Shown here: in pieces, positions 1-64,000 of the stretch | Layout: each line of letters begins with the position of its first letter | How positions within the stretch are numbered: the stretch's first letter is position 1 | DNA from: Effusibacillus dendaii | GTDB taxonomy: Bacteria; Bacillota; Bacilli; Tumebacillales; Effusibacillaceae | DNA length: 64,000 nucleotides | Assembly: GCF_015097055.1 (NCBI RefSeq) | Contig: NZ_AP023366.1 | Span: forward strand, 3,375,001-3,439,000 | Direction: 5' to 3' | Position numbers and translations under genes: made by a program | Notes under the pieces: model-generated | Database searches by the model: none | Told to the model about the DNA's origin: nothing | What the model saw: only the letters and a program-made list of their open reading frames with translations

Positions 1-415
1 CAGATGCGACGGCTCCCAAAGCAACCAGGCTGACGCTCAGGATTCTCATGGAGGAAGACAAGCGGTCATAGGCATAAACATAAATCGACATGAAAAGCGC
101 TTCCAATAAGAAAGCGAAGATCTCGATTTGGAAGGGCAAAGCGATTACCTTTCCCACAACTTCCATGAAACCAGGCCAAAGCAAGGAGAGCTGAACACCT
201 GCGATTGTGCCGGAGGGAATTGCCACACCCAAAAGAATTGCAATCGCTTTTGTCCATCTTTTTGCCATGATGGAATAGTCCGTGTCTTTCGTTCGCTGGT
301 ACAATACCTCCGCTGCCAAAATCATCAGGGGGATGCCCACTCCCAAGGTCGCAAATATGATGTGAAATCCCATAGTCGTTCCGAATAGCGCTCTGGCAAG
401 CAATACATCATCCAC
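1..415 (-). CDS. cydA: Cytochrome bd-type quinol oxidase subunit I, N-terminal part
   Basis: The reverse strand reads into the window edge, so only about the first 138 residues are visible. They begin VDDVLLARALFGTTMGFHII and continue with several hydrophobic helices typical of subunit I of the membrane quinol:O2 oxidase, which carries hemes b and d; the early conserved His (in GFHII) fits the heme b595 ligand. The start is a GTG at 415 behind an AAAGGATG ribosome site. An ATG a few bases upstream lies in another frame and gives a protein that does not resemble the family. The remainder, and probably cydB, lie to the left of the window. Confidence 0.85.
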   Translation of the reverse strand, partial: MDDVLLARALFGTTMGFHIIFATLGVGIPLMILAAEVLYQRTKDTDYSIMAKRWTKAIAILLGVAIPSGTIAGVQLSLLWPGFMEVVGKVIALPFQIEIFAFLLEALFMSIYVYAYDRLSSSMRILSVSLVALGAVAS

Positions 416-560
416 TGGAAAAACATCCTTTCACCGTTAACGAAATTTTCCAGTATAGTTTGCTTTAGCGGCGTCCATAATATCCATCTTTTACAAAAAA
501 TACAGCCGTGCACAAAAATTTTTCTTTATTCATAGGCTGGGGTTAGAAGGGAGGTATATC

Positions 561-1501
561 ATGTTTGTTTATACCGTCAAACCTGGCGATTCTTTATTTT
601 TAATCAGTCAGAAGTATGACATACCGATAGATACCATTCGAGCTGTAAATGGACTAACAGAAAACAATGTGGTTCCCGGACTAGCCTTATTGATCACCAA
701 TCGATATTATACCGTCCAGCCCGGGGATACTTTGTATAGCATCTGACGGAAACAGGGTTTGATCCACAACTCATTCGAACGATACTAAATAATCCTTCCA
801 CTCAACAAAGGCTCATTGAAAACATTGCGAATTTGATATCTACAAGAGGATATGCAGGTGTAAACATTGATTTTGAAGGGGGGTTGCCTGAGGATCGCGA
901 CTTATATTCCGATTTCTTGCGTTTTTTAAGGGATCGGATTCGACCGCGTGGCTTGGTTTTAACTGTGGCGGTTCCTGCAAAAACGGGTGAGGATATTCCG
1001 TGGTGGCGAGGATATGATTTTGGTGCAATCGGTTCTGTAGTGGACTATATGTTCCTCATGGCTTACGATTGGCACCATCTGGCCAGTGAACCTGGACCGG
1101 TAGCGCCAATAAATGGAGTCAGACAAACGATTGAGTTCTCCTTAGAGCATGTTGCACGAAATAAAATCTTATTGGGAATCCCTTTTCATAGCTACGACTG
1201 GACGCTCCCTTATCGACCCGGATCTCCGGTTCGAGCTATTTCAAGCCAACAGGCGGTTCGTCTTGCGATAAGGCATCAGGTTCCTATTGAATATTCTGAG
1301 GAATATAAATCACCGTTCTTTTACTATACGGATGAACAAGGGCAGCGGCATGTGGTCTGGTTTGAAGATGTGAGAAGCTTGATGGAAAAGGGGCTGCTCA
1401 TACGTCAATACCAGTTGGGAGGCCTGGGAACGTGGCAATTGGCTCTCAGTATAGCGCAAGCCACGTCGATGCTAAGAAGCAATGTGATTAAGGTCACTTG
1501 A
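561..1501 (+). pseudogene. LysM/GH18 spore cortex-type hydrolase, internally deleted
   Basis: A second, broken relative of the intact gene at 30796-32097. The first ORF (561-746) holds one complete LysM repeat and the first residues of a second one, then stops at TGA. The reading resumes in another frame near 758 (TETGFDPQLIRTILNN) and runs through a recognisable glycoside hydrolase 18 domain, including the catalytic block GVNIDFEG, to 1501. Compared with the intact paralogue about 130 codons are missing, covering the rest of LysM2 and the first strands of the GH18 barrel, and the junction is out of frame. The ribosome site (GGGAGG, 6 nt from ATG) is intact. A single-base error cannot explain this; it is a deletion. 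Confidence 0.85.
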
Positions 1502-1531
1502 AAAAGCGGGAAACGAATACGGTTCCACACA

Positions 1532-1554
1532 AAATCCCCCGAATTGGGGGATTT
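1532..1554. terminator. Short perfect inverted repeat, possible terminator
   Basis: AAATCCCCC and GGGGGATTT flank a 5-nt loop just past the GH18 pseudogene stop. There is no long T-run on either side, so termination is plausible for the plus strand but weak. Confidence 0.4.
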
Positions 1555-1568
1555 ACCATAAGCATCGA

Positions 1569-1712
1569 TTATTCTTTGCACCATACAAGATCCAGTACGA
1601 CAGCGAATAAGGAAGATATAACAACGGCCAAGCTTGCAAATACCCAACCCACCCCCACGTTATCTTTGCCGGCCAAATCCCATCCGCGCTTACGAATGAA
1701 AGAAATTTTCAA
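1569..1712 (-). CDS. Possible 47-aa single-span membrane protein
   Basis: Starting at a TTG (1712), this frame encodes a basic N-terminus (KISFIRKRGWDLAGKD) followed by a clean hydrophobic segment of about 23 residues (VGVGWVFASLAVVISSLF and onward) and a short tail ending WCKE. It overlaps the end of the 84-aa gene upstream by 23 nt in a different frame, and GGAG lies about 11 nt upstream of the TTG. The composition looks like a real membrane helix, but there is no recognised family and the start codon is weak. It could also be the displaced C-terminus of the upstream gene after a frameshift. Confidence 0.35.
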   Translation of the reverse strand: MKISFIRKRGWDLAGKDNVGVGWVFASLAVVISSLFAVVLDLVWCKE

Positions 1713-1944
1713 GCCCGTTATCGGAGCGGCGGTTGGGAACCAGTTCCTCCCATTCGCATCTTACGATATCCTGGCATTTTACACGGTGAACCATCATCTC
1801 GAATTGTTCGCTGTAAAATGTATTGAGAATTCTGTAAGGGGTCAATTTGGGCAAACAATGGGGGCAAAAACCTTTCATAATCGCGTCCTTTTGTTCTTCT
1901 GTGTAATTGGCACATGTTTTTTCCAGTAATGTGGCGTCAAGCAT
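1690..1944 (-). CDS. Small Cys-containing protein of unknown function
   Basis: 84 residues starting MLDATLLEKTCANYTEEQKD, with a CPHC motif near residue 27 and further single cysteines (around 11, 57 and 62) that could bind a metal. The start has an AAGGAG site about 8 nt upstream. It lies 46 nt downstream of the FAH-family gene on the same strand, so it probably shares that transcript. I do not recognise the family and assign no function. Confidence 0.55.
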   Translation of the reverse strand: MLDATLLEKTCANYTEEQKDAIMKGFCPHCLPKLTPYRILNTFYSEQFEMMVHRVKCQDIVRCEWEELVPNRRSDNGLENFFHS

Positions 1945-1990
1945 ACTCTTTTTCTCCTTTCTGCTCCGGTTGAGAATTGTTATAAAGAGA

Positions 1991-2902
1991 CTACAAAACG
2001 ATGTTTTTTAAGACTCCAAGCTTTTCAATTTCGACTTCTACAACATCGCCGGACTTTAGGAAACGGGGCGGCTGGAAGCCCATTCCTACGCCTGACGGAG
2101 TGCCGGTTGCGATAATATCTCCCGGTTTTAACGTAATGCCTGTGGAAACGGTTTGGATGATGGTCGGAATATCAAAAATCAGGTATTCGGTGTTCGAGTT
2201 TTGGCGGATCTCACCGTTCACTCGGCTTTGAATGTTCAGTTTTACCGGCGTCGATATTTCATCGGATGTTACCAGACAGGGACCCATCGGACAAAACGTG
2301 TCAAGACTTTTGCTCAAAAGCCATTGGGCATCTCTCCGCTGCAAATCGCGGGCTGTCACATCGTTTATCATGGTATATCCGAAGATATACTCATACGCCT
2401 CCTCCTTTCCAATGTTGGTTCCCTCTTTTCCAATAATGATGGCCAACTCCGCTTCATAATCCAGTTCTTTCGTAATTTCCGGATGGCTGTTGATTTGCTG
2501 CCCCGGCCCGATAACGGTTGTTGTTGCTTTGCTGAAAACAATAGGGTACTTGGGAACGGCTTTTGCCTCGTCTTTAGTTTGTCTGAATTCATAGGCATGC
2601 TCGCGGTAATTAATGCCTAAACAGAAAATGTTTCGTTTCGGATTTGGAATGGGAGCTTGCAGAACAATTTCAGAAACCGGAATAACGAAAGGGTGGTTTC
2701 CTTTTTCGTGAAATTTGTCATGCAGTTCGTATAAACGGTCAACTGCTTCGCGGCAACCGATTGCGTTCAGAAGGGCAGCGGGCAGCCGGGTTTCCGAAAA
2801 GGTGTATGTTTCAGCCGCCAGAACATCGACCACAAAGTTTTGGCAGTCGGTGAGAAAACCGTATGTCTGTTTGCCTTGAAATAAAAATGTCGATAGATAC
2901 AT
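1991..2902 (-). CDS. Fumarylacetoacetate hydrolase (FAH) family protein
   Basis: 303 residues. The C-terminal two thirds is the FAH fold: FCLGINYREHA, then LDYEAELAIIIGKEG with the metal-binding Glu residues, GYTMINDVTARDLQRRD, and the C-terminal TGTPSGVGMG. Members are Mg/Mn enzymes that hydrolyse or decarboxylate beta-diketo acids (acylpyruvases, hydratase/decarboxylases of catechol meta-cleavage). The exact substrate cannot be read. The start has GGAGG 7 nt upstream, and only 11 nt separate it from the GntR regulator gene, so the two are cotranscribed. With the divergent hydrolase and amidohydrolase it suggests a small catabolic pathway for a cyclic or aromatic-derived compound. Confidence 0.88.
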   Translation of the reverse strand: MYLSTFLFQGKQTYGFLTDCQNFVVDVLAAETYTFSETRLPAALLNAIGCREAVDRLYELHDKFHEKGNHPFVIPVSEIVLQAPIPNPKRNIFCLGINYREHAYEFRQTKDEAKAVPKYPIVFSKATTTVIGPGQQINSHPEITKELDYEAELAIIIGKEGTNIGKEEAYEYIFGYTMINDVTARDLQRRDAQWLLSKSLDTFCPMGPCLVTSDEISTPVKLNIQSRVNGEIRQNSNTEYLIFDIPTIIQTVSTGITLKPGDIIATGTPSGVGMGFQPPRFLKSGDVVEVEIEKLGVLKNIVL

Positions 2903-2913
2903 ATAAATTCCTC

Positions 2914-3630
2914 CTAGTAGCCCAGCATATTGCTTCGGACATTTTTCAGATGGTTTAAGGAGCTGTGTTTCGCCTTTCGAACATCGCGCTCTTTAATCGC
3001 TTCGTAAATTCGCAAGTGTTCCTGCGCATATAGCCGCATCCTTTCTTCGGAAAGGCTGCGTTCTTTCAAAGTGCCCCAAAATTTTTCCGAACGAACGCTG
3101 TTAATAATGTCAGTCACGCGCAACAACAGGGAATTCTTGGCGGCCAGTGCAATTTCGTGGTGAAACGCGCCGTCCAGTTCTTCAAAACGTTTGATGTTCT
3201 TTGATTTGATTGCTTCTTCCGTTTGATCCAGGCAATGTTTCAAACTCATCAGGTTTTCCTGCGTGGCATGCAGGGCCGCAAGGTATGTTTGGTAAGGTTC
3301 GATGGCGAATCGGGCGTCGAATACATCGGACGGACTCGTTTGATTGGAGATTTCCAACAACACTCCGTTCACACCGGAAAAATTGGCCGTTTTCACAAAC
3401 GTGCCCTGTCCGACTTTGCTCTCAATAATATCCAGAATTTCAAGTGCCCGCAGTGCTTCTCTAACAGTAGGCCGGCTGGTTCGGAACATTTCCGCCAGTT
3501 CTCGTTCGGACGGCAGTCGGGAGCCGATTTTCAACGTTCCGTTTTCGATATGTTCCCTGATTTGCTGGGCAATCTCTAAGAAAGCTTTTGATTGCCCGAC
3601 TGGAGTAAAAAACAGGTGAGTGCGATCCAT
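2914..3630 (-). CDS. FadR/FCD-type GntR family transcriptional regulator
   Basis: 238 residues from the ATG at 3630, which follows a GGGGGAG site; the longer upstream frame has no ribosome site and looks non-coding. The N-terminal winged helix (about 15-80) includes IGSRLPSERELAEMFRTSRP and TVREALRALEILDI, and the rest is the all-helical FCD ligand/metal-binding domain. Such proteins usually repress their own operon and a neighbouring catabolic operon until a small acid ligand binds. It heads the transcript with the FAH enzyme and faces the divergent hydrolase/amidohydrolase operon. A TGGT-N3-ACC sequence lies about 20 bp upstream of the start. Confidence 0.88.
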   Translation of the reverse strand: MDRTHLFFTPVGQSKAFLEIAQQIREHIENGTLKIGSRLPSERELAEMFRTSRPTVREALRALEILDIIESKVGQGTFVKTANFSGVNGVLLEISNQTSPSDVFDARFAIEPYQTYLAALHATQENLMSLKHCLDQTEEAIKSKNIKRFEELDGAFHHEIALAAKNSLLLRVTDIINSVRSEKFWGTLKERSLSEERMRLYAQEHLRIYEAIKERDVRKAKHSSLNHLKNVRSNMLGY

Positions 3631-3650
3631 GATTCTCCCCCCCCATTCAT

Positions 3651-3661
3651 TGGTCTTACCT
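3651..3661. promoter_or_regulatory. FadR-like half-palindrome upstream of the GntR gene
   Basis: TGGTCTTACCT matches the FadR-subfamily pattern TGGT-N3-ACCA at all but the last base and lies 20 bp before the GntR start, where an autorepressor would bind. Inference from sequence only. Confidence 0.4.
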
Positions 3662-3746
3662 CCCTTTTCAGCGAGACCTGTATAAACCACAAATCGGAAG
3701 CCGGTCAAACCAATAGAAAACTGAGTGAACTGGGTGCAGGAAAGCA

Positions 3747-3761
3747 GTGGCTTATAACCAC
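3747..3761. promoter_or_regulatory. Imperfect palindrome in the divergent catabolic promoter region
   Basis: GTGGCTTATAACCAC reads as a dyad around TTATAA with outer TGG/CCA arms. It sits midway in the 255-bp space between the GntR-FAH operon and the divergent hydrolase operon, a natural place for the GntR protein to control both. A looser TGGT-containing sequence occurs near 3826. Confidence 0.35.
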
Positions 3762-3885
3762 AGTATGTCGATGTGTGCCAATTCATTCTCAAAACAAAAA
3801 ATCGGTATGACAAATCAGCGTGATTGGTATATCCGATTTTGGCCGTACATATATTCTTTCTAGCTAGCCGAAAGGGAGGTATAAG

Positions 3886-4665
3886 ATGTTCAAACAAATT
3901 AATGGAACAACGCTGAATTACGAGGTAAAAGGAAATGGACCAGAATCGGTTGTATTCGTTCATGGCTTGGGCGGCAGTCTTAATATTTGGCATAGCCAGG
4001 TAAAAATCTGCTCTCGCTATTTCAAGACTTTAACCTATGATCTGCGGGGGTCTGGACGGTCGGATATTTCCGTGCCGGAATACTCCATCAATCTATGGGT
4101 GGAAGACTTGAAATCCTTGCTTGAGACGGAGGCAATCGAACGTGCTCATTTTGTCGGCCATTCGATGGGAACCCTGATCATCCAACATTTTGCAGTTGCC
4201 TATCCGGAAATGGTTGCGAGCCTGACGTTGGTCGGAGGCATTACGGAGATACCGGAAGCGGGCAAAAAAGGCCTGCATGACCGGGCCAATCTGGTCAAGG
4301 AAAATGGGATGGATGCTGTAGCCGATCTTGTCATTGAAGGAGGGCTTTCCGCCTATTCCAAGCACGCGAACAGCGCGGTGGCCGGACTGGTCAGAGAATT
4401 GCTGCAGAGAAATGACGCGGAAGCGTACGGCGCTTCCTGTAAAGCGCTGGCAAATGGTATGGTCATTGCGTATGAGGAAGTGAAAGTCCCCGTTTTGCTG
4501 ATCGTCGGCGATGAAGACAACGTGAGTCCGATCTCCATGGCAAAGCAGCTTTACGATCATTTTCCAAATGCAAAAGTGGAGGTTTTGGCAGACTGCGGCC
4601 ATTGGGCCACTGTAGAGAAACCTTCGGATGTAAACCGTGTTCTATTGTCGTTTTTAAAAGTCTAA
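3886..4665 (+). CDS. Alpha/beta hydrolase (3-oxoadipate enol-lactonase-like)
   Basis: 259 residues with the full alpha/beta-hydrolase layout: oxyanion loop VFVHGLGGSLNIWH near residue 25, nucleophile elbow FVGHSMGT (Ser about 92), acid in VGDEDNVSP and the catalytic His in DCGHWATVEKP. The size and motif spacing resemble enol-lactonases and meta-cleavage product hydrolases, so it probably hydrolyses a small lactone, ester or C-C bond in the cytoplasm. GGGAGG precedes the ATG. The amidohydrolase gene follows after 34 nt, so they form one operon, divergent from the GntR-FAH operon. Confidence 0.85.
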   Translation: MFKQINGTTLNYEVKGNGPESVVFVHGLGGSLNIWHSQVKICSRYFKTLTYDLRGSGRSDISVPEYSINLWVEDLKSLLETEAIERAHFVGHSMGTLIIQHFAVAYPEMVASLTLVGGITEIPEAGKKGLHDRANLVKENGMDAVADLVIEGGLSAYSKHANSAVAGLVRELLQRNDAEAYGASCKALANGMVIAYEEVKVPVLLIVGDEDNVSPISMAKQLYDHFPNAKVEVLADCGHWATVEKPSDVNRVLLSFLKV

Positions 4666-4699
4666 TAGAATTCCAATACGGTCCGGGAGGGGACAATCC

Positions 4700-5983
4700 A
4701 TGCAAGCAAAACTGTTTCGGAAAGGTTTTCTGATTGACGGTACAGGTCGGGACCCGCAAGAATTGGTAGATGTTCTGGTGGAGGGCAACAAAATCACAGC
4801 CATCGGACAAAATCTGGAAATCCCCGAGCAGTATCAGCCAGGCAGCATTGACATTATCGAACTGCGCGGGAAGACCATTATGCCGGGCCTGACGGAAGCC
4901 CATACGCATTTGACCTGGCAAGATGCGCTTTATATTCAGGATATTGACTTTAAGCCGATTGAAGAAACCATGGTAGCAGCGATTTTGAATGCAAAAACGA
5001 TGATAAAGTGCGGCTATACCTCTTGTGTGAGCGCTGCCGCAAGGGGACGAGTTGATATTGCGATTCGCGACGCGATAAACCGTGGCCAAATTGTCGGTCC
5101 TCGAATGTTGGCAAATGGTGCGGAGGTTACCGCAACGGGCAGTTTCACCGATCTGCATCCGAACCATGTGCAAGTCAATGGATTGAGCATTTTCGCCGAC
5201 GGCGAAGACGCAGTCCGCCGGACTGTAAGAAGCTTGTTTAAGGAAGGGGCCGACCTTGTGAAGTTGAACGTGAGCGGTGAAAGTCTGACCGCGCATGCTC
5301 GCAATGAAATGACGCTGTATACGTACAAGGAAGTCAGAGCAGCGGTTGAAGAAGCACACGCGCGCGGTAAGAGAGTATATACGCACGCACGTTCTTCCGA
5401 CTCGGTCAAAATCTGTGTGGAAGCCGGCGTCGATATTATCTCACATGCCGATTTTATTAATGACGAAGTATTTGAAATGGTTGTGGAGAACAAGGACAAA
5501 CATTTCATCGTTCCCGGTTTGAACTGGCTTGTTTCCACACTCGAACATGGGGCCGAATACTTTGGGCAGGAAGCGATCGACGCCACAGGGTATAAAGAAG
5601 GTTTGGAATATGCTCTTTTCAACATGAATCGCTTATATAAAGCGGGAGTTCGGGTCTTGCCCGGCGGCGATTACGGATTCAAATGGTGTCCGCACGGACA
5701 ATACGCGCGTGACCTGGAGCATTTTGTCAAACTGGTGGGCATGACTCCGATGGACGCGATTGTAAGCGCTACCAAATACGGCGGTCAAATTATGGAGATG
5801 GAAGATAAAATCGGAACCATTGAGGTGGGAAAACTTGCCGACATTCTGGTCGTTGACGGGAATCCGCTTGAAAACATCTGCGTATTCCAGGATCAAAGCA
5901 AGTTGAAAGTGATTTTGAAAGATGGTCAGTATATCACGAATGATCTGGAAGTTACCTACGCGATTGAAAACTCCGTCGCTTAA
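4700..5983 (+). CDS. Amidohydrolase-superfamily metal-dependent hydrolase
   Basis: 427 residues, imidazolonepropionase/prolidase-like branch. Metal and catalytic residues are visible in order: HTHL after MPGLTEA (about residue 70), a Lys in LVKLNVSGES that would be carboxylated, RVYTHARSS, DIISHADF and the Asp in LPGGDYGF. The C-terminal IEVGKLADILVVDGNP strand is the usual small beta-sandwich closing segment. Members open cyclic amides or remove N-acyl groups; the substrate here is unknown. GGGAGGGG precedes the ATG. It is the last gene of its operon and is followed by a strong bidirectional terminator. Confidence 0.85.
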   Translation: MQAKLFRKGFLIDGTGRDPQELVDVLVEGNKITAIGQNLEIPEQYQPGSIDIIELRGKTIMPGLTEAHTHLTWQDALYIQDIDFKPIEETMVAAILNAKTMIKCGYTSCVSAAARGRVDIAIRDAINRGQIVGPRMLANGAEVTATGSFTDLHPNHVQVNGLSIFADGEDAVRRTVRSLFKEGADLVKLNVSGESLTAHARNEMTLYTYKEVRAAVEEAHARGKRVYTHARSSDSVKICVEAGVDIISHADFINDEVFEMVVENKDKHFIVPGLNWLVSTLEHGAEYFGQEAIDATGYKEGLEYALFNMNRLYKAGVRVLPGGDYGFKWCPHGQYARDLEHFVKLVGMTPMDAIVSATKYGGQIMEMEDKIGTIEVGKLADILVVDGNPLENICVFQDQSKLKVILKDGQYITNDLEVTYAIENSVA

Positions 5984-5990
5984 ATAAAAA

Positions 5991-6030
5991 ACCAAGCACT
6001 CATTCGATCAGGAGTGAGTGCTTGGTTTTT
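5991..6030. terminator. Bidirectional intrinsic terminator
   Basis: A 12-bp stem (ACCAAGCACTCA with TGAGTGCTTGGT) followed by TTTTT on the plus strand and by a T-rich tract on the minus strand. It separates the amidohydrolase gene from the convergent gene at 6039-6455. Confidence 0.85.
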
Positions 6031-6038
6031 CAGTTTCA

Positions 6039-6455
6039 CTAACGATTTTTGCGTCGGACTGACAACGCGCTGAATGAAACGGGTCCTACAATCGTTGCAG
6101 TTGTACCAACTGTTCTATTTTCAGCTGTTAAGGTGTAAGTGTGGTTCCCTGTAACATTAAAATCGATTGCTTGGAAGGTGACAGTATAATTCTGCTCTGA
6201 CCCGGCAGATTCGATCCCTTGCTGGGTATTGAAAATTTCTCTTCCATCGCGGAAGATTCTAAACAAAACCTGAGCGATACCTGTAACGCCGCGCACACCA
6301 ACGGTACCGAGTAATTTTACAGTAGCTCGTTGCGGCAGTGTGACGCGCAATGTTGCCAATCGCAATCTTCTTTGTGACTGGGGAATCACAGTTGCTCTGC
6401 CTAAATTGAATCTGCGGCGTGGCTCGGTGGCCCTGAAATCAACAATACGTACCAT
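6039..6455 (-). CDS. Hypothetical beta-rich protein, possibly spore-surface
   Basis: 138 residues from the ATG at 6455, chosen because GGAAGGGTG precedes it; an ATG 18 nt upstream has no site. The sequence starts MVRIVDFRATEPRRRFNLGR and is rich in Thr, Val and Arg with alternating hydrophobic residues, as in small jelly-roll or exosporium-type proteins. There is no signal peptide or membrane span and no Cys. A spore-surface role is a guess from composition and from the spore-former context. It is monocistronic. Confidence 0.65.
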   Translation of the reverse strand: MVRIVDFRATEPRRRFNLGRATVIPQSQRRLRLATLRVTLPQRATVKLLGTVGVRGVTGIAQVLFRIFRDGREIFNTQQGIESAGSEQNYTVTFQAIDFNVTGNHTYTLTAENRTVGTTATIVGPVSFSALSVRRKNR

Positions 6456-6545
6456 TTTTTCACACCCTTCCATTGTCAGTAATTCAAGATATGAAGGATG
6501 TGTTAGAAAGGTTTGGACATGAATCCAGAATGTAACGATTATGAT

Positions 6546-6788
6546 TCAAATGCCGCTGCTGTTTTCAAGATTGTGCTGAATGCCAGCAATCAATTCTTCC
6601 GTCGTTTTAGCGATTATGACCTGACGATTCAGAATGGTGATCAGCCTTTGATCACAAAGCATACATAGCTTCATGCACGCGGTGCAGATCAGGTCGACTC
6701 CTGCTTGCTGTTGGGCCAGCTTTTCGGTGATCTGATCGGCCGATTTTCCGACTGCGTTCCGGAAGCAATAAAACACCTGATTTTCCAT
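6546..6788 (-). CDS. DUF1450 (YuzB-like) small cysteine protein
   Basis: 80 residues with the cysteine cluster ICTACMKLCMLCDQ around residues 34-47, followed by a short strand (LITILNRQVIIAKTTEE) and an amphipathic helix. The layout matches the DUF1450/YuzB family of Bacillus, which looks like a thioredoxin-like ferredoxin remnant with unknown function. Another Cys near residue 8 completes the usual set. A perfect 10-bp inverted repeat lies just upstream of the start. Confidence 0.7.
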   Translation of the reverse strand: MENQVFYCFRNAVGKSADQITEKLAQQQAGVDLICTACMKLCMLCDQRLITILNRQVIIAKTTEELIAGIQHNLENSSGI

Positions 6789-6806
6789 ACGATCGATCCT
6801 TTTGTA

Positions 6807-6841
6807 GTCGATAGGAAATTGATATATTTTATCCTATCGAC
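6807..6841. promoter_or_regulatory. Perfect inverted repeat upstream of the DUF1450 gene
   Basis: GTCGATAGGA and TCCTATCGAC, 15 nt apart around an AT-rich centre, lie 18-53 bp upstream of the minus-strand start. The location suits an operator or a 5' UTR hairpin. No known regulator is recognised. Confidence 0.45.
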
Positions 6842-6876
6842 ATAAGTATAACTAAGGCTTCGCCTTACGCGAGAGG

Positions 6877-6900
6877 CTTGGCGAAGCCAAGTTTTCTTTC
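6877..6900 (+). terminator. Hairpin with T-rich tail, orphan terminator-like
   Basis: CTTGGC-GAA-GCCAAG followed by TTTTCTTT. No plus-strand gene lies immediately upstream, so it may end a small RNA or simply insulate the kinase gene. A second GGCTTCGCC copy just upstream offers an alternative pairing. Confidence 0.35.
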
Positions 6901-6967
6901 GTGTTAGTAATTATTGTATGATCGCCACGAATGTTTAGTATTCAGCAAATCCCTTCCCTTGAAAATG

Positions 6968-7059
6968 TTTACGAACAGTCTCATAATAAGCTAGATAAGA
7001 CTGGAATTTACGAACATTTATCAGCGATTACGCACTAGATTTTATCTGATTACGTACTA
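6968..7059 (+). promoter_or_regulatory. Four-copy TTACGNAC direct-repeat array upstream of the kinase
   Basis: TTACGAAC starts at 6969 and 7008, TTACGCAC at 7028 and TTACGTAC at 7050. The last two extend to GATTACGNACTA and the first two to TTTACGAACA. Start-to-start distances of 39, 20 and 22 bp place all copies roughly on one face of the helix. The array ends about 45 bp before the kinase start. This is a candidate tandem operator for an unidentified activator or repressor. Confidence 0.5.
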
Positions 7060-7103
7060 TCTCCCAAAATGAATTTGTTGTAAAATACAATGGGGTGGGC
7101 TGG

Positions 7104-8249
7104 GTGTCCAGGGTGAAGGAACAATTTTGTGTTTTCTTGGAGAACAATCTTGAAGTTTTTTTAAGTAAATGGAACGAAATTGTTGTCATCTCAGAAAGTG
7201 ATATGTATAAGGACAAAGTCTATGAAAATGGACGTTCCATGGTTTATCTGGTCCTTTCTTACATACGCGGTGAAATGTCGGAGCAGCAAATTGAGAAACT
7301 GGCTGATCAGGTTGCTTTGGAACTACTGCAGGCAAATGTAAATATCGGAGAGTTCGTCTATAACGTCAATTTGGGACGAAGTGAACTGTTAAGGCACCTG
7401 TCCGAAATCGAAGCGAGTATCGAAGATTTGCAGCCGATCATTGTCAAAATTAATAAGTGCTTTGATCTGTTCTTGTTTTTTGCTATACGCAAATATACGG
7501 AATTGAAAAACAAAGAGCTGGAAGAAAAAAATCTGTTTATCAACCAGACCCATAAAGACCGATTGACGATACTTGGGCAAATGTCTGCCAGTTTTGTACA
7601 TGAATTTCGGAATCCGTTAACGGCTGTGATGGGATTTACCAAACTGTTGAAGGAAAAATACCCGGAACTTGAATACATAGACATTATCGCAAACGAGTTG
7701 GAGCAGCTTAACTATCGAATCACACAGTTTTTGCTGGTTTCAAAAAAAGAAGTGGTAACCAAGTCAAAAGAAAAGTTTTCGATTCAAGACTTAATCCAAG
7801 AGATTCTTGATTTTATCTACCCAAGCATTGTCAATGGTCAGGTTCATGTTCATGCTGACATCGATCCGGCTCTCTGGTTATATGGATACCGGGATGAAAT
7901 TCGGCAGGTCATCATTAATATTATTTTAAATTCGATTGACGCGTTAGAAAATCGGCGAGGAAACAGAAAGTTATCAGTCTGCTGCAAGGTGTCCAACGGA
8001 CAGCTGCAAATGTGCATCTCCAATAACGGACCCGCTATCCCCGCTCGTTTAAAGCAAGCGATATTTGAACCTTTTGTAACCACGAAGGAACTAGGGACAG
8101 GAATCGGTTTGTATGTTTGCAAACAAATTATTGAGAAGCACGGTGGTTGGATTCATTGTGACTCAAGCGAAGACATTACGACTTTCTCGATTGTTTTTGA
8201 CAATCATGATTCGACTATCGAGGCAGAGTCCCCTGTACAAGTGGTATAG
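7104..8249 (+). CDS. Soluble sensor histidine kinase (sporulation-kinase-like)
   Basis: About 381 residues with no membrane span. The N-terminal 130 residues are helical and resemble the RsbRD/kinase N-terminal sensory domain. The HisKA dimerisation helix carries the phospho-acceptor His in SASFVHEFRNPLTAVMGF. The ATPase domain shows the N box (IINIILNSIDAL), NNGPAIP and GTGIGLYVCKQIIEKHGG. No response regulator gene is adjacent, as is typical of orphan kinases feeding the Spo0F/Spo0A relay; that role is inferred. I prefer the GTG at 7104 (GGGGTGGG upstream) over the GTG at 7095. It is followed by a terminator. Confidence 0.85.
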   Translation: MSRVKEQFCVFLENNLEVFLSKWNEIVVISESDMYKDKVYENGRSMVYLVLSYIRGEMSEQQIEKLADQVALELLQANVNIGEFVYNVNLGRSELLRHLSEIEASIEDLQPIIVKINKCFDLFLFFAIRKYTELKNKELEEKNLFINQTHKDRLTILGQMSASFVHEFRNPLTAVMGFTKLLKEKYPELEYIDIIANELEQLNYRITQFLLVSKKEVVTKSKEKFSIQDLIQEILDFIYPSIVNGQVHVHADIDPALWLYGYRDEIRQVIINIILNSIDALENRRGNRKLSVCCKVSNGQLQMCISNNGPAIPARLKQAIFEPFVTTKELGTGIGLYVCKQIIEKHGGWIHCDSSEDITTFSIVFDNHDSTIEAESPVQVV

Positions 8250-8257
8250 ATCGTCTA

Positions 8258-8288
8258 ACCCGCTGTTGCCCATATGGCGGGTTTTTTT
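8258..8288 (+). terminator. Intrinsic terminator of the kinase gene
   Basis: ACCCGC and GCGGGT with a 13-nt loop followed by seven T. Directly abuts repeat copy 1. Confidence 0.8.
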
Positions 8289-8413
8289 AACAGCTTAGAA
8301 AGTATAAAAATGTGATATTCCATCACCATTTTTATACTTTCGGCTGTCGAAAAAGGCTTCCTCTATTAGACGCTGTTTTTTCTTGAATATGCTTCGGTAG
8401 AAGCCTTTTTTAT
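8289..8413. repeat. 125-bp hairpin-rich repeat, copy 1
   Basis: Nearly identical to 15912-16037. The first half folds into a long hairpin: GAAAGTATAAAAATG pairs with CATTTTTATACTTTC, extended inside by TGAT/ATCA and outside by ACAGC/GCTGT. The second half has AAAAGGCTTC and GAAGCCTTTT around a variable loop. It lies in the intergenic space between the kinase terminator and the LLM oxidoreductase gene. It could be a MITE-like element or a structured RNA/terminator. Confidence 0.75.
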
Positions 8414-8497
8414 GCAGACATAGAGGATGGGGTACGCTCATACAATATTGTTATGATAATTCTGAATAGTCAGATCGTGACTAAAGGAGGAATACAT

Positions 8498-9574
8498 GTG
8501 CTTGAACTCGGCTTGTTTTTAATGCCGTCCCATCCGCCGGAAAGAAGTTTGTATGAGGGTACCGAGTGGGATTTGCAAGTGATCCGATGGGCAGATGAAC
8601 TCGGATATAAGGAAGCATGGATCGGGGAGCATTTTACCTCACCGTGGGAGCCGATACCGGCGCCCGATCTGCTGATCGCGCAGGCGATTAAACAAACGAA
8701 ACAGATCAAGCTGGCACCTGGTGCACATTTGCTGCCTTATCACAATCCGGTTGAATTGGCTCACCGTGTTGCTTACTTGGATCACTTGGCGCAGGGGCGT
8801 TTGATGCTTGGAATTGGATCAGGCGGATTGCCAAGCGATTGGCAACTGTATGATGTAGACGGCATGAACGGGGAAAACCGCCGGATGACCGCTGAAGCGC
8901 TCGATATTATGTTGAAAGTATGGACAGAACAGGCGCCTTTTGAATATCGGGGCAACTATTGGAAATTTAACATGATTGAACCAATGTTTGATCTTTTAAA
9001 ACATCATATTTTCCCTTATCAAAAACCGTATCCGCCAATCGGCATCGCAGGACTTAGCCCAGGATCGGAAACACTTAAGATGGCAGGTGAGAGAGGATTT
9101 ATTCCAATGAGTCTTGGCGGAAATGACGATTATATTGCGAGCCATTGGATCGCCGTTCTGGAAGGGGCTGCGAGAAGCGGCTTGACACCGGAGCGGACAG
9201 AATGGAGAATCACGCGCGATGTGTTTGTGGCAGAAACGGACGAAGAAGCAATCCGTTACTCGGTGGGAGCGGATATGGGACGCCAGCATCGTGAATATTG
9301 GCTGCCGCTGTTTGCCAATCTGGGCGCGATATCGGTGTTCAAACATGACCCTAACGTCCCCGATGAAGAGGTAACAGCCGAATATATGGCGGAAACCAGT
9401 TGGCTTGTCGGTTCGCCTGAAACGGTGGCCAAAAAGCTGCAAACGTTGTATGACAAAACGGGAGGATTTGGCACTCTGTTGGTGACCGGTTACGATTACT
9501 GCGAAAATCCGGAAGCTTGGCAGAAATCTCTGCGGCTTTTAAAAGAAGAAGTGGTGCCGCGCCTGCGAACTTGA
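8498..9574 (+). CDS. LLM-class flavin-dependent oxidoreductase (luciferase-like)
   Basis: 358 residues from a GTG at 8498, preceded at 7 nt by AAAGGAGG; a longer in-frame extension has no ribosome site. The bacterial luciferase-like TIM barrel is evident: MLELGLFLMPSHPPER, AWIGEHFTSPWEPIPAPDLL, LAPGAHLLPYHNPVELAHR and LMLGIGSGG. Members are two-component FMNH2-dependent monooxygenases or F420 enzymes; F420 use is unlikely in Bacilli, so reduced flavin supplied by a partner reductase is expected. The gene is monocistronic, between a repeat element and a terminator shared with namA. The substrate is unknown. Confidence 0.85.
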   Translation: MLELGLFLMPSHPPERSLYEGTEWDLQVIRWADELGYKEAWIGEHFTSPWEPIPAPDLLIAQAIKQTKQIKLAPGAHLLPYHNPVELAHRVAYLDHLAQGRLMLGIGSGGLPSDWQLYDVDGMNGENRRMTAEALDIMLKVWTEQAPFEYRGNYWKFNMIEPMFDLLKHHIFPYQKPYPPIGIAGLSPGSETLKMAGERGFIPMSLGGNDDYIASHWIAVLEGAARSGLTPERTEWRITRDVFVAETDEEAIRYSVGADMGRQHREYWLPLFANLGAISVFKHDPNVPDEEVTAEYMAETSWLVGSPETVAKKLQTLYDKTGGFGTLLVTGYDYCENPEAWQKSLRLLKEEVVPRLRT

Positions 9575-9583
9575 ACGTATATG

Positions 9584-9610
9584 CGAAAGACCCGCTCTGC
9601 GGGTCTTTCG
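9584..9610. terminator. Bidirectional terminator between LLM gene and namA
   Basis: A 12-bp perfect stem, CGAAAGACCCGC with GCGGGTCTTTCG and a 3-nt loop, lies between two convergent genes. Confidence 0.75.
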
Positions 9611-9628
9611 TGCTTCTGTGCCAGACAG

Positions 9629-10651
9629 TTAAAAAGCCCTTGCATACTGTTTGGTTACTTCCGGCTTGCAGTTCAACGTTTGAGCGGCGTGATGCGCCCA
9701 GTACGGATCACGCAACATGCCGCGTCCGACGGCAATTAAGTCCGCATCCTGATTGCCGATTGTCGATTCTGCCAATGCGGGATCTTCCAATTTGCCGACA
9801 GCAATCACCGGAACGCCCAGTGCTTGTTTGATAGCACGGGCAAAAGGAACTTGATAGCCAGGGTTGGCCCCTGGTCGGCCGCCGGAACCGATAGGGCCCT
9901 CACCGCCTGACGTAATATGGAACATGTCAACGCCTGCCGCTTTAAACCGCTTGCAGAATTCGATGCTGTAATCCAATCCGTAACCGCCTTCTACGTATTC
10001 TATGGCAGATATTCGCATAATCAGCGGCATATTGGCAGGCATTTCGCTTTTTGCCGCTTGAATCACTTCTTCCCCGAATTTGAGCAGGTCTTTCCCGTAT
10101 TCATCGTTTCGTTTGTTGGTTAATGGGGAAAGAAACTGTTGAACCAAATAGCCGTGCGCACCATGCAGTTCAATCGTGTCAACTCCTGCTTGCAAAGCGC
10201 GTTTAACAGCTTTCCGAAACTTCTCAACTGTCCCTTTCACCTCGTCAGTCGTTAATTCCCGGGGTGTTTTGGAGTTTTCATCAAACGGAACCGCGGATGG
10301 AGCAACAGGCACCGCTGCGTCAGTAGCTTTGCGCCCCGCATGACCGATTTGAATTCCCATCTTTGCACCATATTGATGGCAGGATTCGATGATTCGTGCG
10401 AACGCAGGTATATGATCGTCAGACCAGATTCCCAAATCAAAATCAGTAATTCGGCCGTCCGGTTCTACATCGGTCATTTCCATGATGATGAGACTCGCTC
10501 CACCGATCGCTCTGCTTGTATAATGGACAAAATGCCAATCGTTTGGAGCTCCGTCTTTTGCCTCTACTGAATATTGGCACATTGGCGGCATCACAATCCG
10601 ATTTTTCAATTCCAAACTTTTTAGTTGAAAGGGAGTAAATAAAGTGGTCAT
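9629..10651 (-). CDS. namA: NADPH dehydrogenase NamA (YqjM-type old yellow enzyme)
   Basis: 340 residues from the ATG at 10651 (AGGAG 8-9 nt upstream). FMN-binding TIM barrel with the short bacterial YqjM signature: start TTLFTPFQLKSLELKNRIVM, then PPMCQYS with the Cys that tunes the flavin, IELHGAHGYLVQQFLSP with the His pair that binds the substrate carbonyl, and ITSGGEGP and VGRGMLRDP. It reduces activated C=C bonds of enones and nitro compounds with NADPH, acting in detoxification. B. subtilis YqjM is about the same length. A dyad upstream may be its operator. Confidence 0.92.
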   Translation of the reverse strand: MTTLFTPFQLKSLELKNRIVMPPMCQYSVEAKDGAPNDWHFVHYTSRAIGGASLIIMEMTDVEPDGRITDFDLGIWSDDHIPAFARIIESCHQYGAKMGIQIGHAGRKATDAAVPVAPSAVPFDENSKTPRELTTDEVKGTVEKFRKAVKRALQAGVDTIELHGAHGYLVQQFLSPLTNKRNDEYGKDLLKFGEEVIQAAKSEMPANMPLIMRISAIEYVEGGYGLDYSIEFCKRFKAAGVDMFHITSGGEGPIGSGGRPGANPGYQVPFARAIKQALGVPVIAVGKLEDPALAESTIGNQDADLIAVGRGMLRDPYWAHHAAQTLNCKPEVTKQYARAF

Positions 10652-10691
10652 ATGCACGTCTCCTCGCTTCACGCTTAAATGAACATATACA

Positions 10692-10710
10692 GATACAATA
10701 TAGTTGTATC
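10692..10710. promoter_or_regulatory. Inverted repeat upstream of namA
   Basis: GATACAA-TATAG-TTGTATC is a perfect 7-bp dyad with a 5-bp AT spacer, 41 bp upstream of the namA start. The size and symmetry suit a MarR- or TetR-type dimer that would induce namA in response to electrophiles. The regulator is not in the window. Confidence 0.5.
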
Positions 10711-10848
10711 ATTTGCAGGCGTCATTTTCCAACAGAAACCTCTTTTTGTAAGATGGATTACGCTTTTAATCACACTGCCAAACTTTTCCGACCTTTCGGC
10801 GAAGTGTTACACTAATGATAGTTAACAAGAGGGGGAAGGAGTGGGGGC

Positions 10849-11589
10849 ATGTTAAGTCACATTCTGCGGAAAGCCAGTTCGGTGGTGGTGTTTACCGGGG
10901 CCGGTATGTCCACAGAAAGCGGATTGCAGGATTTTCGTTCTGCTGACCGGGGACTTTGGAATAATCGAAATCCGATGGAGTTGGCCAGTGTAGAGGCAAT
11001 GAATCGGAATCGAAGAGAATTTGTACGTTTTTATCAGTGGCGAATTCGAGAAATGAGAAGCCACCAACCGAACGTAGGACATCACGTTCTTGCAAAATGG
11101 GAGAAGGAGGGTCTTGTCAAGGGTATTATAACACAGAACGTGGAGAACTATCATGAACTGGCTGGCAGTCGGCAGATTGCCAAATTGCACGGCAATCTGG
11201 GAACGTTATGCTGTGCAGAGTGCGGTCGTCAATATCCGGCCGAATATTATTTGTCATTTGACCCGGAAAAGGGGCAACTGCCAGATTGCGAACAGGCAGG
11301 CTGCGGTGGGTTTGTGCGACCGAATGTGGTGTTGTTTGGGGAAATGCTGTCATACGATGTGATTCAACTTGCAGATAAGTTGACGAATCAGGCAGACCTG
11401 TTTCTTGTTTTGGGGTCTTCGCTGCAGGTGTATCCGGCTAATGAATACCCGATGAAAGCGAGAGAACAGGGAGTCACCCTGGTGATCGTGAATCGTGATC
11501 CAACACCGTTTGATCGGTATGCCGACCTGGTCCTGCATGAATCGATCGGTGAAGTATTATCGAAAGTTGATCAGGAATTGTATGGGTGA
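10849..11589 (+). CDS. Sir2 family NAD-dependent protein deacylase
   Basis: 246 residues with the Rossmann NAD site VVFTGAGMSTESGLQDFRS at the N-terminus, the catalytic His in IAKLHGN, and two zinc-binding pairs (CCAEC and CEQAGC). FVRPNVVLFGEML and LGSSLQVYPANEYP complete the fold. It removes acyl groups from lysines, consuming NAD+. The usual TQN(I/V)D motif reads TQNVENYHE, so Glu replaces the conserved Asp. It is preceded by GGGGGAAGGAG and followed by a hairpin; no operon partner. Confidence 0.9.
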   Translation: MLSHILRKASSVVVFTGAGMSTESGLQDFRSADRGLWNNRNPMELASVEAMNRNRREFVRFYQWRIREMRSHQPNVGHHVLAKWEKEGLVKGIITQNVENYHELAGSRQIAKLHGNLGTLCCAECGRQYPAEYYLSFDPEKGQLPDCEQAGCGGFVRPNVVLFGEMLSYDVIQLADKLTNQADLFLVLGSSLQVYPANEYPMKAREQGVTLVIVNRDPTPFDRYADLVLHESIGEVLSKVDQELYG

Positions 11590-11601
11590 AAAATTGGAAA
11601 A

Positions 11602-11630
11602 GCCCCTCGTTACGTTGAGGGGCAATTTAT
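11602..11630. terminator. Terminator between sirtuin and acyl-CoA dehydrogenase genes
   Basis: GCCCCTC and GAGGGGC with an 8-nt loop, followed by an AT-rich tail, between two convergent genes. Confidence 0.65.
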
Positions 11631-11638
11631 TTGTCGGT

Positions 11639-12805
11639 TTAGAGACCTTCACCGACTTTGACGTGACCTTTAAGTAGATTCCGGGAGATAATCAGCCGCT
11701 GAATCTCATCTGTTCCGTCGTAAATTCTCCACAGGCGCGCTTCACGGTACCAGCGCTCGATCGGCAGTTCTTTCGTATAGCCCATACCGCCGTGAATTTG
11801 CAATACACGGTCTACTACATTATTTCCCATATTTGCTCCGTACAGTTTTGCCATCGATGCCTGATGGCGGTTGTCCAGGCCCTGGTCCAACATCCAAGCC
11901 GCGTTAAACACAAGCCACTTGGCAGCTTCAATTTCAACCGCCGAATCGGCAATCATCCACTGAATGGCTTGCCTTTCGGCAATCGGTTGGCCGAACGTAA
12001 CCCGTTGATTCGCATAATCGATCGCCATTTGCAGCAGTCGTTCAGCAGCCCCGATGGCTCTTGCGCCGACGAGCCAACGGTTAAATCCGATCCATTCCAA
12101 TCCGAGGCTGTATCCTTTGTGCAGTTCACCGAGAATGTTTTCTTCCGGCACCCGCACATTTTCAAAAATCAGCGATGCCGGTCCCCATTCCCCCATGGTA
12201 TGAATATACTCGGATCGCCAGCCCATATCACGGTCAACCAAGAAACAGGTAACGCCGCCGTGGCCTTGTTTTTCTTTGTCGGTTACGGCGAATACCATAG
12301 CGAAGTCAGCTTCGTTCCCGTTTGTGATAAAGATTTTTTCACCATTCAGCACCCAATGATCCCCGTCTTTTTCAGCCTTCATGCTGATTCGTCGGGTATC
12401 GGAACCAGCTCCGGGTTCGGTCAAAGCAAAACAGGAAATTCGTTCCCCGTTAATGGTCGGAATCAGGTAACGTTTCTTTTGCTCTTCATTGCAGTAATAA
12501 AGAATGTTATCGGCAAATCCGCCAAACCGGAATGGTACAAATGTGCGTGAAACTTCCATCGAAACAATCGCTTGCATCATCTGGCCCAAGTTAGCGCCGC
12601 CGTATTCTTCCGGTGTATTGATTCCCCAGAAACCTATTTTTCTTGCTTTTTCCTGTAATTCATTGATTTTCTCCCGAGAAATTCCAGGACGCCCTTCCCG
12701 TTCATTGCGCAGCACTTCTGTTTCCAAGGGCATTAGTTCTTTTTCAACAAATTTGCGGATTGTCTGCTGGACCATTCGTTGCTCGTCAGTTAGTCGAAAA
12801 TGCAT
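11639..12805 (-). CDS. Acyl-CoA dehydrogenase
   Basis: 388 residues with the full acyl-CoA dehydrogenase architecture: N-terminal helices, the FAD/substrate strand CFALTEPGAGSD, VLNGEKIFITNG, and C-terminal RQAIQWMIADSAVEIEAA and QIHGGMGYTKELPIERWYR. It inserts a 2,3 double bond into an acyl-CoA and passes electrons to ETF. At the place of the catalytic Glu in the IYEGT motif this protein has IYDGTDEIQ, an Asp variant seen in some branches. It is monocistronic, facing away from the GntR / CoA-transferase / lyase operon, which could supply or use acyl-CoA intermediates. Chain length is not predictable. Confidence 0.9.
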   Translation of the reverse strand: MHFRLTDEQRMVQQTIRKFVEKELMPLETEVLRNEREGRPGISREKINELQEKARKIGFWGINTPEEYGGANLGQMMQAIVSMEVSRTFVPFRFGGFADNILYYCNEEQKKRYLIPTINGERISCFALTEPGAGSDTRRISMKAEKDGDHWVLNGEKIFITNGNEADFAMVFAVTDKEKQGHGGVTCFLVDRDMGWRSEYIHTMGEWGPASLIFENVRVPEENILGELHKGYSLGLEWIGFNRWLVGARAIGAAERLLQMAIDYANQRVTFGQPIAERQAIQWMIADSAVEIEAAKWLVFNAAWMLDQGLDNRHQASMAKLYGANMGNNVVDRVLQIHGGMGYTKELPIERWYREARLWRIYDGTDEIQRLIISRNLLKGHVKVGEGL

Positions 12806-12977
12806 TGCTTAATTCCCCCTAATCCAAAGTAAGCGTAAAAGCCTGCTAATACTGATAGTTTAACATACATGAATAGGTATTCAACGCATAAATTTTCAAT
12901 CTTTTTTATTGACTGACTTTTTGGCGAGTTTTTAGGAGCTTTCGGATTGACGGATTTTGTGCAGAGGAGTAAAATTG

Positions 12978-13001
12978 CAGTAGACTGTCGACTGTATACT
13001 G
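12978..13001. promoter_or_regulatory. 24-bp imperfect palindrome, likely GntR operator
   Basis: The 24 bp match their own reverse complement at 20 positions, centred on GTCGAC with a GTATAC on the right arm. The dyad ends right at the ribosome site of the GntR gene, where bound protein would block transcription or initiation. GTNNAC cores are typical of GntR operators. Confidence 0.5.
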
Positions 13002-13015
13002 AAAGGGGTGATTCG

Positions 13016-13753
13016 ATGAAAGCGATTATGAGAGAAAACCCTTTATATGAACAAATTTATGAAAATTTGCGAACCGCCATTTTTTCTGGTGAAATTCGCT
13101 CTGGTGAACGATTGGTTGACAGTCGGGTTGCGGAAAAACTGCAGGTGAGTCGAAGCCCGGTGCGGGAAGCGTTCCGCAAACTGGAACAGGATGGGCTTTT
13201 AGAGAATCGCGACGGTATTATGTACGTGTACGAGCCTTCCTTGCAAGATATAGTGGAACTTTACCAGGTCAGAGCAGGTTTGGAATCAGTCGCTGCTTAT
13301 TGGGCGGCGCAGAATTTGACAGATCAGCAGCTTGACGATTTAAAGCGGTCTCTGGAAGATGTGAAAAAGGCGCTGGCTGCCAATCGCCCGGATGATATTA
13401 TCCGACTGAACACCTATTTTCACGAGACAATTCTGACGGCGAGCGGAAATCTTCGTTTGCAAAAGATGATGAGTCATATTCGGTCGCTTGTTTTTTTGTT
13501 TCGCAGCACGTTGTTTACCAAATATCAACGCGGCGGAGATTTTTTGCCGGAGCATGAGGCTGTTTTGCAAGCGTTGGTGGATCGTAATGAAAAGCTGGCA
13601 GCGGAAGAAATGGAGTCTCACATTTTGAAAGATCTTGCCCATTTCAAAACCGTGTTCTTGCACGATCAGCCAGCTGGGCAAAGGTCTTCTCCATCAGATA
13701 TGGCTGAACAAAAAGCAAAAACGGTAGAACAAAAAAGTAAACGCAGGTTGTAA
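13016..13753 (+). CDS. FCD-type GntR family regulator of the CoA-transferase operon
   Basis: 245 residues from ATG 13016 (AAAGGGGTG 5 nt upstream); the longer frame has no site. Winged helix: NPLYEQIYENLRTAIFSGEI, then RLVDSRVAEKLQVSRSPVRE, followed by the FCD domain with LYQVRAGLESVAAYWAA and the metal/ligand histidines (TYFHETILTASGN). It is the first gene of a three-gene operon, 20 nt before the class III CoA-transferase. It probably represses the operon until an organic acid or its CoA ester is present. Confidence 0.88.
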   Translation: MKAIMRENPLYEQIYENLRTAIFSGEIRSGERLVDSRVAEKLQVSRSPVREAFRKLEQDGLLENRDGIMYVYEPSLQDIVELYQVRAGLESVAAYWAAQNLTDQQLDDLKRSLEDVKKALAANRPDDIIRLNTYFHETILTASGNLRLQKMMSHIRSLVFLFRSTLFTKYQRGGDFLPEHEAVLQALVDRNEKLAAEEMESHILKDLAHFKTVFLHDQPAGQRSSPSDMAEQKAKTVEQKSKRRL

Positions 13754-13773
13754 AATCAGAAGGAGGGTCCGAA

Positions 13774-14973
13774 TTGAAAGAGAAACCATTAAAAGGGTTG
13801 AAAGTCCTGGAAATGGGACAGTTGATCGCAGGGCCGTTTGCCACCCGACTGTTTGCCGAATTTGGGGCGGAGGTTATCAAGATTGAAGGTCCGGGTGAAG
13901 GCGACCCGATTCGAACATGGCGGATTGTTGAAAACGGCACCAGCTTGTGGTGGTATGTACAGTCTCGAAACAAGAAATCGATTGCTGTCGATCTGAAGCA
14001 ACCGGAAGGGCAGGAAATTGTCCGTCGCTTGGCTCAGGAAGTAGATATTATCGTGGAAAATTTTCGGCCTGGCACATTGGAGAAATGGGGGATTGGCTAT
14101 GAACAGCTGAAACAGATCAATCCTCGCCTGATTATGGTTCGTATATCCGGATATGGACAGGATGGACCCTATCGGGATAAGCCGGGATTTGGCTCGATTG
14201 CGGAAGCGATGGGCGGATTGCGGTATTTGACCGGTTACCCGGACCGGCCTCCGACGCGTGTGGGCATCAGCATCGGGGATTCAATCGCTTCCATGTATGC
14301 GGTAATGGGGGCGTTAATGGCTGTTTACCATCGTGATGTGAAGGGGACTGGCCAAGGGCAGTATGTGGATGTGGCACTTTACGAAGCGGTCTTCAGTTTC
14401 ATGGAAAGTTTGTTGCCTGAATATGATCGTGCGGGAATTATTCGGGAACGGACGGGCAGCACTTTGCCTGGTATCACGCCATCGAATACATATGTTTGTA
14501 AAGATGGCAAGTATGTGGTGATCGGAGCGAACGGAGACGGTATTTTCAAGCGTCTGATGGCTGCCATCGGGTATCCTGAATATGCGGAAGATCCCCGTTT
14601 TCAGAACAATGCGGGACGTTCCGAACATGCCGATTTTTTGGATTCCATTATTGAAGGATGGACGAAAACAAAAACAATCGATGAAGCGTTGAAAGTGCTG
14701 GATGAAGCGAGGGTTCCTGCCGGATCGATCTATTCGATTGCCGATATTGCGGCCGATCCGCATTTTCAAGCGCGCGGGATGATTCGGGAAGTAGAAGTAA
14801 ACGGGATAGGCAAGTTGAAAGTGCCAGGCATTGTTCCGAAATTGAGTGAAACGCCGGGCGATATCGATTGGGTAGGGCCTGAACTGGGACAGCATACAGA
14901 GGAAGTCTTGCAAAAGATGCTTCATTATTCGGATACTGAGCTGCAGAACTTGAAAAACAAGGGGGTTATTTAA
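13774..14973 (+). CDS. Class III (CaiB/BaiF) CoA-transferase
   Basis: 399 residues with a TTG start behind AAGGAGGG. Family signatures include LKVLEMGQLIAGPFATRLFA, EVIKIEGPGEGDPIR, NKKSIAVDLKQPEG, IIVENFRPGTLEKWGIGY and the GFGSIAEAMGG segment. The catalytic Asp of this family is expected near residue 165-175, and VGISIGDSIASMYA fits. It transfers CoA between carboxylic acids through an aspartyl-CoA adduct. The stop codon abuts the start of the HMG-CoA lyase gene, so the two proteins are translationally coupled, and the product of the transferase is likely the substrate of the lyase. Confidence 0.9.
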   Translation: MKEKPLKGLKVLEMGQLIAGPFATRLFAEFGAEVIKIEGPGEGDPIRTWRIVENGTSLWWYVQSRNKKSIAVDLKQPEGQEIVRRLAQEVDIIVENFRPGTLEKWGIGYEQLKQINPRLIMVRISGYGQDGPYRDKPGFGSIAEAMGGLRYLTGYPDRPPTRVGISIGDSIASMYAVMGALMAVYHRDVKGTGQGQYVDVALYEAVFSFMESLLPEYDRAGIIRERTGSTLPGITPSNTYVCKDGKYVVIGANGDGIFKRLMAAIGYPEYAEDPRFQNNAGRSEHADFLDSIIEGWTKTKTIDEALKVLDEARVPAGSIYSIADIAADPHFQARGMIREVEVNGIGKLKVPGIVPKLSETPGDIDWVGPELGQHTEEVLQKMLHYSDTELQNLKNKGVI

Positions 14974-15888
14974 ATGAACCAATGGCCAAAATCGATTGAA
15001 ATTGTGGAAGTAGGGCCTCGCGACGGGTTGCAAAATGAGCAGGATCTTATTTCAACGCCGGATAAAATCAGGTTGATCCAAAAATTGGCCGAATCAGGCG
15101 TGAAACGGATTGAAGTTACGTCGTTCGTTTCTCCCAAGTGGGTGCCGCAAATGGCGGATGCGGCGGAGGTACTGGCAGGAATCCAACTGCCGGACGATGT
15201 TCAGCAAATCGCATTGATTCCGAACGAAAAGGGATATGAGCGGGCAAAGGAATGCGGCGTCAACGCGATTGCGCTGGTGGTTGGCGCAAGCAGTACGTTT
15301 AACCAGAAAAACATCAATATGACGACGGAAGAATCTATGCAACGGCTTCGCCCGCTTGTGGAACAGGCGAAACAAGATGGAATGTTCGTTCGTGCGTATG
15401 TGGCGACTACGTTCGGATGCCCATATGAAAATGAGGTGCCTCTTTCAAAAGTTCTGACGATGGTGGAACAGTTCCTGGCGATGGGGGCGGATGAAATTGA
15501 CCTGGCTGATACGATCGGCATCGCCAATCCGAAACAGGTGTTTGAAGTGTTTACAAAAGCGAAAGCGGAATTCCCGCAAGCGAGCTTTACGGCCCATTTT
15601 CACGATACACGGGGAATGGCTCTCGCCAACACGCTGGCTGCCATGCAGGCGGGGGTTACGTCATTTGATACCGCAATCGGCGGTTTGGGCGGTTGTCCGT
15701 TTGCGAAGGGAGCTGCCGGTAACGGTTCAACGGAAGACTTAGTGTATATGCTGGAATCAATGGGGATTTCGACCGGTTTGCAAATCGGTAAACTGTATGA
15801 AGCAGTTGACATCCTGCTCCCGCTCACCAAGCGCCAGTTGATGGGGCACCTGTACAAGGTCCGCGACAATGGAGTGTGTGTAAGATAA
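14974..15888 (+). CDS. Hydroxymethylglutaryl-CoA lyase family protein
   Basis: 304 residues. The HMGL-like TIM barrel has VEVGPRDGLQNE at the N-terminus (metal Asp and catalytic Arg), SVFVSPKWVPQMAD-like strand 2, FTAHFHDTRGMALAN with the metal histidines, and the C-terminal loop GLGGCPFAKGAAGNGSTEDL with the catalytic Cys. It cleaves HMG-CoA to acetyl-CoA and acetoacetate in leucine-type degradation. Its ATG directly follows the CoA-transferase stop. With a CaiB-type transferase but no carboxylase or hydratase genes nearby, free hydroxymethylglutarate or a similar C6 diacid may be the starting substrate. Confidence 0.9.
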   Translation: MNQWPKSIEIVEVGPRDGLQNEQDLISTPDKIRLIQKLAESGVKRIEVTSFVSPKWVPQMADAAEVLAGIQLPDDVQQIALIPNEKGYERAKECGVNAIALVVGASSTFNQKNINMTTEESMQRLRPLVEQAKQDGMFVRAYVATTFGCPYENEVPLSKVLTMVEQFLAMGADEIDLADTIGIANPKQVFEVFTKAKAEFPQASFTAHFHDTRGMALANTLAAMQAGVTSFDTAIGGLGGCPFAKGAAGNGSTEDLVYMLESMGISTGLQIGKLYEAVDILLPLTKRQLMGHLYKVRDNGVCVR

Positions 15889-15911
15889 CGCTCAGGAAAA
15901 GGCGGTTTTTG

Positions 15912-16037
15912 AACAGCTTAGAAAGTATAGAAATGTGATATTCCATCACCATTTTTATACTTTCGGCTGTCGAAAAAGGGTTCCTTTAATAGGCGCCGCT
16001 TCATCGTTGAATATGCTTCGGTAGAAGCCTTTTTTAT
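15912..16037. repeat. 125-bp hairpin-rich repeat, copy 2
   Basis: Second copy of the element at 8289-8413, same orientation. The long 5' hairpin is almost unchanged (one A to G change that still permits G-U pairing). The loop of the second hairpin has drifted, and one stem base (GGCTTC to GGGTTC) is no longer paired. It fills the gap between the lyase stop and the MFS transporter ribosome site. Confidence 0.75.
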
Positions 16038-16052
16038 TGGGAGAGCGATAGA

Positions 16053-17270
16053 ATGAAAACGATGGATATCGAAGTTGAGCAAATACAATCGTCGCCTGTC
16101 ATGCGTATTTTGCCGGGAACCCGGCCTTTTTGGCAGGCGACGATCGCCTTATCGATTGCTTCTTTTTTGACATTTGCCACGATCTATTTGACACAACCGC
16201 TGTTGCCGATTTTTACTAAGGAATTTGGCGTTTCACCGGCAGTGTCGAGTTTGTCCGTATCACTGACGATTTTTTCGTTAGGTCTGGGGCTGCTGTTTTA
16301 TGGACCGCTGTCGGATGCTGTGGGTCGTAAACCGGTCATGTTTTGGTCGATGGCCCTGAGTGTCATCCCCACCTTGTTGACCCCTTTTGTTGACAATTTC
16401 TATACGCTGTTGGGACTGCGCATGGTGGAAGGTTTCTGTCTCGCCGGATTACCGGCTGTTGCTATGGCATATTTGGCAGAAGAATATTCGCCGGGAGCAC
16501 TGGGGCTTGCGGTCGGTCTTTATATCAGCGGCAATACGCTTGGCGGCATGGGGGGCCGGATTGTCAGCGGAATCATGGTCGATTTTTTCTCCTGGCGAGC
16601 CTCTTTTTTCTTGTTTGGCATTATTACTCTTCTGGGACTGGCAGTGTTTTATTTTTTGCTGCCCGCGTCCCGTTTTTTTAGTGCAAAGCCATTCAATCTA
16701 AAAGACGCCGTCCTGAGCATGTTTCGCCATTTGCGCAGCGAATCCCTGCGATATTCGTTTCTGATTGGTTTTCTATTGATGTTTTGTTTTGTCGGCATTT
16801 ATAATTATTTGACTTTTTTATTAAGCGGCGCTCCTTATCGGCTGTCCAGCAGTCTGATTGGATCGCTTTTTCTGACCTATTTTGCCGGTACGGTAAGCTC
16901 TACCCTGACTGGACGGGTTTTGGACCGAATTGGCGGAAAAAAGACGATTTTTATGGGATTGATATTGGCGGTAATCGGATTGTGTATGCTGCTTATTCCT
17001 TCTCTTCTCGGAATTATTGCAGGATTGCTCGTATTCTGTTTCGGATTTTTCGGGGCTCACGCGTCGGCCAGTGCCTGGGTCAACCAGCATGCGACAGAGG
17101 CAAGGGCAAGCGCGTCGGGTCTTTATTTGATTTTTTATTATGCGGGCGGCAGCCTCGGCAGCACGTTGTTGGGCTTTCTATGGAAGCTGGGGGGATGGAC
17201 CGGCGTGGTAGAGGGAGCGATTGCCGCTATGTTATTGGCATTTTGGGCAGCGACACGATTGCATAAATAA
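16053..17270 (+). CDS. Major facilitator superfamily transporter
   Basis: 405 residues with about 12 hydrophobic spans. The MFS motif A between TM2 and TM3 reads GPLSDAVGRKPVMFW, and motif-rich TM4/5 contains YLAEEYSPGALGLAVG and GNTLGGMGGRI. It resembles the YnfM/AraJ-type efflux permeases of Bacilli. It lies 165 nt after the CoA-transferase/lyase operon, separated by the repeat, so cotranscription is possible but not shown. It could export or import a small organic compound; the direction cannot be read. Confidence 0.85.
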   Translation: MKTMDIEVEQIQSSPVMRILPGTRPFWQATIALSIASFLTFATIYLTQPLLPIFTKEFGVSPAVSSLSVSLTIFSLGLGLLFYGPLSDAVGRKPVMFWSMALSVIPTLLTPFVDNFYTLLGLRMVEGFCLAGLPAVAMAYLAEEYSPGALGLAVGLYISGNTLGGMGGRIVSGIMVDFFSWRASFFLFGIITLLGLAVFYFLLPASRFFSAKPFNLKDAVLSMFRHLRSESLRYSFLIGFLLMFCFVGIYNYLTFLLSGAPYRLSSSLIGSLFLTYFAGTVSSTLTGRVLDRIGGKKTIFMGLILAVIGLCMLLIPSLLGIIAGLLVFCFGFFGAHASASAWVNQHATEARASASGLYLIFYYAGGSLGSTLLGFLWKLGGWTGVVEGAIAAMLLAFWAATRLHK

Positions 17271-17334
17271 TAGCGGTCTGAATGGACGGGAGAAGAGTAC
17301 AGCCAAACGACTGCGCGCCGATTACTTGACGATT

Positions 17335-17375
17335 GGAAAATTGACAAAAGTTCCGCCGCATGTTTTGCGGCGGAA
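17335..17375 (-). terminator. Terminator of the R2lox/aldehyde oxidation operon
   Basis: TTCCGCCGC and GCGGCGGAA with a 7-nt loop. On the minus strand it is followed by a TTTTGTCAATTTT tract, 43 nt past the alcohol dehydrogenase stop. Confidence 0.75.
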
Positions 17376-17418
17376 CACGTCATATGGGGAAAACCGAATA
17401 CAGGCGTCCGGTAAAGCG

Positions 17419-18621
17419 TTACATCGCAACGGTCGTCAGACCGGTAACTTCAGTGGTCACCTTGCTGATTACTTCCGGTGGAATTCGGAATACGACACCG
17501 GCCGGATCCGATTGCACGAGCGGCACGATGTTTTGCAGGTGGTCAGAGGAAATATTGAACTTCGCAAATGTACTCGGCAAACCGACTTGTTCCCGTAGTT
17601 TGCGAATAAAGCTCGTAACGGCAGCCAAACATTCCAGCGGATCTTGCGGAATCTGTTCCACCCCGAGTTCTTTTGCAAATCCGTGAATACGGGGCAGATA
17701 GAAGGGTGGCAGAGACTCCATAACGTTTGGCAGTAAAACAGCATTAGCAAGTCCATGCGGGATGCCAAATTTGGCTCCGAATGCGTGCGCCATATTATGG
17801 ATAGGTATCGCGTTCATCGTGAGACTGAAACAGGTGATTGCCATTGTGCTGGCCATCAGCATGTTGGCGCGAGCAGCCAGATTTTTCCCATCCTGGACAG
17901 CAATGGGCAAATTCTCGACAATCATCCGGATGGATTGAATCGCGAAGGAATCGGCCATCGGATTGTTTTTTGGCGAAAAATAGGCTTCTACTGCGTGGGT
18001 CAGTGCGTCAAATCCGGTGAATGCCGAAATCGACGGCGGCAATCCCACGGTCAGTTCCGGGTCAAGAATTGCAATATCAGCATTGATGAACGGATTGATC
18101 AGATTGGTTTTGACACCAAGAAGTTCGTTATACATGACGGCAATCGGTGAAACTTCCGCGCCTGTGCCGGCTGTTGTGGGGATAGCCAGATGCGGAATCA
18201 TAATATACTGGGCTTCCGGCCACATCTCAATCGTGTTGCCGAGCACCCCCTCGCGAATGTCAATGAGCCGCTTATGCAGCATCCATTTGATTCCTTTCAC
18301 AGTGTCCAGTACACTTCCACCGCCAAGTGCGATCAATGTGTCACCGTTGCGGTCTTTAAAAAATTGAGCTCCCCGATTGATAATATCTGTTTTCGCATCC
18401 TGTTCAATCTCATCAAACACACCCACCAGTTGAGTGCCGGGCATGATTTCAAACAGTTCGGTGATTTTGGCTGTAATGCCGACATTTGTTAATCCTTTGT
18501 CGGTAAACAGGACAGCCCGTCTGCCACCTAATCCTTTGACCAATTCGGGCAATAAACTTCTGGAGCCTGCACCACTGTGGACGGTTGTTCGCATTGCGAA
18601 TGAGAAAAAGGAATGAATCAT
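17419..18621 (-). CDS. Iron-containing alcohol dehydrogenase
   Basis: 400 residues of the group III (Fe-dependent) ADH family: the NAD-binding GGGSVLDTVKG block, IPTTAGTGAEVSPI, and the metal-ligand set in INADIAILDPELT (Asp), TGFDALTHAVEAYF (His), NAIPIHNMAHAFGAKF and GIPHGLANAVLLP (His). It interconverts an alcohol and an aldehyde/ketone with NAD(P). It is the last gene of the operon R2lox-aldehyde dehydrogenase-DUF779-ADH, 70 nt after the DUF779 gene, and is followed by a terminator. In this context it most simply oxidises an alcohol produced by the R2lox protein. Confidence 0.9.
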   Translation of the reverse strand: MIHSFFSFAMRTTVHSGAGSRSLLPELVKGLGGRRAVLFTDKGLTNVGITAKITELFEIMPGTQLVGVFDEIEQDAKTDIINRGAQFFKDRNGDTLIALGGGSVLDTVKGIKWMLHKRLIDIREGVLGNTIEMWPEAQYIMIPHLAIPTTAGTGAEVSPIAVMYNELLGVKTNLINPFINADIAILDPELTVGLPPSISAFTGFDALTHAVEAYFSPKNNPMADSFAIQSIRMIVENLPIAVQDGKNLAARANMLMASTMAITCFSLTMNAIPIHNMAHAFGAKFGIPHGLANAVLLPNVMESLPPFYLPRIHGFAKELGVEQIPQDPLECLAAVTSFIRKLREQVGLPSTFAKFNISSDHLQNIVPLVQSDPAGVVFRIPPEVISKVTTEVTGLTTVAM

Positions 18622-18691
18622 GAGATCACCTACATTTCTAAATTATTTACCTAGTGATTCACGGCGTATGTGATACACGGTTCCGGGTCTG

Positions 18692-19042
18692 TCAGGAGAT
18701 TTGTTCCCTTCGCAGTACAAGCCGGCTGCCGTAATCTGTTTCAATTGAAAAACTGTCGCCAAGTACGTTTGGTTCCACATCAATGACTTGCCGGAACCGG
18801 GAGCCGTCCGGGAAGACCAAGTGATTTGACAGATGTACCGCCACTTGATGATCTTCCCAAACGACGCGGGTTTCTTCACTAACCAAATAGTTTGCATACA
18901 GATAAGGGGCTGTGCTTTCGCAACAGCCGTTTGCAATCATCAAGACAAGCGGGCTTTGATAGTCATGGTAGATACGGTCAATCAACTCCCGTGCTGGTTT
19001 CGTAAAAACGAATTGGGGCAGGGGATGGGTATCGGGCAGCAT
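18692..19042 (-). CDS. DUF779 family protein
   Basis: 116 residues with the conserved core LVLMIANGCCESTAPYLY (paired Cys near residues 40-41) and a C-terminal SIETDYGSRLVLRRE strand. DUF779 proteins of unknown function are regularly encoded next to acetaldehyde-type aldehyde dehydrogenases, and here the gene lies 54 nt downstream of one. It may be a small accessory or redox partner; no catalytic role is established. An AGGGATCG site precedes the ATG. Confidence 0.85.
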   Translation of the reverse strand: MLPDTHPLPQFVFTKPARELIDRIYHDYQSPLVLMIANGCCESTAPYLYANYLVSEETRVVWEDHQVAVHLSNHLVFPDGSRFRQVIDVEPNVLGDSFSIETDYGSRLVLRREQIS

Positions 19043-19096
19043 AACGATCCCTCTTTTTGAATGGATTCAGTTGAACGTGATTTATTTCAAGCGGAT

Positions 19097-20617
19097 TTAG
19101 TTAAACAGAATGTTCAACCAAGGCCTTTGTTCAATTTCAGAAGTCATTGACAGGTGAACGTGTTTGACTTGCGTGTATTCATCCAGCGCATGACGGCCCA
19201 ACTCGCGCCCGAAACCGCTTTGTTTGTAGCCGCCAAACGGTGCGTCGCTGCGGAACATGTGCCAATCGTTGATCCAAACTGTACCGGCTTTTAATTCGCG
19301 GGCAATTTGCAGTGCTTTATTCGCATCACTTGTCCAAACGCCTGATGCCAGACCGTAAATCGTGTCATTTGCAATCTGGATCGCTTCTTCTACGGTGGAA
19401 TAACGGATGACCGACAAGACCGGTCCGAAAATCTCTTCTTTCGCGATCTTCATATCGTTTGTCACATCGGCAAAAATTGTCGGTTCCACAAAATACCCGT
19501 TGTCAAGTCCGGCCCCTACAGCCCGGTTGCCGCCGCATACAAGCCGTGCTCCCTCTTGGATGCCCGCTTCAATATAACCAAGTACTGTGTCCAGTTGCTG
19601 TTTGGAAACAACAGGTCCCATACCGGTTGCAGGGTCTAGCGGATTGCCCAATCGAATTGATTTTGCTGCTTCTGCCAAACGGGATACGACCTCGTCATAA
19701 ATCGAATCGTGAACTAATACGCGCGTACCCGATTCGCAAATTTGACCGGAATGAAGAAATACGCCAAACAGTATACCCGGAACCGCAAGCTCCAGATCCG
19801 CATCCGGCAACACAATGGATGGCGATTTTCCGCCCAATTCCAGTGTTACCCGTTTCACTGTGCCGGAGGCAAGCTGCATGATTCTTCTGCCAACTTCGGT
19901 GGAACCGGTAAACGCAACTTTATCCACTTGCGGATGTGTGACAAGCGTTTCGCCAACACTGGCACCGGGGCCTGCTATTACATTGAAGACACCGGCAGGA
20001 AGTCCTGCTTGCACCGCCAATTCGGCCAATTTTAATGTGGAAAGAGGTGTGTTGGAAGCTGGCTTCACGATAATGGTATTGCCCATGGCAAGGGCGGGAG
20101 CAAGCTTCCACATAGCCAAAATCATGGGGAAATTCCAAGCGGTAATGGCAGCCACAACACCGATCGGTTCCCGCCAGATTTGGTTGTTGTTGGAGGCAGG
20201 GAAAGAAACAACGGGCAGCGACTGAACGTAGGAATACTCCATTGCGAATTTTGCCGTCTGCTGCAATAAATCTGCTATTTGCAGGATGTCGGAGTTGCCT
20301 ATCCGACGAATCGTACCGCCAGAACTGACGGATTCAAGAAATACCAGATCCTGTGCATGTTCCACAATTTTTTGGGCGAACTGCACTAAGACTTGTGCCC
20401 GTTCTTGCGGTTTTTTGCGCGACCAGACACCGGAATCGAACGTTTCCCGGGCGACTCTGATCGCTTCCTCTGCATCCTGTTTGGTGGCTTTGGCAACTTT
20501 GGCTACTACTGCACCAGTGGCGGGATTAACGACATCAAACGTTTCGCCGCTGCTCGCAGGGCGCCATTGTCCGTTAATAAAAAGAGGGAATTCCATCACT
20601 TGCATCGTTGTTGACAT
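19097..20617 (-). CDS. NAD(P)-dependent aldehyde dehydrogenase
   Basis: 506 residues from the second of two nearby ATGs (20617); GGAGGT is 6 nt from it but touches the first ATG. Complete ALDH fold: AITAWNFPMILAMWK with the NAD site, VKPASNTPLSTLKLAEL, FTGSTEVGRRIMQ, the general base Glu in TLELGGKSP and the catalytic Cys in HSGQICESGTRV, then EEIFGPVLSVIRY. It oxidises an aldehyde to the acid. Only 20 nt separate it from the upstream R2lox gene and 54 nt from the downstream DUF779 gene, so the four genes form one operon. Confidence 0.93.
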   Translation of the reverse strand: MSTTMQVMEFPLFINGQWRPASSGETFDVVNPATGAVVAKVAKATKQDAEEAIRVARETFDSGVWSRKKPQERAQVLVQFAQKIVEHAQDLVFLESVSSGGTIRRIGNSDILQIADLLQQTAKFAMEYSYVQSLPVVSFPASNNNQIWREPIGVVAAITAWNFPMILAMWKLAPALAMGNTIIVKPASNTPLSTLKLAELAVQAGLPAGVFNVIAGPGASVGETLVTHPQVDKVAFTGSTEVGRRIMQLASGTVKRVTLELGGKSPSIVLPDADLELAVPGILFGVFLHSGQICESGTRVLVHDSIYDEVVSRLAEAAKSIRLGNPLDPATGMGPVVSKQQLDTVLGYIEAGIQEGARLVCGGNRAVGAGLDNGYFVEPTIFADVTNDMKIAKEEIFGPVLSVIRYSTVEEAIQIANDTIYGLASGVWTSDANKALQIARELKAGTVWINDWHMFRSDAPFGGYKQSGFGRELGRHALDEYTQVKHVHLSMTSEIEQRPWLNILFN

Positions 20618-20637
20618 AGACATACCTCCAATTTTAA

Positions 20638-21534
20638 TTACAGAACTCCTACAGATGCTTCAGTAGTTTTGTAAATTTCCTCCATTGTCTGGCCTTTTGC
20701 CCGTGCCAAGACGTCCATTCGGACCATAATCTGTTTTTGTGAAAATTGCATGGTTTCTTCAATCGGAACTTCAAACGCGCTGACTCCATTGTTTACTTCA
20801 TACCCTTCCTGATTAAGGGCAAACGAGAGAGGAGCCAACTGTTCCATTCTTTTTTGGACAAGATCGAACAGATGAGGATGTTCGCAAATCAAACGCTGCA
20901 GCAGAAATGTTCCATAGCCGATATGGCGGGATTCATCCGTCTTCAGATAACCGATTCCTTTCATCAGACCAGGCATCAAACCTGCCTTGTTCAGCCCTTC
21001 GTAAAATGACCAGTAACCGGTTTCTGCCAACACTCCCTCGACAAACATATTGTAGACAACTGACGCCTCTGCAATTGCTTCCGGTGACTGGTCGTGCACC
21101 AACCGATCCATTGCCTCCGGAAGGATTTCGTAGAAAATTTTACGGTAGGTGGGTGTATGATGGTGCGACAAATCGCCCGTCTCGCCGATGGCGTTCAGGA
21201 CCAAACGGAAAAATTCGGTATGTTTGGCTTCTTCAAACAGGAATGTCGTCAGAAACATTTCCTCTTCAATTCGTCCTTGTTTGGCAATTGTCATAATCAG
21301 CGGCAAAAGATCCAGTGTTACCGCTTCTTCACCCGCTTGGAACAGGGAAATCAAACGAAGCGTCTGTTCACGCTGCTGATCGTTTAATTTCTGATGCCAA
21401 TCAATTTTGTCCTGGCTGAAATCGATGTCTTTCGGGTTCCATACGCCAAATCGTTTGGCTTTTTCATAGAGACGGTAAGGCAGTGAATCGGTTTGCAAAC
21501 CCCTAGGACTTGTCGTGATAACTTCTGTTCTCAT
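20638..21534 (-). CDS. R2-like ligand-binding oxidase (R2lox)
   Basis: 298 residues of the ferritin-like R2 superfamily. All six metal ligands of R2lox are visible: Glu69 in AGEEAVT, Glu102 and His105 in FEEAKHTEFF, Glu166 in MFVEGVLAETGYW, Glu201 and His204 in TDESRHIGYG. The residues that form the Val-Tyr ether crosslink in characterised R2lox proteins are present (Val72, Tyr161). Those proteins assemble a Mn/Fe cofactor, bind a long-chain fatty acid and have oxidase chemistry, but no known physiological substrate. The short length and absence of a second ribonucleotide reductase gene argue against a reductase subunit. First gene of a four-gene operon; GGAGGGG precedes the ATG. Confidence 0.88.
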   Translation of the reverse strand: MRTEVITTSPRGLQTDSLPYRLYEKAKRFGVWNPKDIDFSQDKIDWHQKLNDQQREQTLRLISLFQAGEEAVTLDLLPLIMTIAKQGRIEEEMFLTTFLFEEAKHTEFFRLVLNAIGETGDLSHHHTPTYRKIFYEILPEAMDRLVHDQSPEAIAEASVVYNMFVEGVLAETGYWSFYEGLNKAGLMPGLMKGIGYLKTDESRHIGYGTFLLQRLICEHPHLFDLVQKRMEQLAPLSFALNQEGYEVNNGVSAFEVPIEETMQFSQKQIMVRMDVLARAKGQTMEEIYKTTEASVGVL

Positions 21535-21681
21535 TGTGTACCCCTCCTTAGATTCAGTTAATTCAAAAAATAGAGAATTTTATTCGGTTTTATTTTTTGC
21601 TAAAATATAATTGCTTACCTTCATCATACGCGTCCTAGAAAAAGATGTTATCCCCCAAAAAGCAGGGAGGCGATTCATCTG
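21535..21681. promoter_or_regulatory. Divergent control region of the R2lox operon and its regulator
   Basis: 147 bp of AT-rich DNA separate two divergent starts. A TATAAT at 21606-21611 could be the -10 of the regulator gene, though the matching -35 is poor. GATTCAGTTAATTC near 21552 is a loose dyad that could be a LuxR-type site. Nothing here is strong enough to assign precisely. Confidence 0.35.
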
Positions 21682-22371
21682 ATGGTCAGCGTGCAAATGA
21701 AACGATATATCGATCTGGCGAAGACCGCCGAAAATCATGAAGAAAAATTAGAGAGATTGCTTCGCGGATTCGTCGAACTGTTTCCGTTTGACCGGGCATC
21801 GCTTTATGCCTATTCTCCCTTGAGCCATTTTGGTCAAGGCTTGCTCGGAATCAACCAAGAAGGGGTATTTTCCATCGCGTTTATACAGGAAGACGTGCGA
21901 AGAATTCCACCCATCTATCGCGCCATACAGAACCTGCAGCCACAGTTTGCGCTGCATGTAGACCGGGAAAACTTGTTTCCTGATCGATATGTGCAGGAAT
22001 TTCGTCTATCCTCCCTGGCAGTCGTTCCGATCAGCCATAATTCTACAGTGGTCGGCTGCGCATTGATGGATCGCAGTGACGGAAAGCTGCCAAGCGAACC
22101 GATTTTGCAATCTCTATACAATTACGGAACACTGATCGGGGAAACGGTCGGGTCTCCCGTTCGGATCGCCAGAAAAGGTTCGCTCAGCAAACGGGAGATC
22201 GAGGTGCTGCAGCGCATGTCCGATGGCGACAGCATCAAAGGAATGGCGGTTGAAATGGGCATCAGCGAGTATACGGTACGCGAGTACATTCAATCGGCGA
22301 TGCGAAAAATGGGTGTACAGCACCGGGCGCAGGCTGTTGCAGAGGCGATCCGGCATGGAATGATAAGGTAG
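21682..22371 (+). CDS. GAF-LuxR type transcriptional regulator
   Basis: 229 residues. The N-terminal 150 residues look like a GAF sensory domain (FDRASLYAYSPLSHFGQG, LAVVPISHNSTVVGCALMD). The C-terminal LuxR/FixJ helix-turn-helix starts at LSKREIEVLQRMSDGDSI and includes MGISEYTVREYIQSAMRKMG. There is no receiver domain, so it should respond to a ligand and not to phosphorylation. Its position, divergent from the R2lox operon with a shared 147-bp control region, makes it the likely regulator of that operon. GGGAGG lies 12 nt upstream of the ATG. Confidence 0.82.
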   Translation: MVSVQMKRYIDLAKTAENHEEKLERLLRGFVELFPFDRASLYAYSPLSHFGQGLLGINQEGVFSIAFIQEDVRRIPPIYRAIQNLQPQFALHVDRENLFPDRYVQEFRLSSLAVVPISHNSTVVGCALMDRSDGKLPSEPILQSLYNYGTLIGETVGSPVRIARKGSLSKREIEVLQRMSDGDSIKGMAVEMGISEYTVREYIQSAMRKMGVQHRAQAVAEAIRHGMIR

Positions 22372-22537
22372 CCAGAAGCGGTTGGAGCCAATTCCAGCCG
22401 CTGGAAACTCCAGCCCTTTACTCTGCCGGAACGTATATAATTTTTGGGGGGCGTAAGCCCCTATATTTGTTGATAAAATCGTCCTGAGTGTACACGGTAC
22501 GAGTACAAACTTTAGGATATCCTCTCGTGCAAAAAGG

Positions 22538-22565
22538 CCTGGGCTTCGTTCCAGGTTTTCTTTTT
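22538..22565 (+). terminator. Intrinsic terminator ahead of the yqe block
   Basis: CCTGG and CCAGG with an 8-nt loop followed by TTTTCTTTTT. The 22372-22537 stretch between the regulator gene and this hairpin contains two other small stem-loops (GCGG/CCGC and GGGGC/GCCCC arms) but no ORF I can support. Confidence 0.7.
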
Positions 22566-22632
22566 GGTTGTGCTTGCCATCCGATACTATGGTAGGATAA
22601 GAAAACAGGAACAACGCGTTGAGGTGACAAAT

Positions 22633-23148
22633 TTGTTTAGACAATTGATTCCGTCGTTGTATGTAAAATCGATTTATGATATTGACCTGGATGCGTTGCA
22701 GGCACAGAAAATAAAAGGGATTCTGACCGATTTGGACAACACGTTGGTTGCCTGGAATTCGCCGGAGGTTTCGCCCGAGCTTGCCAACTGGTTGGCAGAA
22801 CTGAAGCGAAGGGGAATGAAAGTCTGCATTGTCTCAAACAATAAACAGCCGAGGGTGGAAGGTTTTGCGCGCCAGTTGGGTCTTCCGTCGATATTTAGTG
22901 CAAAAAAGCCAATCCGCAAAGCGTTTCGGCAGGCTATGCGGTTGATCGGCACACAGCCGCATGAAACGGTTGTGATCGGAGACCAGATTTTTACGGATGT
23001 GTTAGGCGGCAATCGGATGGGATTATACACCATTCTTGTAATTCCGCTGGCCGAAAAAGAATTTATCGGCACGAAACTGCTTCGTGCGATGGAGCGTTTT
23101 GTGCTGAAAGACCTGCATCGCCGGGGGATGGTACCCTGGAAGAATTGA
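22633..23148 (+). CDS. yqeG: YqeG family HAD phosphatase
   Basis: 171 residues from a TTG at 22633 with GAGGTG upstream, matching the usual YqeG length. HAD motif I is GILTDLDNTLVAW, motif II is VCIVSNN, and motif IV is VVIGDQIFTDVLGGNRMG. YqeG proteins are class IIIA HAD hydrolases related to phosphatidylglycerophosphate phosphatases. It opens the conserved yqeG-yqeH-aroE-yqeI-nadD-yqeK-rsfS-yqeM block. The long in-frame extension upstream lies inside a terminator and is not coding. Confidence 0.9.
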   Translation: MFRQLIPSLYVKSIYDIDLDALQAQKIKGILTDLDNTLVAWNSPEVSPELANWLAELKRRGMKVCIVSNNKQPRVEGFARQLGLPSIFSAKKPIRKAFRQAMRLIGTQPHETVVIGDQIFTDVLGGNRMGLYTILVIPLAEKEFIGTKLLRAMERFVLKDLHRRGMVPWKN

Positions 23149-23220
23149 CTGCATCGGAGAATCGTTAGCCGGAAGAATTCACTAAATGCGGGGGACTGAG
23201 AGAATGGAAGGATGGATCGA

Positions 23221-24333
23221 ATGGACCCAGTGATCACGTGCAGAGGATGCGGCATTCAGTTGCAGACTGAGCATCCGGACAGGCCCGGTTATGCGCCTGC
23301 TTCTGCCATGACGAAGGAAACGCCGATTTGCCGCCGCTGTTTTCGAATCAAACATTACAGCGAGGTGTCGTCCGTTTCGGTTTTGAATGATGACTTTATC
23401 CGGATCGTCAGCGAAATTGGAGAAAAAGAAGCGTTTGTCCTGAAAGTGGTGGACCTGTTTGATTTCTCCGGTTCTTGGATTGACAATCTGCGAAAATACA
23501 TAGGTAACAACCCTTTGTTTTTGGTGGCTAACAAAGTCGATTTGTTGCCAAAACAAACGAATCTTGAAAAGGCTTCCCGATGGCTGCAAAGGGAAGTCGA
23601 AAAAAAGGAGATTCAACTGGCGGGTACCGCGCTTGTATCGGCAGTTAAAGGAATTGGCATTGAGCGGGTGAAAACAGCCATTGAACGGCATGCAAACATG
23701 CGCGATGTGTATGTGGTCGGTACTGCAAATGTCGGGAAATCAACACTGATTAACCGATTGATCGGACTCTTTGGGGAAACGGGCGATGTGGAACTGACCA
23801 CTTCACGCTTCCCGGGGACCACTCTGTCAGCTGTACGGGTTGAGATTCCGAACTATATACATCCGTTGATCGATACGCCCGGTATTCTAACAAATCACCG
23901 GCTGACAGATCTGGTTTGTGCAAAATGCTTAAAACTGATTGTTCCGGATCGGACGATTGACCCCCGCGTCTTTCAGTTGAACAGTCAACAGACGTTGTTT
24001 TTTGGCGGGTTGGCACGATTTGATTTCCTCAGCGGAGAGCGTCAGCCGTTTGTCTGTTATGTTGCCAATCAGTTAGAGATACACCGAACCAAGCTGGAAA
24101 ACGCTGATTCTCTCTACGAAAAACATGTGGGCGGCTTGTTGGCGCCACCTTGCGATCAGTGTGGAAATCATTTGCGTGATTGGATTGTGCATAAACTGCA
24201 GTTGAAAAAAGGACAATCCACTGATATTGTGATCTCCGGACTCGGCTGGATTGCTGTGCACGGGGACGGCTGTCAGGTTAATGTCCATGTACCGCGCGGC
24301 GTAGATGTTTCTTTGCGACCCTCCGTAATCTGA
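23221..24333 (+). CDS. yqeH: Ribosome biogenesis GTPase YqeH
   Basis: 370 residues. The zinc knuckle CRGCGIQLQTEHPDRPGYA...CRRC opens the protein. The GTPase motifs are circularly permuted: NKVDLLPK (G4) and SAVKG (G5) precede GTANVGKSTLINRL (G1) and DTPGI (G3). YqeH is needed for 30S subunit assembly. I use the second ATG (23221), since GGAAGG touches the first. The C-terminal domain has GLGWIAVHGDGCQVNVHVP. Confidence 0.93.
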   Translation: MDPVITCRGCGIQLQTEHPDRPGYAPASAMTKETPICRRCFRIKHYSEVSSVSVLNDDFIRIVSEIGEKEAFVLKVVDLFDFSGSWIDNLRKYIGNNPLFLVANKVDLLPKQTNLEKASRWLQREVEKKEIQLAGTALVSAVKGIGIERVKTAIERHANMRDVYVVGTANVGKSTLINRLIGLFGETGDVELTTSRFPGTTLSAVRVEIPNYIHPLIDTPGILTNHRLTDLVCAKCLKLIVPDRTIDPRVFQLNSQQTLFFGGLARFDFLSGERQPFVCYVANQLEIHRTKLENADSLYEKHVGGLLAPPCDQCGNHLRDWIVHKLQLKKGQSTDIVISGLGWIAVHGDGCQVNVHVPRGVDVSLRPSVI

Positions 24334-24424
24334 ACACGTAATTTTTTGACGAATTAAATCATAGCCGCTCGAATCTATGCATACGGTAATATACCAATCT
24401 TTTACGGGGTATGGGGGGAAAGAG

Positions 24425-24646
24425 ATGAGCAACGTTCAGACACAGGAGTCCAAACGGTTAGTTGAGCGATGTATGGATAACGCATTTCACTGTAACCCTC
24501 TGCGTATGGATGAGTTGATCGACCGTTTGCAAAGGGAAGTTTCGTTGGTTCGTCGCGAAGACCCATCGCTTGACGGATATCATCTACACGATGTTAAAGT
24601 GTCGTTTCGGCAGGGAGTCGTACTTCATATCGATTTCCGAAGATAG
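24425..24646 (+). CDS. Hypothetical 73-aa protein in the yqe block
   Basis: Starts MSNVQTQESKRLVERCMDNA behind GGGGGGAAAG and ends LHIDFRR. Charged, no membrane span, two Cys. It sits between yqeH and aroE, which are normally adjacent, and is not the Sda checkpoint protein. Family not recognised. A long inverted repeat follows it. Confidence 0.6.
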   Translation: MSNVQTQESKRLVERCMDNAFHCNPLRMDELIDRLQREVSLVRREDPSLDGYHLHDVKVSFRQGVVLHIDFRR

Positions 24647-24676
24647 CCGTCAAAATGGTTTCGAACATTTCACACT

Positions 24677-24719
24677 CTGTTTGTTTACACGGCCATTGCA
24701 AGACCGTGTAAACAAACAG
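24677..24719. terminator. 16-bp perfect inverted repeat before aroE
   Basis: Arms at 24677-24692 (CTGTTTGTTTACACGG) and 24704-24719 are exactly complementary, with an 11-nt loop, followed by GTGATTTTTTA. It can act as a terminator for the small gene upstream; the unusual length of perfect pairing would also suit an operator. Confidence 0.6.
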
Positions 24720-24777
24720 GGTGATTTTTTATTTCTTAAAAATTTGGTATAGTAGGATGGAGTTGGGGGGGAGAACC

Positions 24778-25620
24778 ATGAATTCGAATGGGCATTTAAC
24801 TTTAATCGGTTTGTTCGGTCATCCGATACATCATTCCCGGTCGCCACTCATGCAAAATGCAGCGTTTCGCGCTAAAGGACTCCCGTATACATATGTCGCG
24901 TTTGATGTTTTTCCCGAACAACTGAAAACGGCTGCGGAAAGCATTCGGATATTGGGGATGCGCGGCGTTAACGTAACAATTCCGCATAAAGTGGATATCA
25001 TGGCTTGTCTGGATGAATTGAGTCCAGCAGCGAAACTGATTGGTGCAGTCAACACAGTTGTCAATGAAAAAGGTACACTGATTGGACATAATACGGATGG
25101 GAGCGGCTATGTCCGTTCACTTTTGGAAGAAACAAGATTATCATTGCCTGATGCGAACGTTTTGGTGCTGGGAGCAGGTGGTGCAGCGCGGGCAGTAGCG
25201 GCGGCAATGGCACTGCAGGGCGCCAAACGGATTCAAATCGTCAACCGGACGCCGGAAAAGGGGCGTGAACTTGCCGAACGTCTTGGGACGTTTTGTCCGG
25301 CGGAAGCAGTTTCCTACCAGGATTTACCGGAATTGGTCAGTGAAGCAGACCTGCTGGTCAATACCACATCGGTTGGCATGCACCCAAATGAACAGGAGAT
25401 CCCGCTTCCGCCAGACCTTTTGCATGAAAAATTGGTGGTATCCGATCTGATTTATAATCCGCGTCAAACTCGTTTACTGTGGGAAGCGGCCAAGCGGGGT
25501 GCAAAGACGCATGGTGGATTGGGAATGTTCATATATCAAGGGGCGGAGGCGTTCACGCTGTGGACAGGTGAGGATGCGCCTGTCGAACTGATGCGGAAAA
25601 CCATCGAATCGTCGCTCTAA
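24778..25620 (+). CDS. aroE: Shikimate dehydrogenase
   Basis: 280 residues from ATG 24778 behind a G-rich ribosome site. Substrate motifs HSRSPLMQNAAF and NVTIPHKVD, catalytic Lys in the latter, NTDGSGYVRSL, NADP-binding GAGGAARAVAAAM and VNTTSVGMHP, and closing GLGMFIYQGAEAF are all present. Reduces 3-dehydroshikimate to shikimate in aromatic amino acid synthesis. It sits in the conserved yqe order. Confidence 0.95.
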   Translation: MNSNGHLTLIGLFGHPIHHSRSPLMQNAAFRAKGLPYTYVAFDVFPEQLKTAAESIRILGMRGVNVTIPHKVDIMACLDELSPAAKLIGAVNTVVNEKGTLIGHNTDGSGYVRSLLEETRLSLPDANVLVLGAGGAARAVAAAMALQGAKRIQIVNRTPEKGRELAERLGTFCPAEAVSYQDLPELVSEADLLVNTTSVGMHPNEQEIPLPPDLLHEKLVVSDLIYNPRQTRLLWEAAKRGAKTHGGLGMFIYQGAEAFTLWTGEDAPVELMRKTIESSL

Positions 25621-25641
25621 TTTTTTGAAAGGAAGATCTGC

Positions 25642-25935
25642 ATGCTGACAGGCAAACAAAAAAGATATCTGCGTTCGTTGGCGCACCACCTTAACCCGGT
25701 CATGCAGGTAGGGAAAGGCGGTGTGTCGGATAACATGCTGGAACAGGTGTCGCTGGCGCTTGAAGCGCGCGAACTGATCAAAATATCGGTTCTCAACAAT
25801 TGTGAATACGACAAAGAGGAAGTGGCGGAACAGCTGGCGGACGGCACGAACGCCGAACTGGTCCAATTAATCGGTAAAACGGTCGTTTTATACAGGGAAT
25901 CGGCCGAACAAAAGCAGATCGAACTGCCGCGCTAA
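25642..25935 (+). CDS. yqeI: CRM-domain RNA-binding protein YqeI (YhbY family)
   Basis: 97 residues: KQKRYLRSLAHHLNPVMQVG and GKGGVSDNMLEQV are the CRM-domain signature, ending IGKTVVLYRES. The family binds pre-50S ribosomal particles. It starts 21 nt after aroE with a GAAAGGAAG site. Confidence 0.92.
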   Translation: MLTGKQKRYLRSLAHHLNPVMQVGKGGVSDNMLEQVSLALEARELIKISVLNNCEYDKEEVAEQLADGTNAELVQLIGKTVVLYRESAEQKQIELPR

Positions 25936-25971
25936 AAACAGATTCGATCTGCCATACGGGAGTGATAAGGA

Positions 25972-26577
25972 GTGAAAATTGGGCTTTTTGGGGGCACCTT
26001 TGATCCCATCCACATTGGACACATGGTGGCGGCCCGCGTGGCGTTGGAAGCTCTGGGTCTGAACCGGGTCATTTTCATTCCAACCGGATTTCCCCCGCAT
26101 AAAATGGGGGTTTCCGTCACCCCTGCTGAAAAACGGCTGCAGATGGTAGTGTTGGCTGCCGGGTACGATCCCGTTTTTTCCGTGTCTGATTGGGAACTCA
26201 CACAGCAGGGGCCGTCTTATACGGTGGATACGCTGACTCATTACAGGTCTGAATATCCTGCTGACGAGTTATACTTTATTATGGGGGCCGATATGCTGCA
26301 CGATTTCCCGAACTGGCGGCAACCGGACAAGATCCTGCAGTTGGCCCGCTTAGTTGGGATGGCGAGACCAGGTTTTGACCTTGATAAATGCCAAGCGCTT
26401 TTGCAAAAGGAGATTCCCGGCAGTGAAGAGCGGGTTTATTTTGTTGACATGCCCGGTCTTGAGATATCTTCCACATGGTTAAGAGAACGAATCCGCAATC
26501 GGCAGGCAGTTGATTTTTTGATTCCTGACCGGGTGATTCATTTTATCGAGGAGAATCGGTTGTATGACGGAGAGTGA
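25972..26577 (+). CDS. nadD: Nicotinate-nucleotide adenylyltransferase
   Basis: 201 residues with a GTG start. GLFGGTFDPIHIGHMVAA carries the HxGH nucleotidyltransferase motif; FIPTGFPPHK and YFIMGADMLHDFPNWRQP follow, and ISSTWLRERI is the C-terminal signature. It forms NaAD from NaMN and ATP. Its end overlaps yqeK by 14 nt. Confidence 0.95.
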   Translation: MKIGLFGGTFDPIHIGHMVAARVALEALGLNRVIFIPTGFPPHKMGVSVTPAEKRLQMVVLAAGYDPVFSVSDWELTQQGPSYTVDTLTHYRSEYPADELYFIMGADMLHDFPNWRQPDKILQLARLVGMARPGFDLDKCQALLQKEIPGSEERVYFVDMPGLEISSTWLRERIRNRQAVDFLIPDRVIHFIEENRLYDGE

Positions 26578-27139
26578 AATTCGCGAGAAAGTCAAATCGG
26601 CCTTGAAAGAAAAGCGGTTTCAGCATGTAGAAGGGGTTGTCGAAACGGCTGACCGTTTGGCCCGAAAATATGGCGTCAATCCGGAACAGGCGAGGTTGGC
26701 CGCCTGGATCCATGATTATTGTAAGGAATGGTCAGAGGAAAAACTGGTTCAGGTGGCGAAAGAATTAGGTATAGACGATTCCTATTTTGAAGTGACCGAA
26801 TTGCTTCACGGCCACATTGCGGCTGAAATTGCGCCGCAGGAGTTCGGAATTGTCGATCCGGAAGTGAGGAACGCCTGCCGCTATCATACATCCGGTCGGG
26901 CGAACATGACACTGCTTGAAAAAGTGGTTTACCTGGCCGATGCAATTGAACCGGGGCGTGACTATCCTGCTGTGGAGGACATTCGCAAGGTGGCAGAAGA
27001 GGATCTTGACAAGGCAGTCGCTCTGTCGATGGACAACACGATTGAGTTCCTGTTAAAACGTCGGCTCCCCATCTTTCCGCTGTCTGTCGTTGCACGAAAT
27101 GATCTGTGGCGGAAACAGAAGGACAGCCGGGGACGTTGA
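26564..27139 (+). CDS. yqeK: HD-domain symmetrical Ap4A hydrolase YqeK
   Basis: 191 residues. HD motifs: HVEGVVETADRLARKYG, AAWIHDYCKEW with the metal HD pair, LLHGHIAAEIA and VVYLADAIEPGRDYP. YqeK-type proteins hydrolyse diadenosine tetraphosphate symmetrically to two ADP. The start lies within the end of nadD, so the genes are coupled. Confidence 0.92.
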   Translation: MTESEIREKVKSALKEKRFQHVEGVVETADRLARKYGVNPEQARLAAWIHDYCKEWSEEKLVQVAKELGIDDSYFEVTELLHGHIAAEIAPQEFGIVDPEVRNACRYHTSGRANMTLLEKVVYLADAIEPGRDYPAVEDIRKVAEEDLDKAVALSMDNTIEFLLKRRLPIFPLSVVARNDLWRKQKDSRGR

Positions 27140-27196
27140 GACTCTTTTGGCATAAAATGCAGTAAAACCATTCTTAATTTCCTAGGAGGCAAGTGC

Positions 27197-27544
27197 ATGG
27201 GTGAAAAAACGGTGGAATATGCTCGTTTGGCTGCTGCGGCGGTCGCAGACAAGAAGGCGAAAGACATTGTTATGCTCGACATACGAGGATTGTCGGTAAT
27301 AGCGGATTACTTCGTCTTATGCAGCGGAAATTCCACTACTCAGGTGCAAGCTATCGCAAAAGCGGTAAAGGAAAAGATGGGGCAGAAAGGGATTACAGTT
27401 AAAGGGATGGAAGGGTACGACGAGGCAAAATGGGTTTTAATCGATTGCGGAGACGTGGTGGTTCATGTGTTCCGGGAAGAAGAAAGGGAATTTTACAATC
27501 TTGACCGAATTTGGAGCGACGCACACGAGTTGAGTATCGTATAA
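27197..27544 (+). CDS. rsfS: Ribosome silencing factor RsfS
   Basis: 115 residues: KKAKDIVMLDIRGLSVIADY, FVLCSGNSTTQVQAIAKAV, GYDEAKWVLIDCGDVVVHVF and FYNLDRIW are the RsfS/Iojap signature. It binds ribosomal protein L14 and blocks subunit joining in starvation. AGGAGG precedes the ATG. A strong terminator follows, so the yqeM gene is separately transcribed or reads through. Confidence 0.94.
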   Translation: MGEKTVEYARLAAAAVADKKAKDIVMLDIRGLSVIADYFVLCSGNSTTQVQAIAKAVKEKMGQKGITVKGMEGYDEAKWVLIDCGDVVVHVFREEEREFYNLDRIWSDAHELSIV

Positions 27545-27555
27545 TAAATGATTGG

Positions 27556-27584
27556 CCCGGTTCTTCGCGGAATCGGGTTTTTTT
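27556..27584 (+). terminator. Intrinsic terminator after rsfS
   Basis: CCCGGTTC pairs with GAATCGGG (one G-U) with a 6-nt loop, followed by seven T. The bases after it (AACAGCTT) repeat the start of the 125-bp element; see findings. Confidence 0.8.
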
Positions 27585-27644
27585 AACAGCTTTAAACGGC
27601 CTTCTGCCAGCAGTCTGGACAGAAGTTTGATTTGGGGTGATGAG

Positions 27645-28403
27645 ATGCAGGGGTCTACGTATCGCGATTTTGCGGAATTTTACGATATGCTGATGGAAGA
27701 TGCTCCCTATGATCTGTGGTTGGGGCTGTTTACAGAATCGATGCAGCAGGAATTTGGCGGGGACCGTCGCTTGAAAGTCGCCGACATTGGCTGTGGAACC
27801 GGCACATTATCCATCCGTTTGATGGAGTTGGGACATCAGGTATGTGCGGTTGACTTGTCAGAGGACATGCTGGTGCGGGCGCAGGCGAAACTGAATCGCC
27901 CCACACCTTTTTTGCGGTTCTTGCAGCAGGATATGCGGCATTTGCGGCTGCCGGAAGCGGTTGACTGTGCCGTGTCGTTTTGCGATTCTCTCAATTATTT
28001 GCGGGAGGAAACCGATTTGTTGGCGGCGTTCCAATCCATTCGCTCCCAATTGAAACCGGACGGCGTTTTTCTGTTTGACATGCATACGCCGTATCATTTG
28101 GAACAGGAGTTGGGCCAAGAGACGTTCTATGATATTCGGGAGGACATTGCGTACATCTGGCAAAGTCGATTTGATGGACGGCGGTGTGAAGTAGAATACG
28201 ATGTGACTTTTTTTGCCAAAACGGAAGCGGATGTGTATCGTCGATTTCAGGAAACCCATTGGCAGCGGGCTTATCCGCGAGAAGTGATTGAAGGGCTGCT
28301 TCGCCAGGCAGGATTTGAAAAAGTAACATGCGGTGCTGATTTTCACTGGAACGAACCGGGCGAAGGAGCGAAAAGGTATTTTTTTAAAGCGAAGATACGG
28401 TAA
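27645..28403 (+). CDS. yqeM: Class I SAM-dependent methyltransferase YqeM
   Basis: 252 residues from ATG 27645 with GGGGTGATG upstream; the longer frame runs back through the terminator. SAM site: VADIGCGTGTLSIRLMELG, then VCAVDLSEDMLVRAQ and FLQQDMRHLRLPEAVD. The N-terminus YRDFAEFYDMLMEDAPYDLW is typical of the YqeM/small-molecule methyltransferase group. Substrate unknown. It closes the conserved yqe block. Confidence 0.88.
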   Translation: MQGSTYRDFAEFYDMLMEDAPYDLWLGLFTESMQQEFGGDRRLKVADIGCGTGTLSIRLMELGHQVCAVDLSEDMLVRAQAKLNRPTPFLRFLQQDMRHLRLPEAVDCAVSFCDSLNYLREETDLLAAFQSIRSQLKPDGVFLFDMHTPYHLEQELGQETFYDIREDIAYIWQSRFDGRRCEVEYDVTFFAKTEADVYRRFQETHWQRAYPREVIEGLLRQAGFEKVTCGADFHWNEPGEGAKRYFFKAKIR

Positions 28404-28429
28404 ACAATTTGATTGGCAGAAAGGTTCCA

Positions 28430-28617
28430 TTCAAGTAAACTGTTGATAAAAGCTACATGCAGGGAACCGGGTGAAATTCCCGGGCGGTCGCGCCACTGTA
28501 AAGCCAGACCCCTTATGATGCTCGGATGTGCAGATTGCCCTCGCGAATTGGGGTACACCTTTCAAGAATTGCTGGAACTCCCTCTTTCGCGATTGCTGGA
28601 TGAAAGGGGGAGTTTTG
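28430..28617 (+). promoter_or_regulatory. Cobalamin riboswitch with SD-sequestering hairpin
   Basis: The aptamer core at 28460-28512 reads GGGAACCGGGTGAAATTCCC, then GGGCGGTCGCGCCACTGTAA and AGCCAGACC, matching the conserved B12 riboswitch (the final B12-box half deviates from the common form). The expression platform is a 13-bp hairpin, 28576-28588 with 28602-28614, whose 3' arm contains the ribosome site GGGGGAG of cobQ. When formed it would hide the site and could also terminate (GTTTTG follows). High B12 should lower cobQ expression. Confidence 0.9.
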
Positions 28618-30156
28618 TTGAGTTTACGGTTGATGGTGCAGGGAACCTCCAGTGACGTCGGGAAAAGTTTGTTGTGTACGGCGCTCTGCCGGATTTTTGC
28701 TAGAAAAGGGTACCGGGTCGCGCCTTTCAAATCACAAAATATGGCGCTCAACTCGTATGTAACGAGTGACGGCAAGGAGATTGGCCGGGCGCAGGGTGTT
28801 CAGGCCGAAGCTGCCGGCGTGGAAGCGACGGTCGACATGAATCCGATTTTATTAAAGCCCAAAGGGGATATGACATCACAAGTGGTGGTGCGCGGTGTTC
28901 CCTTACAGGATATGTCGGCTGTCGAATATCGGCAGAATTATATTCCGCAGGCTCTGCAGGTGGTTAAGGAGTCGCTGGACCGTTTGCGAAGCGAATTTGA
29001 AGTATTGATTATCGAAGGGGCAGGCAGTCCGGCCGAGATCAATTTGAAAAGCCGGGACATCGCGAATATGAAAATAGCCGAACTGGCAGACGCACCTGTG
29101 ATTTTGGTGGCGGATATTGATCGGGGCGGCGTCTTCGCATCGATTGTCGGTACGCTGGAACTGCTTGAGGCGGCGGAACGAAACCGGGTGAAAGGCTTTA
29201 TTATCAATAAATTTCGCGGCGATATTCGCCTGCTTGCGCCAGGCATTGACTGGCTGGAAAAACGGACTGGAATTCCGGTGCTTGGCGTAGTTCCCTATCG
29301 GCGGAATCTCTATATTGAAAGCGAGGATTCGGTTGTATTGGACAGCTTAACTGCGGCGGCCGCAGGACAAAACCAGATTGATGTAGCGGTGATCCGGTTT
29401 CCCTTTATCTCCAATTTTACGGATGTGGATCCGCTGCGGTTTGAGCCGGATGTATCGCTGCGCTTTGTAGCTGACGTTGATCAGCTTGGAATGCCGGATT
29501 TAGTCATCTTGCCGGGAACTAAAAACACGGTTGACGATCTGGTTTGGCTGAAACGATCCGGTTTGGCGGAGGCAATCCGGTGTCGGGCAAAAGATGGCCG
29601 GGTCCTGGGCATTTGCGGCGGCTATCAGATGTTGGGCAGCCGTCTGTTTGATCCCGATTTTGTCGAGTCTGACCTGCCGGAATTAGAAGGATTGGGGTTG
29701 TTGGACGTGACAACCCGGTTTTTACCTCAGAAAACAACGGTTCAGGCGCAAGGAACCGTTTTAACGCTGCCAGCCCAATCGGCTGTTTTGTCCGGTCTGC
29801 CAGTGGAAGGATACGAAATCCATATGGGGCAGTCGGAGCGGGGAAAACGGGTGGCCCCCTTTTGCCGGCTGGAAAGTGAAAATGGCCGAAAACAGGAAGA
29901 GGGAGCGGTGAACGAAACAGGCACTGTGATCGGTACGTATTTACACGGTATTTTACATAACGATTCATTCCGCAGAATCTTATTGGATCAGATTCGGATC
30001 GGGAAAGGACTCGCACCGCTTGAAACAACAGTATCCAATCACCGTCGGCGGCAGGAAGCGTTTGACGAATGGGCCGATACGGTGGAAACGGAGCTTGATA
30101 TGGAACGCCTTTTTTCGATCATGAAAATGTTTGAGGAAAGAAGTGTGATCAAATGA
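28618..30156 (+). CDS. cobQ: Cobyric acid synthase
   Basis: 512 residues from a TTG at 28618, 5 nt after GGGGGAG in the riboswitch hairpin; the longer frame lies in the riboswitch. N-terminal amidoligase ATPase domain: LMVQGTSSDVGKSLLCTALC, FKSQNMALNSYVT, GRAQGVQAEAAGVEA, and VILVADIDRGGVFAS. C-terminal glutaminase domain: LGICGGYQMLG with the catalytic Cys and the GTYLHGILHND His. It amidates four carboxyl groups of adenosylcobyrinate a,c-diamide. The ATR gene overlaps its end by 4 nt. Confidence 0.95.
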   Translation: MSLRLMVQGTSSDVGKSLLCTALCRIFARKGYRVAPFKSQNMALNSYVTSDGKEIGRAQGVQAEAAGVEATVDMNPILLKPKGDMTSQVVVRGVPLQDMSAVEYRQNYIPQALQVVKESLDRLRSEFEVLIIEGAGSPAEINLKSRDIANMKIAELADAPVILVADIDRGGVFASIVGTLELLEAAERNRVKGFIINKFRGDIRLLAPGIDWLEKRTGIPVLGVVPYRRNLYIESEDSVVLDSLTAAAAGQNQIDVAVIRFPFISNFTDVDPLRFEPDVSLRFVADVDQLGMPDLVILPGTKNTVDDLVWLKRSGLAEAIRCRAKDGRVLGICGGYQMLGSRLFDPDFVESDLPELEGLGLLDVTTRFLPQKTTVQAQGTVLTLPAQSAVLSGLPVEGYEIHMGQSERGKRVAPFCRLESENGRKQEEGAVNETGTVIGTYLHGILHNDSFRRILLDQIRIGKGLAPLETTVSNHRRRQEAFDEWADTVETELDMERLFSIMKMFEERSVIK

Positions 30157-30722
30157 AAATCTATACGCGAACAGGCGACAAAGGAATGACAGGCGTGATT
30201 GGCGGACGCGTCCGGAAAGATTCGATCCGGGTCGAGGCTTACGGTACCGTTGATGAGCTGAATTCGTTCGTTGGCCAGGCGATTGTTTTGATGGACCGCA
30301 GCAAATATCAAGATATGATTGCCGATTTGACGGAAATTCAGCACGAATTGTTTGATGCAGGCGGCGATTTGGCATATGTAAAAGCACCGGAAGGGTCGCA
30401 GATCACATACAAAATCAATGCAGACATGGTCACTCGTCTGGAACAGTGGATTGATCGGTACGATGCGGAGTGTCCACCCATTAAACGATTTGTTTTGCCG
30501 GGCGGGAGCCCTGTTTCGGCTGCTCTGCATGTTTGCCGAACGGTCGCCAGGCGGGCGGAGCGGCGGGTGGTAACGCTTGCGGAAGAAGAGCCGATCAATC
30601 AAGAGGTGCGTCGCTATTTAAACCGCCTGTCCGATTTTTTCTTTGCGGTGGCTCGAACCGCCAATGTTCGCGAAGGTATGGGGGATGTCGAGTACAAACG
30701 CGGCGGGGAAGTGTTCGGATAA
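30153..30722 (+). CDS. pduO: PduO-type cob(I)alamin adenosyltransferase
   Basis: 189 residues: KIYTRTGDKGMTGVIGGRVR is the ATP-binding loop, VEAYGTVDELNSFVGQA follows, and FVLPGGSPVSAALHVCRTVARRAER with NRLSDFFFAVAR is the cobalamin-side signature. It adenosylates cob(I)alamin or a corrinoid precursor. The ATGA overlap with cobQ puts it under the same riboswitch. Confidence 0.93.
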   Translation: MKIYTRTGDKGMTGVIGGRVRKDSIRVEAYGTVDELNSFVGQAIVLMDRSKYQDMIADLTEIQHELFDAGGDLAYVKAPEGSQITYKINADMVTRLEQWIDRYDAECPPIKRFVLPGGSPVSAALHVCRTVARRAERRVVTLAEEEPINQEVRRYLNRLSDFFFAVARTANVREGMGDVEYKRGGEVFG

Positions 30723-30732
30723 GAAAAAATAG

Positions 30733-30763
30733 TTTTATGTCAACTTGTCCTCCTCATATAGTA
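30733..30763 (+). promoter_or_regulatory. Possible sigma-E promoter of the LysM/GH18 gene
   Basis: GTTTTATG and CATATAGT with a 15-bp spacer resemble the mother-cell sigma-E elements, and end 33 bp before the start. Related yaaH of B. subtilis is sigma-E dependent. Weak -35. Confidence 0.35.
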
Positions 30764-30795
30764 GGTAACAGCCACGCTGTAAGGGAGGACAAATT

Positions 30796-32097
30796 ATGTT
30801 TGTACATGTTGTAAAGGCAGGAGAGACACTTTATTCCATTGCAGAACTTTACGACGGTACGGCAGAACGAATCAGGGCCGCCAACCAATTGCAGGGAGAT
30901 GATATTGTTCCTGGCATGGGCCTGATCATCCCGGCAGGCCCGAGCACCACATTAGAGCGTTATGTAATCCAACCGGGTGATACGCTGGAATCCATCTCGC
31001 AGCAAAAGAAACTTCCCCCGTTTATTGTCCGAGCCAGCAATGAGCGGTTTGCCGAACAGAGCCTGGAGCCGGGGAAAACAATCTGGCTGCCGGTTCCGGT
31101 CCGTTCGCATCGTTTGATCGATGTGCACGCGTTTCTGATCCCGACGGGAAGCGAACTTGATGAGGAGATTTTGCATGACACGGCAGACTGTCTGACATTT
31201 GCCGACCTGTTCAGTTATCAAGTGCAACGTGATGGAACCCTGAGTGATCTATCGGATGCAAAGGCGCTCAGCAAAATGCGGCAGGAAAGAGTGGGAGCGT
31301 TTGCTACCATCACCAATTTTGACGGGTCGCAGTTCAATCCGGAACTTGCCCGCTGGATCATAAAAGACCGACAGCTGCGCCGCCAAACCATTCAAAACAT
31401 CTTGCATCTTGTTCAATCAAAAGGCCATTATGGGATTAACATCGATTTTGAACATCTGTATCCGCAGGATCGGGCCTATTTTACCGCTTTTGTCCGGGAA
31501 TTGTCAGAATGCGCGCAGCCTCAAAAGATTCCGGTAGCGGTTACGTCCGGTCCCAAAACGGCTGACAATCCTTCTAACCCCTGGGTGGGAGCCTACGATT
31601 ATCCAGCGTTGGGTCAAATCGCCGACCAGATTATTCTGCTCACGTTTGAATGGGGATGGGCGGGTGGTCCGCCGATGGCGATCGCTCCTTTGCATATGAT
31701 ACAAAAAGTCATTTGTTATGCGTCGTCTGTAATGCCGGCCGATAAAATTTTTATGGGCATGGCGCTTTACGGATACAATTGGCCGATGCCGTTTCGAGAG
31801 GGGCAGCGGGCGGCGGGAATTTCGCCGCAAGCTTCCATTCAACAGGCGGTCCGGGCAAACACGCATATTCATTTTCATCCGGAATCGGCTTCTCCCACAT
31901 TCGTGTATCGGGGCGCTGACCAAGAACTGCGCCAGGTTTGGTTTGAAGATGCCCGTTCGATTTTGGCCAAACTGCATCTTGTTCAGGAACATGGACTGCG
32001 CGGCATCAGTTACTGGATGTTGGGACATTCGTTTCCGCAAAATTGGACAATTCTTCAGGATACGTTTAAAGTTCGAAAAGTATTTTTTCGGACTTGA
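30796..32097 (+). CDS. LysM-GH18 spore cortex-type hydrolase (YaaH/SleL-like)
   Basis: 433 residues. Two LysM repeats (about 1-46, starting MFVHVVKAGETLYSIAELYD, and 52-98) are followed by a GH18 barrel with catalytic Glu in GINIDFEHLYP. No signal peptide, as in YaaH and SleL, which are made in the mother cell and placed on the spore, where SleL trims cortex fragments as an N-acetylglucosaminidase. Ribosome site GGGAGG. A broken paralogue lies at 561-1501. Confidence 0.9.
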   Translation: MFVHVVKAGETLYSIAELYDGTAERIRAANQLQGDDIVPGMGLIIPAGPSTTLERYVIQPGDTLESISQQKKLPPFIVRASNERFAEQSLEPGKTIWLPVPVRSHRLIDVHAFLIPTGSELDEEILHDTADCLTFADLFSYQVQRDGTLSDLSDAKALSKMRQERVGAFATITNFDGSQFNPELARWIIKDRQLRRQTIQNILHLVQSKGHYGINIDFEHLYPQDRAYFTAFVRELSECAQPQKIPVAVTSGPKTADNPSNPWVGAYDYPALGQIADQIILLTFEWGWAGGPPMAIAPLHMIQKVICYASSVMPADKIFMGMALYGYNWPMPFREGQRAAGISPQASIQQAVRANTHIHFHPESASPTFVYRGADQELRQVWFEDARSILAKLHLVQEHGLRGISYWMLGHSFPQNWTILQDTFKVRKVFFRT

Positions 32098-32182
32098 TTT
32101 TTTTCAATCATCAGGTCAAGTTTTAAGATTCTGGTTCCACATGGTATAAATAGGACAAGTCGTAAAAAACGGGGGATATATG

Positions 32183-32744
32183 ATGCGGTTACAGGGAAAA
32201 GTGGCAGTGATTACCGGCGGTGGATACATATGGAAAAATTGATGTGATGTTTAACAACGCGGGCACTGGTGTCAACAAGCCGTTACTGCAGCATGAACCG
32301 GAGGATTACGACAAAGTTGTAAAAGTCAACCAGTATGGAGTCTACTATGGGATTCTGGCGGCAGGTCGCAAAATGCAGCAGATCGGTAGCAAAGGCGTCA
32401 TTATCAACACCGCGTCTGTCTATGCATATGTTGGCACACCGGGTGTGATAGGGTATCATGCGGCAAAAGGGGCGGTCCGCATCATGACGCAGGCAGCAGC
32501 GCTCGAATTGGCTCCTTACGGAATTCGCGTTGTGGGGGTTGCACCCGGCGGTGTAGATACACAAATGCTGCAGGGATATAAAGATGCGGGTCTGGAAGAT
32601 GTAATGGCACGCAAACATATGCGCCGCAGGCTGTTGACACCGGAACAGATTGCCAATGTGGTTGCCTTTCTTGCATCTGACGAATCGGATGTGATCAACG
32701 GCAGCATCGTGATGGCAGACGACGGGTTGGTGGAGTTCAGATAA
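32183..32744 (+). pseudogene. Short-chain dehydrogenase/reductase with internal deletion
   Basis: It begins MRLQGKVAVITGG, the first strand of the SDR Rossmann fold, then the frame shifts at 32220 and continues as TYGKIDVMFNNAGTG, which in intact SDRs lies about 65 residues further on. The deleted part includes the TGxxxGIG cofactor loop. The rest is well preserved, with catalytic Tyr and Lys in YHAAKGAVRIMTQ and the C-terminal VINGSIVMADDG. A deletion out of frame is the simplest reading, and the protein cannot bind NAD(P). Confidence 0.85.
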
Positions 32745-32754
32745 TTGTCGATTC

Positions 32755-32784
32755 TTGACAAAGGATTGCCCCTTTGCGTATACT
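32755..32784 (+). promoter_or_regulatory. Sigma-A promoter of the leuS T-box transcript
   Basis: TTGACA at 32755 and TATACT at 32779 with an 18-bp spacer, just ahead of the T-box leader. Confidence 0.75.
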
Positions 32785-32799
32785 TACAATCGTATATTT

Positions 32800-33064
32800 A
32801 TAACGAAATGAAAAGGGTAATGTGTGGATGAGGAGTAGTACCCGAGTAAGAACCTTTCAGAGAGTCAACGGTTGGTGGGAGTTGACAGGTTACATACGGT
32901 GAACTCACCTCTGAACAGTTGCGGGGATTTTGGTACCTGTAAACGTCTCGTCCTCGTTATCGGACGTTCGAGTGGGCAGACAAAATCTGTCAAGCAGGGT
33001 GGTACCGCGGGAATTGACATCAAACCTCTCGTCCCTAGCATGTTTTGCAGGGCGAGGGGTTTTA
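32800..33064 (+). promoter_or_regulatory. T-box riboswitch, leucine-specific
   Basis: The conserved T-box sequence AGGGTGGTACCGCGG lies at 32996-33010. Upstream, stem I has the usual GAGAGTCAACGG region, and a candidate specifier triplet CTC (Leu) is in GAACTCACC at 32904-32906. The terminator (CCTCTCG...CGAGGGG followed by TTTTATT) ends at 33064. Uncharged tRNA-Leu would stabilise the antiterminator and permit leuS transcription. Confidence 0.92.
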
Positions 33065-33091
33065 TTATGTGGTGGAATGGGGGCAATCCGG

Positions 33092-35551
33092 ATGAGTGAA
33101 AGAAAATATGCTCCGGGCGAAATCGAGAAAAAGTGGCAGGAACAATGGGAAACGAACGGAATTTACAAAACGAAAGAAGCGACCGATAATCCGTATTTTT
33201 ATTGTTTGGAGATGTTCCCGTACCCGTCCGGACGTCTTCACATGGGGCATGTGCGGGTCTATTCGATCGGTGACGTCGTTGCCCGTTTTAAACGGATGCA
33301 GGGATTTAACGTACTGCATCCGATGGGCTGGGATGCGTTTGGTATGCCGGCTGAAAACGCTGCCATCAAGAACAAAAGCCATCCGGCACCGTGGACATAT
33401 GACAATATTGATTTTATGCGGAAACAGCAAAAAGAATTAGGGGTATCATACGATTGGGATCTGGAAGTGACCACCTGCCGTCCGGATTACTATAAATGGA
33501 CGCAGTGGTTGTTCCTGCTGTTTTATAAAAGAGGACTTGCCTACAAGAAAAAAGGGGCGGTTAACTGGTGCCCCGAGTGTGCCACCGTACTGGCCAATGA
33601 GCAGGTGGAAGAGGGCTGCTGCTGGCGCTGCGGCACGGAAGTGGTGAAAAAAGATCTTGAACAATGGTATCTGCGAATTACCGATTATGCGGAGCGGTTG
33701 TTGACCGATTTGGACAAACTGTCCGGTTGGCCTGAGCGGGTAAAAACCATGCAGCGGAATTGGATTGGCAAATCAAACGGTACCGAGATCATTTTCGGAA
33801 TCGATAAGCACGACGGTCTGATTACCGTGTTTACCACCCGTCCTGATACGTTGTACGGTGTAACCTATCTGGTATTGGCGCCGGAACACCCCGTGATTGA
33901 ACGAATTACCCGCAAATCGAAGAAAAAAGCAGAAATTCAAGCATTTATTGAAGAAGTCCGCAAGAAGTCAGAGATTGAACGGACATCGGTGGATTCTGAA
34001 AAAATTGGCATGTTTACAGGTGAATATGCGATTCATCCCAAAACGGGTGATCCGGTTCCCATCTGGATCGCAAACTATGTATTGCCCGATTATGGAACAG
34101 GTGCGGTCATGGGCGTACCGGCACACGATCAGCGGGATTTTGAGTTTGCGACCAAATACAACCTGCCGATTCGGGTTGTGATTCAGCCGGAAGCTGGTGA
34201 ATTGCAGCTTCCTCTGACGCAAGCTTATACGGAAGATGGTCGATTGGTTGACTCTGACAAATTTACCGGTTTGCCCAATTTGGAAGCGATCGACGTCATT
34301 TCCGCCAATTTGGAGCAAGAAGGCAAAGGGGAACGGAAAACTTCCTACCGTTTGCGCGACTGGCTGATCTCTCGCCAGCGCTATTGGGGATGTCCGATTC
34401 CAATTGTGTATTGTGACAATTGCGGTACGCAGCCAGTACCAGAAGATCAACTGCCGGTTCTTCTGCCTGAACAGGTCGAGTTTGAAGTGGCGGGTAAATC
34501 TCCATTGGCAACGAACGAAAACTTTGTTCATACCACATGTCCTTCTTGCGGCGGCCATGCAATCCGCGAAACGGATACGATGGATACGTTTATCGATTCT
34601 TCCTGGTACTATATGCGGTATCCGTCTGCCAAAAAGAATGACGGACCGTTTGATACCGACGTGGTAAACCGATGGCTGCCGGTTGACAAGTATATCGGTG
34701 GCATTGAACATGCTGTGCTGCATTTGCTGTATTCCCGCTTTTTCACAAAAGTGCTGTTCGACGCCGGTCTGGTCAATTTTGAAGAGCCGTTTGAAAGTCT
34801 TTTGACCCAGGGCATGGTGATCAAAGAAGGCGCCAAAATGTCCAAATCAAAAGGAAATGTGGTCTCACCGGAAGACATTGTCAACAAATATGGTGCCGAT
34901 ACAGCCAGACTGTTTATTCTATTTGCGGCGCCCCCCGATCGGGACTTGGAATGGAACGACCAGGCGGTTGAGGGTGCATACCGGTTCCTGGGTCGAGTAT
35001 TCCGCCTTGTTGATACACATTCGGCTCTGTTTGCCAACCGGCCGGCCATAAATGTGACCGGATCTGATGAGAAAAGACTATGGCAGCAAACTCATTATGC
35101 GATTAAAAAAGTAACAGAAGACATCAGTGAGCGCTATCAATTCAACACGGCGATTTCTGCCGTTATGGAATTGGTAAACGCGGTATACGCGTATCCGGAA
35201 ACAGCAGATAAAGGTGTCAAGCTGAATGCGATCCAAACTGTAATTTTGCTGCTTTCCCCGATTGTGCCGCATATTACGGAAGAGTTGTGGCGGATGGTCG
35301 GACACACGGACAGCGTGCATCAACAAGACTGGCCCGTTTTTGATCCGGCCGCTCTGGTTCAGGACGAAATCGAATACGCTGTGCAGGTAAACGGCAAATT
35401 GCGTGATCGAATTGTCGTTTCAAAAGACACGGCAGAGGACGAAATTAAGGAACTTGCGATGAAGTCCGATAAAGTCAGTGAAGCGATGGCGGGCAAACCG
35501 ATCAAGAAATGTATCGTAGTCCCCGGTAAACTGGTCAACATTGTAGTTTGA
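33092..35551 (+). CDS. leuS: Leucyl-tRNA synthetase
   Basis: 819 residues from ATG 33092. HIGH motif: FPYPSGRLHMGHVRVYSIGD. KMSKS motif: KEGAKMSKSKGNVVSPED. The CP1 editing domain contains FTTRPDTLYGVTYLVLAPEH and GTGAVMGVPAHDQRDFEFA. A zinc-like CPEC/CWRC segment occurs near residue 160. Charges tRNA-Leu. The leader is a T-box. Confidence 0.97.
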   Translation: MSERKYAPGEIEKKWQEQWETNGIYKTKEATDNPYFYCLEMFPYPSGRLHMGHVRVYSIGDVVARFKRMQGFNVLHPMGWDAFGMPAENAAIKNKSHPAPWTYDNIDFMRKQQKELGVSYDWDLEVTTCRPDYYKWTQWLFLLFYKRGLAYKKKGAVNWCPECATVLANEQVEEGCCWRCGTEVVKKDLEQWYLRITDYAERLLTDLDKLSGWPERVKTMQRNWIGKSNGTEIIFGIDKHDGLITVFTTRPDTLYGVTYLVLAPEHPVIERITRKSKKKAEIQAFIEEVRKKSEIERTSVDSEKIGMFTGEYAIHPKTGDPVPIWIANYVLPDYGTGAVMGVPAHDQRDFEFATKYNLPIRVVIQPEAGELQLPLTQAYTEDGRLVDSDKFTGLPNLEAIDVISANLEQEGKGERKTSYRLRDWLISRQRYWGCPIPIVYCDNCGTQPVPEDQLPVLLPEQVEFEVAGKSPLATNENFVHTTCPSCGGHAIRETDTMDTFIDSSWYYMRYPSAKKNDGPFDTDVVNRWLPVDKYIGGIEHAVLHLLYSRFFTKVLFDAGLVNFEEPFESLLTQGMVIKEGAKMSKSKGNVVSPEDIVNKYGADTARLFILFAAPPDRDLEWNDQAVEGAYRFLGRVFRLVDTHSALFANRPAINVTGSDEKRLWQQTHYAIKKVTEDISERYQFNTAISAVMELVNAVYAYPETADKGVKLNAIQTVILLLSPIVPHITEELWRMVGHTDSVHQQDWPVFDPAALVQDEIEYAVQVNGKLRDRIVVSKDTAEDEIKELAMKSDKVSEAMAGKPIKKCIVVPGKLVNIVV

Positions 35552-35601
35552 CAGAATTTGGGCATAATGAATGGTATCGACAACAAAGGAAGGATGAGAA
35601 C

Positions 35602-36078
35602 ATGGTTCCGAATGTTGGCGAACCGGCCCCCGAGTTTGAACTGTCTTGGACACGCGGCAAGCAGAAAGTCAGATTATCTGATTACCGCGGTCGAAAAATG
35701 ATATTGCTGGCGTTTTTTCCGCTGGCGTTTACACCTGGCTGAATTACGGAACTGGCCCTCTGGAAGAGGGATTACCAGCGGATTCAAGAAGCGGGTGCGG
35801 AAGTGCTGGCTGTTAGTGTCGATCAAATTTATTCGCTCAATGTGTTCAATGCGTCACTCGGCATGCTTCCGTATCCTCTGTTGTCCGATTGGCATCGGAC
35901 AACTGCCAAAATGTACGGAGTTCTGGATGAGCAGATGCAGGTGGCAAAACGAAGCGTTTTTGTGATTGATCAACAGGGCGTCATCCGTTATCGAAATTTG
36001 CAGTTCAAAGCGCAGGAACAGTCGGATTACGAGACAGTGCTGCAGCAATTGGAGCAAGTATCCGCCGTTCAGAAATAG
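35602..36078 (+). CDS. AhpE-like peroxiredoxin, candidate selenoprotein (TGA at catalytic position)
   Basis: Read through the TGA at 35740, the frame gives 158 residues of a 1-Cys AhpE-like peroxiredoxin starting MVPNVGEPAPEFELSW. The active-site motif PxxxTxxC appears as PLAFTPG-TGA-ITEL, so residue 47, the peroxidatic Cys in relatives, is encoded by TGA. The family Arg is kept in AKRSVFVIDQQG. There is no other Cys anywhere in the protein. GGAAGG precedes the ATG. Both halves are intact and in the same frame, and a SECIS-like hairpin follows. The alternative is a single nonsense mutation (Cys to stop) in a decaying gene. The host's selenocysteine genes are not in this window. Confidence 0.65.
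35740..35778 (+). other. Putative bacterial SECIS hairpin after the in-frame TGA
   Basis: TGA is followed by nine bases, then CTGG-CCCTCT-GGA-AGAGGG-ATTA-CCAG: a 6-bp perfect upper stem with loop GGA, a 4-nt bulge and a 4-bp lower stem. The loop begins 19 nt after TGA and has G in its first two positions, both within the general bacterial SECIS rule (loop 16-37 nt downstream). SelB binding is inferred. Confidence 0.55.
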
Positions 36079-36142
36079 GAAATACCGCATAGGGCCGCTG
36101 ACAGCGGCCCTAACTATTAGCAAAACCAATATCCCCTAAGAA

Positions 36143-36532
36143 TCACCAATACACTCTTCGCGTGACTCCGTATCTAGGTACAACTGCGCGGTACCCGGGC
36201 GCATATCCTCCTGCCCGGTATCCCCAGCTGCCCCAAGCCGCCGCCCAGAGACCGAGAATCAATGCCCAAGCGATTAACCACCAGGCTGCAAACCAAACAG
36301 GCGCCGCGTTTACATCATCAGGCGCAGAATTGGCCTCCTGCTGGATGGAGGCATCTGCGTGTTGCACAACCAATTCGTCTGCATTGGCGGCAGCGTGAAC
36401 GGGACCCAAAGGACGGACAATGATTCCGTCATCCGTAACCGAATGGAGTACACCGTGGTAAATCTTCCCGTCCTTATGGCGGACTGCAACATTCTTTCCT
36501 ACCAAACCTTTTGCGCGTTGCTGAATGTTCAT
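36143..36532 (-). CDS. Small membrane protein, Trp/Ala/Gly-rich C-terminus
   Basis: 129 residues starting MNIQQRAKGLVGKNVAVRHK. The first 45 residues look like a small beta-barrel (KDGKIYHGVLHSVTDDGIIV, an Sm-like repeat), followed by an acidic linker, one hydrophobic span WFAAWWLIAWALILGLWAAA and a Gly/Tyr/Arg-rich tail. Unknown function; may be a sporulation or cell-envelope protein. Confidence 0.6.
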   Translation of the reverse strand: MNIQQRAKGLVGKNVAVRHKDGKIYHGVLHSVTDDGIIVRPLGPVHAAANADELVVQHADASIQQEANSAPDDVNAAPVWFAAWWLIAWALILGLWAAAWGSWGYRAGGYAPGYRAVVPRYGVTRRVYW

Positions 36533-36600
36533 TGATTGTTCACCACCTCTTCGTAAGGATGATGTATTAACAGATTTGGTTTCAATGATTTGCGTAAAGA

Positions 36601-36628
36601 GAAAGCCGGAAGTGGGCTTCCGGCTTTC
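36601..36628 (-). terminator. Terminator of the YjcZ-like gene
   Basis: GAAAGCCGGAAG pairs exactly with CTTCCGGCTTTC around a 4-nt loop; on the minus strand a TCTTTACG tract follows. Confidence 0.65.
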
Positions 36629-36643
36629 CGGTGTTTTTCAATC

Positions 36644-36760
36644 TTAGTAGGCTCCTCCGCCTGCACCGTATCCGTAGCCAGGAACGAGCAGGAAGAAGAG
36701 AACAAAGATGATCAAGAATACAACTGCCCAGCGGGTATATCCTCCAAATACTCCGTACAT
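36644..36760 (-). CDS. YjcZ-like small sporulation membrane protein
   Basis: 38 residues: MYGVFGGYTRWAVVFLIIFV, a hydrophobic segment ending LVPGYGYGAGGGAY. The Gly/Tyr-rich end and single span resemble YjcZ-family spore proteins, though YjcZ usually has the Gly-rich part first. A G-run ribosome site precedes the ATG. A CATACCGTA sequence on the minus strand (36792-36800) fits the sigma-K -10 form CATANNNTA. Confidence 0.6.
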   Translation of the reverse strand: MYGVFGGYTRWAVVFLIIFVLFFLLVPGYGYGAGGGAY

Positions 36761-37063
36761 GAAAAGCCCCCCTTTTTTTTCAAAGATGGTATACGGTATG
36801 AGGCAGATACTTGCTTCGGAACGGTATTCGTCCATCCTGCCTCCCCATTTGAGTATTTCTGTTGACGTGACATGAAAAACGCCCCCTATTTCGCTGCACG
36901 CGCCAATCACTTGTGAAGATTACCAGTAAAAAAGTGATTCTATATGTGCTACAGTTAAAGGTATGTATGCCAAATAACCTTTCATAAGATCGTTGCAGAT
37001 TTTATCTGAAAATGGGCTTGGAACTTAAGTTTGACCTTTGAGCTGGAAGTGAGGGGTGATTTG
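36761..37063. other. Non-coding stretch with dyads
   Basis: No convincing gene. It holds the leader of the small gene at 36644-36760, an inverted repeat AATCACTT/AAGTGATT near 36914-36944, and AAAGGT/ACCTTT arms near 36957-36982 that may have controlled the now-broken gene at 37064. Confidence 0.4.
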
Positions 37064-37605
37064 ATGGCTTCCATTGACTTCACTGTACTGAAGGACGATC
37101 TTTTAGAAATCCTGGCATTTTCATATGATGGTACGTAACAGACGGCCAAGGTATTACATTATATGTCAATAAAGGACTTGAGCGGAATTTTCAAGCTTCC
37201 GCAGAGGAGTTGATTGGCAGAAATGTTGCCGTTAGACCTTCGGTAGCCCTGAAGGTACTGCAAGAACGTAAAAGGGTAACGATGATCCAGGAAACGAAGT
37301 TTGGGAAACGTGTTATGGCTACTGGAAATCCCATTTTTGATAGTGAAGGAAATATTAAACGGGTTGTGTGTAATTCGAGAGATATTACCGAACTGCTGAC
37401 GTTAAAAGAACAATTGAAAGAAATAGAGGCACAGGTAGAACGTTATCGTTCAGAATTGCTCGAACTCCGCGAAAATGTTACCGATATTCCGGGACTGATT
37501 ACGAAAAGCGAAGTAATGAAGAGAACTGTAAACCTAATTCATAAATTGGGTAAAGTAGATTCAACGGTGTTAATTCAAGGTCAATTTAATGGACAAAGAA
37601 GTTAA
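37064..37605 (+). pseudogene. Sigma-54 activator N-terminal (PAS) fragment, frameshifted and truncated
   Basis: MASIDFTVLKDDLLEILAFS then YDG, followed by a stop at 37136; the PAS domain continues in another frame as YVTDGQGITLYVNKGLERNF. A coiled linker (LKEQLKEIEAQVERYRSELL) leads to LGKVDSTVLIQG, where the AAA+ Walker A should follow, but the sequence breaks off. This is the layout of RocR/BkdR-like activators. Both a frameshift and a C-terminal truncation are visible. Confidence 0.8.
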
Positions 37606-38713
37606 GGCCGGACATGTAACGCTTGAAGAAGCTTAAGAAATTGTACGCCAAGAGATTCTTGGCAAAAAAGGGGCAGATAATAAACGCCCAATGAATCCAC
37701 GTTATGTTATCGGTCAGAGAGGATATATTTTTGCTGTCAATAAGAATGCGATATCCGTAATGAACCCTTCCATTGAGGGACAAGATCTTACGAATCTGAA
37801 AACGGAAGATGGAGTCATGCTGGGTCAGGAACTTGTTCAAACAGGAACAAATGGCGGCGGGTCTTTTTCATATATGTGGCCTAACCCCATTACCAAAGCA
37901 GTAGAATCAAAAATTACTTATGTGGAAGCGGAGCCGAACTGGGGTTGGATTGTAGCCGCAGGGGCTTATTTAAGTGAGTTCAACCAGGGAGCCAATCAGG
38001 TTCTATACCTTCTTCTTATTACTTTAGGAATTGCCCTCATAATTGGGGCTGCTGTTGTTTGGCTGTTTACGAATCATATTATGAAACCGATCTCACTGAT
38101 GGTGGAGCAGGTCGAAAAGGTGTCCCACGGAGATTTAACCATTGAGTCGATATCGGTGAAAATTAAAGATGAAATTGGCCAATTGGCAAATGATTTTAAT
38201 ACTATGACAAGCAACTTGAAAAAATTGATTCGTCAAGTGGCGCTTTGTTCTGAACAAGTAGCTGCCTCATCGGAAGAGTTAACGGCAAGTGCCGAACAGT
38301 CCAATCAAGCAGCGGAAAACAATGCGGCGATTATACAGGAATTGGCGGAAGAATCTTCTCAATCGGCCAAAAAAATAGGGGAGTATGTGGTGACCATCCA
38401 ATAAGGAATCCACAAAGCGGTTGAATCCATGGAAGCGGGCACGAAAGATGTAGCCGTAGGAATTGATGTGGTGAATACGGCGGGTGCCTCATTTGAACAG
38501 ATTCAACAGTCCGTAGCGGAAGTGGCGACTCAAATCCAAGAGGTATCTGCGGCGATTCAACAACTGTCAGCAGGTGCGGAACAAGTGGTTCGGTCAATAG
38601 ACCAGATCACAATGGTAGCAGAAAAGGCCGCAGCCGGCACACAGAATGTATCCGCATCGACTCAAGAACAATTGGCATCGATTGAATACGATCCAGAAGG
38701 AATTCAGTTTTAA
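37589..38713 (+). pseudogene. Methyl-accepting chemotaxis protein fragment with two TAA stops
   Basis: It joins the activator fragment directly. A Cache-type sensor remnant (MDKEVKAGHVTLEEA, TAA at about 37634, EIVRQEILGKKGADNK) is followed by a membrane span, a HAMP domain (VWLFTNHIMKPISLMVEQVE) and the start of the signalling helix (AASSEELTASAEQSNQAAEN). A second TAA at 38401 interrupts YVVTIQ-stop-GIHKAVESMEAG. The N-terminal membrane span and the conserved signalling tip are missing. Both stops fit Gln codons mutated to TAA. Confidence 0.85.
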
Positions 38714-38723
38714 GTAAATAATG

Positions 38724-38758
38724 AAAACCCTCTATCAAATGTATAGATAGAGGGTTTT
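38724..38758. terminator. Bidirectional terminator
   Basis: AAAACCCTCTATC pairs with GATAGAGGGTTTT, between the pseudogene and convergent ddl. Confidence 0.8.
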
Positions 38759-38768
38759 CTGTGAGCGG

Positions 38769-39854
38769 TTAGCCGGATATCTGATTTTTCTCACGGTGGC
38801 GTTCCAGTGCCAGCCCGATCAATTCGTCCAATAGGTTTTCATAAGACAGTCCGGTCGCTTCCCATAACTTCGGGTACATGGAATACACGGTAAAACCGGG
38901 GAATGTATTGATCTCGTTGACGAGCAATCGTCCGGTTTCACGTTCCAGGAAAAAATCGACGCGCGAAAGACCTGACCCATCAATCGCCCGATACGCTTGA
39001 AGCGCCAATTTGCGTACTTCCGACATCTTTTGATCGGTCAATTCGGCCGGAATTATCAACTCTGATGTGCCGTTCACATATTTCGCGTTATAATCATAAA
39101 AATCTGCCTTCGGTACAATTTCGCCCGCAACCGATGCACGCGGCTCGTCGTTGCCAAGCACGGCCACTTCAATTTCACGTGCGTTGACCGCTTCTTCCAC
39201 GACGATCTTTCGATCGTATCGGGCTGCTTCCCGCATGGCCAGAATCAAACTTTCACGATCTTTCGCTTTCGAGATTCCTACAGAAGAACCTAAATTGGCA
39301 GGCTTAACAAAGCAGGGGAAACCCAACTCCCTCTCAATATCGCTTAGGATGGACTCGGAGTTTTGCTCCCAATGATGACGCAGATACACCTTGTATTTGC
39401 ACTGCGGCAGTCCGGCGTGGGCAAAAGCTGACTTCATCATTGCCTTGTCCATGCCTACAGCGGACGCAAGCACACCGGCGCCTACATAAGCAACGTCCAG
39501 CAGTTCAAACAATCCCTGGACGGTTCCGTCTTCTCCATGCGGACCATGCAAGACCGGAATAATCACGTCGACTGATCGAAGGGAGGAGTCGGGCAAAAAA
39601 TTGCCATTCTCCGAGGGGACCGCTGTCGATCCCACAAGAATCCTTTTTCTTAAGGAATCGGGAATCTCTGCTCCTAATTCTTCAAAAGAGCTGAGTCCCA
39701 CATGCCAAACGCCCTGCTTGCTGATTCCGATTGGCAGAATATCGTATTTTTCGCTGTTGAGATTTTCCATTACAGATCGGGCCGAATGAATCGACACTTC
39801 GTGTTCGCCCGACTGGCCTCCGAATATAACACCCACCCGGATTTTTTGCGACAA
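38769..39854 (-). CDS. ddl: D-alanine--D-alanine ligase
   Basis: 361 residues: VGVIFGGQSGEHEVSIHSAR, VLHGPHGEDGTVQGLFEL, GVLASAVGMDKAMMKSAF, FVKPANLGSSVGISKA and FLVNEINTFPGFT-like C-terminal metal motif (LLVNEINTFPGFTVYSMYP). ATP-grasp enzyme making D-Ala-D-Ala for peptidoglycan. It is 62 nt downstream of mntR. Confidence 0.96.
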   Translation of the reverse strand: MSQKIRVGVIFGGQSGEHEVSIHSARSVMENLNSEKYDILPIGISKQGVWHVGLSSFEELGAEIPDSLRKRILVGSTAVPSENGNFLPDSSLRSVDVIIPVLHGPHGEDGTVQGLFELLDVAYVGAGVLASAVGMDKAMMKSAFAHAGLPQCKYKVYLRHHWEQNSESILSDIERELGFPCFVKPANLGSSVGISKAKDRESLILAMREAARYDRKIVVEEAVNAREIEVAVLGNDEPRASVAGEIVPKADFYDYNAKYVNGTSELIIPAELTDQKMSEVRKLALQAYRAIDGSGLSRVDFFLERETGRLLVNEINTFPGFTVYSMYPKLWEATGLSYENLLDELIGLALERHREKNQISG

Positions 39855-39916
39855 AAAAAGTCACTCCTCTCCTGTTGTACAAAGAAAAAAAGCCCCACTA
39901 GGGAGGCGTACTTGCA

Positions 39917-40363
39917 TCAGCGGCTTTCGCCGTCCGTTGCGGACAGGTCCCGCAGTTGTTGACGAAACTGCCGGTATTCCTCCAAGCATTCTGGATATTG
40001 TTCAAAAAACAGCACAAGGCTTTTCAAGCTATCCATCGTGCTCGGGCTAACGTGGTGTTCAATGCCTTCCACGTCTTTTTCGATTGTTTTCTCCGAAACG
40101 TCCAGCATGCGGAGAAACATCTCCAACATCCTATGCCGCTGCTTCATTAAATGGCCCATTTGTTCGCCGCGCTGGGTTAAAATAATGCCACGATATTTTT
40201 CGTAGGTGACATAGTTTTGTTCGTCCAGTTTTTGAATCATTTTGGTGACGGAGGAAGGCTGTACCGACAATGATGAAGCAATGTCAGACACTCGAGCATA
40301 GCCTTTTTCTTTCATCAGTTCGTAGATCTTCTCCAGGTAATCTTCCATGCTGGGTGTTAACAT
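39917..40363 (-). CDS. mntR: Manganese-responsive regulator MntR (DtxR family)
   Basis: 148 residues: MLTPSMEDYLEKIYELMKEK with Asp8 and Glu11 metal ligands, RVSDIASSLSVQPSSVTKMI winged helix, YEKYRGIILTQRG and the second ligand set in DVEGIEHHVS. Length and motifs match B. subtilis MntR, which represses Mn import and activates Mn efflux. The CDF transporter at 51599 could be among its targets, but no MntR site was recognised. Confidence 0.9.
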   Translation of the reverse strand: MLTPSMEDYLEKIYELMKEKGYARVSDIASSLSVQPSSVTKMIQKLDEQNYVTYEKYRGIILTQRGEQMGHLMKQRHRMLEMFLRMLDVSEKTIEKDVEGIEHHVSPSTMDSLKSLVLFFEQYPECLEEYRQFRQQLRDLSATDGESR

Positions 40364-40662
40364 TGCGCTTCCTCACTTTCGAATCCTATCTCAATTCATT
40401 GTACTATGGAACTGAATCGGGTTGCAAATTCGCAACCTTTTTAAAACAAGGCATATAGTCAGAAAAACTGATGATAAGCACATCACAAAGAACGATGAGG
40501 GAAAATAAATCAGCCCCGTTCTATAGTATGAACGGAGCTCTTAAATAAACATTTCTGATTATCAGCAGTGACATACTCCCGTATCGAGCGATGGGACCAC
40601 ACTGATATCATATACCATGACAGTTTGCCAATCCACCATAATCATGTGAAGGGGAGATTTTG
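40364..40662. other. Non-coding stretch between mntR and sufA-like gene
   Basis: 299 bp, divergent promoters expected. No gene, hairpin terminator or recognisable operator stood out. Confidence 0.4.
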
Positions 40663-41013
40663 ATGCTTACTTTAACAGAGAAGGCAGCAGATAAAGTAAA
40701 AAACTTGCTTGCAGACAAAGAACAGGGAGTTGCTCTCCGTGTGTTTATCAAGCCGGGAGGATGCAGCGGATTTTCTTACGGTATGGCGTTGGATTCAGCC
40801 AAGAGTGATAACCAAGTTCTGGTGGAAAACGGTGTCCGGGTACTGGTTGATCCACAAAGTGCGAGGTTTTTGAGCGGTGCCGTAGTGGATTATGTGGATT
40901 CCATTATGGAAGCCGGTTTTAAAATCTCCAATCCAAATGCTGTGTCTACGTGCGGCTGCGGCAGCTCCTTCCGTACTTCGGAGGAAGCGGGAAAGCCAGG
41001 AGCTTGCTGCTAA
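40663..41013 (+). CDS. Iron-sulfur cluster assembly accessory protein (SufA/ErpA/HesB type)
   Basis: 116 residues from ATG 40663 with AAGGGGAG upstream. A-type carrier signature: FIKPGGCSGFSYGMAL (first Cys) and VSTCGCGSSF (the CxC pair). It carries Fe-S clusters to target proteins. The C-terminal tail adds CC. Monocistronic. Confidence 0.92.
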   Translation: MLTLTEKAADKVKNLLADKEQGVALRVFIKPGGCSGFSYGMALDSAKSDNQVLVENGVRVLVDPQSARFLSGAVVDYVDSIMEAGFKISNPNAVSTCGCGSSFRTSEEAGKPGACC

Positions 41014-41113
41014 GCAGCCCATAAGCTTTCGATAAAGACGACTGTGCAATTCCGCAGGCCGTCTCGCGTATGAGAGATGCAGAAAATCTTGCAATAACTA
41101 ATGATTATATGCT

Positions 41114-41128
41114 TGATAATTATTTATT
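41114..41128 (+). promoter_or_regulatory. Fur/PerR-like half box upstream of the peroxiredoxin gene
   Basis: TGATAATTATTTATT has a perfect left arm of the Fur consensus (TGATAAT) but a poor right arm. PerR control of peroxiredoxin genes is common in Bacilli. Tentative. Confidence 0.3.
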
Positions 41129-41160
41129 ATTAGGTTACGATACAGGTGTCAACCGAAATA

Positions 41161-41206
41161 CCCAAGCGCAAGAACAGAGGGGGTTCTTGCGCCTCTTGGG
41201 TTAATT
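41161..41206 (+). terminator. Leader hairpin upstream of the 2-Cys peroxiredoxin
   Basis: CCCAAGCGCAAGAAC pairs with GTTCTTGCG-CCT-CTTGGG (a small bulge), then TTAATTTTG. It lies 32-77 nt before the peroxiredoxin start; either an attenuator or a terminator of upstream transcription. Confidence 0.5.
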
Positions 41207-41237
41207 TTGCAATCCATTTACATAGGGAGGGTTACAA

Positions 41238-41771
41238 ATGCCGTTAGTAGGACAAAAAGCACCCGATTTCAAAATGCTCACCACCACAAACTTGGAGAAG
41301 CTCAACCACGAAGTGAGTCTTGCAGATTACAAAGGGAAGTGGCTGGTTTTATTCTTCTGGCCGATGGATTTTACATTCGTGTGTCCGACTGAGATTACAG
41401 CGATTAGCGATCGTGCACAAGAATTTTTCGATCTGGACGCTGAAATTCTCGGAGTATCTGTGGACAGCGTATATGTCCACCGGGCATGGATTGAAACACC
41501 CCGCGACAAGAACGGAATTGGTCAGGTCAATTATCCGCTCGCTTCCGATATTACCAAACAAGTGGCACGCGATTATGATGTTTTGATTGAGGAAAAAGGT
41601 GTGGCGCTACGCGGTCTGTTTATTATTGATCCGGAGGGCATCCTGCGTTATCAGGTGGTGCATGATCTGAATGTCGGACGCAGTGTGGATGAAACGCTCC
41701 GTGTATTGGAAGCGCTGCAATCAGGGGGATTATGCCCGGCCGATTGGAAACCGGGACAAAAAACCTTGTGA
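41238..41771 (+). CDS. Typical 2-Cys peroxiredoxin (AhpC/TSA)
   Basis: 177 residues. Peroxidatic Cys in FFWPMDFTFVCPTEI, conserved Arg in RGLFIIDPEG, and resolving Cys in GGLCPADWKPG at the C-terminus. It reduces H2O2 and organic peroxides with thioredoxin or AhpF. It is a cysteine enzyme, unlike the TGA-containing peroxiredoxin at 35602. The thioredoxin-fold gene follows after 24 nt and may supply electrons. Confidence 0.94.
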   Translation: MPLVGQKAPDFKMLTTTNLEKLNHEVSLADYKGKWLVLFFWPMDFTFVCPTEITAISDRAQEFFDLDAEILGVSVDSVYVHRAWIETPRDKNGIGQVNYPLASDITKQVARDYDVLIEEKGVALRGLFIIDPEGILRYQVVHDLNVGRSVDETLRVLEALQSGGLCPADWKPGQKTL

Positions 41772-41795
41772 TTCCACAAATGGAGGAATATCGAT

Positions 41796-42254
41796 ATGCC
41801 AATGCGATTAGGCAGCCCATTGCCTCCTCTTGATGGCGCAACTGAATGGTTCAATGCACAAGGATTTGATCCCGCTCAGTTGCAGAATCATCCCGTGTTA
41901 GTGCATTTTTGGGCTGTATCCTGCCATATCTGCCACGAGGTTATGCCGGAAGTGGTTGCATATCGGGATACATATAAACCGTATGGACTTCAATTTGTCG
42001 GGGTGCATATGCCGAAACAGGAAAGCGACACGGATTTGGAAAAGGTGAAACAAGACATTGCGGAATATGGCATCACACAGCCGGTAGCTGTTGATAATCT
42101 GCACCAGGTTACAGATCAGTTTCAAAATCAATTCGTGCCTGCCTTTTTCCTGTTTGATAAGGAAGGCAAGCTGTTCTTCCGGGCTGCGGGAGACAAAGGA
42201 TTTCAGAACCTCAAACCAAAGATTGAAAGCTTATTGGGGATTAAACAGTCTTGA
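41796..42254 (+). CDS. TlpA/ResA-like thioredoxin-fold protein, cytoplasmic
   Basis: 152 residues with redox motif CHIC in VHFWAVSCHICHEVMPEV and the cis-Pro in QFVPAFFLFDKEG. No signal peptide or lipobox, so it acts in the cytoplasm. Cotranscribed with the 2-Cys peroxiredoxin, it is a candidate reductant. Confidence 0.85.
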   Translation: MPMRLGSPLPPLDGATEWFNAQGFDPAQLQNHPVLVHFWAVSCHICHEVMPEVVAYRDTYKPYGLQFVGVHMPKQESDTDLEKVKQDIAEYGITQPVAVDNLHQVTDQFQNQFVPAFFLFDKEGKLFFRAAGDKGFQNLKPKIESLLGIKQS

Positions 42255-42478
42255 TAAGCTGTTGAATGAAATATGTTTTCATTTCATCAGGAGAAGCCGA
42301 ATTCCGTTCGGACTTTTCCTTTTTTTGTGTGAAACAACCGGAAATGGTGGTAGCTGCTATACGGCAAATTTTTGAAAAGATTCGACCGTAATCCAAGTTT
42401 CTAAAATTTAAAATCTCAGAAGGGGATTGCCGGGCGCACATCGAAAAGGAATCAGGGGGGAGAAAAAGAGGTGGTTCC

Positions 42479-43138
42479 ATGTATCGATTAAGCAGACGGG
42501 AACAGGCGATTCTGATCGGTTTTTTACTGGTCGTTCTGGTTGCGTCAGGCATCTATATGTACGGGCGACCCGGCTTGTCTGCGAACATACCGCTGCCGAA
42601 AACGGATGCACAGTATCGGGAGGCATCCAGTCAGACGCAAAACATAAGTCCTGCGGGGACCGGTTCAGCGGGGAGCCAGTCGGAGGTGCCGACCAAATCC
42701 GCAGTCCCCAATTCTGTGACCGAAATGAAAGTGGACGTAAAAGGGGCTGTCCATCTGCCGGGCGTCTATACGCTGCCGGTCGGTTCTCGGGTTGCGGATG
42801 CGCTGCAGGCGGCAGGCGGCGCAAACGATCAGGCCGATTTGCAAACGGTCAATCTGGCTCAAAAATTGGTTGACGGCGGTATGTTGGTCATACCCGTCAA
42901 AGGTGAAAAGGAAGCGGGCGCAAGCACCGCCAGCTCCGTGCAGCGAAAAGTAAACATCAATACGGCGACCGCCGCCGAACTGGATGCTGTTAACGGGATT
43001 GGTTCAACCAGAGCAAACGATATCGTCGCGTTTCGGGAACGGCAGGGACCTTTTCAATCGGTGGATGATCTGTTGAAGGTAAAAGGATTTGGACCGAAAC
43101 TTTTGGAATCGCTTCGGGAACAAATTACGGTGAATTAA
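42479..43138 (+). CDS. comEA: Competence protein ComEA (DNA receptor)
   Basis: 219 residues. N-terminal membrane anchor (ILIGFLLVVLVASGIYMYG), a variable linker, an SLBB domain (MKVDVKGAVHLPGVYTLPVG) and C-terminal helix-hairpin-helix pair (KVNINTATAAELDAVNGIGS and FQSVDDLLKVKGFGPKLLES). It binds double-stranded DNA outside the membrane in transformation. Confidence 0.93.
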   Translation: MYRLSRREQAILIGFLLVVLVASGIYMYGRPGLSANIPLPKTDAQYREASSQTQNISPAGTGSAGSQSEVPTKSAVPNSVTEMKVDVKGAVHLPGVYTLPVGSRVADALQAAGGANDQADLQTVNLAQKLVDGGMLVIPVKGEKEAGASTASSVQRKVNINTATAAELDAVNGIGSTRANDIVAFRERQGPFQSVDDLLKVKGFGPKLLESLREQITVN

Positions 43139-44467
<1,329 letters not shown>

Positions 44468-44485
44468 AAATCGGTCCGGTCTCGG

Positions 44486-44534
44486 CCGCAAGAGAAGCGG
44501 TTCAGCCGGGCGGAGGCTTGCGGTACTTTTTTTT
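44486..44534 (+). terminator. Terminator after metY
   Basis: CCGCAAG and CTTGCGG flank a GC-rich 24-nt loop, then TAC and eight T. Separates metY from comEC. Confidence 0.7.
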
Positions 44535-44600
44535 CAGGGAGGGTCTGTGGACCCTCCTGCCCTCAAGCCGTTTATTTTTAATTCGTACGAGGTGGTGCCT

Positions 44601-47045
44601 TTGCGCCGAACGTTGTTTCGTTTTGTCATTTGTTTTCTCGCCGGTGTGGTGTGCGCCGGTTTTGTGCCCTCCCAGTCTCCTCCTGTTCTAATTGTGTCTG
44701 CGCTGGTCAGCTTTTCCATCGTCTGCTTCGGCTGGTGGATTACACACCGTCAGCATCGCCCCTTTCCTGTTTCGCTCCTGATGGTATGCTTCCTCTTCGC
44801 GGGTTTTCTCTACAGCCAAACGTACGACGCTTTTCACCCCAATCTTTTAACCCCTTATTATCAAAAATCGATCATCGCTTACGGAGAAGTTGTAAGCGCA
44901 TCCGAGAAACGAAACGGAAAATATCACTACACCGTTCTACTTGACCATTTGCAAGCAGGAAATGAAAAAGTTTCGCTAACAGATCGAGTAGAAGTTACCG
45001 ATGTGCGGACAAAAGAGCAGCTCCCGGCTTATGGCACAAGGGTAGAATTGCGCAGCATTCTGCAAGAACCCTCTCCCGCACGCAATCCTGGCGGTTACGA
45101 TGATCGCAAAGTTCTGGCCAGAAAAGTAACTCATGGGCGAATCACAGTCCGAACCGAAGCGCAATGTGTAACATACGGAAAACGGTTCACTTTCTACGGA
45201 TTTCTGATGGAACCGCTGCGCCAGCATACTGAACAGACGATACAAACGTTATTTCCATCCACTGAGGCGGACCTGATTGGCGGTTTGGTAATGGGATTTG
45301 CAAACGAATTGCCTGACGAATGGAAATCGGCTTTTCAATCGTTAAGTTTGACTCATCTGTTGGCCGCTTCCGGTATGAACGTTGGTTTAATTGCGGGATC
45401 ACTGTTCTTCTTGCTGAAAAGGTTGCGCTTTCCGAAACGGCTTTCCGATGCGATGGTGATTTGTATAATTGTGATTTTTGTCAGTTTGGCGGGTGCTGGC
45501 CCATCGGTGGTAAGGGCCGGGCTTATGGCCGCTTTGGCTGTATTTGGTTCCGCGCACAGCAGAAAAGCCGATTTTTTTACGATGGTAGCAGTGGCCGCTT
45601 TGATTTCTGTGCTCTATCTGCCTATGGTCACAAGTGATGTTGGATTCCAGCTTTCCTTTGTCACCACGATCGGTTTGTTTCTCTTGACCCCTCGGATCGC
45701 AAGCCGACTCCCCGGTCCCCGCTGGATTCGATCCGCGTTGGCCATTACAATTGCCGCACAAATTGCTTCTCTGCCAATCCTGATCTACTTCTTCAATCGC
45801 GTATCGCCGTTTTCTTTGGCAGCCAATCTGTATGCCATGCCGCTGATGTTCGTGTTGGTTCCTGTCGGATTTGCGGTGATTGTTTTGGGATCGGTTCACC
45901 CCTGGCTGGCGATTCCTTTCGTCGGACTGGTTCGTGTGCTGGTTTGGTGTTTGATGAAGCCGATTGTATGGCTGTCGAATGTGACCGCTGAGTTTACATG
46001 GACAATCGCCAGCCCGCCGACATGGGGCGTCTGGTTGATTTACCTGCTTCTGTTGTTGCTGCTGTTCTGGCGACAGGCCGCTGCCTGGCTGGAGCGGCAG
46101 TTCGGCCAGTATTCCTTCCGCACATCAGGCTTTATTCCAGCTAAGCGGTTCAAGGGTTGGGGCAGCAAGGCTGCTATAGGGACCGGTTTTCTGCTGGTAC
46201 TCCTGTTAGCCGCTTATTTGCTGCAACCTAAACCGCTTCGCGTTACGTTTCTGGATGTTGGGCAAGGGGACAGCGCGCTGATTGAAACACCTGGCGGACA
46301 GGCAATTCTGGTGGATGGCGGGGGAACACCGTCTTTTCTGGAATCCGATTTTGACCCGGGGGAAAGCATTGTGCTGCCGTTTCTGCGTCATCAAGGGATT
46401 TCGGCCATCGATTATCTGGTTGTGACACACGCGGACGAGGATCATGTAAAAGGGCTTTTGGCGGTCATCAATCAGGTACAGATCCGTCACCTGATTGTAT
46501 CCGGTTATGACGATCCGGCCCGCGTGTTTCAGCAAATTTTGGGTAAAGCGAAAGAAAAAAACATCCCTGTATACAGATCTCTGGAGGGAGTCGGATGGCC
46601 AATCGAACCAGGGGTGTTCTGGCGGTTTCTGCATCCAGGAGCCATCCGGACGGGAACGAGAAGCGATGCAAACGCCAATTGTATTGTGTTTGAACTTTCT
46701 TACGGCCGACGCTCCTTTTTGTTTACGGGGGATATCGATGGCGAAGAGGAACCGGATCTGTTTCCGTACCTGCATCCGGTTGACGTACTGAAAGTGGCGC
46801 ATCATGGCAGTCAGCATTCTTCCACAGAGGAGTTTCTCGCCCGATCCAGACCGCAAGTCGCTGTTATATCGGTAGGTAAACGGAATCTTTACCATCACCC
46901 TAGTCCACAGACAATCAAAAATCTGACTGTACAGGGGGCGACCGTCTTCCGAACTGACCAATCGGGGGCGGTTACGATCACGACGGATGGAAACCGGCTG
47001 CAAATTGAAACGGTCATGGGTCAAAACAAGATCAGTGTTCCTTAA
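44601..47045 (+). CDS. comEC: Competence protein ComEC/Rec2 (DNA channel)
   Basis: 814 residues from TTG 44601 with AGGTGG upstream; an in-frame GTG 54 nt earlier lies in a hairpin. N-terminal spans and the competence domain (GLVMGFANELPDEWKSAFQS, HLLAASGMNVGLIAGS) are followed by several membrane helices and a C-terminal metallo-beta-lactamase domain (FLDVGQGDSALIETPGG, VVTHADEDHVKGLL, VAHHGSQHSS). It passes single-stranded DNA across the membrane; the C-terminal domain may degrade one strand. Confidence 0.93.
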   Translation: MRRTLFRFVICFLAGVVCAGFVPSQSPPVLIVSALVSFSIVCFGWWITHRQHRPFPVSLLMVCFLFAGFLYSQTYDAFHPNLLTPYYQKSIIAYGEVVSASEKRNGKYHYTVLLDHLQAGNEKVSLTDRVEVTDVRTKEQLPAYGTRVELRSILQEPSPARNPGGYDDRKVLARKVTHGRITVRTEAQCVTYGKRFTFYGFLMEPLRQHTEQTIQTLFPSTEADLIGGLVMGFANELPDEWKSAFQSLSLTHLLAASGMNVGLIAGSLFFLLKRLRFPKRLSDAMVICIIVIFVSLAGAGPSVVRAGLMAALAVFGSAHSRKADFFTMVAVAALISVLYLPMVTSDVGFQLSFVTTIGLFLLTPRIASRLPGPRWIRSALAITIAAQIASLPILIYFFNRVSPFSLAANLYAMPLMFVLVPVGFAVIVLGSVHPWLAIPFVGLVRVLVWCLMKPIVWLSNVTAEFTWTIASPPTWGVWLIYLLLLLLLFWRQAAAWLERQFGQYSFRTSGFIPAKRFKGWGSKAAIGTGFLLVLLLAAYLLQPKPLRVTFLDVGQGDSALIETPGGQAILVDGGGTPSFLESDFDPGESIVLPFLRHQGISAIDYLVVTHADEDHVKGLLAVINQVQIRHLIVSGYDDPARVFQQILGKAKEKNIPVYRSLEGVGWPIEPGVFWRFLHPGAIRTGTRSDANANCIVFELSYGRRSFLFTGDIDGEEEPDLFPYLHPVDVLKVAHHGSQHSSTEEFLARSRPQVAVISVGKRNLYHHPSPQTIKNLTVQGATVFRTDQSGAVTITTDGNRLQIETVMGQNKISVP

Positions 47046-47074
47046 AAGCATTCATGGAAAAAGGTTGGGAGAAT

Positions 47075-47167
47075 ATGACCACCGGACAGGTTGGCAAAAT
47101 CGGTGGGAATATGGTCCGCAGAATGATCCGCTTGGCTGAGGATGAAATGGCGAAGCGGTCGAAGTAA
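47075..47167 (+). CDS. Mini alpha/beta-type SASP-like peptide
   Basis: 30 residues, TTGQVGKIGGNMVRRMIRLA then EDEMAKRSK. This equals the C-terminal DNA-binding motif of alpha/beta small acid-soluble spore proteins (compare ARQAGKVGGKLGGAMVRHMI in the gene at 55248) without the N-terminal half. GGGAG lies 4 nt upstream of the ATG; an in-frame ATG at 47054 would add seven residues. It may be a real short SASP or a fragment. Not previously listed as a gene because of length. Confidence 0.5.
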   Translation: MTTGQVGKIGGNMVRRMIRLAEDEMAKRSK

Positions 47168-47282
47168 TTCCATCCCTGTCGATCGTCTGTGCTGCACATG
47201 CTGCCGCAGGCGGTCGGCTTTTCCATGTTTTTGCATAAGTCGGAATGATCCTTCCAATCCTAGTGAAGAAGGAGGTATCGAG

Positions 47283-47783
47283 ATGTATGAGACATTCGTA
47301 AAGGAATTTATTGATATTATGGATGAACGGGCTCCTGTTACGTTGGTGCGCAATCGGATCGACATACCGCTTGGTTCGGTGGAAGCCGAACAGAGCACGT
47401 TGATCCATTCGCGACTGGATTTGGCAGATGAAGGCAGTCCACATGCAGATGTTGTGATTTCGCAGGGCAACGGCAGTTATAAGGTTGATTTTATCGCGCA
47501 TGTTCCGACTAACGACCGGATTACAGATGAACAGTTCATTTCTCAGATCCGTGAAGTGGGGCAGGTGGAGTCTGTTTCGGTACTGCAGTCAATTGACGGA
47601 CAGCATGATGATACTTATGTGGTGACGGGCCGTATGGATATCCGGCCAGGAAATGATGATCAGAATACAAATTCGGCTACGCACGATATATCCGAGAAAA
47701 TTGTGTCAATAATGAAAGCAGGCGGCTATCAGTTGGATGACACCGCCAACGCGAACGATCTTGTTTTGTGGTCGCCTGAATAA
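47283..47783 (+). CDS. Hypothetical acidic protein
   Basis: 166 residues from ATG 47283 (GGAGG 8 nt upstream). Starts MYETFVKEFIDIMDERAPVT; acidic and polar with alternating strands, no membrane span or Cys. It is between the SASP-like peptide and a small secreted protein, so sporulation expression is possible. Family not recognised. Confidence 0.6.
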   Translation: MYETFVKEFIDIMDERAPVTLVRNRIDIPLGSVEAEQSTLIHSRLDLADEGSPHADVVISQGNGSYKVDFIAHVPTNDRITDEQFISQIREVGQVESVSVLQSIDGQHDDTYVVTGRMDIRPGNDDQNTNSATHDISEKIVSIMKAGGYQLDDTANANDLVLWSPE

Positions 47784-47807
47784 TCGAGAATGACAGGAGG
47801 TGGCGCA

Positions 47808-47954
47808 GTGCGGCAAATGACAAGCGGAATCGCAGCCATCTGCCTGATGGCGGCACTCCTGCTGCAGCCGACACCGGCCGTAACGCAGGGCAAATCTTCC
47901 GCTCCTCAAAACGATTGGAGCACCTGGACGCATATCAAAAAATTAAGTTATTAA
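47808..47954 (+). CDS. Small secreted or membrane peptide, 48 aa
   Basis: GTG start with ACAGGAGGTGG upstream. MRQMTSGIAAICLMAALLLQ is a signal-peptide-like N-terminus, followed by TPAVTQG (possible signal peptidase site) and a 20-residue polar tail. It lies 24 nt after the preceding gene and is followed by a terminator. Confidence 0.55.
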   Translation: MRQMTSGIAAICLMAALLLQPTPAVTQGKSSAPQNDWSTWTHIKKLSY

Positions 47955-47962
47955 AGTGTATT

Positions 47963-47995
47963 AAAGAAGGCCGCCGCAGGGGGCCTTCTTTAATT
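47963..47995 (+). terminator. Intrinsic terminator
   Basis: AAAGAAGGCC pairs with GGCCTTCTTT, then AATT. Ends the small-gene operon. Confidence 0.75.
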
Positions 47996-48126
47996 CATAG
48001 TTAGAACATTGACACTGGCTGCGGGATGATCCCCGCGAAGGGAATCGGATTATGACCCCGATGAATCTGTCATTAAAATAGATAGATTGCATATCTTCTA
48101 CTAGATGATGCAGGGAGGGAAGTGGA

Positions 48127-48945
48127 ATGTTTGCAAAACGGAAATTTTGGCTGGTCGGACTATGCACTCTCGTTGCGACAGTCGTTGTATGGGCAGCGGC
48201 CGGTGGACAAGCTTCCCGATTCTGGAAAATGGGAAGCGGCACTGCGGATACCGATCCGGTGCGGAAATCAGCTGCCATTTCATTTTTGCAAAAGGAATTA
48301 CAAGTGAATGACGCGACAAACATTATAATCGGGGAATGGCAGAAATTGCCTCCGCAGAATAGAGCCCCTTCTGCTGCTGAAATAAAACAGGAACTGTCTT
48401 CGATCGAGCAGCAAATCGAAACGATAGCGGCCCAAAAAGCGCAGGCAAATGCCATACGCGAAGACAGGCAAAGTTCAATTCAGGCAGTGGAAAACGATTT
48501 TTCCAATGGACGGCTTACGGCCGATGATGCGGCCATGCTGCGCAGCATGTTTCAGCAGAAAGTGGACAAGCAAGTCCAAGAGTATAACAGATTGGACGAG
48601 CGACAGAAGCAATTGGAAACACGCAAGCAGCAATTGATTTCGATTCAAAATGGGGAAGCGCTTCAATACGCGGAGGCGGAAATAGAAAAGGGGCTGATGG
48701 CTTACAGAACGACAACCGTTTTTTATGATCCGAAACGGCAGCACATTCTGACAGCCGAAGAGGTGCGGGATCATCCGGCCGCTTCCGAATGGAAAGCCAA
48801 CCATCCGGATCGTACGGCAAATCGGATTTCAAGAAATGTTATCGTTGCGGGGAGCGGTTCGATTTTACTGATTGGCGGCACTGCTTTGCTTTCCGTGCTG
48901 TACAGACGGAGACAAACATTGAAAGTGCTGCATCCGCACACCTAA
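48127..48945 (+). CDS. Bitopic membrane protein with coiled coil
   Basis: 272 residues. N-terminal hydrophobic segment KFWLVGLCTLVATVVVWAAA, a long Gln/Glu-rich coiled coil (about 85-185, for example EIKQELSSIEQQIETIAAQK) and a C-terminal span VIVAGSGSILLIGGTALLSV with a basic tail. Likely an envelope protein with the coiled coil outside. No family recognised. GGGAGGG precedes the ATG. Confidence 0.6.
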   Translation: MFAKRKFWLVGLCTLVATVVVWAAAGGQASRFWKMGSGTADTDPVRKSAAISFLQKELQVNDATNIIIGEWQKLPPQNRAPSAAEIKQELSSIEQQIETIAAQKAQANAIREDRQSSIQAVENDFSNGRLTADDAAMLRSMFQQKVDKQVQEYNRLDERQKQLETRKQQLISIQNGEALQYAEAEIEKGLMAYRTTTVFYDPKRQHILTAEEVRDHPAASEWKANHPDRTANRISRNVIVAGSGSILLIGGTALLSVLYRRRQTLKVLHPHT

Positions 48946-49067
48946 TGCTTTCATAAAAATCAGGTCTGTTGCTATGAAAACTGCTCGTATTGCCTTTTGT
49001 CAAGGGGAAACAATATTGGAGGTGAAGGTGATCTGCAAATCACAAATTCCTGATGGGGGGTACTTTC

Positions 49068-49121
49068 TTGGAAAGTCCATTCGAACATACAGTTATTCCG
49101 GTAACAACCGTAAGAAGCGGG
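49068..49121 (+). pseudogene. N-terminal stub of an MBL-fold hydrolase gene
   Basis: A TTG with GGGGGG 7 nt upstream begins MESPFEHTVIPVTTVRSG and then runs into the IS607-type element and a stop. I read it as the 5' end of the same gene whose 3' end lies at 50994-51306. That link is inferred from the position and the look of the N-terminus. Confidence 0.45.
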
Positions 49122-49172
49122 GCTTGAACTGTAAACATTGATTCTGCCTAAAACTGACTGTATACTATCAAT

Positions 49173-49802
49173 ATGGACAGATTAGTAACGATAGGCGAAG
49201 CTTCAAAGGTGTTGGGAGTATCGATTACAACACTCCGGCGATGGGAAAAAGAAGGCCGTTTGCAACCGGATGAAATTACCCCCGGCGGCCATCGGCGATA
49301 CGATCTTGTGAAACTGCGGCCTGAATTGTTCCGGCTTCAGCGCAGCGACAGAACAACCGTGGCCTATGCCAGAGTATCAAGCCACGATCAGAAAGAGGAT
49401 TTGGAGCGACAGAAACAAGTCCTTGAAATGTACTGCGCTTCGCAAGGGTGGACGTTTGAAGTGGTTTCTGACCTTGGATCGGGAATGAACTACCACAAAA
49501 AAGGTTTGAAACGCCTCTTACACGCCATCTTGCAGGACGAAGTAGGCAGACTGGTCATCACACACAAAGATCGTCTCCTTCGTTTTGGTGCGGAGCTGGT
49601 CTTCGCCATTTGTGAGGCGAAAGAGGTGGAAGTGGTGATTCTCAACCAGGGCGAAGACACTACGTTTGAAGAAGATCTTGCCAAGGATGTTTTGGAGATT
49701 ATCACGGTGTTTTCTGCACGGCTCTACGGTTCGCGTTTACGCAAGAACCAGAAGCTCATAGAAGGGATGAAGCGGGTGGTTGAGGATGCTGAGAAGCCAT
49801 AA
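49173..49802 (+). CDS. tnpA: IS607 family serine recombinase/transposase
   Basis: 209 residues. N-terminal MerR-like helix-turn-helix (LVTIGEASKVLGVSITTLRR) and a resolvase catalytic domain with Ser69 in TVAYARVSSHDQKEDLERQK, GSGMNYHKKGLKRLL and ITHKDRLLRFG. It catalyses site-nonspecific excision and insertion via a circular intermediate. It overlaps tnpB by 17 nt. Confidence 0.93.
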   Translation: MDRLVTIGEASKVLGVSITTLRRWEKEGRLQPDEITPGGHRRYDLVKLRPELFRLQRSDRTTVAYARVSSHDQKEDLERQKQVLEMYCASQGWTFEVVSDLGSGMNYHKKGLKRLLHAILQDEVGRLVITHKDRLLRFGAELVFAICEAKEVEVVILNQGEDTTFEEDLAKDVLEIITVFSARLYGSRLRKNQKLIEGMKRVVEDAEKP

Positions 49803-50952
49803 GATTGCGCTTCAACCGAATAACAAGCAGTCCACCTACTTCGCAAAAGCGTGTGGTGTGGCTCGCTTTGCCTTCAATTGGGGCTTGGCAGAATGGAAGC
49901 GACAGTATGAAGCAGGTGAAAAGCCGACAGAAGCGTCACTTCGCCGTCAACTGAACTCGATTAAAAGAGATCAGTTTCCGTGGATGCTCGAAGTGACGAA
50001 AAACGCCCCGCAAATGGCGATCATCCATTTGGGGCAGGCGTTCAGGAACTTTTTTTCTGGTCGCGCGAAGTATCCCACATTCAAAAAGAAAGGCGTCCAT
50101 GACAGTTTTACGTTGACCAACGATCAGTTTGCGGTCAGTGGCAAGCGAATCCGCATCCCGAATCTTGGTTGGGTACGGATGCAGGAAGCGTTGAGGTTTT
50201 CCGGCAAAATCATGTCCGCCACCATTTCGCGTAAGGCGGGCAAGTGGTTTGTCAGTATTACGGTAGACACCGAAGACGTACCGCCGATGAGCGAAAGCCA
50301 AGCCATCGTCGGTGTGGATTTGGGAATCAATCGTCTTGCCACCTTGTCGGACGGGACGATGGTGTCGGGAGCGAAGCCCTATAAGACTCTTTTGAAACGG
50401 TTGCGCCGTCTGTCCCGCTCTCTATCGCGTAAGCAAAAAGGTTCAAAGAACAGAGCGAAGGCGAAACAGAAATTAGCGAAGCTCCACGTGCGGATCGCCA
50501 ACATTCGCCATGATGAGTTGCACAAGCTGACGACCAACCTGGCGAGCCAATATGGCGTGATCGTGATCGAGGACCTAAACGTCAAAGGTATGATGACGAA
50601 TCATCGCTTGGCGCGAGCGGTTGGCGACATGGGTTTTCATGAATTTCGCAGGCAGTTGGAGTATAAGACGGCGATGCGAGGCGGACGGGTGATTGTCGCA
50701 GACAGGTGGTTTGCATCGAGCAAGGCATGCTCAGATTGTGGCACAAAGGAAGAGGACATGCCACTGTCGATACGCGAGTGGACATGCCCTGAGTGCGGAA
50801 TCCATCATGATCGAGACTTGAATGCTGCAAGGAATCTGATGAAATTGGCCGTGAGTTCCACGGCGACAGCCTGTGGAGAGAGCGTAAGACCTGCTAACAC
50901 AGGGGCAGCCTCGACGAAGCAGGAATTCAACGTCAAAGCTACCTATGTGTAG
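49786..50952 (+). CDS. tnpB: TnpB RNA-guided nuclease
   Basis: 388 residues. RuvC residues are complete: Asp178 in IVGVDLGINRLATL, Glu262 in GVIVIEDLNVKGM and Asp344 in HHDRDLNAARN. The zinc finger has Cys315/318 (CSDCG) and Cys334/337 (CPECG). N-terminal helix-turn-helix/wedge region IALQPNNKQSTYFAKACGVA. So the nuclease should be active, guided by an RNA made from the element's 3' end, overlapping the tnpB 3' end and running to about 50993. The ATG at 49786 lies inside tnpA. Confidence 0.93.
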   Translation: MLRSHKIALQPNNKQSTYFAKACGVARFAFNWGLAEWKRQYEAGEKPTEASLRRQLNSIKRDQFPWMLEVTKNAPQMAIIHLGQAFRNFFSGRAKYPTFKKKGVHDSFTLTNDQFAVSGKRIRIPNLGWVRMQEALRFSGKIMSATISRKAGKWFVSITVDTEDVPPMSESQAIVGVDLGINRLATLSDGTMVSGAKPYKTLLKRLRRLSRSLSRKQKGSKNRAKAKQKLAKLHVRIANIRHDELHKLTTNLASQYGVIVIEDLNVKGMMTNHRLARAVGDMGFHEFRRQLEYKTAMRGGRVIVADRWFASSKACSDCGTKEEDMPLSIREWTCPECGIHHDRDLNAARNLMKLAVSSTATACGESVRPANTGAASTKQEFNVKATYV

Positions 50953-50993
50953 ATTTGAGTAAGTTTGGAGGAACGGATGGTGAGGCAGTTGCA

Positions 50994-51306
50994 CCGGACA
51001 TATTTCCTTGTTTCGTGAAAAAGATCGAGCTCTTATTGCAGGAGACGCATTTATTACGGTGAAGCAGGAATCGCCTTTTAAAGTGATCATCCAAGACCAG
51101 GAATTACACGGCCCCCCTGCCTATTTCACAACCGATTGGCAGGCGTCGCGGGAATCGGTAAAAAACTTGCCGCGTTAAAACCGTCAATTGCGGTGACCGG
51201 ACATGGCCGACCGATGTCGGGGGAAGAGTTGACGCGCGGTCTGGAAAATCTGGCACGTGATTTTGATCGTACGGAAATTCCCAAGGAAGGACGTTATGTG
51301 CATTAA
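50994..51306 (+). pseudogene. C-terminal remnant of an MBL-fold hydrolase
   Basis: Begins in the TPGH region as GHISLFREKDRALIAGDAFI, the third metal-binding segment of MBL-fold hydrolases, and ends AVTGHGRPMSGEELTRGLEN plus a short tail. A frameshift in an A-run at about 51168 breaks the frame between SRESVK and LAALKPS. The rest of the gene was lost where the IS607 element sits. Confidence 0.8.
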
Positions 51307-51450
51307 ACGTCATCTTCATCAAATGACGCCATCTTCAGTAAACGAAGATATGTGCAGGAATGAAAGCAAAGGGCTTAACCCGTGAGTAATGTTCATTACT
51401 TTTTCGGGGCAGGCTCTTTTTTCGGCCTGACAATAGATTAGAATAATTAT

Positions 51451-51465
51451 TGAGAATAATTTTCA
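51451..51465 (+). promoter_or_regulatory. Fur-like box upstream of the CDF transporter
   Basis: TGAGAAT-A-ATTTTCA matches the 7-1-7 Fur consensus TGATAAT-N-ATTATCA with two mismatches and is itself nearly symmetric. It lies 134 bp upstream of the CDF start in an AT-rich region. Confidence 0.5.
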
Positions 51466-51598
51466 GTATCAAGTAAATGGCCAAAAATGACAATGATAAG
51501 CGTTTTCAGACTAAATAACAAATCTAACTTAAATTTTTGTGCCATTTCTTAGTTTTTCGTGGTATATTAAAGGAAGCAGACATATGGAGGAGAAGCGC

Positions 51599-52570
51599 AT
51601 GCAGACACAGACAAATACGGAAAACATGCAGGCGTATCAGACGGTTGCCTTATCGTCGGAGAAAATTATCAGTTACGGGATCCTGCTTACCTTCCTTGTT
51701 TTTTTACTAAAAATGATCGGCGGATATTTAACAGACTCTCTCGCCTTAACTTCAGACGGGTGGCATTTGGCGGGGGATTTGGTAACTCTCCTGCTAAGCT
51801 GGTGGGGAGTGAAACAATCGGTAAAACCTGCCACGAAACGGCGCAGTTTCGGCATGTATCGAACAGAGATTTTGACCGCATTCCTGGCAAACCTGATTCT
51901 TGTAGGAGTCGGATTGTATATCATCTATGAGGGGTACCGGCAGTATCTCGAACCGCATCCCGTATCGGGCGGTTGGGTATTCTCGATCACGCTCGCCGGA
52001 CTTGTAATTTATTCCATACTCGCTTATCTGATGGGGACAAAGAAAGAAAACATGAACGCCAAAAGCGCCTGGCTCCATTTCTTGGGTGATGCGATGTCAT
52101 CCGTTGCGGTTTTGGTCGGGGCGACGGTGATTTATTTTACCGGCTGGTATCAGGTGGATGCCATATTATCTGTCTTGATTGGTCTGGTGATTGCCGTTGC
52201 GGCGGCTAGAATGGCGTGGGACGGCGTACACATTTTGCTTGAATTTACTCCTCGTCAGATCGACCCGGAGGAAGTGGAACAGGCGATACTCTCTATTCCG
52301 GAAGTGAGTGCGGTAACCGATCTTCACATCTGGTCGATCACAGAGAGCCAGATTATGATGTCCTGTCATTTGGCAGTCACGGTTACAACGATCGAGCAGG
52401 GGGAACAGATCATTCAGCAGGTGCAGGATGCGATGTGGAACCGGTTTGGCATCGGACATCCAACAATCCAGCTGGAAAGCAAATCGTGCAACACCTGTTA
52501 CCATCATGAAGCGCAGATGCAACACCTGTGTTCTTCCTGTTCGGCTAACAACCCGATACTGATAGGATGA
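51599..52570 (+). CDS. Cation diffusion facilitator (CDF) metal exporter
   Basis: 323 residues from ATG 51599 (GGAGG 8 nt upstream). Six predicted spans. The transport site is formed by LTSDGWHLAGD (TM2) and LHFLGDAMSSVAV (TM5). A C-terminal cytoplasmic domain of the usual ferredoxin-like fold follows, then an unusual Cys/His-rich tail (CNTCYHHEAQMQHLCSSC). The HxxxD pattern is zinc-type (CzcD-like). The upstream Fur-like box also permits iron or manganese as substrate. Confidence 0.88.
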   Translation: MQTQTNTENMQAYQTVALSSEKIISYGILLTFLVFLLKMIGGYLTDSLALTSDGWHLAGDLVTLLLSWWGVKQSVKPATKRRSFGMYRTEILTAFLANLILVGVGLYIIYEGYRQYLEPHPVSGGWVFSITLAGLVIYSILAYLMGTKKENMNAKSAWLHFLGDAMSSVAVLVGATVIYFTGWYQVDAILSVLIGLVIAVAAARMAWDGVHILLEFTPRQIDPEEVEQAILSIPEVSAVTDLHIWSITESQIMMSCHLAVTVTTIEQGEQIIQQVQDAMWNRFGIGHPTIQLESKSCNTCYHHEAQMQHLCSSCSANNPILIG

Positions 52571-52696
52571 CCCGATTGATGGCGAGGCGGATTGATTCCA
52601 GCGAATTCGCAAATGGGACTCCTCCTCACGTTTGCGGGGCGCATAATACGTGCTGCGAGGCTGCAAAAGCCTGTTGCAAAGGCCGATTTTAAATAT

Positions 52697-52714
52697 TTGT
52701 GAAAAAAGTTACAA
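52697..52714 (+). promoter_or_regulatory. Rex-like operator upstream of ndh
   Basis: TTGTGAAAAAAGTTACAA matches the Rex consensus TTGTGAA-N4-TTCACAA at 12 of 14 defined positions. It lies 30 bp before a TGATATAAT extended -10 element (52743-52750). A further TTCACAA half site is at 52767-52773, just after the -10. Rex represses ndh in B. subtilis, which fits. Confidence 0.6.
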
Positions 52715-52742
52715 ATGTGTAGTACATTTATGAACGGTCTGT

Positions 52743-52750
52743 GATATAAT
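52743..52750 (+). promoter_or_regulatory. Extended -10 promoter element of ndh
   Basis: TGATATAAT with no good -35, as expected for an extended -10 promoter; it lies between the Rex-like operator and a second Rex half site, 139 nt from the start codon. Confidence 0.5.
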
Positions 52751-52888
52751 TAAGTAAGTTCATTTTTTCACAAAATACATCTGCATATGTTCCATTCATC
52801 GAAATCGGATTGGTGTATGGCTTTCGCCACTTATTCGAACACTAGGAACAACAAACAGAGATGTGGAGTGCGAGGAGGAAACAACAAG

Positions 52889-54073
52889 ATGGCAAAAGTA
52901 TTATTGCTGGGTGCCGGTTATGGTGGTATGGCGGCAGCCGTGAATATGCAAAAAAGGCGTATTCCTTTTACAATTATTAACAAGCATTCATATCATTATT
53001 TCACCACTTTATTGCATGAACCGGCTGGCGGTCGGAATGATTTTGATCCCTATTATGTAGAGCTGTCCGATATTTTGAACAGTAAAGAGGTAACCATCGT
53101 AAAAGATTTGGTGAAGGAAATTCGTCCCAAGGAGAAGAAAGTAATAACAGAAAAAGGCGAATATGAATTTGATTATCTGATTTTTGCATTGGGGAATGCC
53201 CCTGAATTTTTCGGAATTCCTGGCTTGGCAGAACACAGCCTGCTGCTCCGCAGCTTGAACACCGCCAAAGAAATTCGTTCCCACATTGAAGAAATGTTTG
53301 CCGAATACGCAGCAGATAAAGATCCTGCCCGTTTGCGGATTGTAGTGGGCGGAGCGGGATTGACCGGGGTTGAACTCTGTGGCGAACTGGCTGAGTATTT
53401 GCCGCATTTGGCGAGCAAATTCCACATTCCGGATTCGAAAATCGAGTTGATCAATCTGGAGGCGGCTCCAACCATTCTTCCTATGCTGGATAAAGGTTTG
53501 CAGGAAGAAGCCCTTCATCAATTGTCCAAGCATGGAGTGCAAGTCCGCACCAATGAAAAAATTGTCCGTGTTGATCAAGATTTGGTTGAATTGGCGACCG
53601 GTGAGCAAATTCATGCCAAAACCATCATCTGGACAGGCGGCGTACGCGCCAACCCGCTGCTGCAGGAAGCCGGATTTGATTGCGATCCGCGCGGTCGGGC
53701 TAAGGTAAATGAATATCTCCAATCGGTCAATTATTCGAATATTTTTGTGCTGGGAGACTCCGCTTGTTTTGTTGGAGAAGACGGCCGTCCGCTGCCTCCC
53801 ACTGCCCAATTGGCGCAGCAGATGGGACAACATGTGGTAGACAATATTGTGGCCATCACAAACGGTCAACCGCTTAAGCCGTTCTCCTTCCACTATATGG
53901 GAACCCTCGCTTCGCTCGGATCGGATATCGGCGTAGGAAACGTTAAGGGAATGCGGATAAAAAGATCTGTTGCCGCTTTGATGAAGGAAGCATCGAAAGC
54001 GAAGTGGTTGCTGACGATCGGCGGAATCGGTCTTTTGGCGAAGAAAAACAGGCAGTTCACCAAATCGGTATAA
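52889..54073 (+). CDS. ndh: Type II NADH dehydrogenase (NDH-2)
   Basis: 394 residues from ATG 52889 with GAGGAGG upstream; the longer frame is leader. FAD-binding VLLLGAGYGGMAAAVNMQKR, NADH-binding RIVVGGAGLTGVELCGELAE, and a second FAD motif NIFVLGDSACFVGEDGRPLP. A quinone-side PPTAQLAQQMGQHVVDNI and a C-terminal amphipathic membrane anchor are present. It passes electrons from NADH to quinone without proton pumping, feeding oxidases such as CydA. Confidence 0.94.
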   Translation: MAKVLLLGAGYGGMAAAVNMQKRRIPFTIINKHSYHYFTTLLHEPAGGRNDFDPYYVELSDILNSKEVTIVKDLVKEIRPKEKKVITEKGEYEFDYLIFALGNAPEFFGIPGLAEHSLLLRSLNTAKEIRSHIEEMFAEYAADKDPARLRIVVGGAGLTGVELCGELAEYLPHLASKFHIPDSKIELINLEAAPTILPMLDKGLQEEALHQLSKHGVQVRTNEKIVRVDQDLVELATGEQIHAKTIIWTGGVRANPLLQEAGFDCDPRGRAKVNEYLQSVNYSNIFVLGDSACFVGEDGRPLPPTAQLAQQMGQHVVDNIVAITNGQPLKPFSFHYMGTLASLGSDIGVGNVKGMRIKRSVAALMKEASKAKWLLTIGGIGLLAKKNRQFTKSV

Positions 54074-54080
54074 AATTCGG

Positions 54081-54114
54081 GCCGTGTTTCTCGGAAAGGG
54101 AAACGCGGCTTTTT
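54081..54114 (+). terminator. Terminator between ndh and holA
   Basis: GCCGTGTTTC pairs with GAAACGCGGC (one G-U), followed by TTTTT. Confidence 0.8.
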
Positions 54115-54126
54115 AGGAGTTAAGGC

Positions 54127-55152
54127 ATGTCGTATTCACAATTGGTACAGGAAATTGAAAAAGGGATCATTCATCCGGTTTACCTGCTGTATGGAACGGA
54201 AACGTTGCTGATGAAAGAAGTTTTGGAAGCGCTTGAACAGGCGGTTGCCGCAGACGATCCGCTTGGCACGCAGCGTTTTCACTGTGACGAGGTGCCAATC
54301 CAAACGGCTGTAAGGGAGGCGGAGACGCTTCCTTTTTTGAGCGAGAAACGGCTGGTGGTGGCGCAGAATGCGACCGTTTTTACAAGCGCCAAATCATCCC
54401 TTGAACACGATACGGATGCGCTGCTGCATTATTTGGAAAACCCCTCTCCCACATCTGTGTTTGTCTGCACGGTGACGGCTGAAAAGCTTGATGAGCGGAA
54501 AAAGATTTTTAAGGCGGCACAAAAAAACGGGAAAGTGGCCGCTTTTCTGCCGCTTAAGGAACAGGAACTGAAAGCCTGGATGGCACAGGCAGCCCGCAGG
54601 AAAAAGGTAACGATCACATCGCAGGCGGTGGATCGGCTGCTTTTTATGTGCGGATCAAACCTCACCTTTCTTGATACCGAATTGGAAAAACTTTCGCACT
54701 ATGCGGGAGAGAACAATACGATCGATGAAGATATGGTAAACACACTCGCTTCCCGTACGTTGGAGCAGGATATATTCGTGTTTGTCGACGAAGTGGTCCG
54801 CCTGCGGACGGAACAGGCGCTGCGGATGATGAGCGATTTGCTGAAAAATAAACAGTCGCCTGTCTACCTGTTGTTTATGATCGCCAGACAAATCCGCATC
54901 ATGCTGCAGGTCAAAATTCAAACTGTCCGCGGTCTATCGGTTCAGCAGGTTGCCGGGCAGATTGGTGCGCACCCATATGCCTGCAAAATCGCGGCGGAGC
55001 AGGCGAGACGATTTTCACGCCAGGATTTGGAACGGTTTCTTATGGAACTGGGGGATATTGACTATCAGATTAAAACCGGGCGTATCAGGGACAGGCATGC
55101 GCTGGAAATGTTCCTGTTAACCATGCAGGGTAAAATAGGGACGGCAGGATAA
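54127..55152 (+). CDS. holA: DNA polymerase III delta subunit
   Basis: 341 residues: HPVYLLYGTETLLMKEVLEA, EAETLPFLSEKRLVVAQNA, the degenerate Walker and sensor elements of the delta family, and RTLEQDIFVFVDEVVRLRTE. It opens the sliding clamp in the clamp-loader. No ComEC-adjacent position, unlike some Bacilli, because several genes and the IS607-type element lie between. Confidence 0.9.
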   Translation: MSYSQLVQEIEKGIIHPVYLLYGTETLLMKEVLEALEQAVAADDPLGTQRFHCDEVPIQTAVREAETLPFLSEKRLVVAQNATVFTSAKSSLEHDTDALLHYLENPSPTSVFVCTVTAEKLDERKKIFKAAQKNGKVAAFLPLKEQELKAWMAQAARRKKVTITSQAVDRLLFMCGSNLTFLDTELEKLSHYAGENNTIDEDMVNTLASRTLEQDIFVFVDEVVRLRTEQALRMMSDLLKNKQSPVYLLFMIARQIRIMLQVKIQTVRGLSVQQVAGQIGAHPYACKIAAEQARRFSRQDLERFLMELGDIDYQIKTGRIRDRHALEMFLLTMQGKIGTAG

Positions 55153-55247
55153 GTGATCTATGCGGCATTCGGCCACACATGTGGTGGCGAATGGCGGGGC
55201 ATCCTAGAAAGGTAGCTTCTTATTCTGGGGTACCGGAGGTGCAAGCT

Positions 55248-55550
55248 GTGGCTCGCAGACGCAATCGGTTGTTGGTGCCTGAAGCGCAGGCCAGTTTGGA
55301 TCGTCTAAAATGTGAACTGATCCGGGATACGTTCGGGTCTCCAAGTGCCTCCTGCGCTATAAATCCGAATGATGTGAAATATGAAGCGGCAGAGGAAGTG
55401 GGTGTGCCGCTCGTACATGGCGATAATGGGGATCTGACCGCCCGGCAGGCTGGCAAAGTGGGAGGCAAGTTAGGCGGTGCCATGGTTCGTCATATGATTG
55501 AAATGGCAAAACAACAGATGGCAGACACACAGCAAACCCCCGATCGGTGA
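55248..55550 (+). CDS. Alpha/beta-type small acid-soluble spore protein
   Basis: 100 residues from GTG 55248 (GGAGG 9 nt upstream). MARRRNRLLVPEAQASLDRL is the first half motif, VKYEAAEEVGVPL contains the GPR cleavage region, and GDNGDLTARQAGKVGGKLGG is the second. It coats and protects spore DNA and is degraded at germination by GPR, encoded 480 nt away. Confidence 0.9.
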   Translation: MARRRNRLLVPEAQASLDRLKCELIRDTFGSPSASCAINPNDVKYEAAEEVGVPLVHGDNGDLTARQAGKVGGKLGGAMVRHMIEMAKQQMADTQQTPDR

Positions 55551-55561
55551 TCGGGGGTTTT
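55534..55561. terminator. Bidirectional terminator of SASP and rpsT
   Basis: CCCCCGATC-GGT-GATCGGGGG with TTTT; the SASP stop codon is in the stem. Confidence 0.85.
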
Positions 55562-55570
55562 GAATTTCCG

Positions 55571-55837
55571 TTAAGCGCCCAGTTTGTTGAATTTTTTGGT
55601 TAAACGGGATTTTTTGCGGGCAGCCGTGTTTTTATGAATAATGCCCTTTGTTACCGCTTTATCCAAAGTACGGGTTGCGTGGCTCAACAATGCTTTTGCG
55701 TTTTCCAGATCATTGTTTGCAACCGCAGCCTCGAATTTTTTAAGCGCCGTACGAAGGGTAGATTTTGCCGCAGCATTGCGAAGGGTACGCGTACGAGTAA
55801 TTTTTACCCTTTTGATAGCAGATTTGATATTCGGCAC
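55571..55837 (-). CDS. rpsT: 30S ribosomal protein S20
   Basis: 88 residues from a GTG at 55837 with AAGGAGGTG upstream; the longer frame upstream is not coding. [20 protein letters not shown] and [20 protein letters not shown]-like C-terminus ([16 protein letters not shown]) are the S20 signature. S20 binds 16S rRNA early in 30S assembly. Monocistronic, convergent with the SASP gene and divergent from gpr. Confidence 0.96.
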
Positions 55838-56028
55838 TCTGTTCACCTCCTTACAGCATAGATACGATCCTACTTGACGGACAATGGATATTTTATCATG
55901 TCGGAATCGGCAGTGCAACTTAATTTTTCATTATTTTTAGGCCCGTTGCGAATCTGTTTATCCTAAACCGTATAGATGGCTCGCCTTTTGCAAAATCTAG
56001 CCGAAAGGACAAATGTTGGGGTGAGAGG

Positions 56029-57057
56029 ATGGAACAGACGGAACGGAACGAACAGACAGAACGTACAGATGCATACGAAGGATATTCGGTTCGCACCGAT
56101 TTGGCATTGGAAGCGCATCAGATGGCGGGAGCAACACACGGAGCGGCGACCATCCCTGGTGTCGAAAGTGAAGAGGAAGAAGCGGACGGATTTCGCATTA
56201 CGAAAATGCGGATCACCGATCAAGTGGCCGCCAAAATGCTGGGCAAGCAGGAAGGCAGTTACCTGACGTTTGAAATTCCCGGATTGCGGCAGAAAGACCC
56301 TGAACTGCACCAAAACGTGGCGAAACGGTTTGCAGAGGAACTGCAGAAATTCATTAATCTGCCGGATAAGGCGAGTGTTCTTATTGTCGGCTTGGGCAAC
56401 TGGAACGTAACTCCTGACGCTTTGGGTCCTTCCGTTGCAAAGAAAGTGTTTGTAACGCGCCATCTCTATGCGCACATGCCCGAATTGCTAAACGACGGCT
56501 TTCGTCCGGTGGCAGCCGTATCGCCTGGAGTGCTCGGCATCACCGGAATTGAGACAAGCGAAATTGTAAATGGAATTGTACAGCATATGAAACCCGATCT
56601 GGTGATCGCCATTGACGCACTGGCTTCCCGCTCGCTGGAGCGGGTGAACACGACCATTCAGGTGGCGGATACGGGCATCAATCCGGGGTCAGGTGTCGGA
56701 AACAAACGGAAAGCGTTGAATAAAGAATCGCTGGGAGTTCCCGTTGTGGCGATTGGAGTGCCGACCGTCGTCGATGCGGTGACGATCGCGCATGATACAA
56801 TGCAGCATCTGATGTCACGGTTATCGCAAATTGTACCGGGCAACGACTGCGCCAAGCTGTTTGACAATTTCAATGATCAGGAAAGAAGACGACTGATTCA
56901 TGAAGTGCTGCAGCCGCTCGGTCAAAATTTGATGGTAACGCCAAAAGAAATTGACCGGTTTATCGATGATATTGCAGCGGTAGTGGCAAACGGGCTGAAT
57001 ATGGCCCTGCATCAGTCGATTACACCGGAAGATGCGCCGATGTTTCTGCAATCCTGA
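56029..57057 (+). CDS. gpr: GPR endopeptidase (germination protease)
   Basis: 342 residues. A short propeptide ends in the SVRTDLALEAHQMAG region. Core motifs include SVLIVGLGNWNVTPDALGPS, VSPGVLGITGIETSEIV, IDALASRSLERVNTTIQVAD and GVPVVAIGVPTVVDAVTIAH. GPR cleaves SASPs at germination. The zymogen is processed at the Tyr-Ser/Val region near residue 18. It precedes spoIIP, as in Bacillus. Confidence 0.95.
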   Translation: MEQTERNEQTERTDAYEGYSVRTDLALEAHQMAGATHGAATIPGVESEEEEADGFRITKMRITDQVAAKMLGKQEGSYLTFEIPGLRQKDPELHQNVAKRFAEELQKFINLPDKASVLIVGLGNWNVTPDALGPSVAKKVFVTRHLYAHMPELLNDGFRPVAAVSPGVLGITGIETSEIVNGIVQHMKPDLVIAIDALASRSLERVNTTIQVADTGINPGSGVGNKRKALNKESLGVPVVAIGVPTVVDAVTIAHDTMQHLMSRLSQIVPGNDCAKLFDNFNDQERRRLIHEVLQPLGQNLMVTPKEIDRFIDDIAAVVANGLNMALHQSITPEDAPMFLQS

Positions 57058-57081
57058 CAAACTTTGAATCTAGTAAAAAAA

Positions 57082-57111
57082 TGTCCGGACAAGCGCCGGA
57101 CATTTTTTTTT
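57082..57111 (+). terminator. Terminator after gpr
   Basis: TGTCCGG and CCGGACA with a 7-nt loop, followed by nine T. Confidence 0.9.
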
Positions 57112-57125
57112 GCCTTAAAAAGCCC

Positions 57126-57155
57126 GTCATAAAGCCAACTCTCGCAACATATCAT
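57126..57155 (+). promoter_or_regulatory. Candidate sigma-E promoter of spoIIP
   Basis: GTCATAAA and CATATCAT with a 14-bp spacer, close to the sigma-E consensus, 33 bp before the start. spoIIP is a mother-cell gene in B. subtilis. Confidence 0.5.
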
Positions 57156-57188
57156 TCTGGTAGACACAGGATGAGAGGGGCATTTTTT

Positions 57189-58364
57189 ATGAATATACCA
57201 CACTTGCGGTCGCGAATGAGACCCGAAACGATGCCGCGCAGCAGACAGTTTCGAACTGTCACGATCAATATAGGGACAGGCAGAATGCGTGCTCTGGTGG
57301 TGGCGCTAAGCGTGACGATGGCGATTCTGTTTTTTGTCATGAGCATATTTGCGGCCCAATTGATGGAGGCCAAAAATCAAAATACAGTTGCGTCCCGGTT
57401 TCTGCATTCCATTAGCAATCAGTCACTTAATTCGATCATTGGTCAGGAAATCCCACTTTACGCGTCAGCCGATCCGAATCACGCCGGGGGGTCGAAAGAA
57501 CCGCAGGAAAGTTTCAGTTCGTTGCTGTTTTACCTGTTTACTGACGTAAATGTGGAACATCCGGAAACGATGCTGGGCGGATCGATTGCTGCCATGGCAG
57601 TCAGCCATTTTGAACCGTTGACGGAAGACTCGAAATATCAGCCAGGTGATGAAGTGCCGCCGAACCAAAAGCAAGGGGATGGCCAGCCTCCTTCCACACA
57701 GCCGGAACCGGTGCCGACAAAAGGAAAGCCGCTTGTCTACGTATATCATTCACATAACCGGGAAGCGTATCTGCCTGACTTAAACGGCGTAAAGGATTTC
57801 AATATGGCTTACGATAAAGACAAGAATATCACGCTTGTCGGCGAAGAGTTGGTCAAGAAACTGGAAGCCAAACAGATTGAGACAATTCAAACGAAAGTGG
57901 ATTATTGGACGATGGGGAACTTTGACAATGCGTATGATTATTCAAGAAAAACGGTGCAAGACGTACTGGCCAAAAACAAAAGCATTCAAATGGTATTTGA
58001 TATTCACCGTGATTCGCAGCCGCGCGACAAAACAACGGCGGTTATTAACGGACAGCAAGTGGCCAGCGTCTATCTGATTGTTGGCGGTTCCAACAAAGAT
58101 TATCAGAAAAATGAGGAGTTTGCGAAGAAACTGCATGAAAAAATGCAGCAGATGTATCCCGGATTGTCAAAAGGCGCCTATACGAAGCGGAGTACGGCTT
58201 ATGACACACGATACAATCAGGACCTCCATCCGCAGTCGATTTTATTTGAAATCGGCGGACCGGAAAATACTTTGGAAGAAGCAAAGCGAACTGCCGATCT
58301 GCTGGCAGACGTGATCGCCTCCGTGTTGGCGGATGAGCAAAAAACGTCCCAACAGGGGAAATAA
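57189..58364 (+). CDS. spoIIP: Stage II sporulation protein P
   Basis: 391 residues from ATG 57189. One N-terminal span (ALVVALSVTMAILFFVMSIF), then the SpoIIP amidase/endopeptidase domain with zinc-type motifs VYVYHSHNREAYLP, MVFDIHRDSQPRDKTT and ILFEIGGPENTLEEAKRTAD. It acts with SpoIID and SpoIIM in engulfment, cutting peptidoglycan cross-links. Confidence 0.94.
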   Translation: MNIPHLRSRMRPETMPRSRQFRTVTINIGTGRMRALVVALSVTMAILFFVMSIFAAQLMEAKNQNTVASRFLHSISNQSLNSIIGQEIPLYASADPNHAGGSKEPQESFSSLLFYLFTDVNVEHPETMLGGSIAAMAVSHFEPLTEDSKYQPGDEVPPNQKQGDGQPPSTQPEPVPTKGKPLVYVYHSHNREAYLPDLNGVKDFNMAYDKDKNITLVGEELVKKLEAKQIETIQTKVDYWTMGNFDNAYDYSRKTVQDVLAKNKSIQMVFDIHRDSQPRDKTTAVINGQQVASVYLIVGGSNKDYQKNEEFAKKLHEKMQQMYPGLSKGAYTKRSTAYDTRYNQDLHPQSILFEIGGPENTLEEAKRTADLLADVIASVLADEQKTSQQGK

Positions 58365-58458
58365 AGCAAATGAGACAAACAATGGTATAGAAGAAGGGCC
58401 TCCCGAACACACTAAGGATAGTAGATTTGTAGAGCGGATACAGGGAGGACCCGAAATC

Positions 58459-58821
58459 ATGCGGATATTTAAAAGGTTGCTGTTGTACGCCAGTCTGCTG
58501 GCGTTGACGGTAACGATGATCGGTGTCGGCTTTCAGACGGCGGAACGGGGAATGCAGGCGTTGGTGGGAACGGGAGGTCCCCCCCAATCAGTGTACCTCG
58601 ATGCGAACCGGCAGGCCGTACAAGTCACTGTGTTGGGCAAACAGGTCGTATCGGCGCCCGGCACATTGGGAGACCGGTGGAGCCGCCAGTTTGAAGCGGC
58701 CAAGCTGCAGGTGGGAAGTTCGTTTGAACAGGCCAGTGTTGGAATGGGACACACGCTGCAGACTGTTTCGGCAGAATTGATTCGATGGGTGACAGCCGTT
58801 GTCGATAAGATAGCGAAATAG
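58459..58821 (+). CDS. yqxA: YqxA (DUF3679) family protein
   Basis: 120 residues from ATG 58459 behind GGGAGG. One N-terminal span (LLLYASLLALTVTMIGVGFQ) and an extracytoplasmic polar domain. YqxA follows gpr-spoIIP in many Bacilli. Function unknown; sporulation expression likely. Confidence 0.75.
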   Translation: MRIFKRLLLYASLLALTVTMIGVGFQTAERGMQALVGTGGPPQSVYLDANRQAVQVTVLGKQVVSAPGTLGDRWSRQFEAAKLQVGSSFEQASVGMGHTLQTVSAELIRWVTAVVDKIAK

Positions 58822-58905
58822 GGCAGAAGAGCGACAGCCAGTGTGCTGCCGCTTTTTATATGTTATAATGTTCGATAGCATTTTTTGAAAGTGGGAGAAC
58901 ATGCG

Positions 58906-60714
58906 ATGGACGCCAGAGAACGTCAAAAAATGATACGGAATTTCTCGATTATTGCACATATTGACCACGGCAAGTCGACGCTTGCCGATCGCATTTTGGA
59001 GTTTACCGGCACGTTGCAGGCGCGTGAAATGCAGCAACAGGTGCTCGACAACATGGATCTGGAAAGAGAACGGGGCATCACCATCAAACTGCAGTCGGTC
59101 CGGTTAAATTACCGGGCGAAAGACGGCAAGGACTATATCCTGCATCTGATCGACACACCGGGTCACGTCGATTTTACATACGAAGTGAGCCGTTCGTTGG
59201 CCGCCTGCGAAGGGGCGTTGCTGGTCGTCGATGCTGCACAGGGAATTGAAGCGCAGACGTTGGCAAACGTTTATTTGGCATTGGAAAACGATCTGGAAAT
59301 TTTGCCGGTCATTAACAAAATCGACCTGCCGTCCGCCGAACCGGAACGGGTCAAACAGGAGATTGAGGATGTGATCGGGCTTGACGCGTCAGAAGCGGTG
59401 CTCGCTTCTGCCAAAGCCGGCATCGGCATTGAAGAAATACTGGAACAGATTGTGCAAAAAATACCGGCGCCAACCGGGAATCCGGATGAACGTCTGCAGG
59501 CGCTGATTTTTGACTCTCATTTTGACCCGTATAAAGGCGTTATTGTCTATGTTCGGGTGGTCAACGGCTCGATCAAGCCGGGCATGAAAATCCGGATGAT
59601 GGCGACTGGCGCCGAGTATGAAGTGGTGGAAATCGGAGCGCTGAAACCGCGCATGACGCCGGTCGACGAACTAATGGTAGGCGATGTCGGCTATATCGCC
59701 GCTTCGATCAAAAACGTCAAGCATACACGTGTGGGCGATACGGTAACAGATGCAAAAGCACCGGCAGCAGAGCCGTTGCCCGGTTATCGGGGCATCAACC
59801 CGATGGTGTTCTGCGGGCTGTATCCGGTCGATACAGCCGATTACAACGATTTGCGGGAAGCGCTTGAAAAATTGGAGTTAAACGACGCGGCCCTGAAATA
59901 TGAACCGGAAACGTCGTCTGCGCTCGGATTCGGTTTTCGTTGCGGGTTCCTGGGACTTCTGCATATGGAAGTGATTCAGGAGCGGTTGGAGCGGGAATAC
60001 AATTTAACGCTGATTACGACGGCGCCGAGTGTGGTGTATCGCGTATACGCGACCAACGGTGAAGTGATTGAGATTGACAATCCAAGCAAAATGCCGGACA
60101 CGGGCCGCATTGACCATGTAGAAGAACCGTACGTGAAAGCATCTATTATTGTACCGAAAGATTATGTCGGTCCCGTGATGGAACTGTGCCAGGAAAAGCG
60201 TGGCGTTTTCGTCGATATGCAATATCTCGACCAGACACGCGTCACCTTGATTTACGAGGTTCCGCTCACCGAAATCGTATATGATTTCTTTGACCGCCTG
60301 AAATCGAGCACGAAAGGGTATGCGTCGTTTGATTATGAATTGATCGGCTACCGGACGTCGAACCTTGTGAAGATGGATATTTTGCTGAATGGTGAGGTGG
60401 TGGACGCACTGTCTTTCATCGTTCACCGTGATAAGGCATATGACCGGGGGCGGATTTTGTGCGAAAAACTGAAAGAGTTGATTCCCCGTCAGCAGTTTGA
60501 AGTGCCGATTCAGGCAGCGATCGGAAACAAGGTGGTTGCGAGGGAAACGATTAAGGCGATGCGTAAAAATGTATTGGCCAAATGTTATGGCGGCGACATT
60601 TCGCGGAAACGGAAACTGCTTGAGAAACAAAAGGAAGGCAAGAAGCGGATGAAGCAGGTCGGTTCGGTGGAAGTGCCGCAGGAAGCGTTTATGGCCGTTT
60701 TAAAAATGGACTAG
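58906..60714 (+). CDS. lepA: Elongation factor 4 (LepA)
   Basis: 602 residues from ATG 58906 (GGGAG upstream). GTPase: [61 protein letters not shown]-terminal LepA domain includes [20 protein letters not shown]-like ([19 protein letters not shown]) and [16 protein letters not shown]. It back-translocates or remodels ribosomes. Confidence 0.97.
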
Positions 60715-60732
60715 TGGAAACCGGAGGCTATG

Positions 60733-62047
60733 ATGGAGCAGGAGACAAACAGGCCGGAAACAAATGTGATCGAACAGATTCTTGCCAGCGCCGAACAGAA
60801 AATCGATTCGGAAGAGTATGAAGAAGCGCTGCAAATTTTGCAGTTCGCTTTGCGTCGTCCCGAATTTGACGTTCGCGTTTATGAAAAATGCGCTTTTTTG
60901 CTTCGCATGTTGGAGCGGGATAAAGGAGCGGAAATGTTTGAAAATGTGGTGGCTGACGTAAACGACCCGGAAGCGTTTTTTTCGATTGGGTTACGATTTG
61001 GTGCAGGAAGGATTGTTCGGTCCGGCTCTTGGCCCTTTGTGCCGCTGCGTGGAACTGGCTCCTGAGGCTCCGGCCGCCAATTATGAATTTGCTTATGTAT
61101 TGATGAAAGAGTTTTATCATGAGGAAGCGCTGCAGTTCTTTGCAAAAGCGTTTGAATTGGAACAAGCGCCAAGCATTGCGTTTTACATGGCACAGTTGCT
61201 GATGTTTCTCGGCAGGTTGCAGGAAGCGGAGGCAGTTGTTCACAAATTTGCCGAACTGGTCAATGAAGCGAGCGGTGAGGGGCGCCTGCAGCTGGTCTAT
61301 TTGAGCCAGATGCTGCAGCGTCTTCAGACGTACGGCGCGGACACGATTCGCGATTGGCATTTTGTACAGTATGGCAACATTCTGCTTCGTTTGTTTGAAG
61401 AAGACCATCCGAATGAACCGAACGATTCAGAAGGCCGTTATACGTTTGTCAATTTTGATTACCAACAGGTGGCAAATGTTCTGGTCGGACTGCAGACCCT
61501 GATTGAGCAAATATCCGTTTTTCCAAAATATCAGTATGTAGCGGCGGCGGGAGCGGGCAGTGAACCCTTGGCCCACGCGTTGGCCGCTCTGTTGCGATTG
61601 CCTGTCCGTTCGTTTGCGGAAATGGTCAAATCGGGTAAAAACGGAATTGTGATTGCTTCGTTTAATGACGAAGTAGTGGAAATTGCGGCTGATGTATGGG
61701 AGCGCAAAGAACTGCTGTTTTGTTCGTTTGCTTTTTCCTGGACGGTTGAAATTAATATTGTTCCCGATGCAATTGGTTATTTGGCGCAGTCGGCGCGGCT
61801 TCCCTGGCAGGAACGGGCAGAGTTTGACGCCAATGGACAACCTTTCCGGGCCGAATCGGATCCACGCTCTGCCGAGCAGATTGCTGGAGAAATTTTGCGG
61901 CTGGTGCCGACCGTCGACCAGGTTTGGCTGCATCGGTTGAAACAATATTGCCAGAAACGGACGGAACATCTGATGATTGGCGAGCGGATGGAAGTCCCGC
62001 GCAAAAAGTTTTTTGTTCATACCGCATTAGGAGGCACCCGTTATTAA
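60733..62047 (+). pseudogene. TPR repeat protein, frameshifted at a T7 run
   Basis: Begins MEQETNRPETNVIEQILASA with TPR-like helices (EYEEALQILQFALRRPEFDV). At 60976-60984 a GCG-T7-CG run breaks the frame; removing one T restores AFFRLGYDLVQEGLFG and continues for 340 residues to 62047, with FAYVLMKEFYHEEALQFFAK and FYMAQLLMFLGRLQEAEAVV. It lies between lepA and hemW. Either a sequence error, transcriptional slippage, or a true mutation. Confidence 0.75.
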
Positions 62048-62111
62048 GCAGAATCTGCGCTTGGGAGACAGTTGGTTCGCGGCAGCTTGAAACGAACGGA
62101 GATGTTTTTTG

Positions 62112-63251
62112 ATGATAGCCAGTTCTCTTTATATTCATATCCCGTTCTGCGCCAGCAAGTGTTACTATTGCGATTTTAATTCGTATGTATCAACCGGAGA
62201 TGTGATGGATCGTTATTTGGACGCACTCGAACAGGAGCTGCGGCTGATGGCGGAAGAATTGCCGTGGGAACCGCTGCAGACCGTGTTTTTTGGCGGCGGT
62301 ACACCGACTTTGTTTGACGTTCGGCAGACGGAACGGATGTTGGAACTGCTGCACCGCTATTTTCGATTGGCGGATGGGGCGGAAGTTTCGGTGGAAGCAA
62401 ATCCCGGCACGGTGAATCTGGAAAAGCTGCGGATGCTGAAAGAAGGCGGGGCGAATCGCCTTTCGTTTGGCGTGCAGTCGTTTGACGACTCGATTTTGAA
62501 AAAACTGGGGCGGCTGCATGACAGCCTGACTGTGTATCATAGTTACGAAAAAGCGCGTCAAGCCGGATTTTCGTCAATTAATCTGGATCTGATGTTTGGG
62601 CTGCCGGGGCAAACGGTTGACATGTTTGCGGACAGCTTGCGAAAAATTATCGATCTGCAGCCGGAACATATATCTGCCTATTCGCTTAAGGTGGAGGAGG
62701 GCACTCCGTTTGCTGTCTGGCAGGAACGAGGCAAGCTGCAGCTGCCGCCGGAAGAAGACGATTTGGCCATGTATCTGCTGTTGATGGAAACGTTGGAAAA
62801 CAAAGGCTATGGGATGTATGAGATTTCCAATTTTGCAAAAAATGGTCATGCATGCAGACATAATCAGGTGTACTGGCGAAATGAACCGTATTTAGCGGCA
62901 GGCGCCGGGGCGCACGGGTATGTCGGCGGAGAACGCTATGTGATTCGCCACAGCGTACCGGAGTATATCGAAGAAAGCCTGGCCGGCAGGCGGCCGATTG
63001 TCGAACGGGAGCAAATTTCACCGGAAATTCAGCAGGAAGATACAATGATTTTGGGGCTTCGTTTGATTAAAGGCGTTGAGCACAAACGTTTCCGGAAGCG
63101 GCACGGGATCAGCCTGTACGAAGCGTTTGGCGATGTGATCGAACAATATGTACAAAAACAGTGGCTGCAAGACGATGGAACGAACGTTCGGCTGACCAGA
63201 CAGGCGCTGCCGCTTGCGAATGAAGTATTCATGGGGTTTTTGGTCAGTTGA
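62112..63251 (+). CDS. hemW: Heme chaperone HemW (radical SAM)
   Basis: 379 residues from ATG 62112. LYIHIPFCASKCYYCDFNSY carries the CxxxCxxC cluster. FFGGGTPTLF, SVEANPGTVNLEKL and NRLSFGVQSFDDSILKKLGR follow, then NLDLMFGLPGQTV. HemW transfers heme to target proteins and is not a true coproporphyrinogen oxidase. It sits between lepA and hrcA as in Bacillus. Confidence 0.94.
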   Translation: MIASSLYIHIPFCASKCYYCDFNSYVSTGDVMDRYLDALEQELRLMAEELPWEPLQTVFFGGGTPTLFDVRQTERMLELLHRYFRLADGAEVSVEANPGTVNLEKLRMLKEGGANRLSFGVQSFDDSILKKLGRLHDSLTVYHSYEKARQAGFSSINLDLMFGLPGQTVDMFADSLRKIIDLQPEHISAYSLKVEEGTPFAVWQERGKLQLPPEEDDLAMYLLLMETLENKGYGMYEISNFAKNGHACRHNQVYWRNEPYLAAGAGAHGYVGGERYVIRHSVPEYIEESLAGRRPIVEREQISPEIQQEDTMILGLRLIKGVEHKRFRKRHGISLYEAFGDVIEQYVQKQWLQDDGTNVRLTRQALPLANEVFMGFLVS

Positions 63252-63276
63252 CAGGGGAAGCGTGATTTGATATTTT
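63248..63276 (+). promoter_or_regulatory. Sigma-A promoter of the hrcA operon
   Basis: TTGACA (63248-63253, overlapping the hemW stop) and TATTTT (63271-63276) with a 17-bp spacer. CIRCE lies 12 bp downstream. Confidence 0.75.
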
Positions 63277-63287
63277 TTAGGTAGCGA

Positions 63288-63314
63288 TTAGCACTCGGCT
63301 TCAAAGAGTGCTAA
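63288..63314 (+). promoter_or_regulatory. CIRCE operator
   Basis: TTAGCACTC-N9-GAGTGCTAA, an exact match to the CIRCE consensus, in the hrcA 5' UTR. HrcA binds it and represses the dnaK/groE regulons. Confidence 0.97.
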
Positions 63315-63332
63315 CAAAAGGGGGCGTATGTG

Positions 63333-64000
63333 ATGTTGACAGAACGTCAGCAAATGATCTTACGCATGATCGTTGAGGATTATATTCGATCGGCAGAGCC
63401 GGTTGGTTCACGCACGATCTCCAAACATACGGAAGTCAGCTTTTCTCCGGCAACGATCCGGAATGTAATGTCCGATTTGGAGGATATGGGCTTTTTGGAA
63501 CAGCCGCATACGTCGGCAGGCCGTATACCCTCCCAAAAAGGATACCGTTTCTACGTGGATAATCTTGTTCATCCGTTCCGGTTGACGCGGGAAGAGATAC
63601 AGCTTCTAAAGAAAACGATCATTGATCAGATTGATGTCATGGAGCAAACGGTGCAGCAGACGGCGCAAATTTTGTCCAGCCTGACCAACTACACGGCGCT
63701 GGTGTTGGGGCCGCAACTGCAGGAAAATAAACTGAAACATATTCAACTGATTCCCCTGTCGGAACGTACGGCTGTAGCGATCATTGTAACCGACAGCGGA
63801 CATGTGGAAAACAAGAAGGTGTCGGTGCCGGATGGAATTTCAACGGACGACATCCAAAAATTTGTCGCCATCTTAAACGAAAAACTGATCGGCATTTCCC
63901 TCAATCAGTTGAAAGCGAAGCTGTACAGTGAGATTATGGGGGAACTGAACCGCTATATTCACAGGTTCGAAGGCGTCATGACGATGTTGGATCAAATTGT
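63333..64000 (+). CDS. hrcA: Heat-inducible transcription repressor HrcA, N-terminal part
   Basis: MLTERQQMILRMIVEDYIRS, AEPVGSRTISKHTEVSFSPA and TIRNVMSDLEDMGFLEQPHT are the winged-helix start of HrcA. AGRIPSQKGYRFYVDNLV follows. About 222 residues are visible and the gene continues past the window. CIRCE in front of it shows autoregulation. Confidence 0.96.
   Translation, partial: MLTERQQMILRMIVEDYIRSAEPVGSRTISKHTEVSFSPATIRNVMSDLEDMGFLEQPHTSAGRIPSQKGYRFYVDNLVHPFRLTREEIQLLKKTIIDQIDVMEQTVQQTAQILSSLTNYTALVLGPQLQENKLKHIQLIPLSERTAVAIIVTDSGHVENKKVSVPDGISTDDIQKFVAILNEKLIGISLNQLKAKLYSEIMGELNRYIHRFEGVMTMLDQI

Follow-up and report, generated by a model that had tools for sequence, protein, structure and literature searches.

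Evidence for a selenocysteine peroxiredoxin of the 1-Cys, AhpE-like type in Effusibacillus dendaii, a member of the Bacilli

Introduction

In a peroxiredoxin gene of Effusibacillus dendaii, a TGA stands in frame at the codon where the peroxidatic cysteine would be expected. Does this TGA specify selenocysteine (Sec), or is it the mark of a gene in decay? The gene lies in a stretch of 64,000 nucleotides of contig NZ_AP023366.1 (positions 3,375,001 to 3,439,000), which is referred to here as the window and to which all positions refer unless stated otherwise.

Peroxiredoxins with Sec are a long-known class of bacterial selenoprotein, with 12 listed in one report (PMC1794560) and 91, from 78 organisms, in another (PMC5029168). 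Members of this family (Prx, PF00578, TxxU; PrxU and its relatives) share with the window gene the domain, the PxxxTxxU motif, the predicted peroxidatic Sec and a downstream bacterial SECIS element, or bSECIS (PMC13188914, PMC1794560, PMC5029168). However, the groups described as selenoprotein-rich in these surveys are the Clostridia and Deltaproteobacteria, whereas the host of the window belongs to the Bacilli.

Results

Reading frame and active site

The preliminary description of this locus had proposed that the frame, when read through the TGA, encodes an intact 1-Cys, AhpE-like peroxiredoxin, that the stop falls on the C of PxxxTxxC at residue 47, that the protein has no other Cys, and that the ribosome site and the remainder of the frame are intact. 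Our results agreed with each of these points (Table 1). The Pfam domain AhpC-TSA (PF00578) covered residues 5-130 (E=9.1e-35) and was continuous across the TGA, which is the only internal stop in the frame. No second lesion was present, GGAAGGA lies upstream as the ribosome site, and none of the 158 residues is Cys. If a random single-base nonsense change had occurred, only 1 of the 69 possible ways would give TGA at codon 47.

The active site reads P40-L-A-F-T44-P-G-U47, in which U47 aligns to the peroxidatic Cys of Mycobacterium tuberculosis AhpE (Rv2238c; PDB 1xvw) and Arg117 aligns to the AhpE arginine in NRGTFVVD. Three aligned lineages share the catalytic Pro, Thr and Arg without variation. 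AhpE, one of the top-scoring relatives with a solved structure (E about 1e-27), resembles the window protein in its FFPLAFT active-site stretch and in its size (153-160 aa), but has Cys where the window protein is predicted to have Sec. Assignment to the 1-Cys AhpE type follows from this match and from the lack of a resolving Cys in both the window protein and its nearest homologue, L041. In contrast, the NCBIfam PrxU model NF040737 gave 79.4 bits, far below its curated cut-off of 270, and the window protein thus belongs to a subfamily other than PrxU.

Table 1. Coordinates of the features discussed (window positions, unless a locus or contig is named)
Feature	Position	Strand	Details
Probable ribosome binding site (AAGGAAGGATGA)	35586..35597	+	From sequence
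Predicted Sec-peroxiredoxin CDS	35602..36078	+	158 aa with TGA read through; ATG 35602, stop TAG 36076-36078 included
Predicted Sec codon TGA	35740..35742	+	Peroxidatic position (codon 47, PxxxTxxU); TGA in all orthologues
Whole hairpin	35752..35778	+	Includes lower stem CUGG 35752-35755 / CCAG 35775-35778 (4 bp, not conserved) and 4-nt 3' bulge
bSECIS upper stem and loop	35756..35770	+	CCCUCU 35756-35761 / AGAGGG 35765-35770 (6 bp); loop GGA 35762-35764, 19 nt after TGA; conserved, covarying
selA and selD, head to tail	L010:8645-11114		SelD with TGA in active-site motif EKAGUGCK
Second predicted Sec peroxiredoxin, MPKGATQTKT...WTPVU (WTPVUGAQM)	L016 1501-1956 (G000:C1:1342799-1343254)		In the order, most genomes have it with TGA
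Two proteins of peroxiredoxin fold, TGA in UxxC motifs (SWUPYC, TWUPNC)	L030, L032 (G000:C1:1306575-1306889, 2365445-2365882)		Host genome

Other genes with nonsense mutations had also been reported in the window. Broken genes do exist there, but they are broken by TAA or frameshift and not by TGA at a catalytic Cys. The segment 37210-38713 holds a decayed methyl-accepting protein, with a TAA at 38402-38404, and sensor/regulator remnants, including a broken regulator near 37605; the lesions in this segment are TAA codons and frame changes. A Cys-type 2-Cys peroxiredoxin, noted in the preliminary description as well, is present at 41238.

Orthologues carry TGA at the same codon

As a single-sequence query against the genome contigs, the window protein returned no match, and an alignment-based search was required. 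Close relatives proved to carry TGA, not Cys, at codon 47. The nearest, L041, comes from another family of the same order, is 69-70% identical and, like the window protein, contains no Cys. Seven Fictibacillus loci (L067-L073) encode proteins 53-56% identical to the window protein, as does a locus from another genome (L062), the product of which is nearly identical to the Fictibacillus ones; all eight have TGA at this codon. The same is true of L095, which is more distant and lies outside the class. Eleven genomes, including that of the window, therefore share the TGA, and a sequencing error is not a tenable explanation for a codon that recurs in ten genomes besides the host's. A tRNA-Sec was found in all ten genomes tested, namely the eleven minus that of L095.

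One of the two patterns used to search the collection (FTPGC...) was written with Cys, so Cys forms of the subfamily should have turned up if the collection held any. The matches with Cys at the site were flavobacterial proteins and one archaeal protein, all from other clades. In the tree, the window protein, L041, L095 and the Fictibacillus proteins formed an all-Sec clade (support 99/95), within which the branch of L095 is long and its exact placement unsure.

Among the three main lineages, pS was 0.72-0.86 and pN 0.20-0.34, so that synonymous divergence between lineages has reached or come close to saturation. The values were alike before and after the TGA, which indicates that both halves are maintained as one protein. 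In the Fictibacillus orthologues (L062, L067-L073), the C-terminal part contains three or four Cys, one of which may serve as a resolving Cys, unlike in the window protein. No conservation of gene neighbourhood was found around the orthologues, and an AlphaFold model built from a three-row alignment was of low confidence (pLDDT 44) and added nothing.

The downstream hairpin covaries

In the published bSECIS model, the apical loop lies 16-37 nt from the UGA and there is a G in the first two loop positions (PMC13188914). The window hairpin, which was located exactly as first described (GGA loop 19 nt after the TGA, 6-bp upper and 4-bp lower stem), fits this model in its spacing and in the G at loop position 1. 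However, of the TGAs that occur anywhere in the window, 17% precede a SECIS-like stem that is 6 bp or longer, and 4.3% precede a fold at least as stable as that of the gene. The presence of a hairpin was for this reason discarded as proof of Sec in itself.

The preliminary description had proposed aligning homologues to see whether the hairpin is kept. This held for the 6-bp upper stem and the GGA loop, with compensatory changes, and not for the lower stem, which was paired in 44% of cells and was dropped as a conserved part. The upper stem was paired in 98% of cells (nine distinct sequences), and the GGA loop was fixed across all nine. Both sides were altered in three of the six upper-stem pairs, including a change from C-G to U-A and, in L095, to G-C. 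The covariation score, which represents about four independent lineages, was 0.314 as compared to 0.171 for shuffled data, was matched in none of 500 shuffles, and exceeded every slid control. Conservation of the protein does not account for the pairing, since the residues encoded under the stem differ (L-W-K-R, S-W-K-G, S-W-K-E and V-W-K-T). An Rfam search with the hairpin found no matching family, returning one chance-level hit.

The host genome encodes a complete Sec system

The genes selA, selB, selC and selD, for which a search had been proposed earlier, were all found in the host genome (3.45 Mb, one contig). SelA scored 527 bits; SelB was full length and above its cut-off (400.9 bits); tRNA-Sec (selC), with anticodon TCA, was above the gathering score. 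The selD gene directly follows selA and contains a TGA in EKAGUGCK, the known Sec motif of SelD. Similarly, an FdnG-type formate dehydrogenase (L120) has a TGA in ARIUHS, the classical Sec site. A second predicted Sec peroxiredoxin of the same genome has Sec at the same site as the window protein, but is only ~38% identical to it, falls in a separate clade of the tree and has a different hairpin. These further selenoprotein-type genes, a partial list from targeted searches that includes the UxxC proteins of Table 1, support an active Sec system in the host. Within the host order, selA was present in 14 of the 14 genomes examined, and several genomes encode predicted Sec peroxiredoxins.

Two other peroxiredoxin types were also observed with TGA. 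A BCP/PrxQ-type protein has TGA (ATPGU; L021, L022) in two genomes from the host's genus and a Cys relative (MTPGC, L024) in the host, a possible case of Sec/Cys exchange within one genus. AhpC-like FTFVU proteins, from another genome of the genus (L019) and from a distant member of the phylum (L112), have TGA as the peroxidatic codon.

Discussion

We consider the window gene almost certainly a genuine selenoprotein gene, in which Sec would be inserted at UGA 35740 by way of SelB and the hairpin, and its product a 1-Cys-type (AhpE-like) peroxide-reducing peroxiredoxin. At the level of sequence, this reading is based on the conserved TGA, the complete machinery, the covarying hairpin and purifying selection before and after the TGA. 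The selenocysteine peroxiredoxin first proposed is thus supported by the sel genes, by the relatives with TGA, and by a hairpin kept through compensatory changes.

The mechanism of Sec insertion is itself established. From it and from 1-Cys peroxiredoxin chemistry we infer SelB binding, peroxidase activity and a reducing partner. Sec-tRNA(UCA), made by SelA and SelD, would be carried by SelB, which would recognise the mRNA hairpin 19 nt downstream and so direct Sec to the UGA. The selenolate of U47, set by Thr44 and Arg117, would reduce peroxides, and an external thiol would then have to reduce the resulting selenenic acid, because the window protein has no resolving Cys.

With Sec inserted, the main role of the protein might instead be that of a peroxide sensor or thiol oxidase, since the 2-Cys peroxiredoxin at 41238 and the second Sec peroxiredoxin may cover bulk scavenging. 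However, the three aligned lineages keep Pro, Thr and Arg without exception, as peroxidases do, and we regard such a main role as improbable. A recent change of TGC or TGT to TGA, leaving a Cys-peroxiredoxin pseudogene before a chance hairpin, would be in keeping with the decayed genes nearby and with the frequency of such hairpins after TGAs of the window. In contrast, the same TGA occurs in orthologues of separate families that are saturated, or nearly so, at synonymous sites, the hairpin covaries, the genome has the full Sec machinery, and the frame carries no second lesion. With TGA and hairpin kept in distant orthologues, a nonsense mutation is practically excluded. Hardly more credible is a UGA read as another residue, given that the TGA is always at the peroxidatic site, or the production of just a fragment from an internal start, for although an ORF from GTG 35803 exists, its product would be without the catalytic segment, and codons 1-46 are constrained like codons 48-158.

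As a selenoprotein gene, the locus would belong to a small Sec-peroxiredoxin subfamily, so far seen with Sec only and mainly in spore-forming Bacilli, of a known parent family. The literature searched yielded no paper on Fictibacillus and selenocysteine together. Standard gene calling would truncate the gene or label it a pseudogene. The finding adds to the Sec-peroxiredoxins a distinct clade from the Bacilli, Fictibacillus included. We suggest, as a reading somewhat less likely than not, that the window protein, L041, L095 and the Fictibacillus proteins form a Sec-only subfamily of Bacillota in which no Cys form survives and the invariant Trp-Lys (TGG AAR) is dictated by the hairpin. If so, the recoding signal and the enzyme would be locked together.
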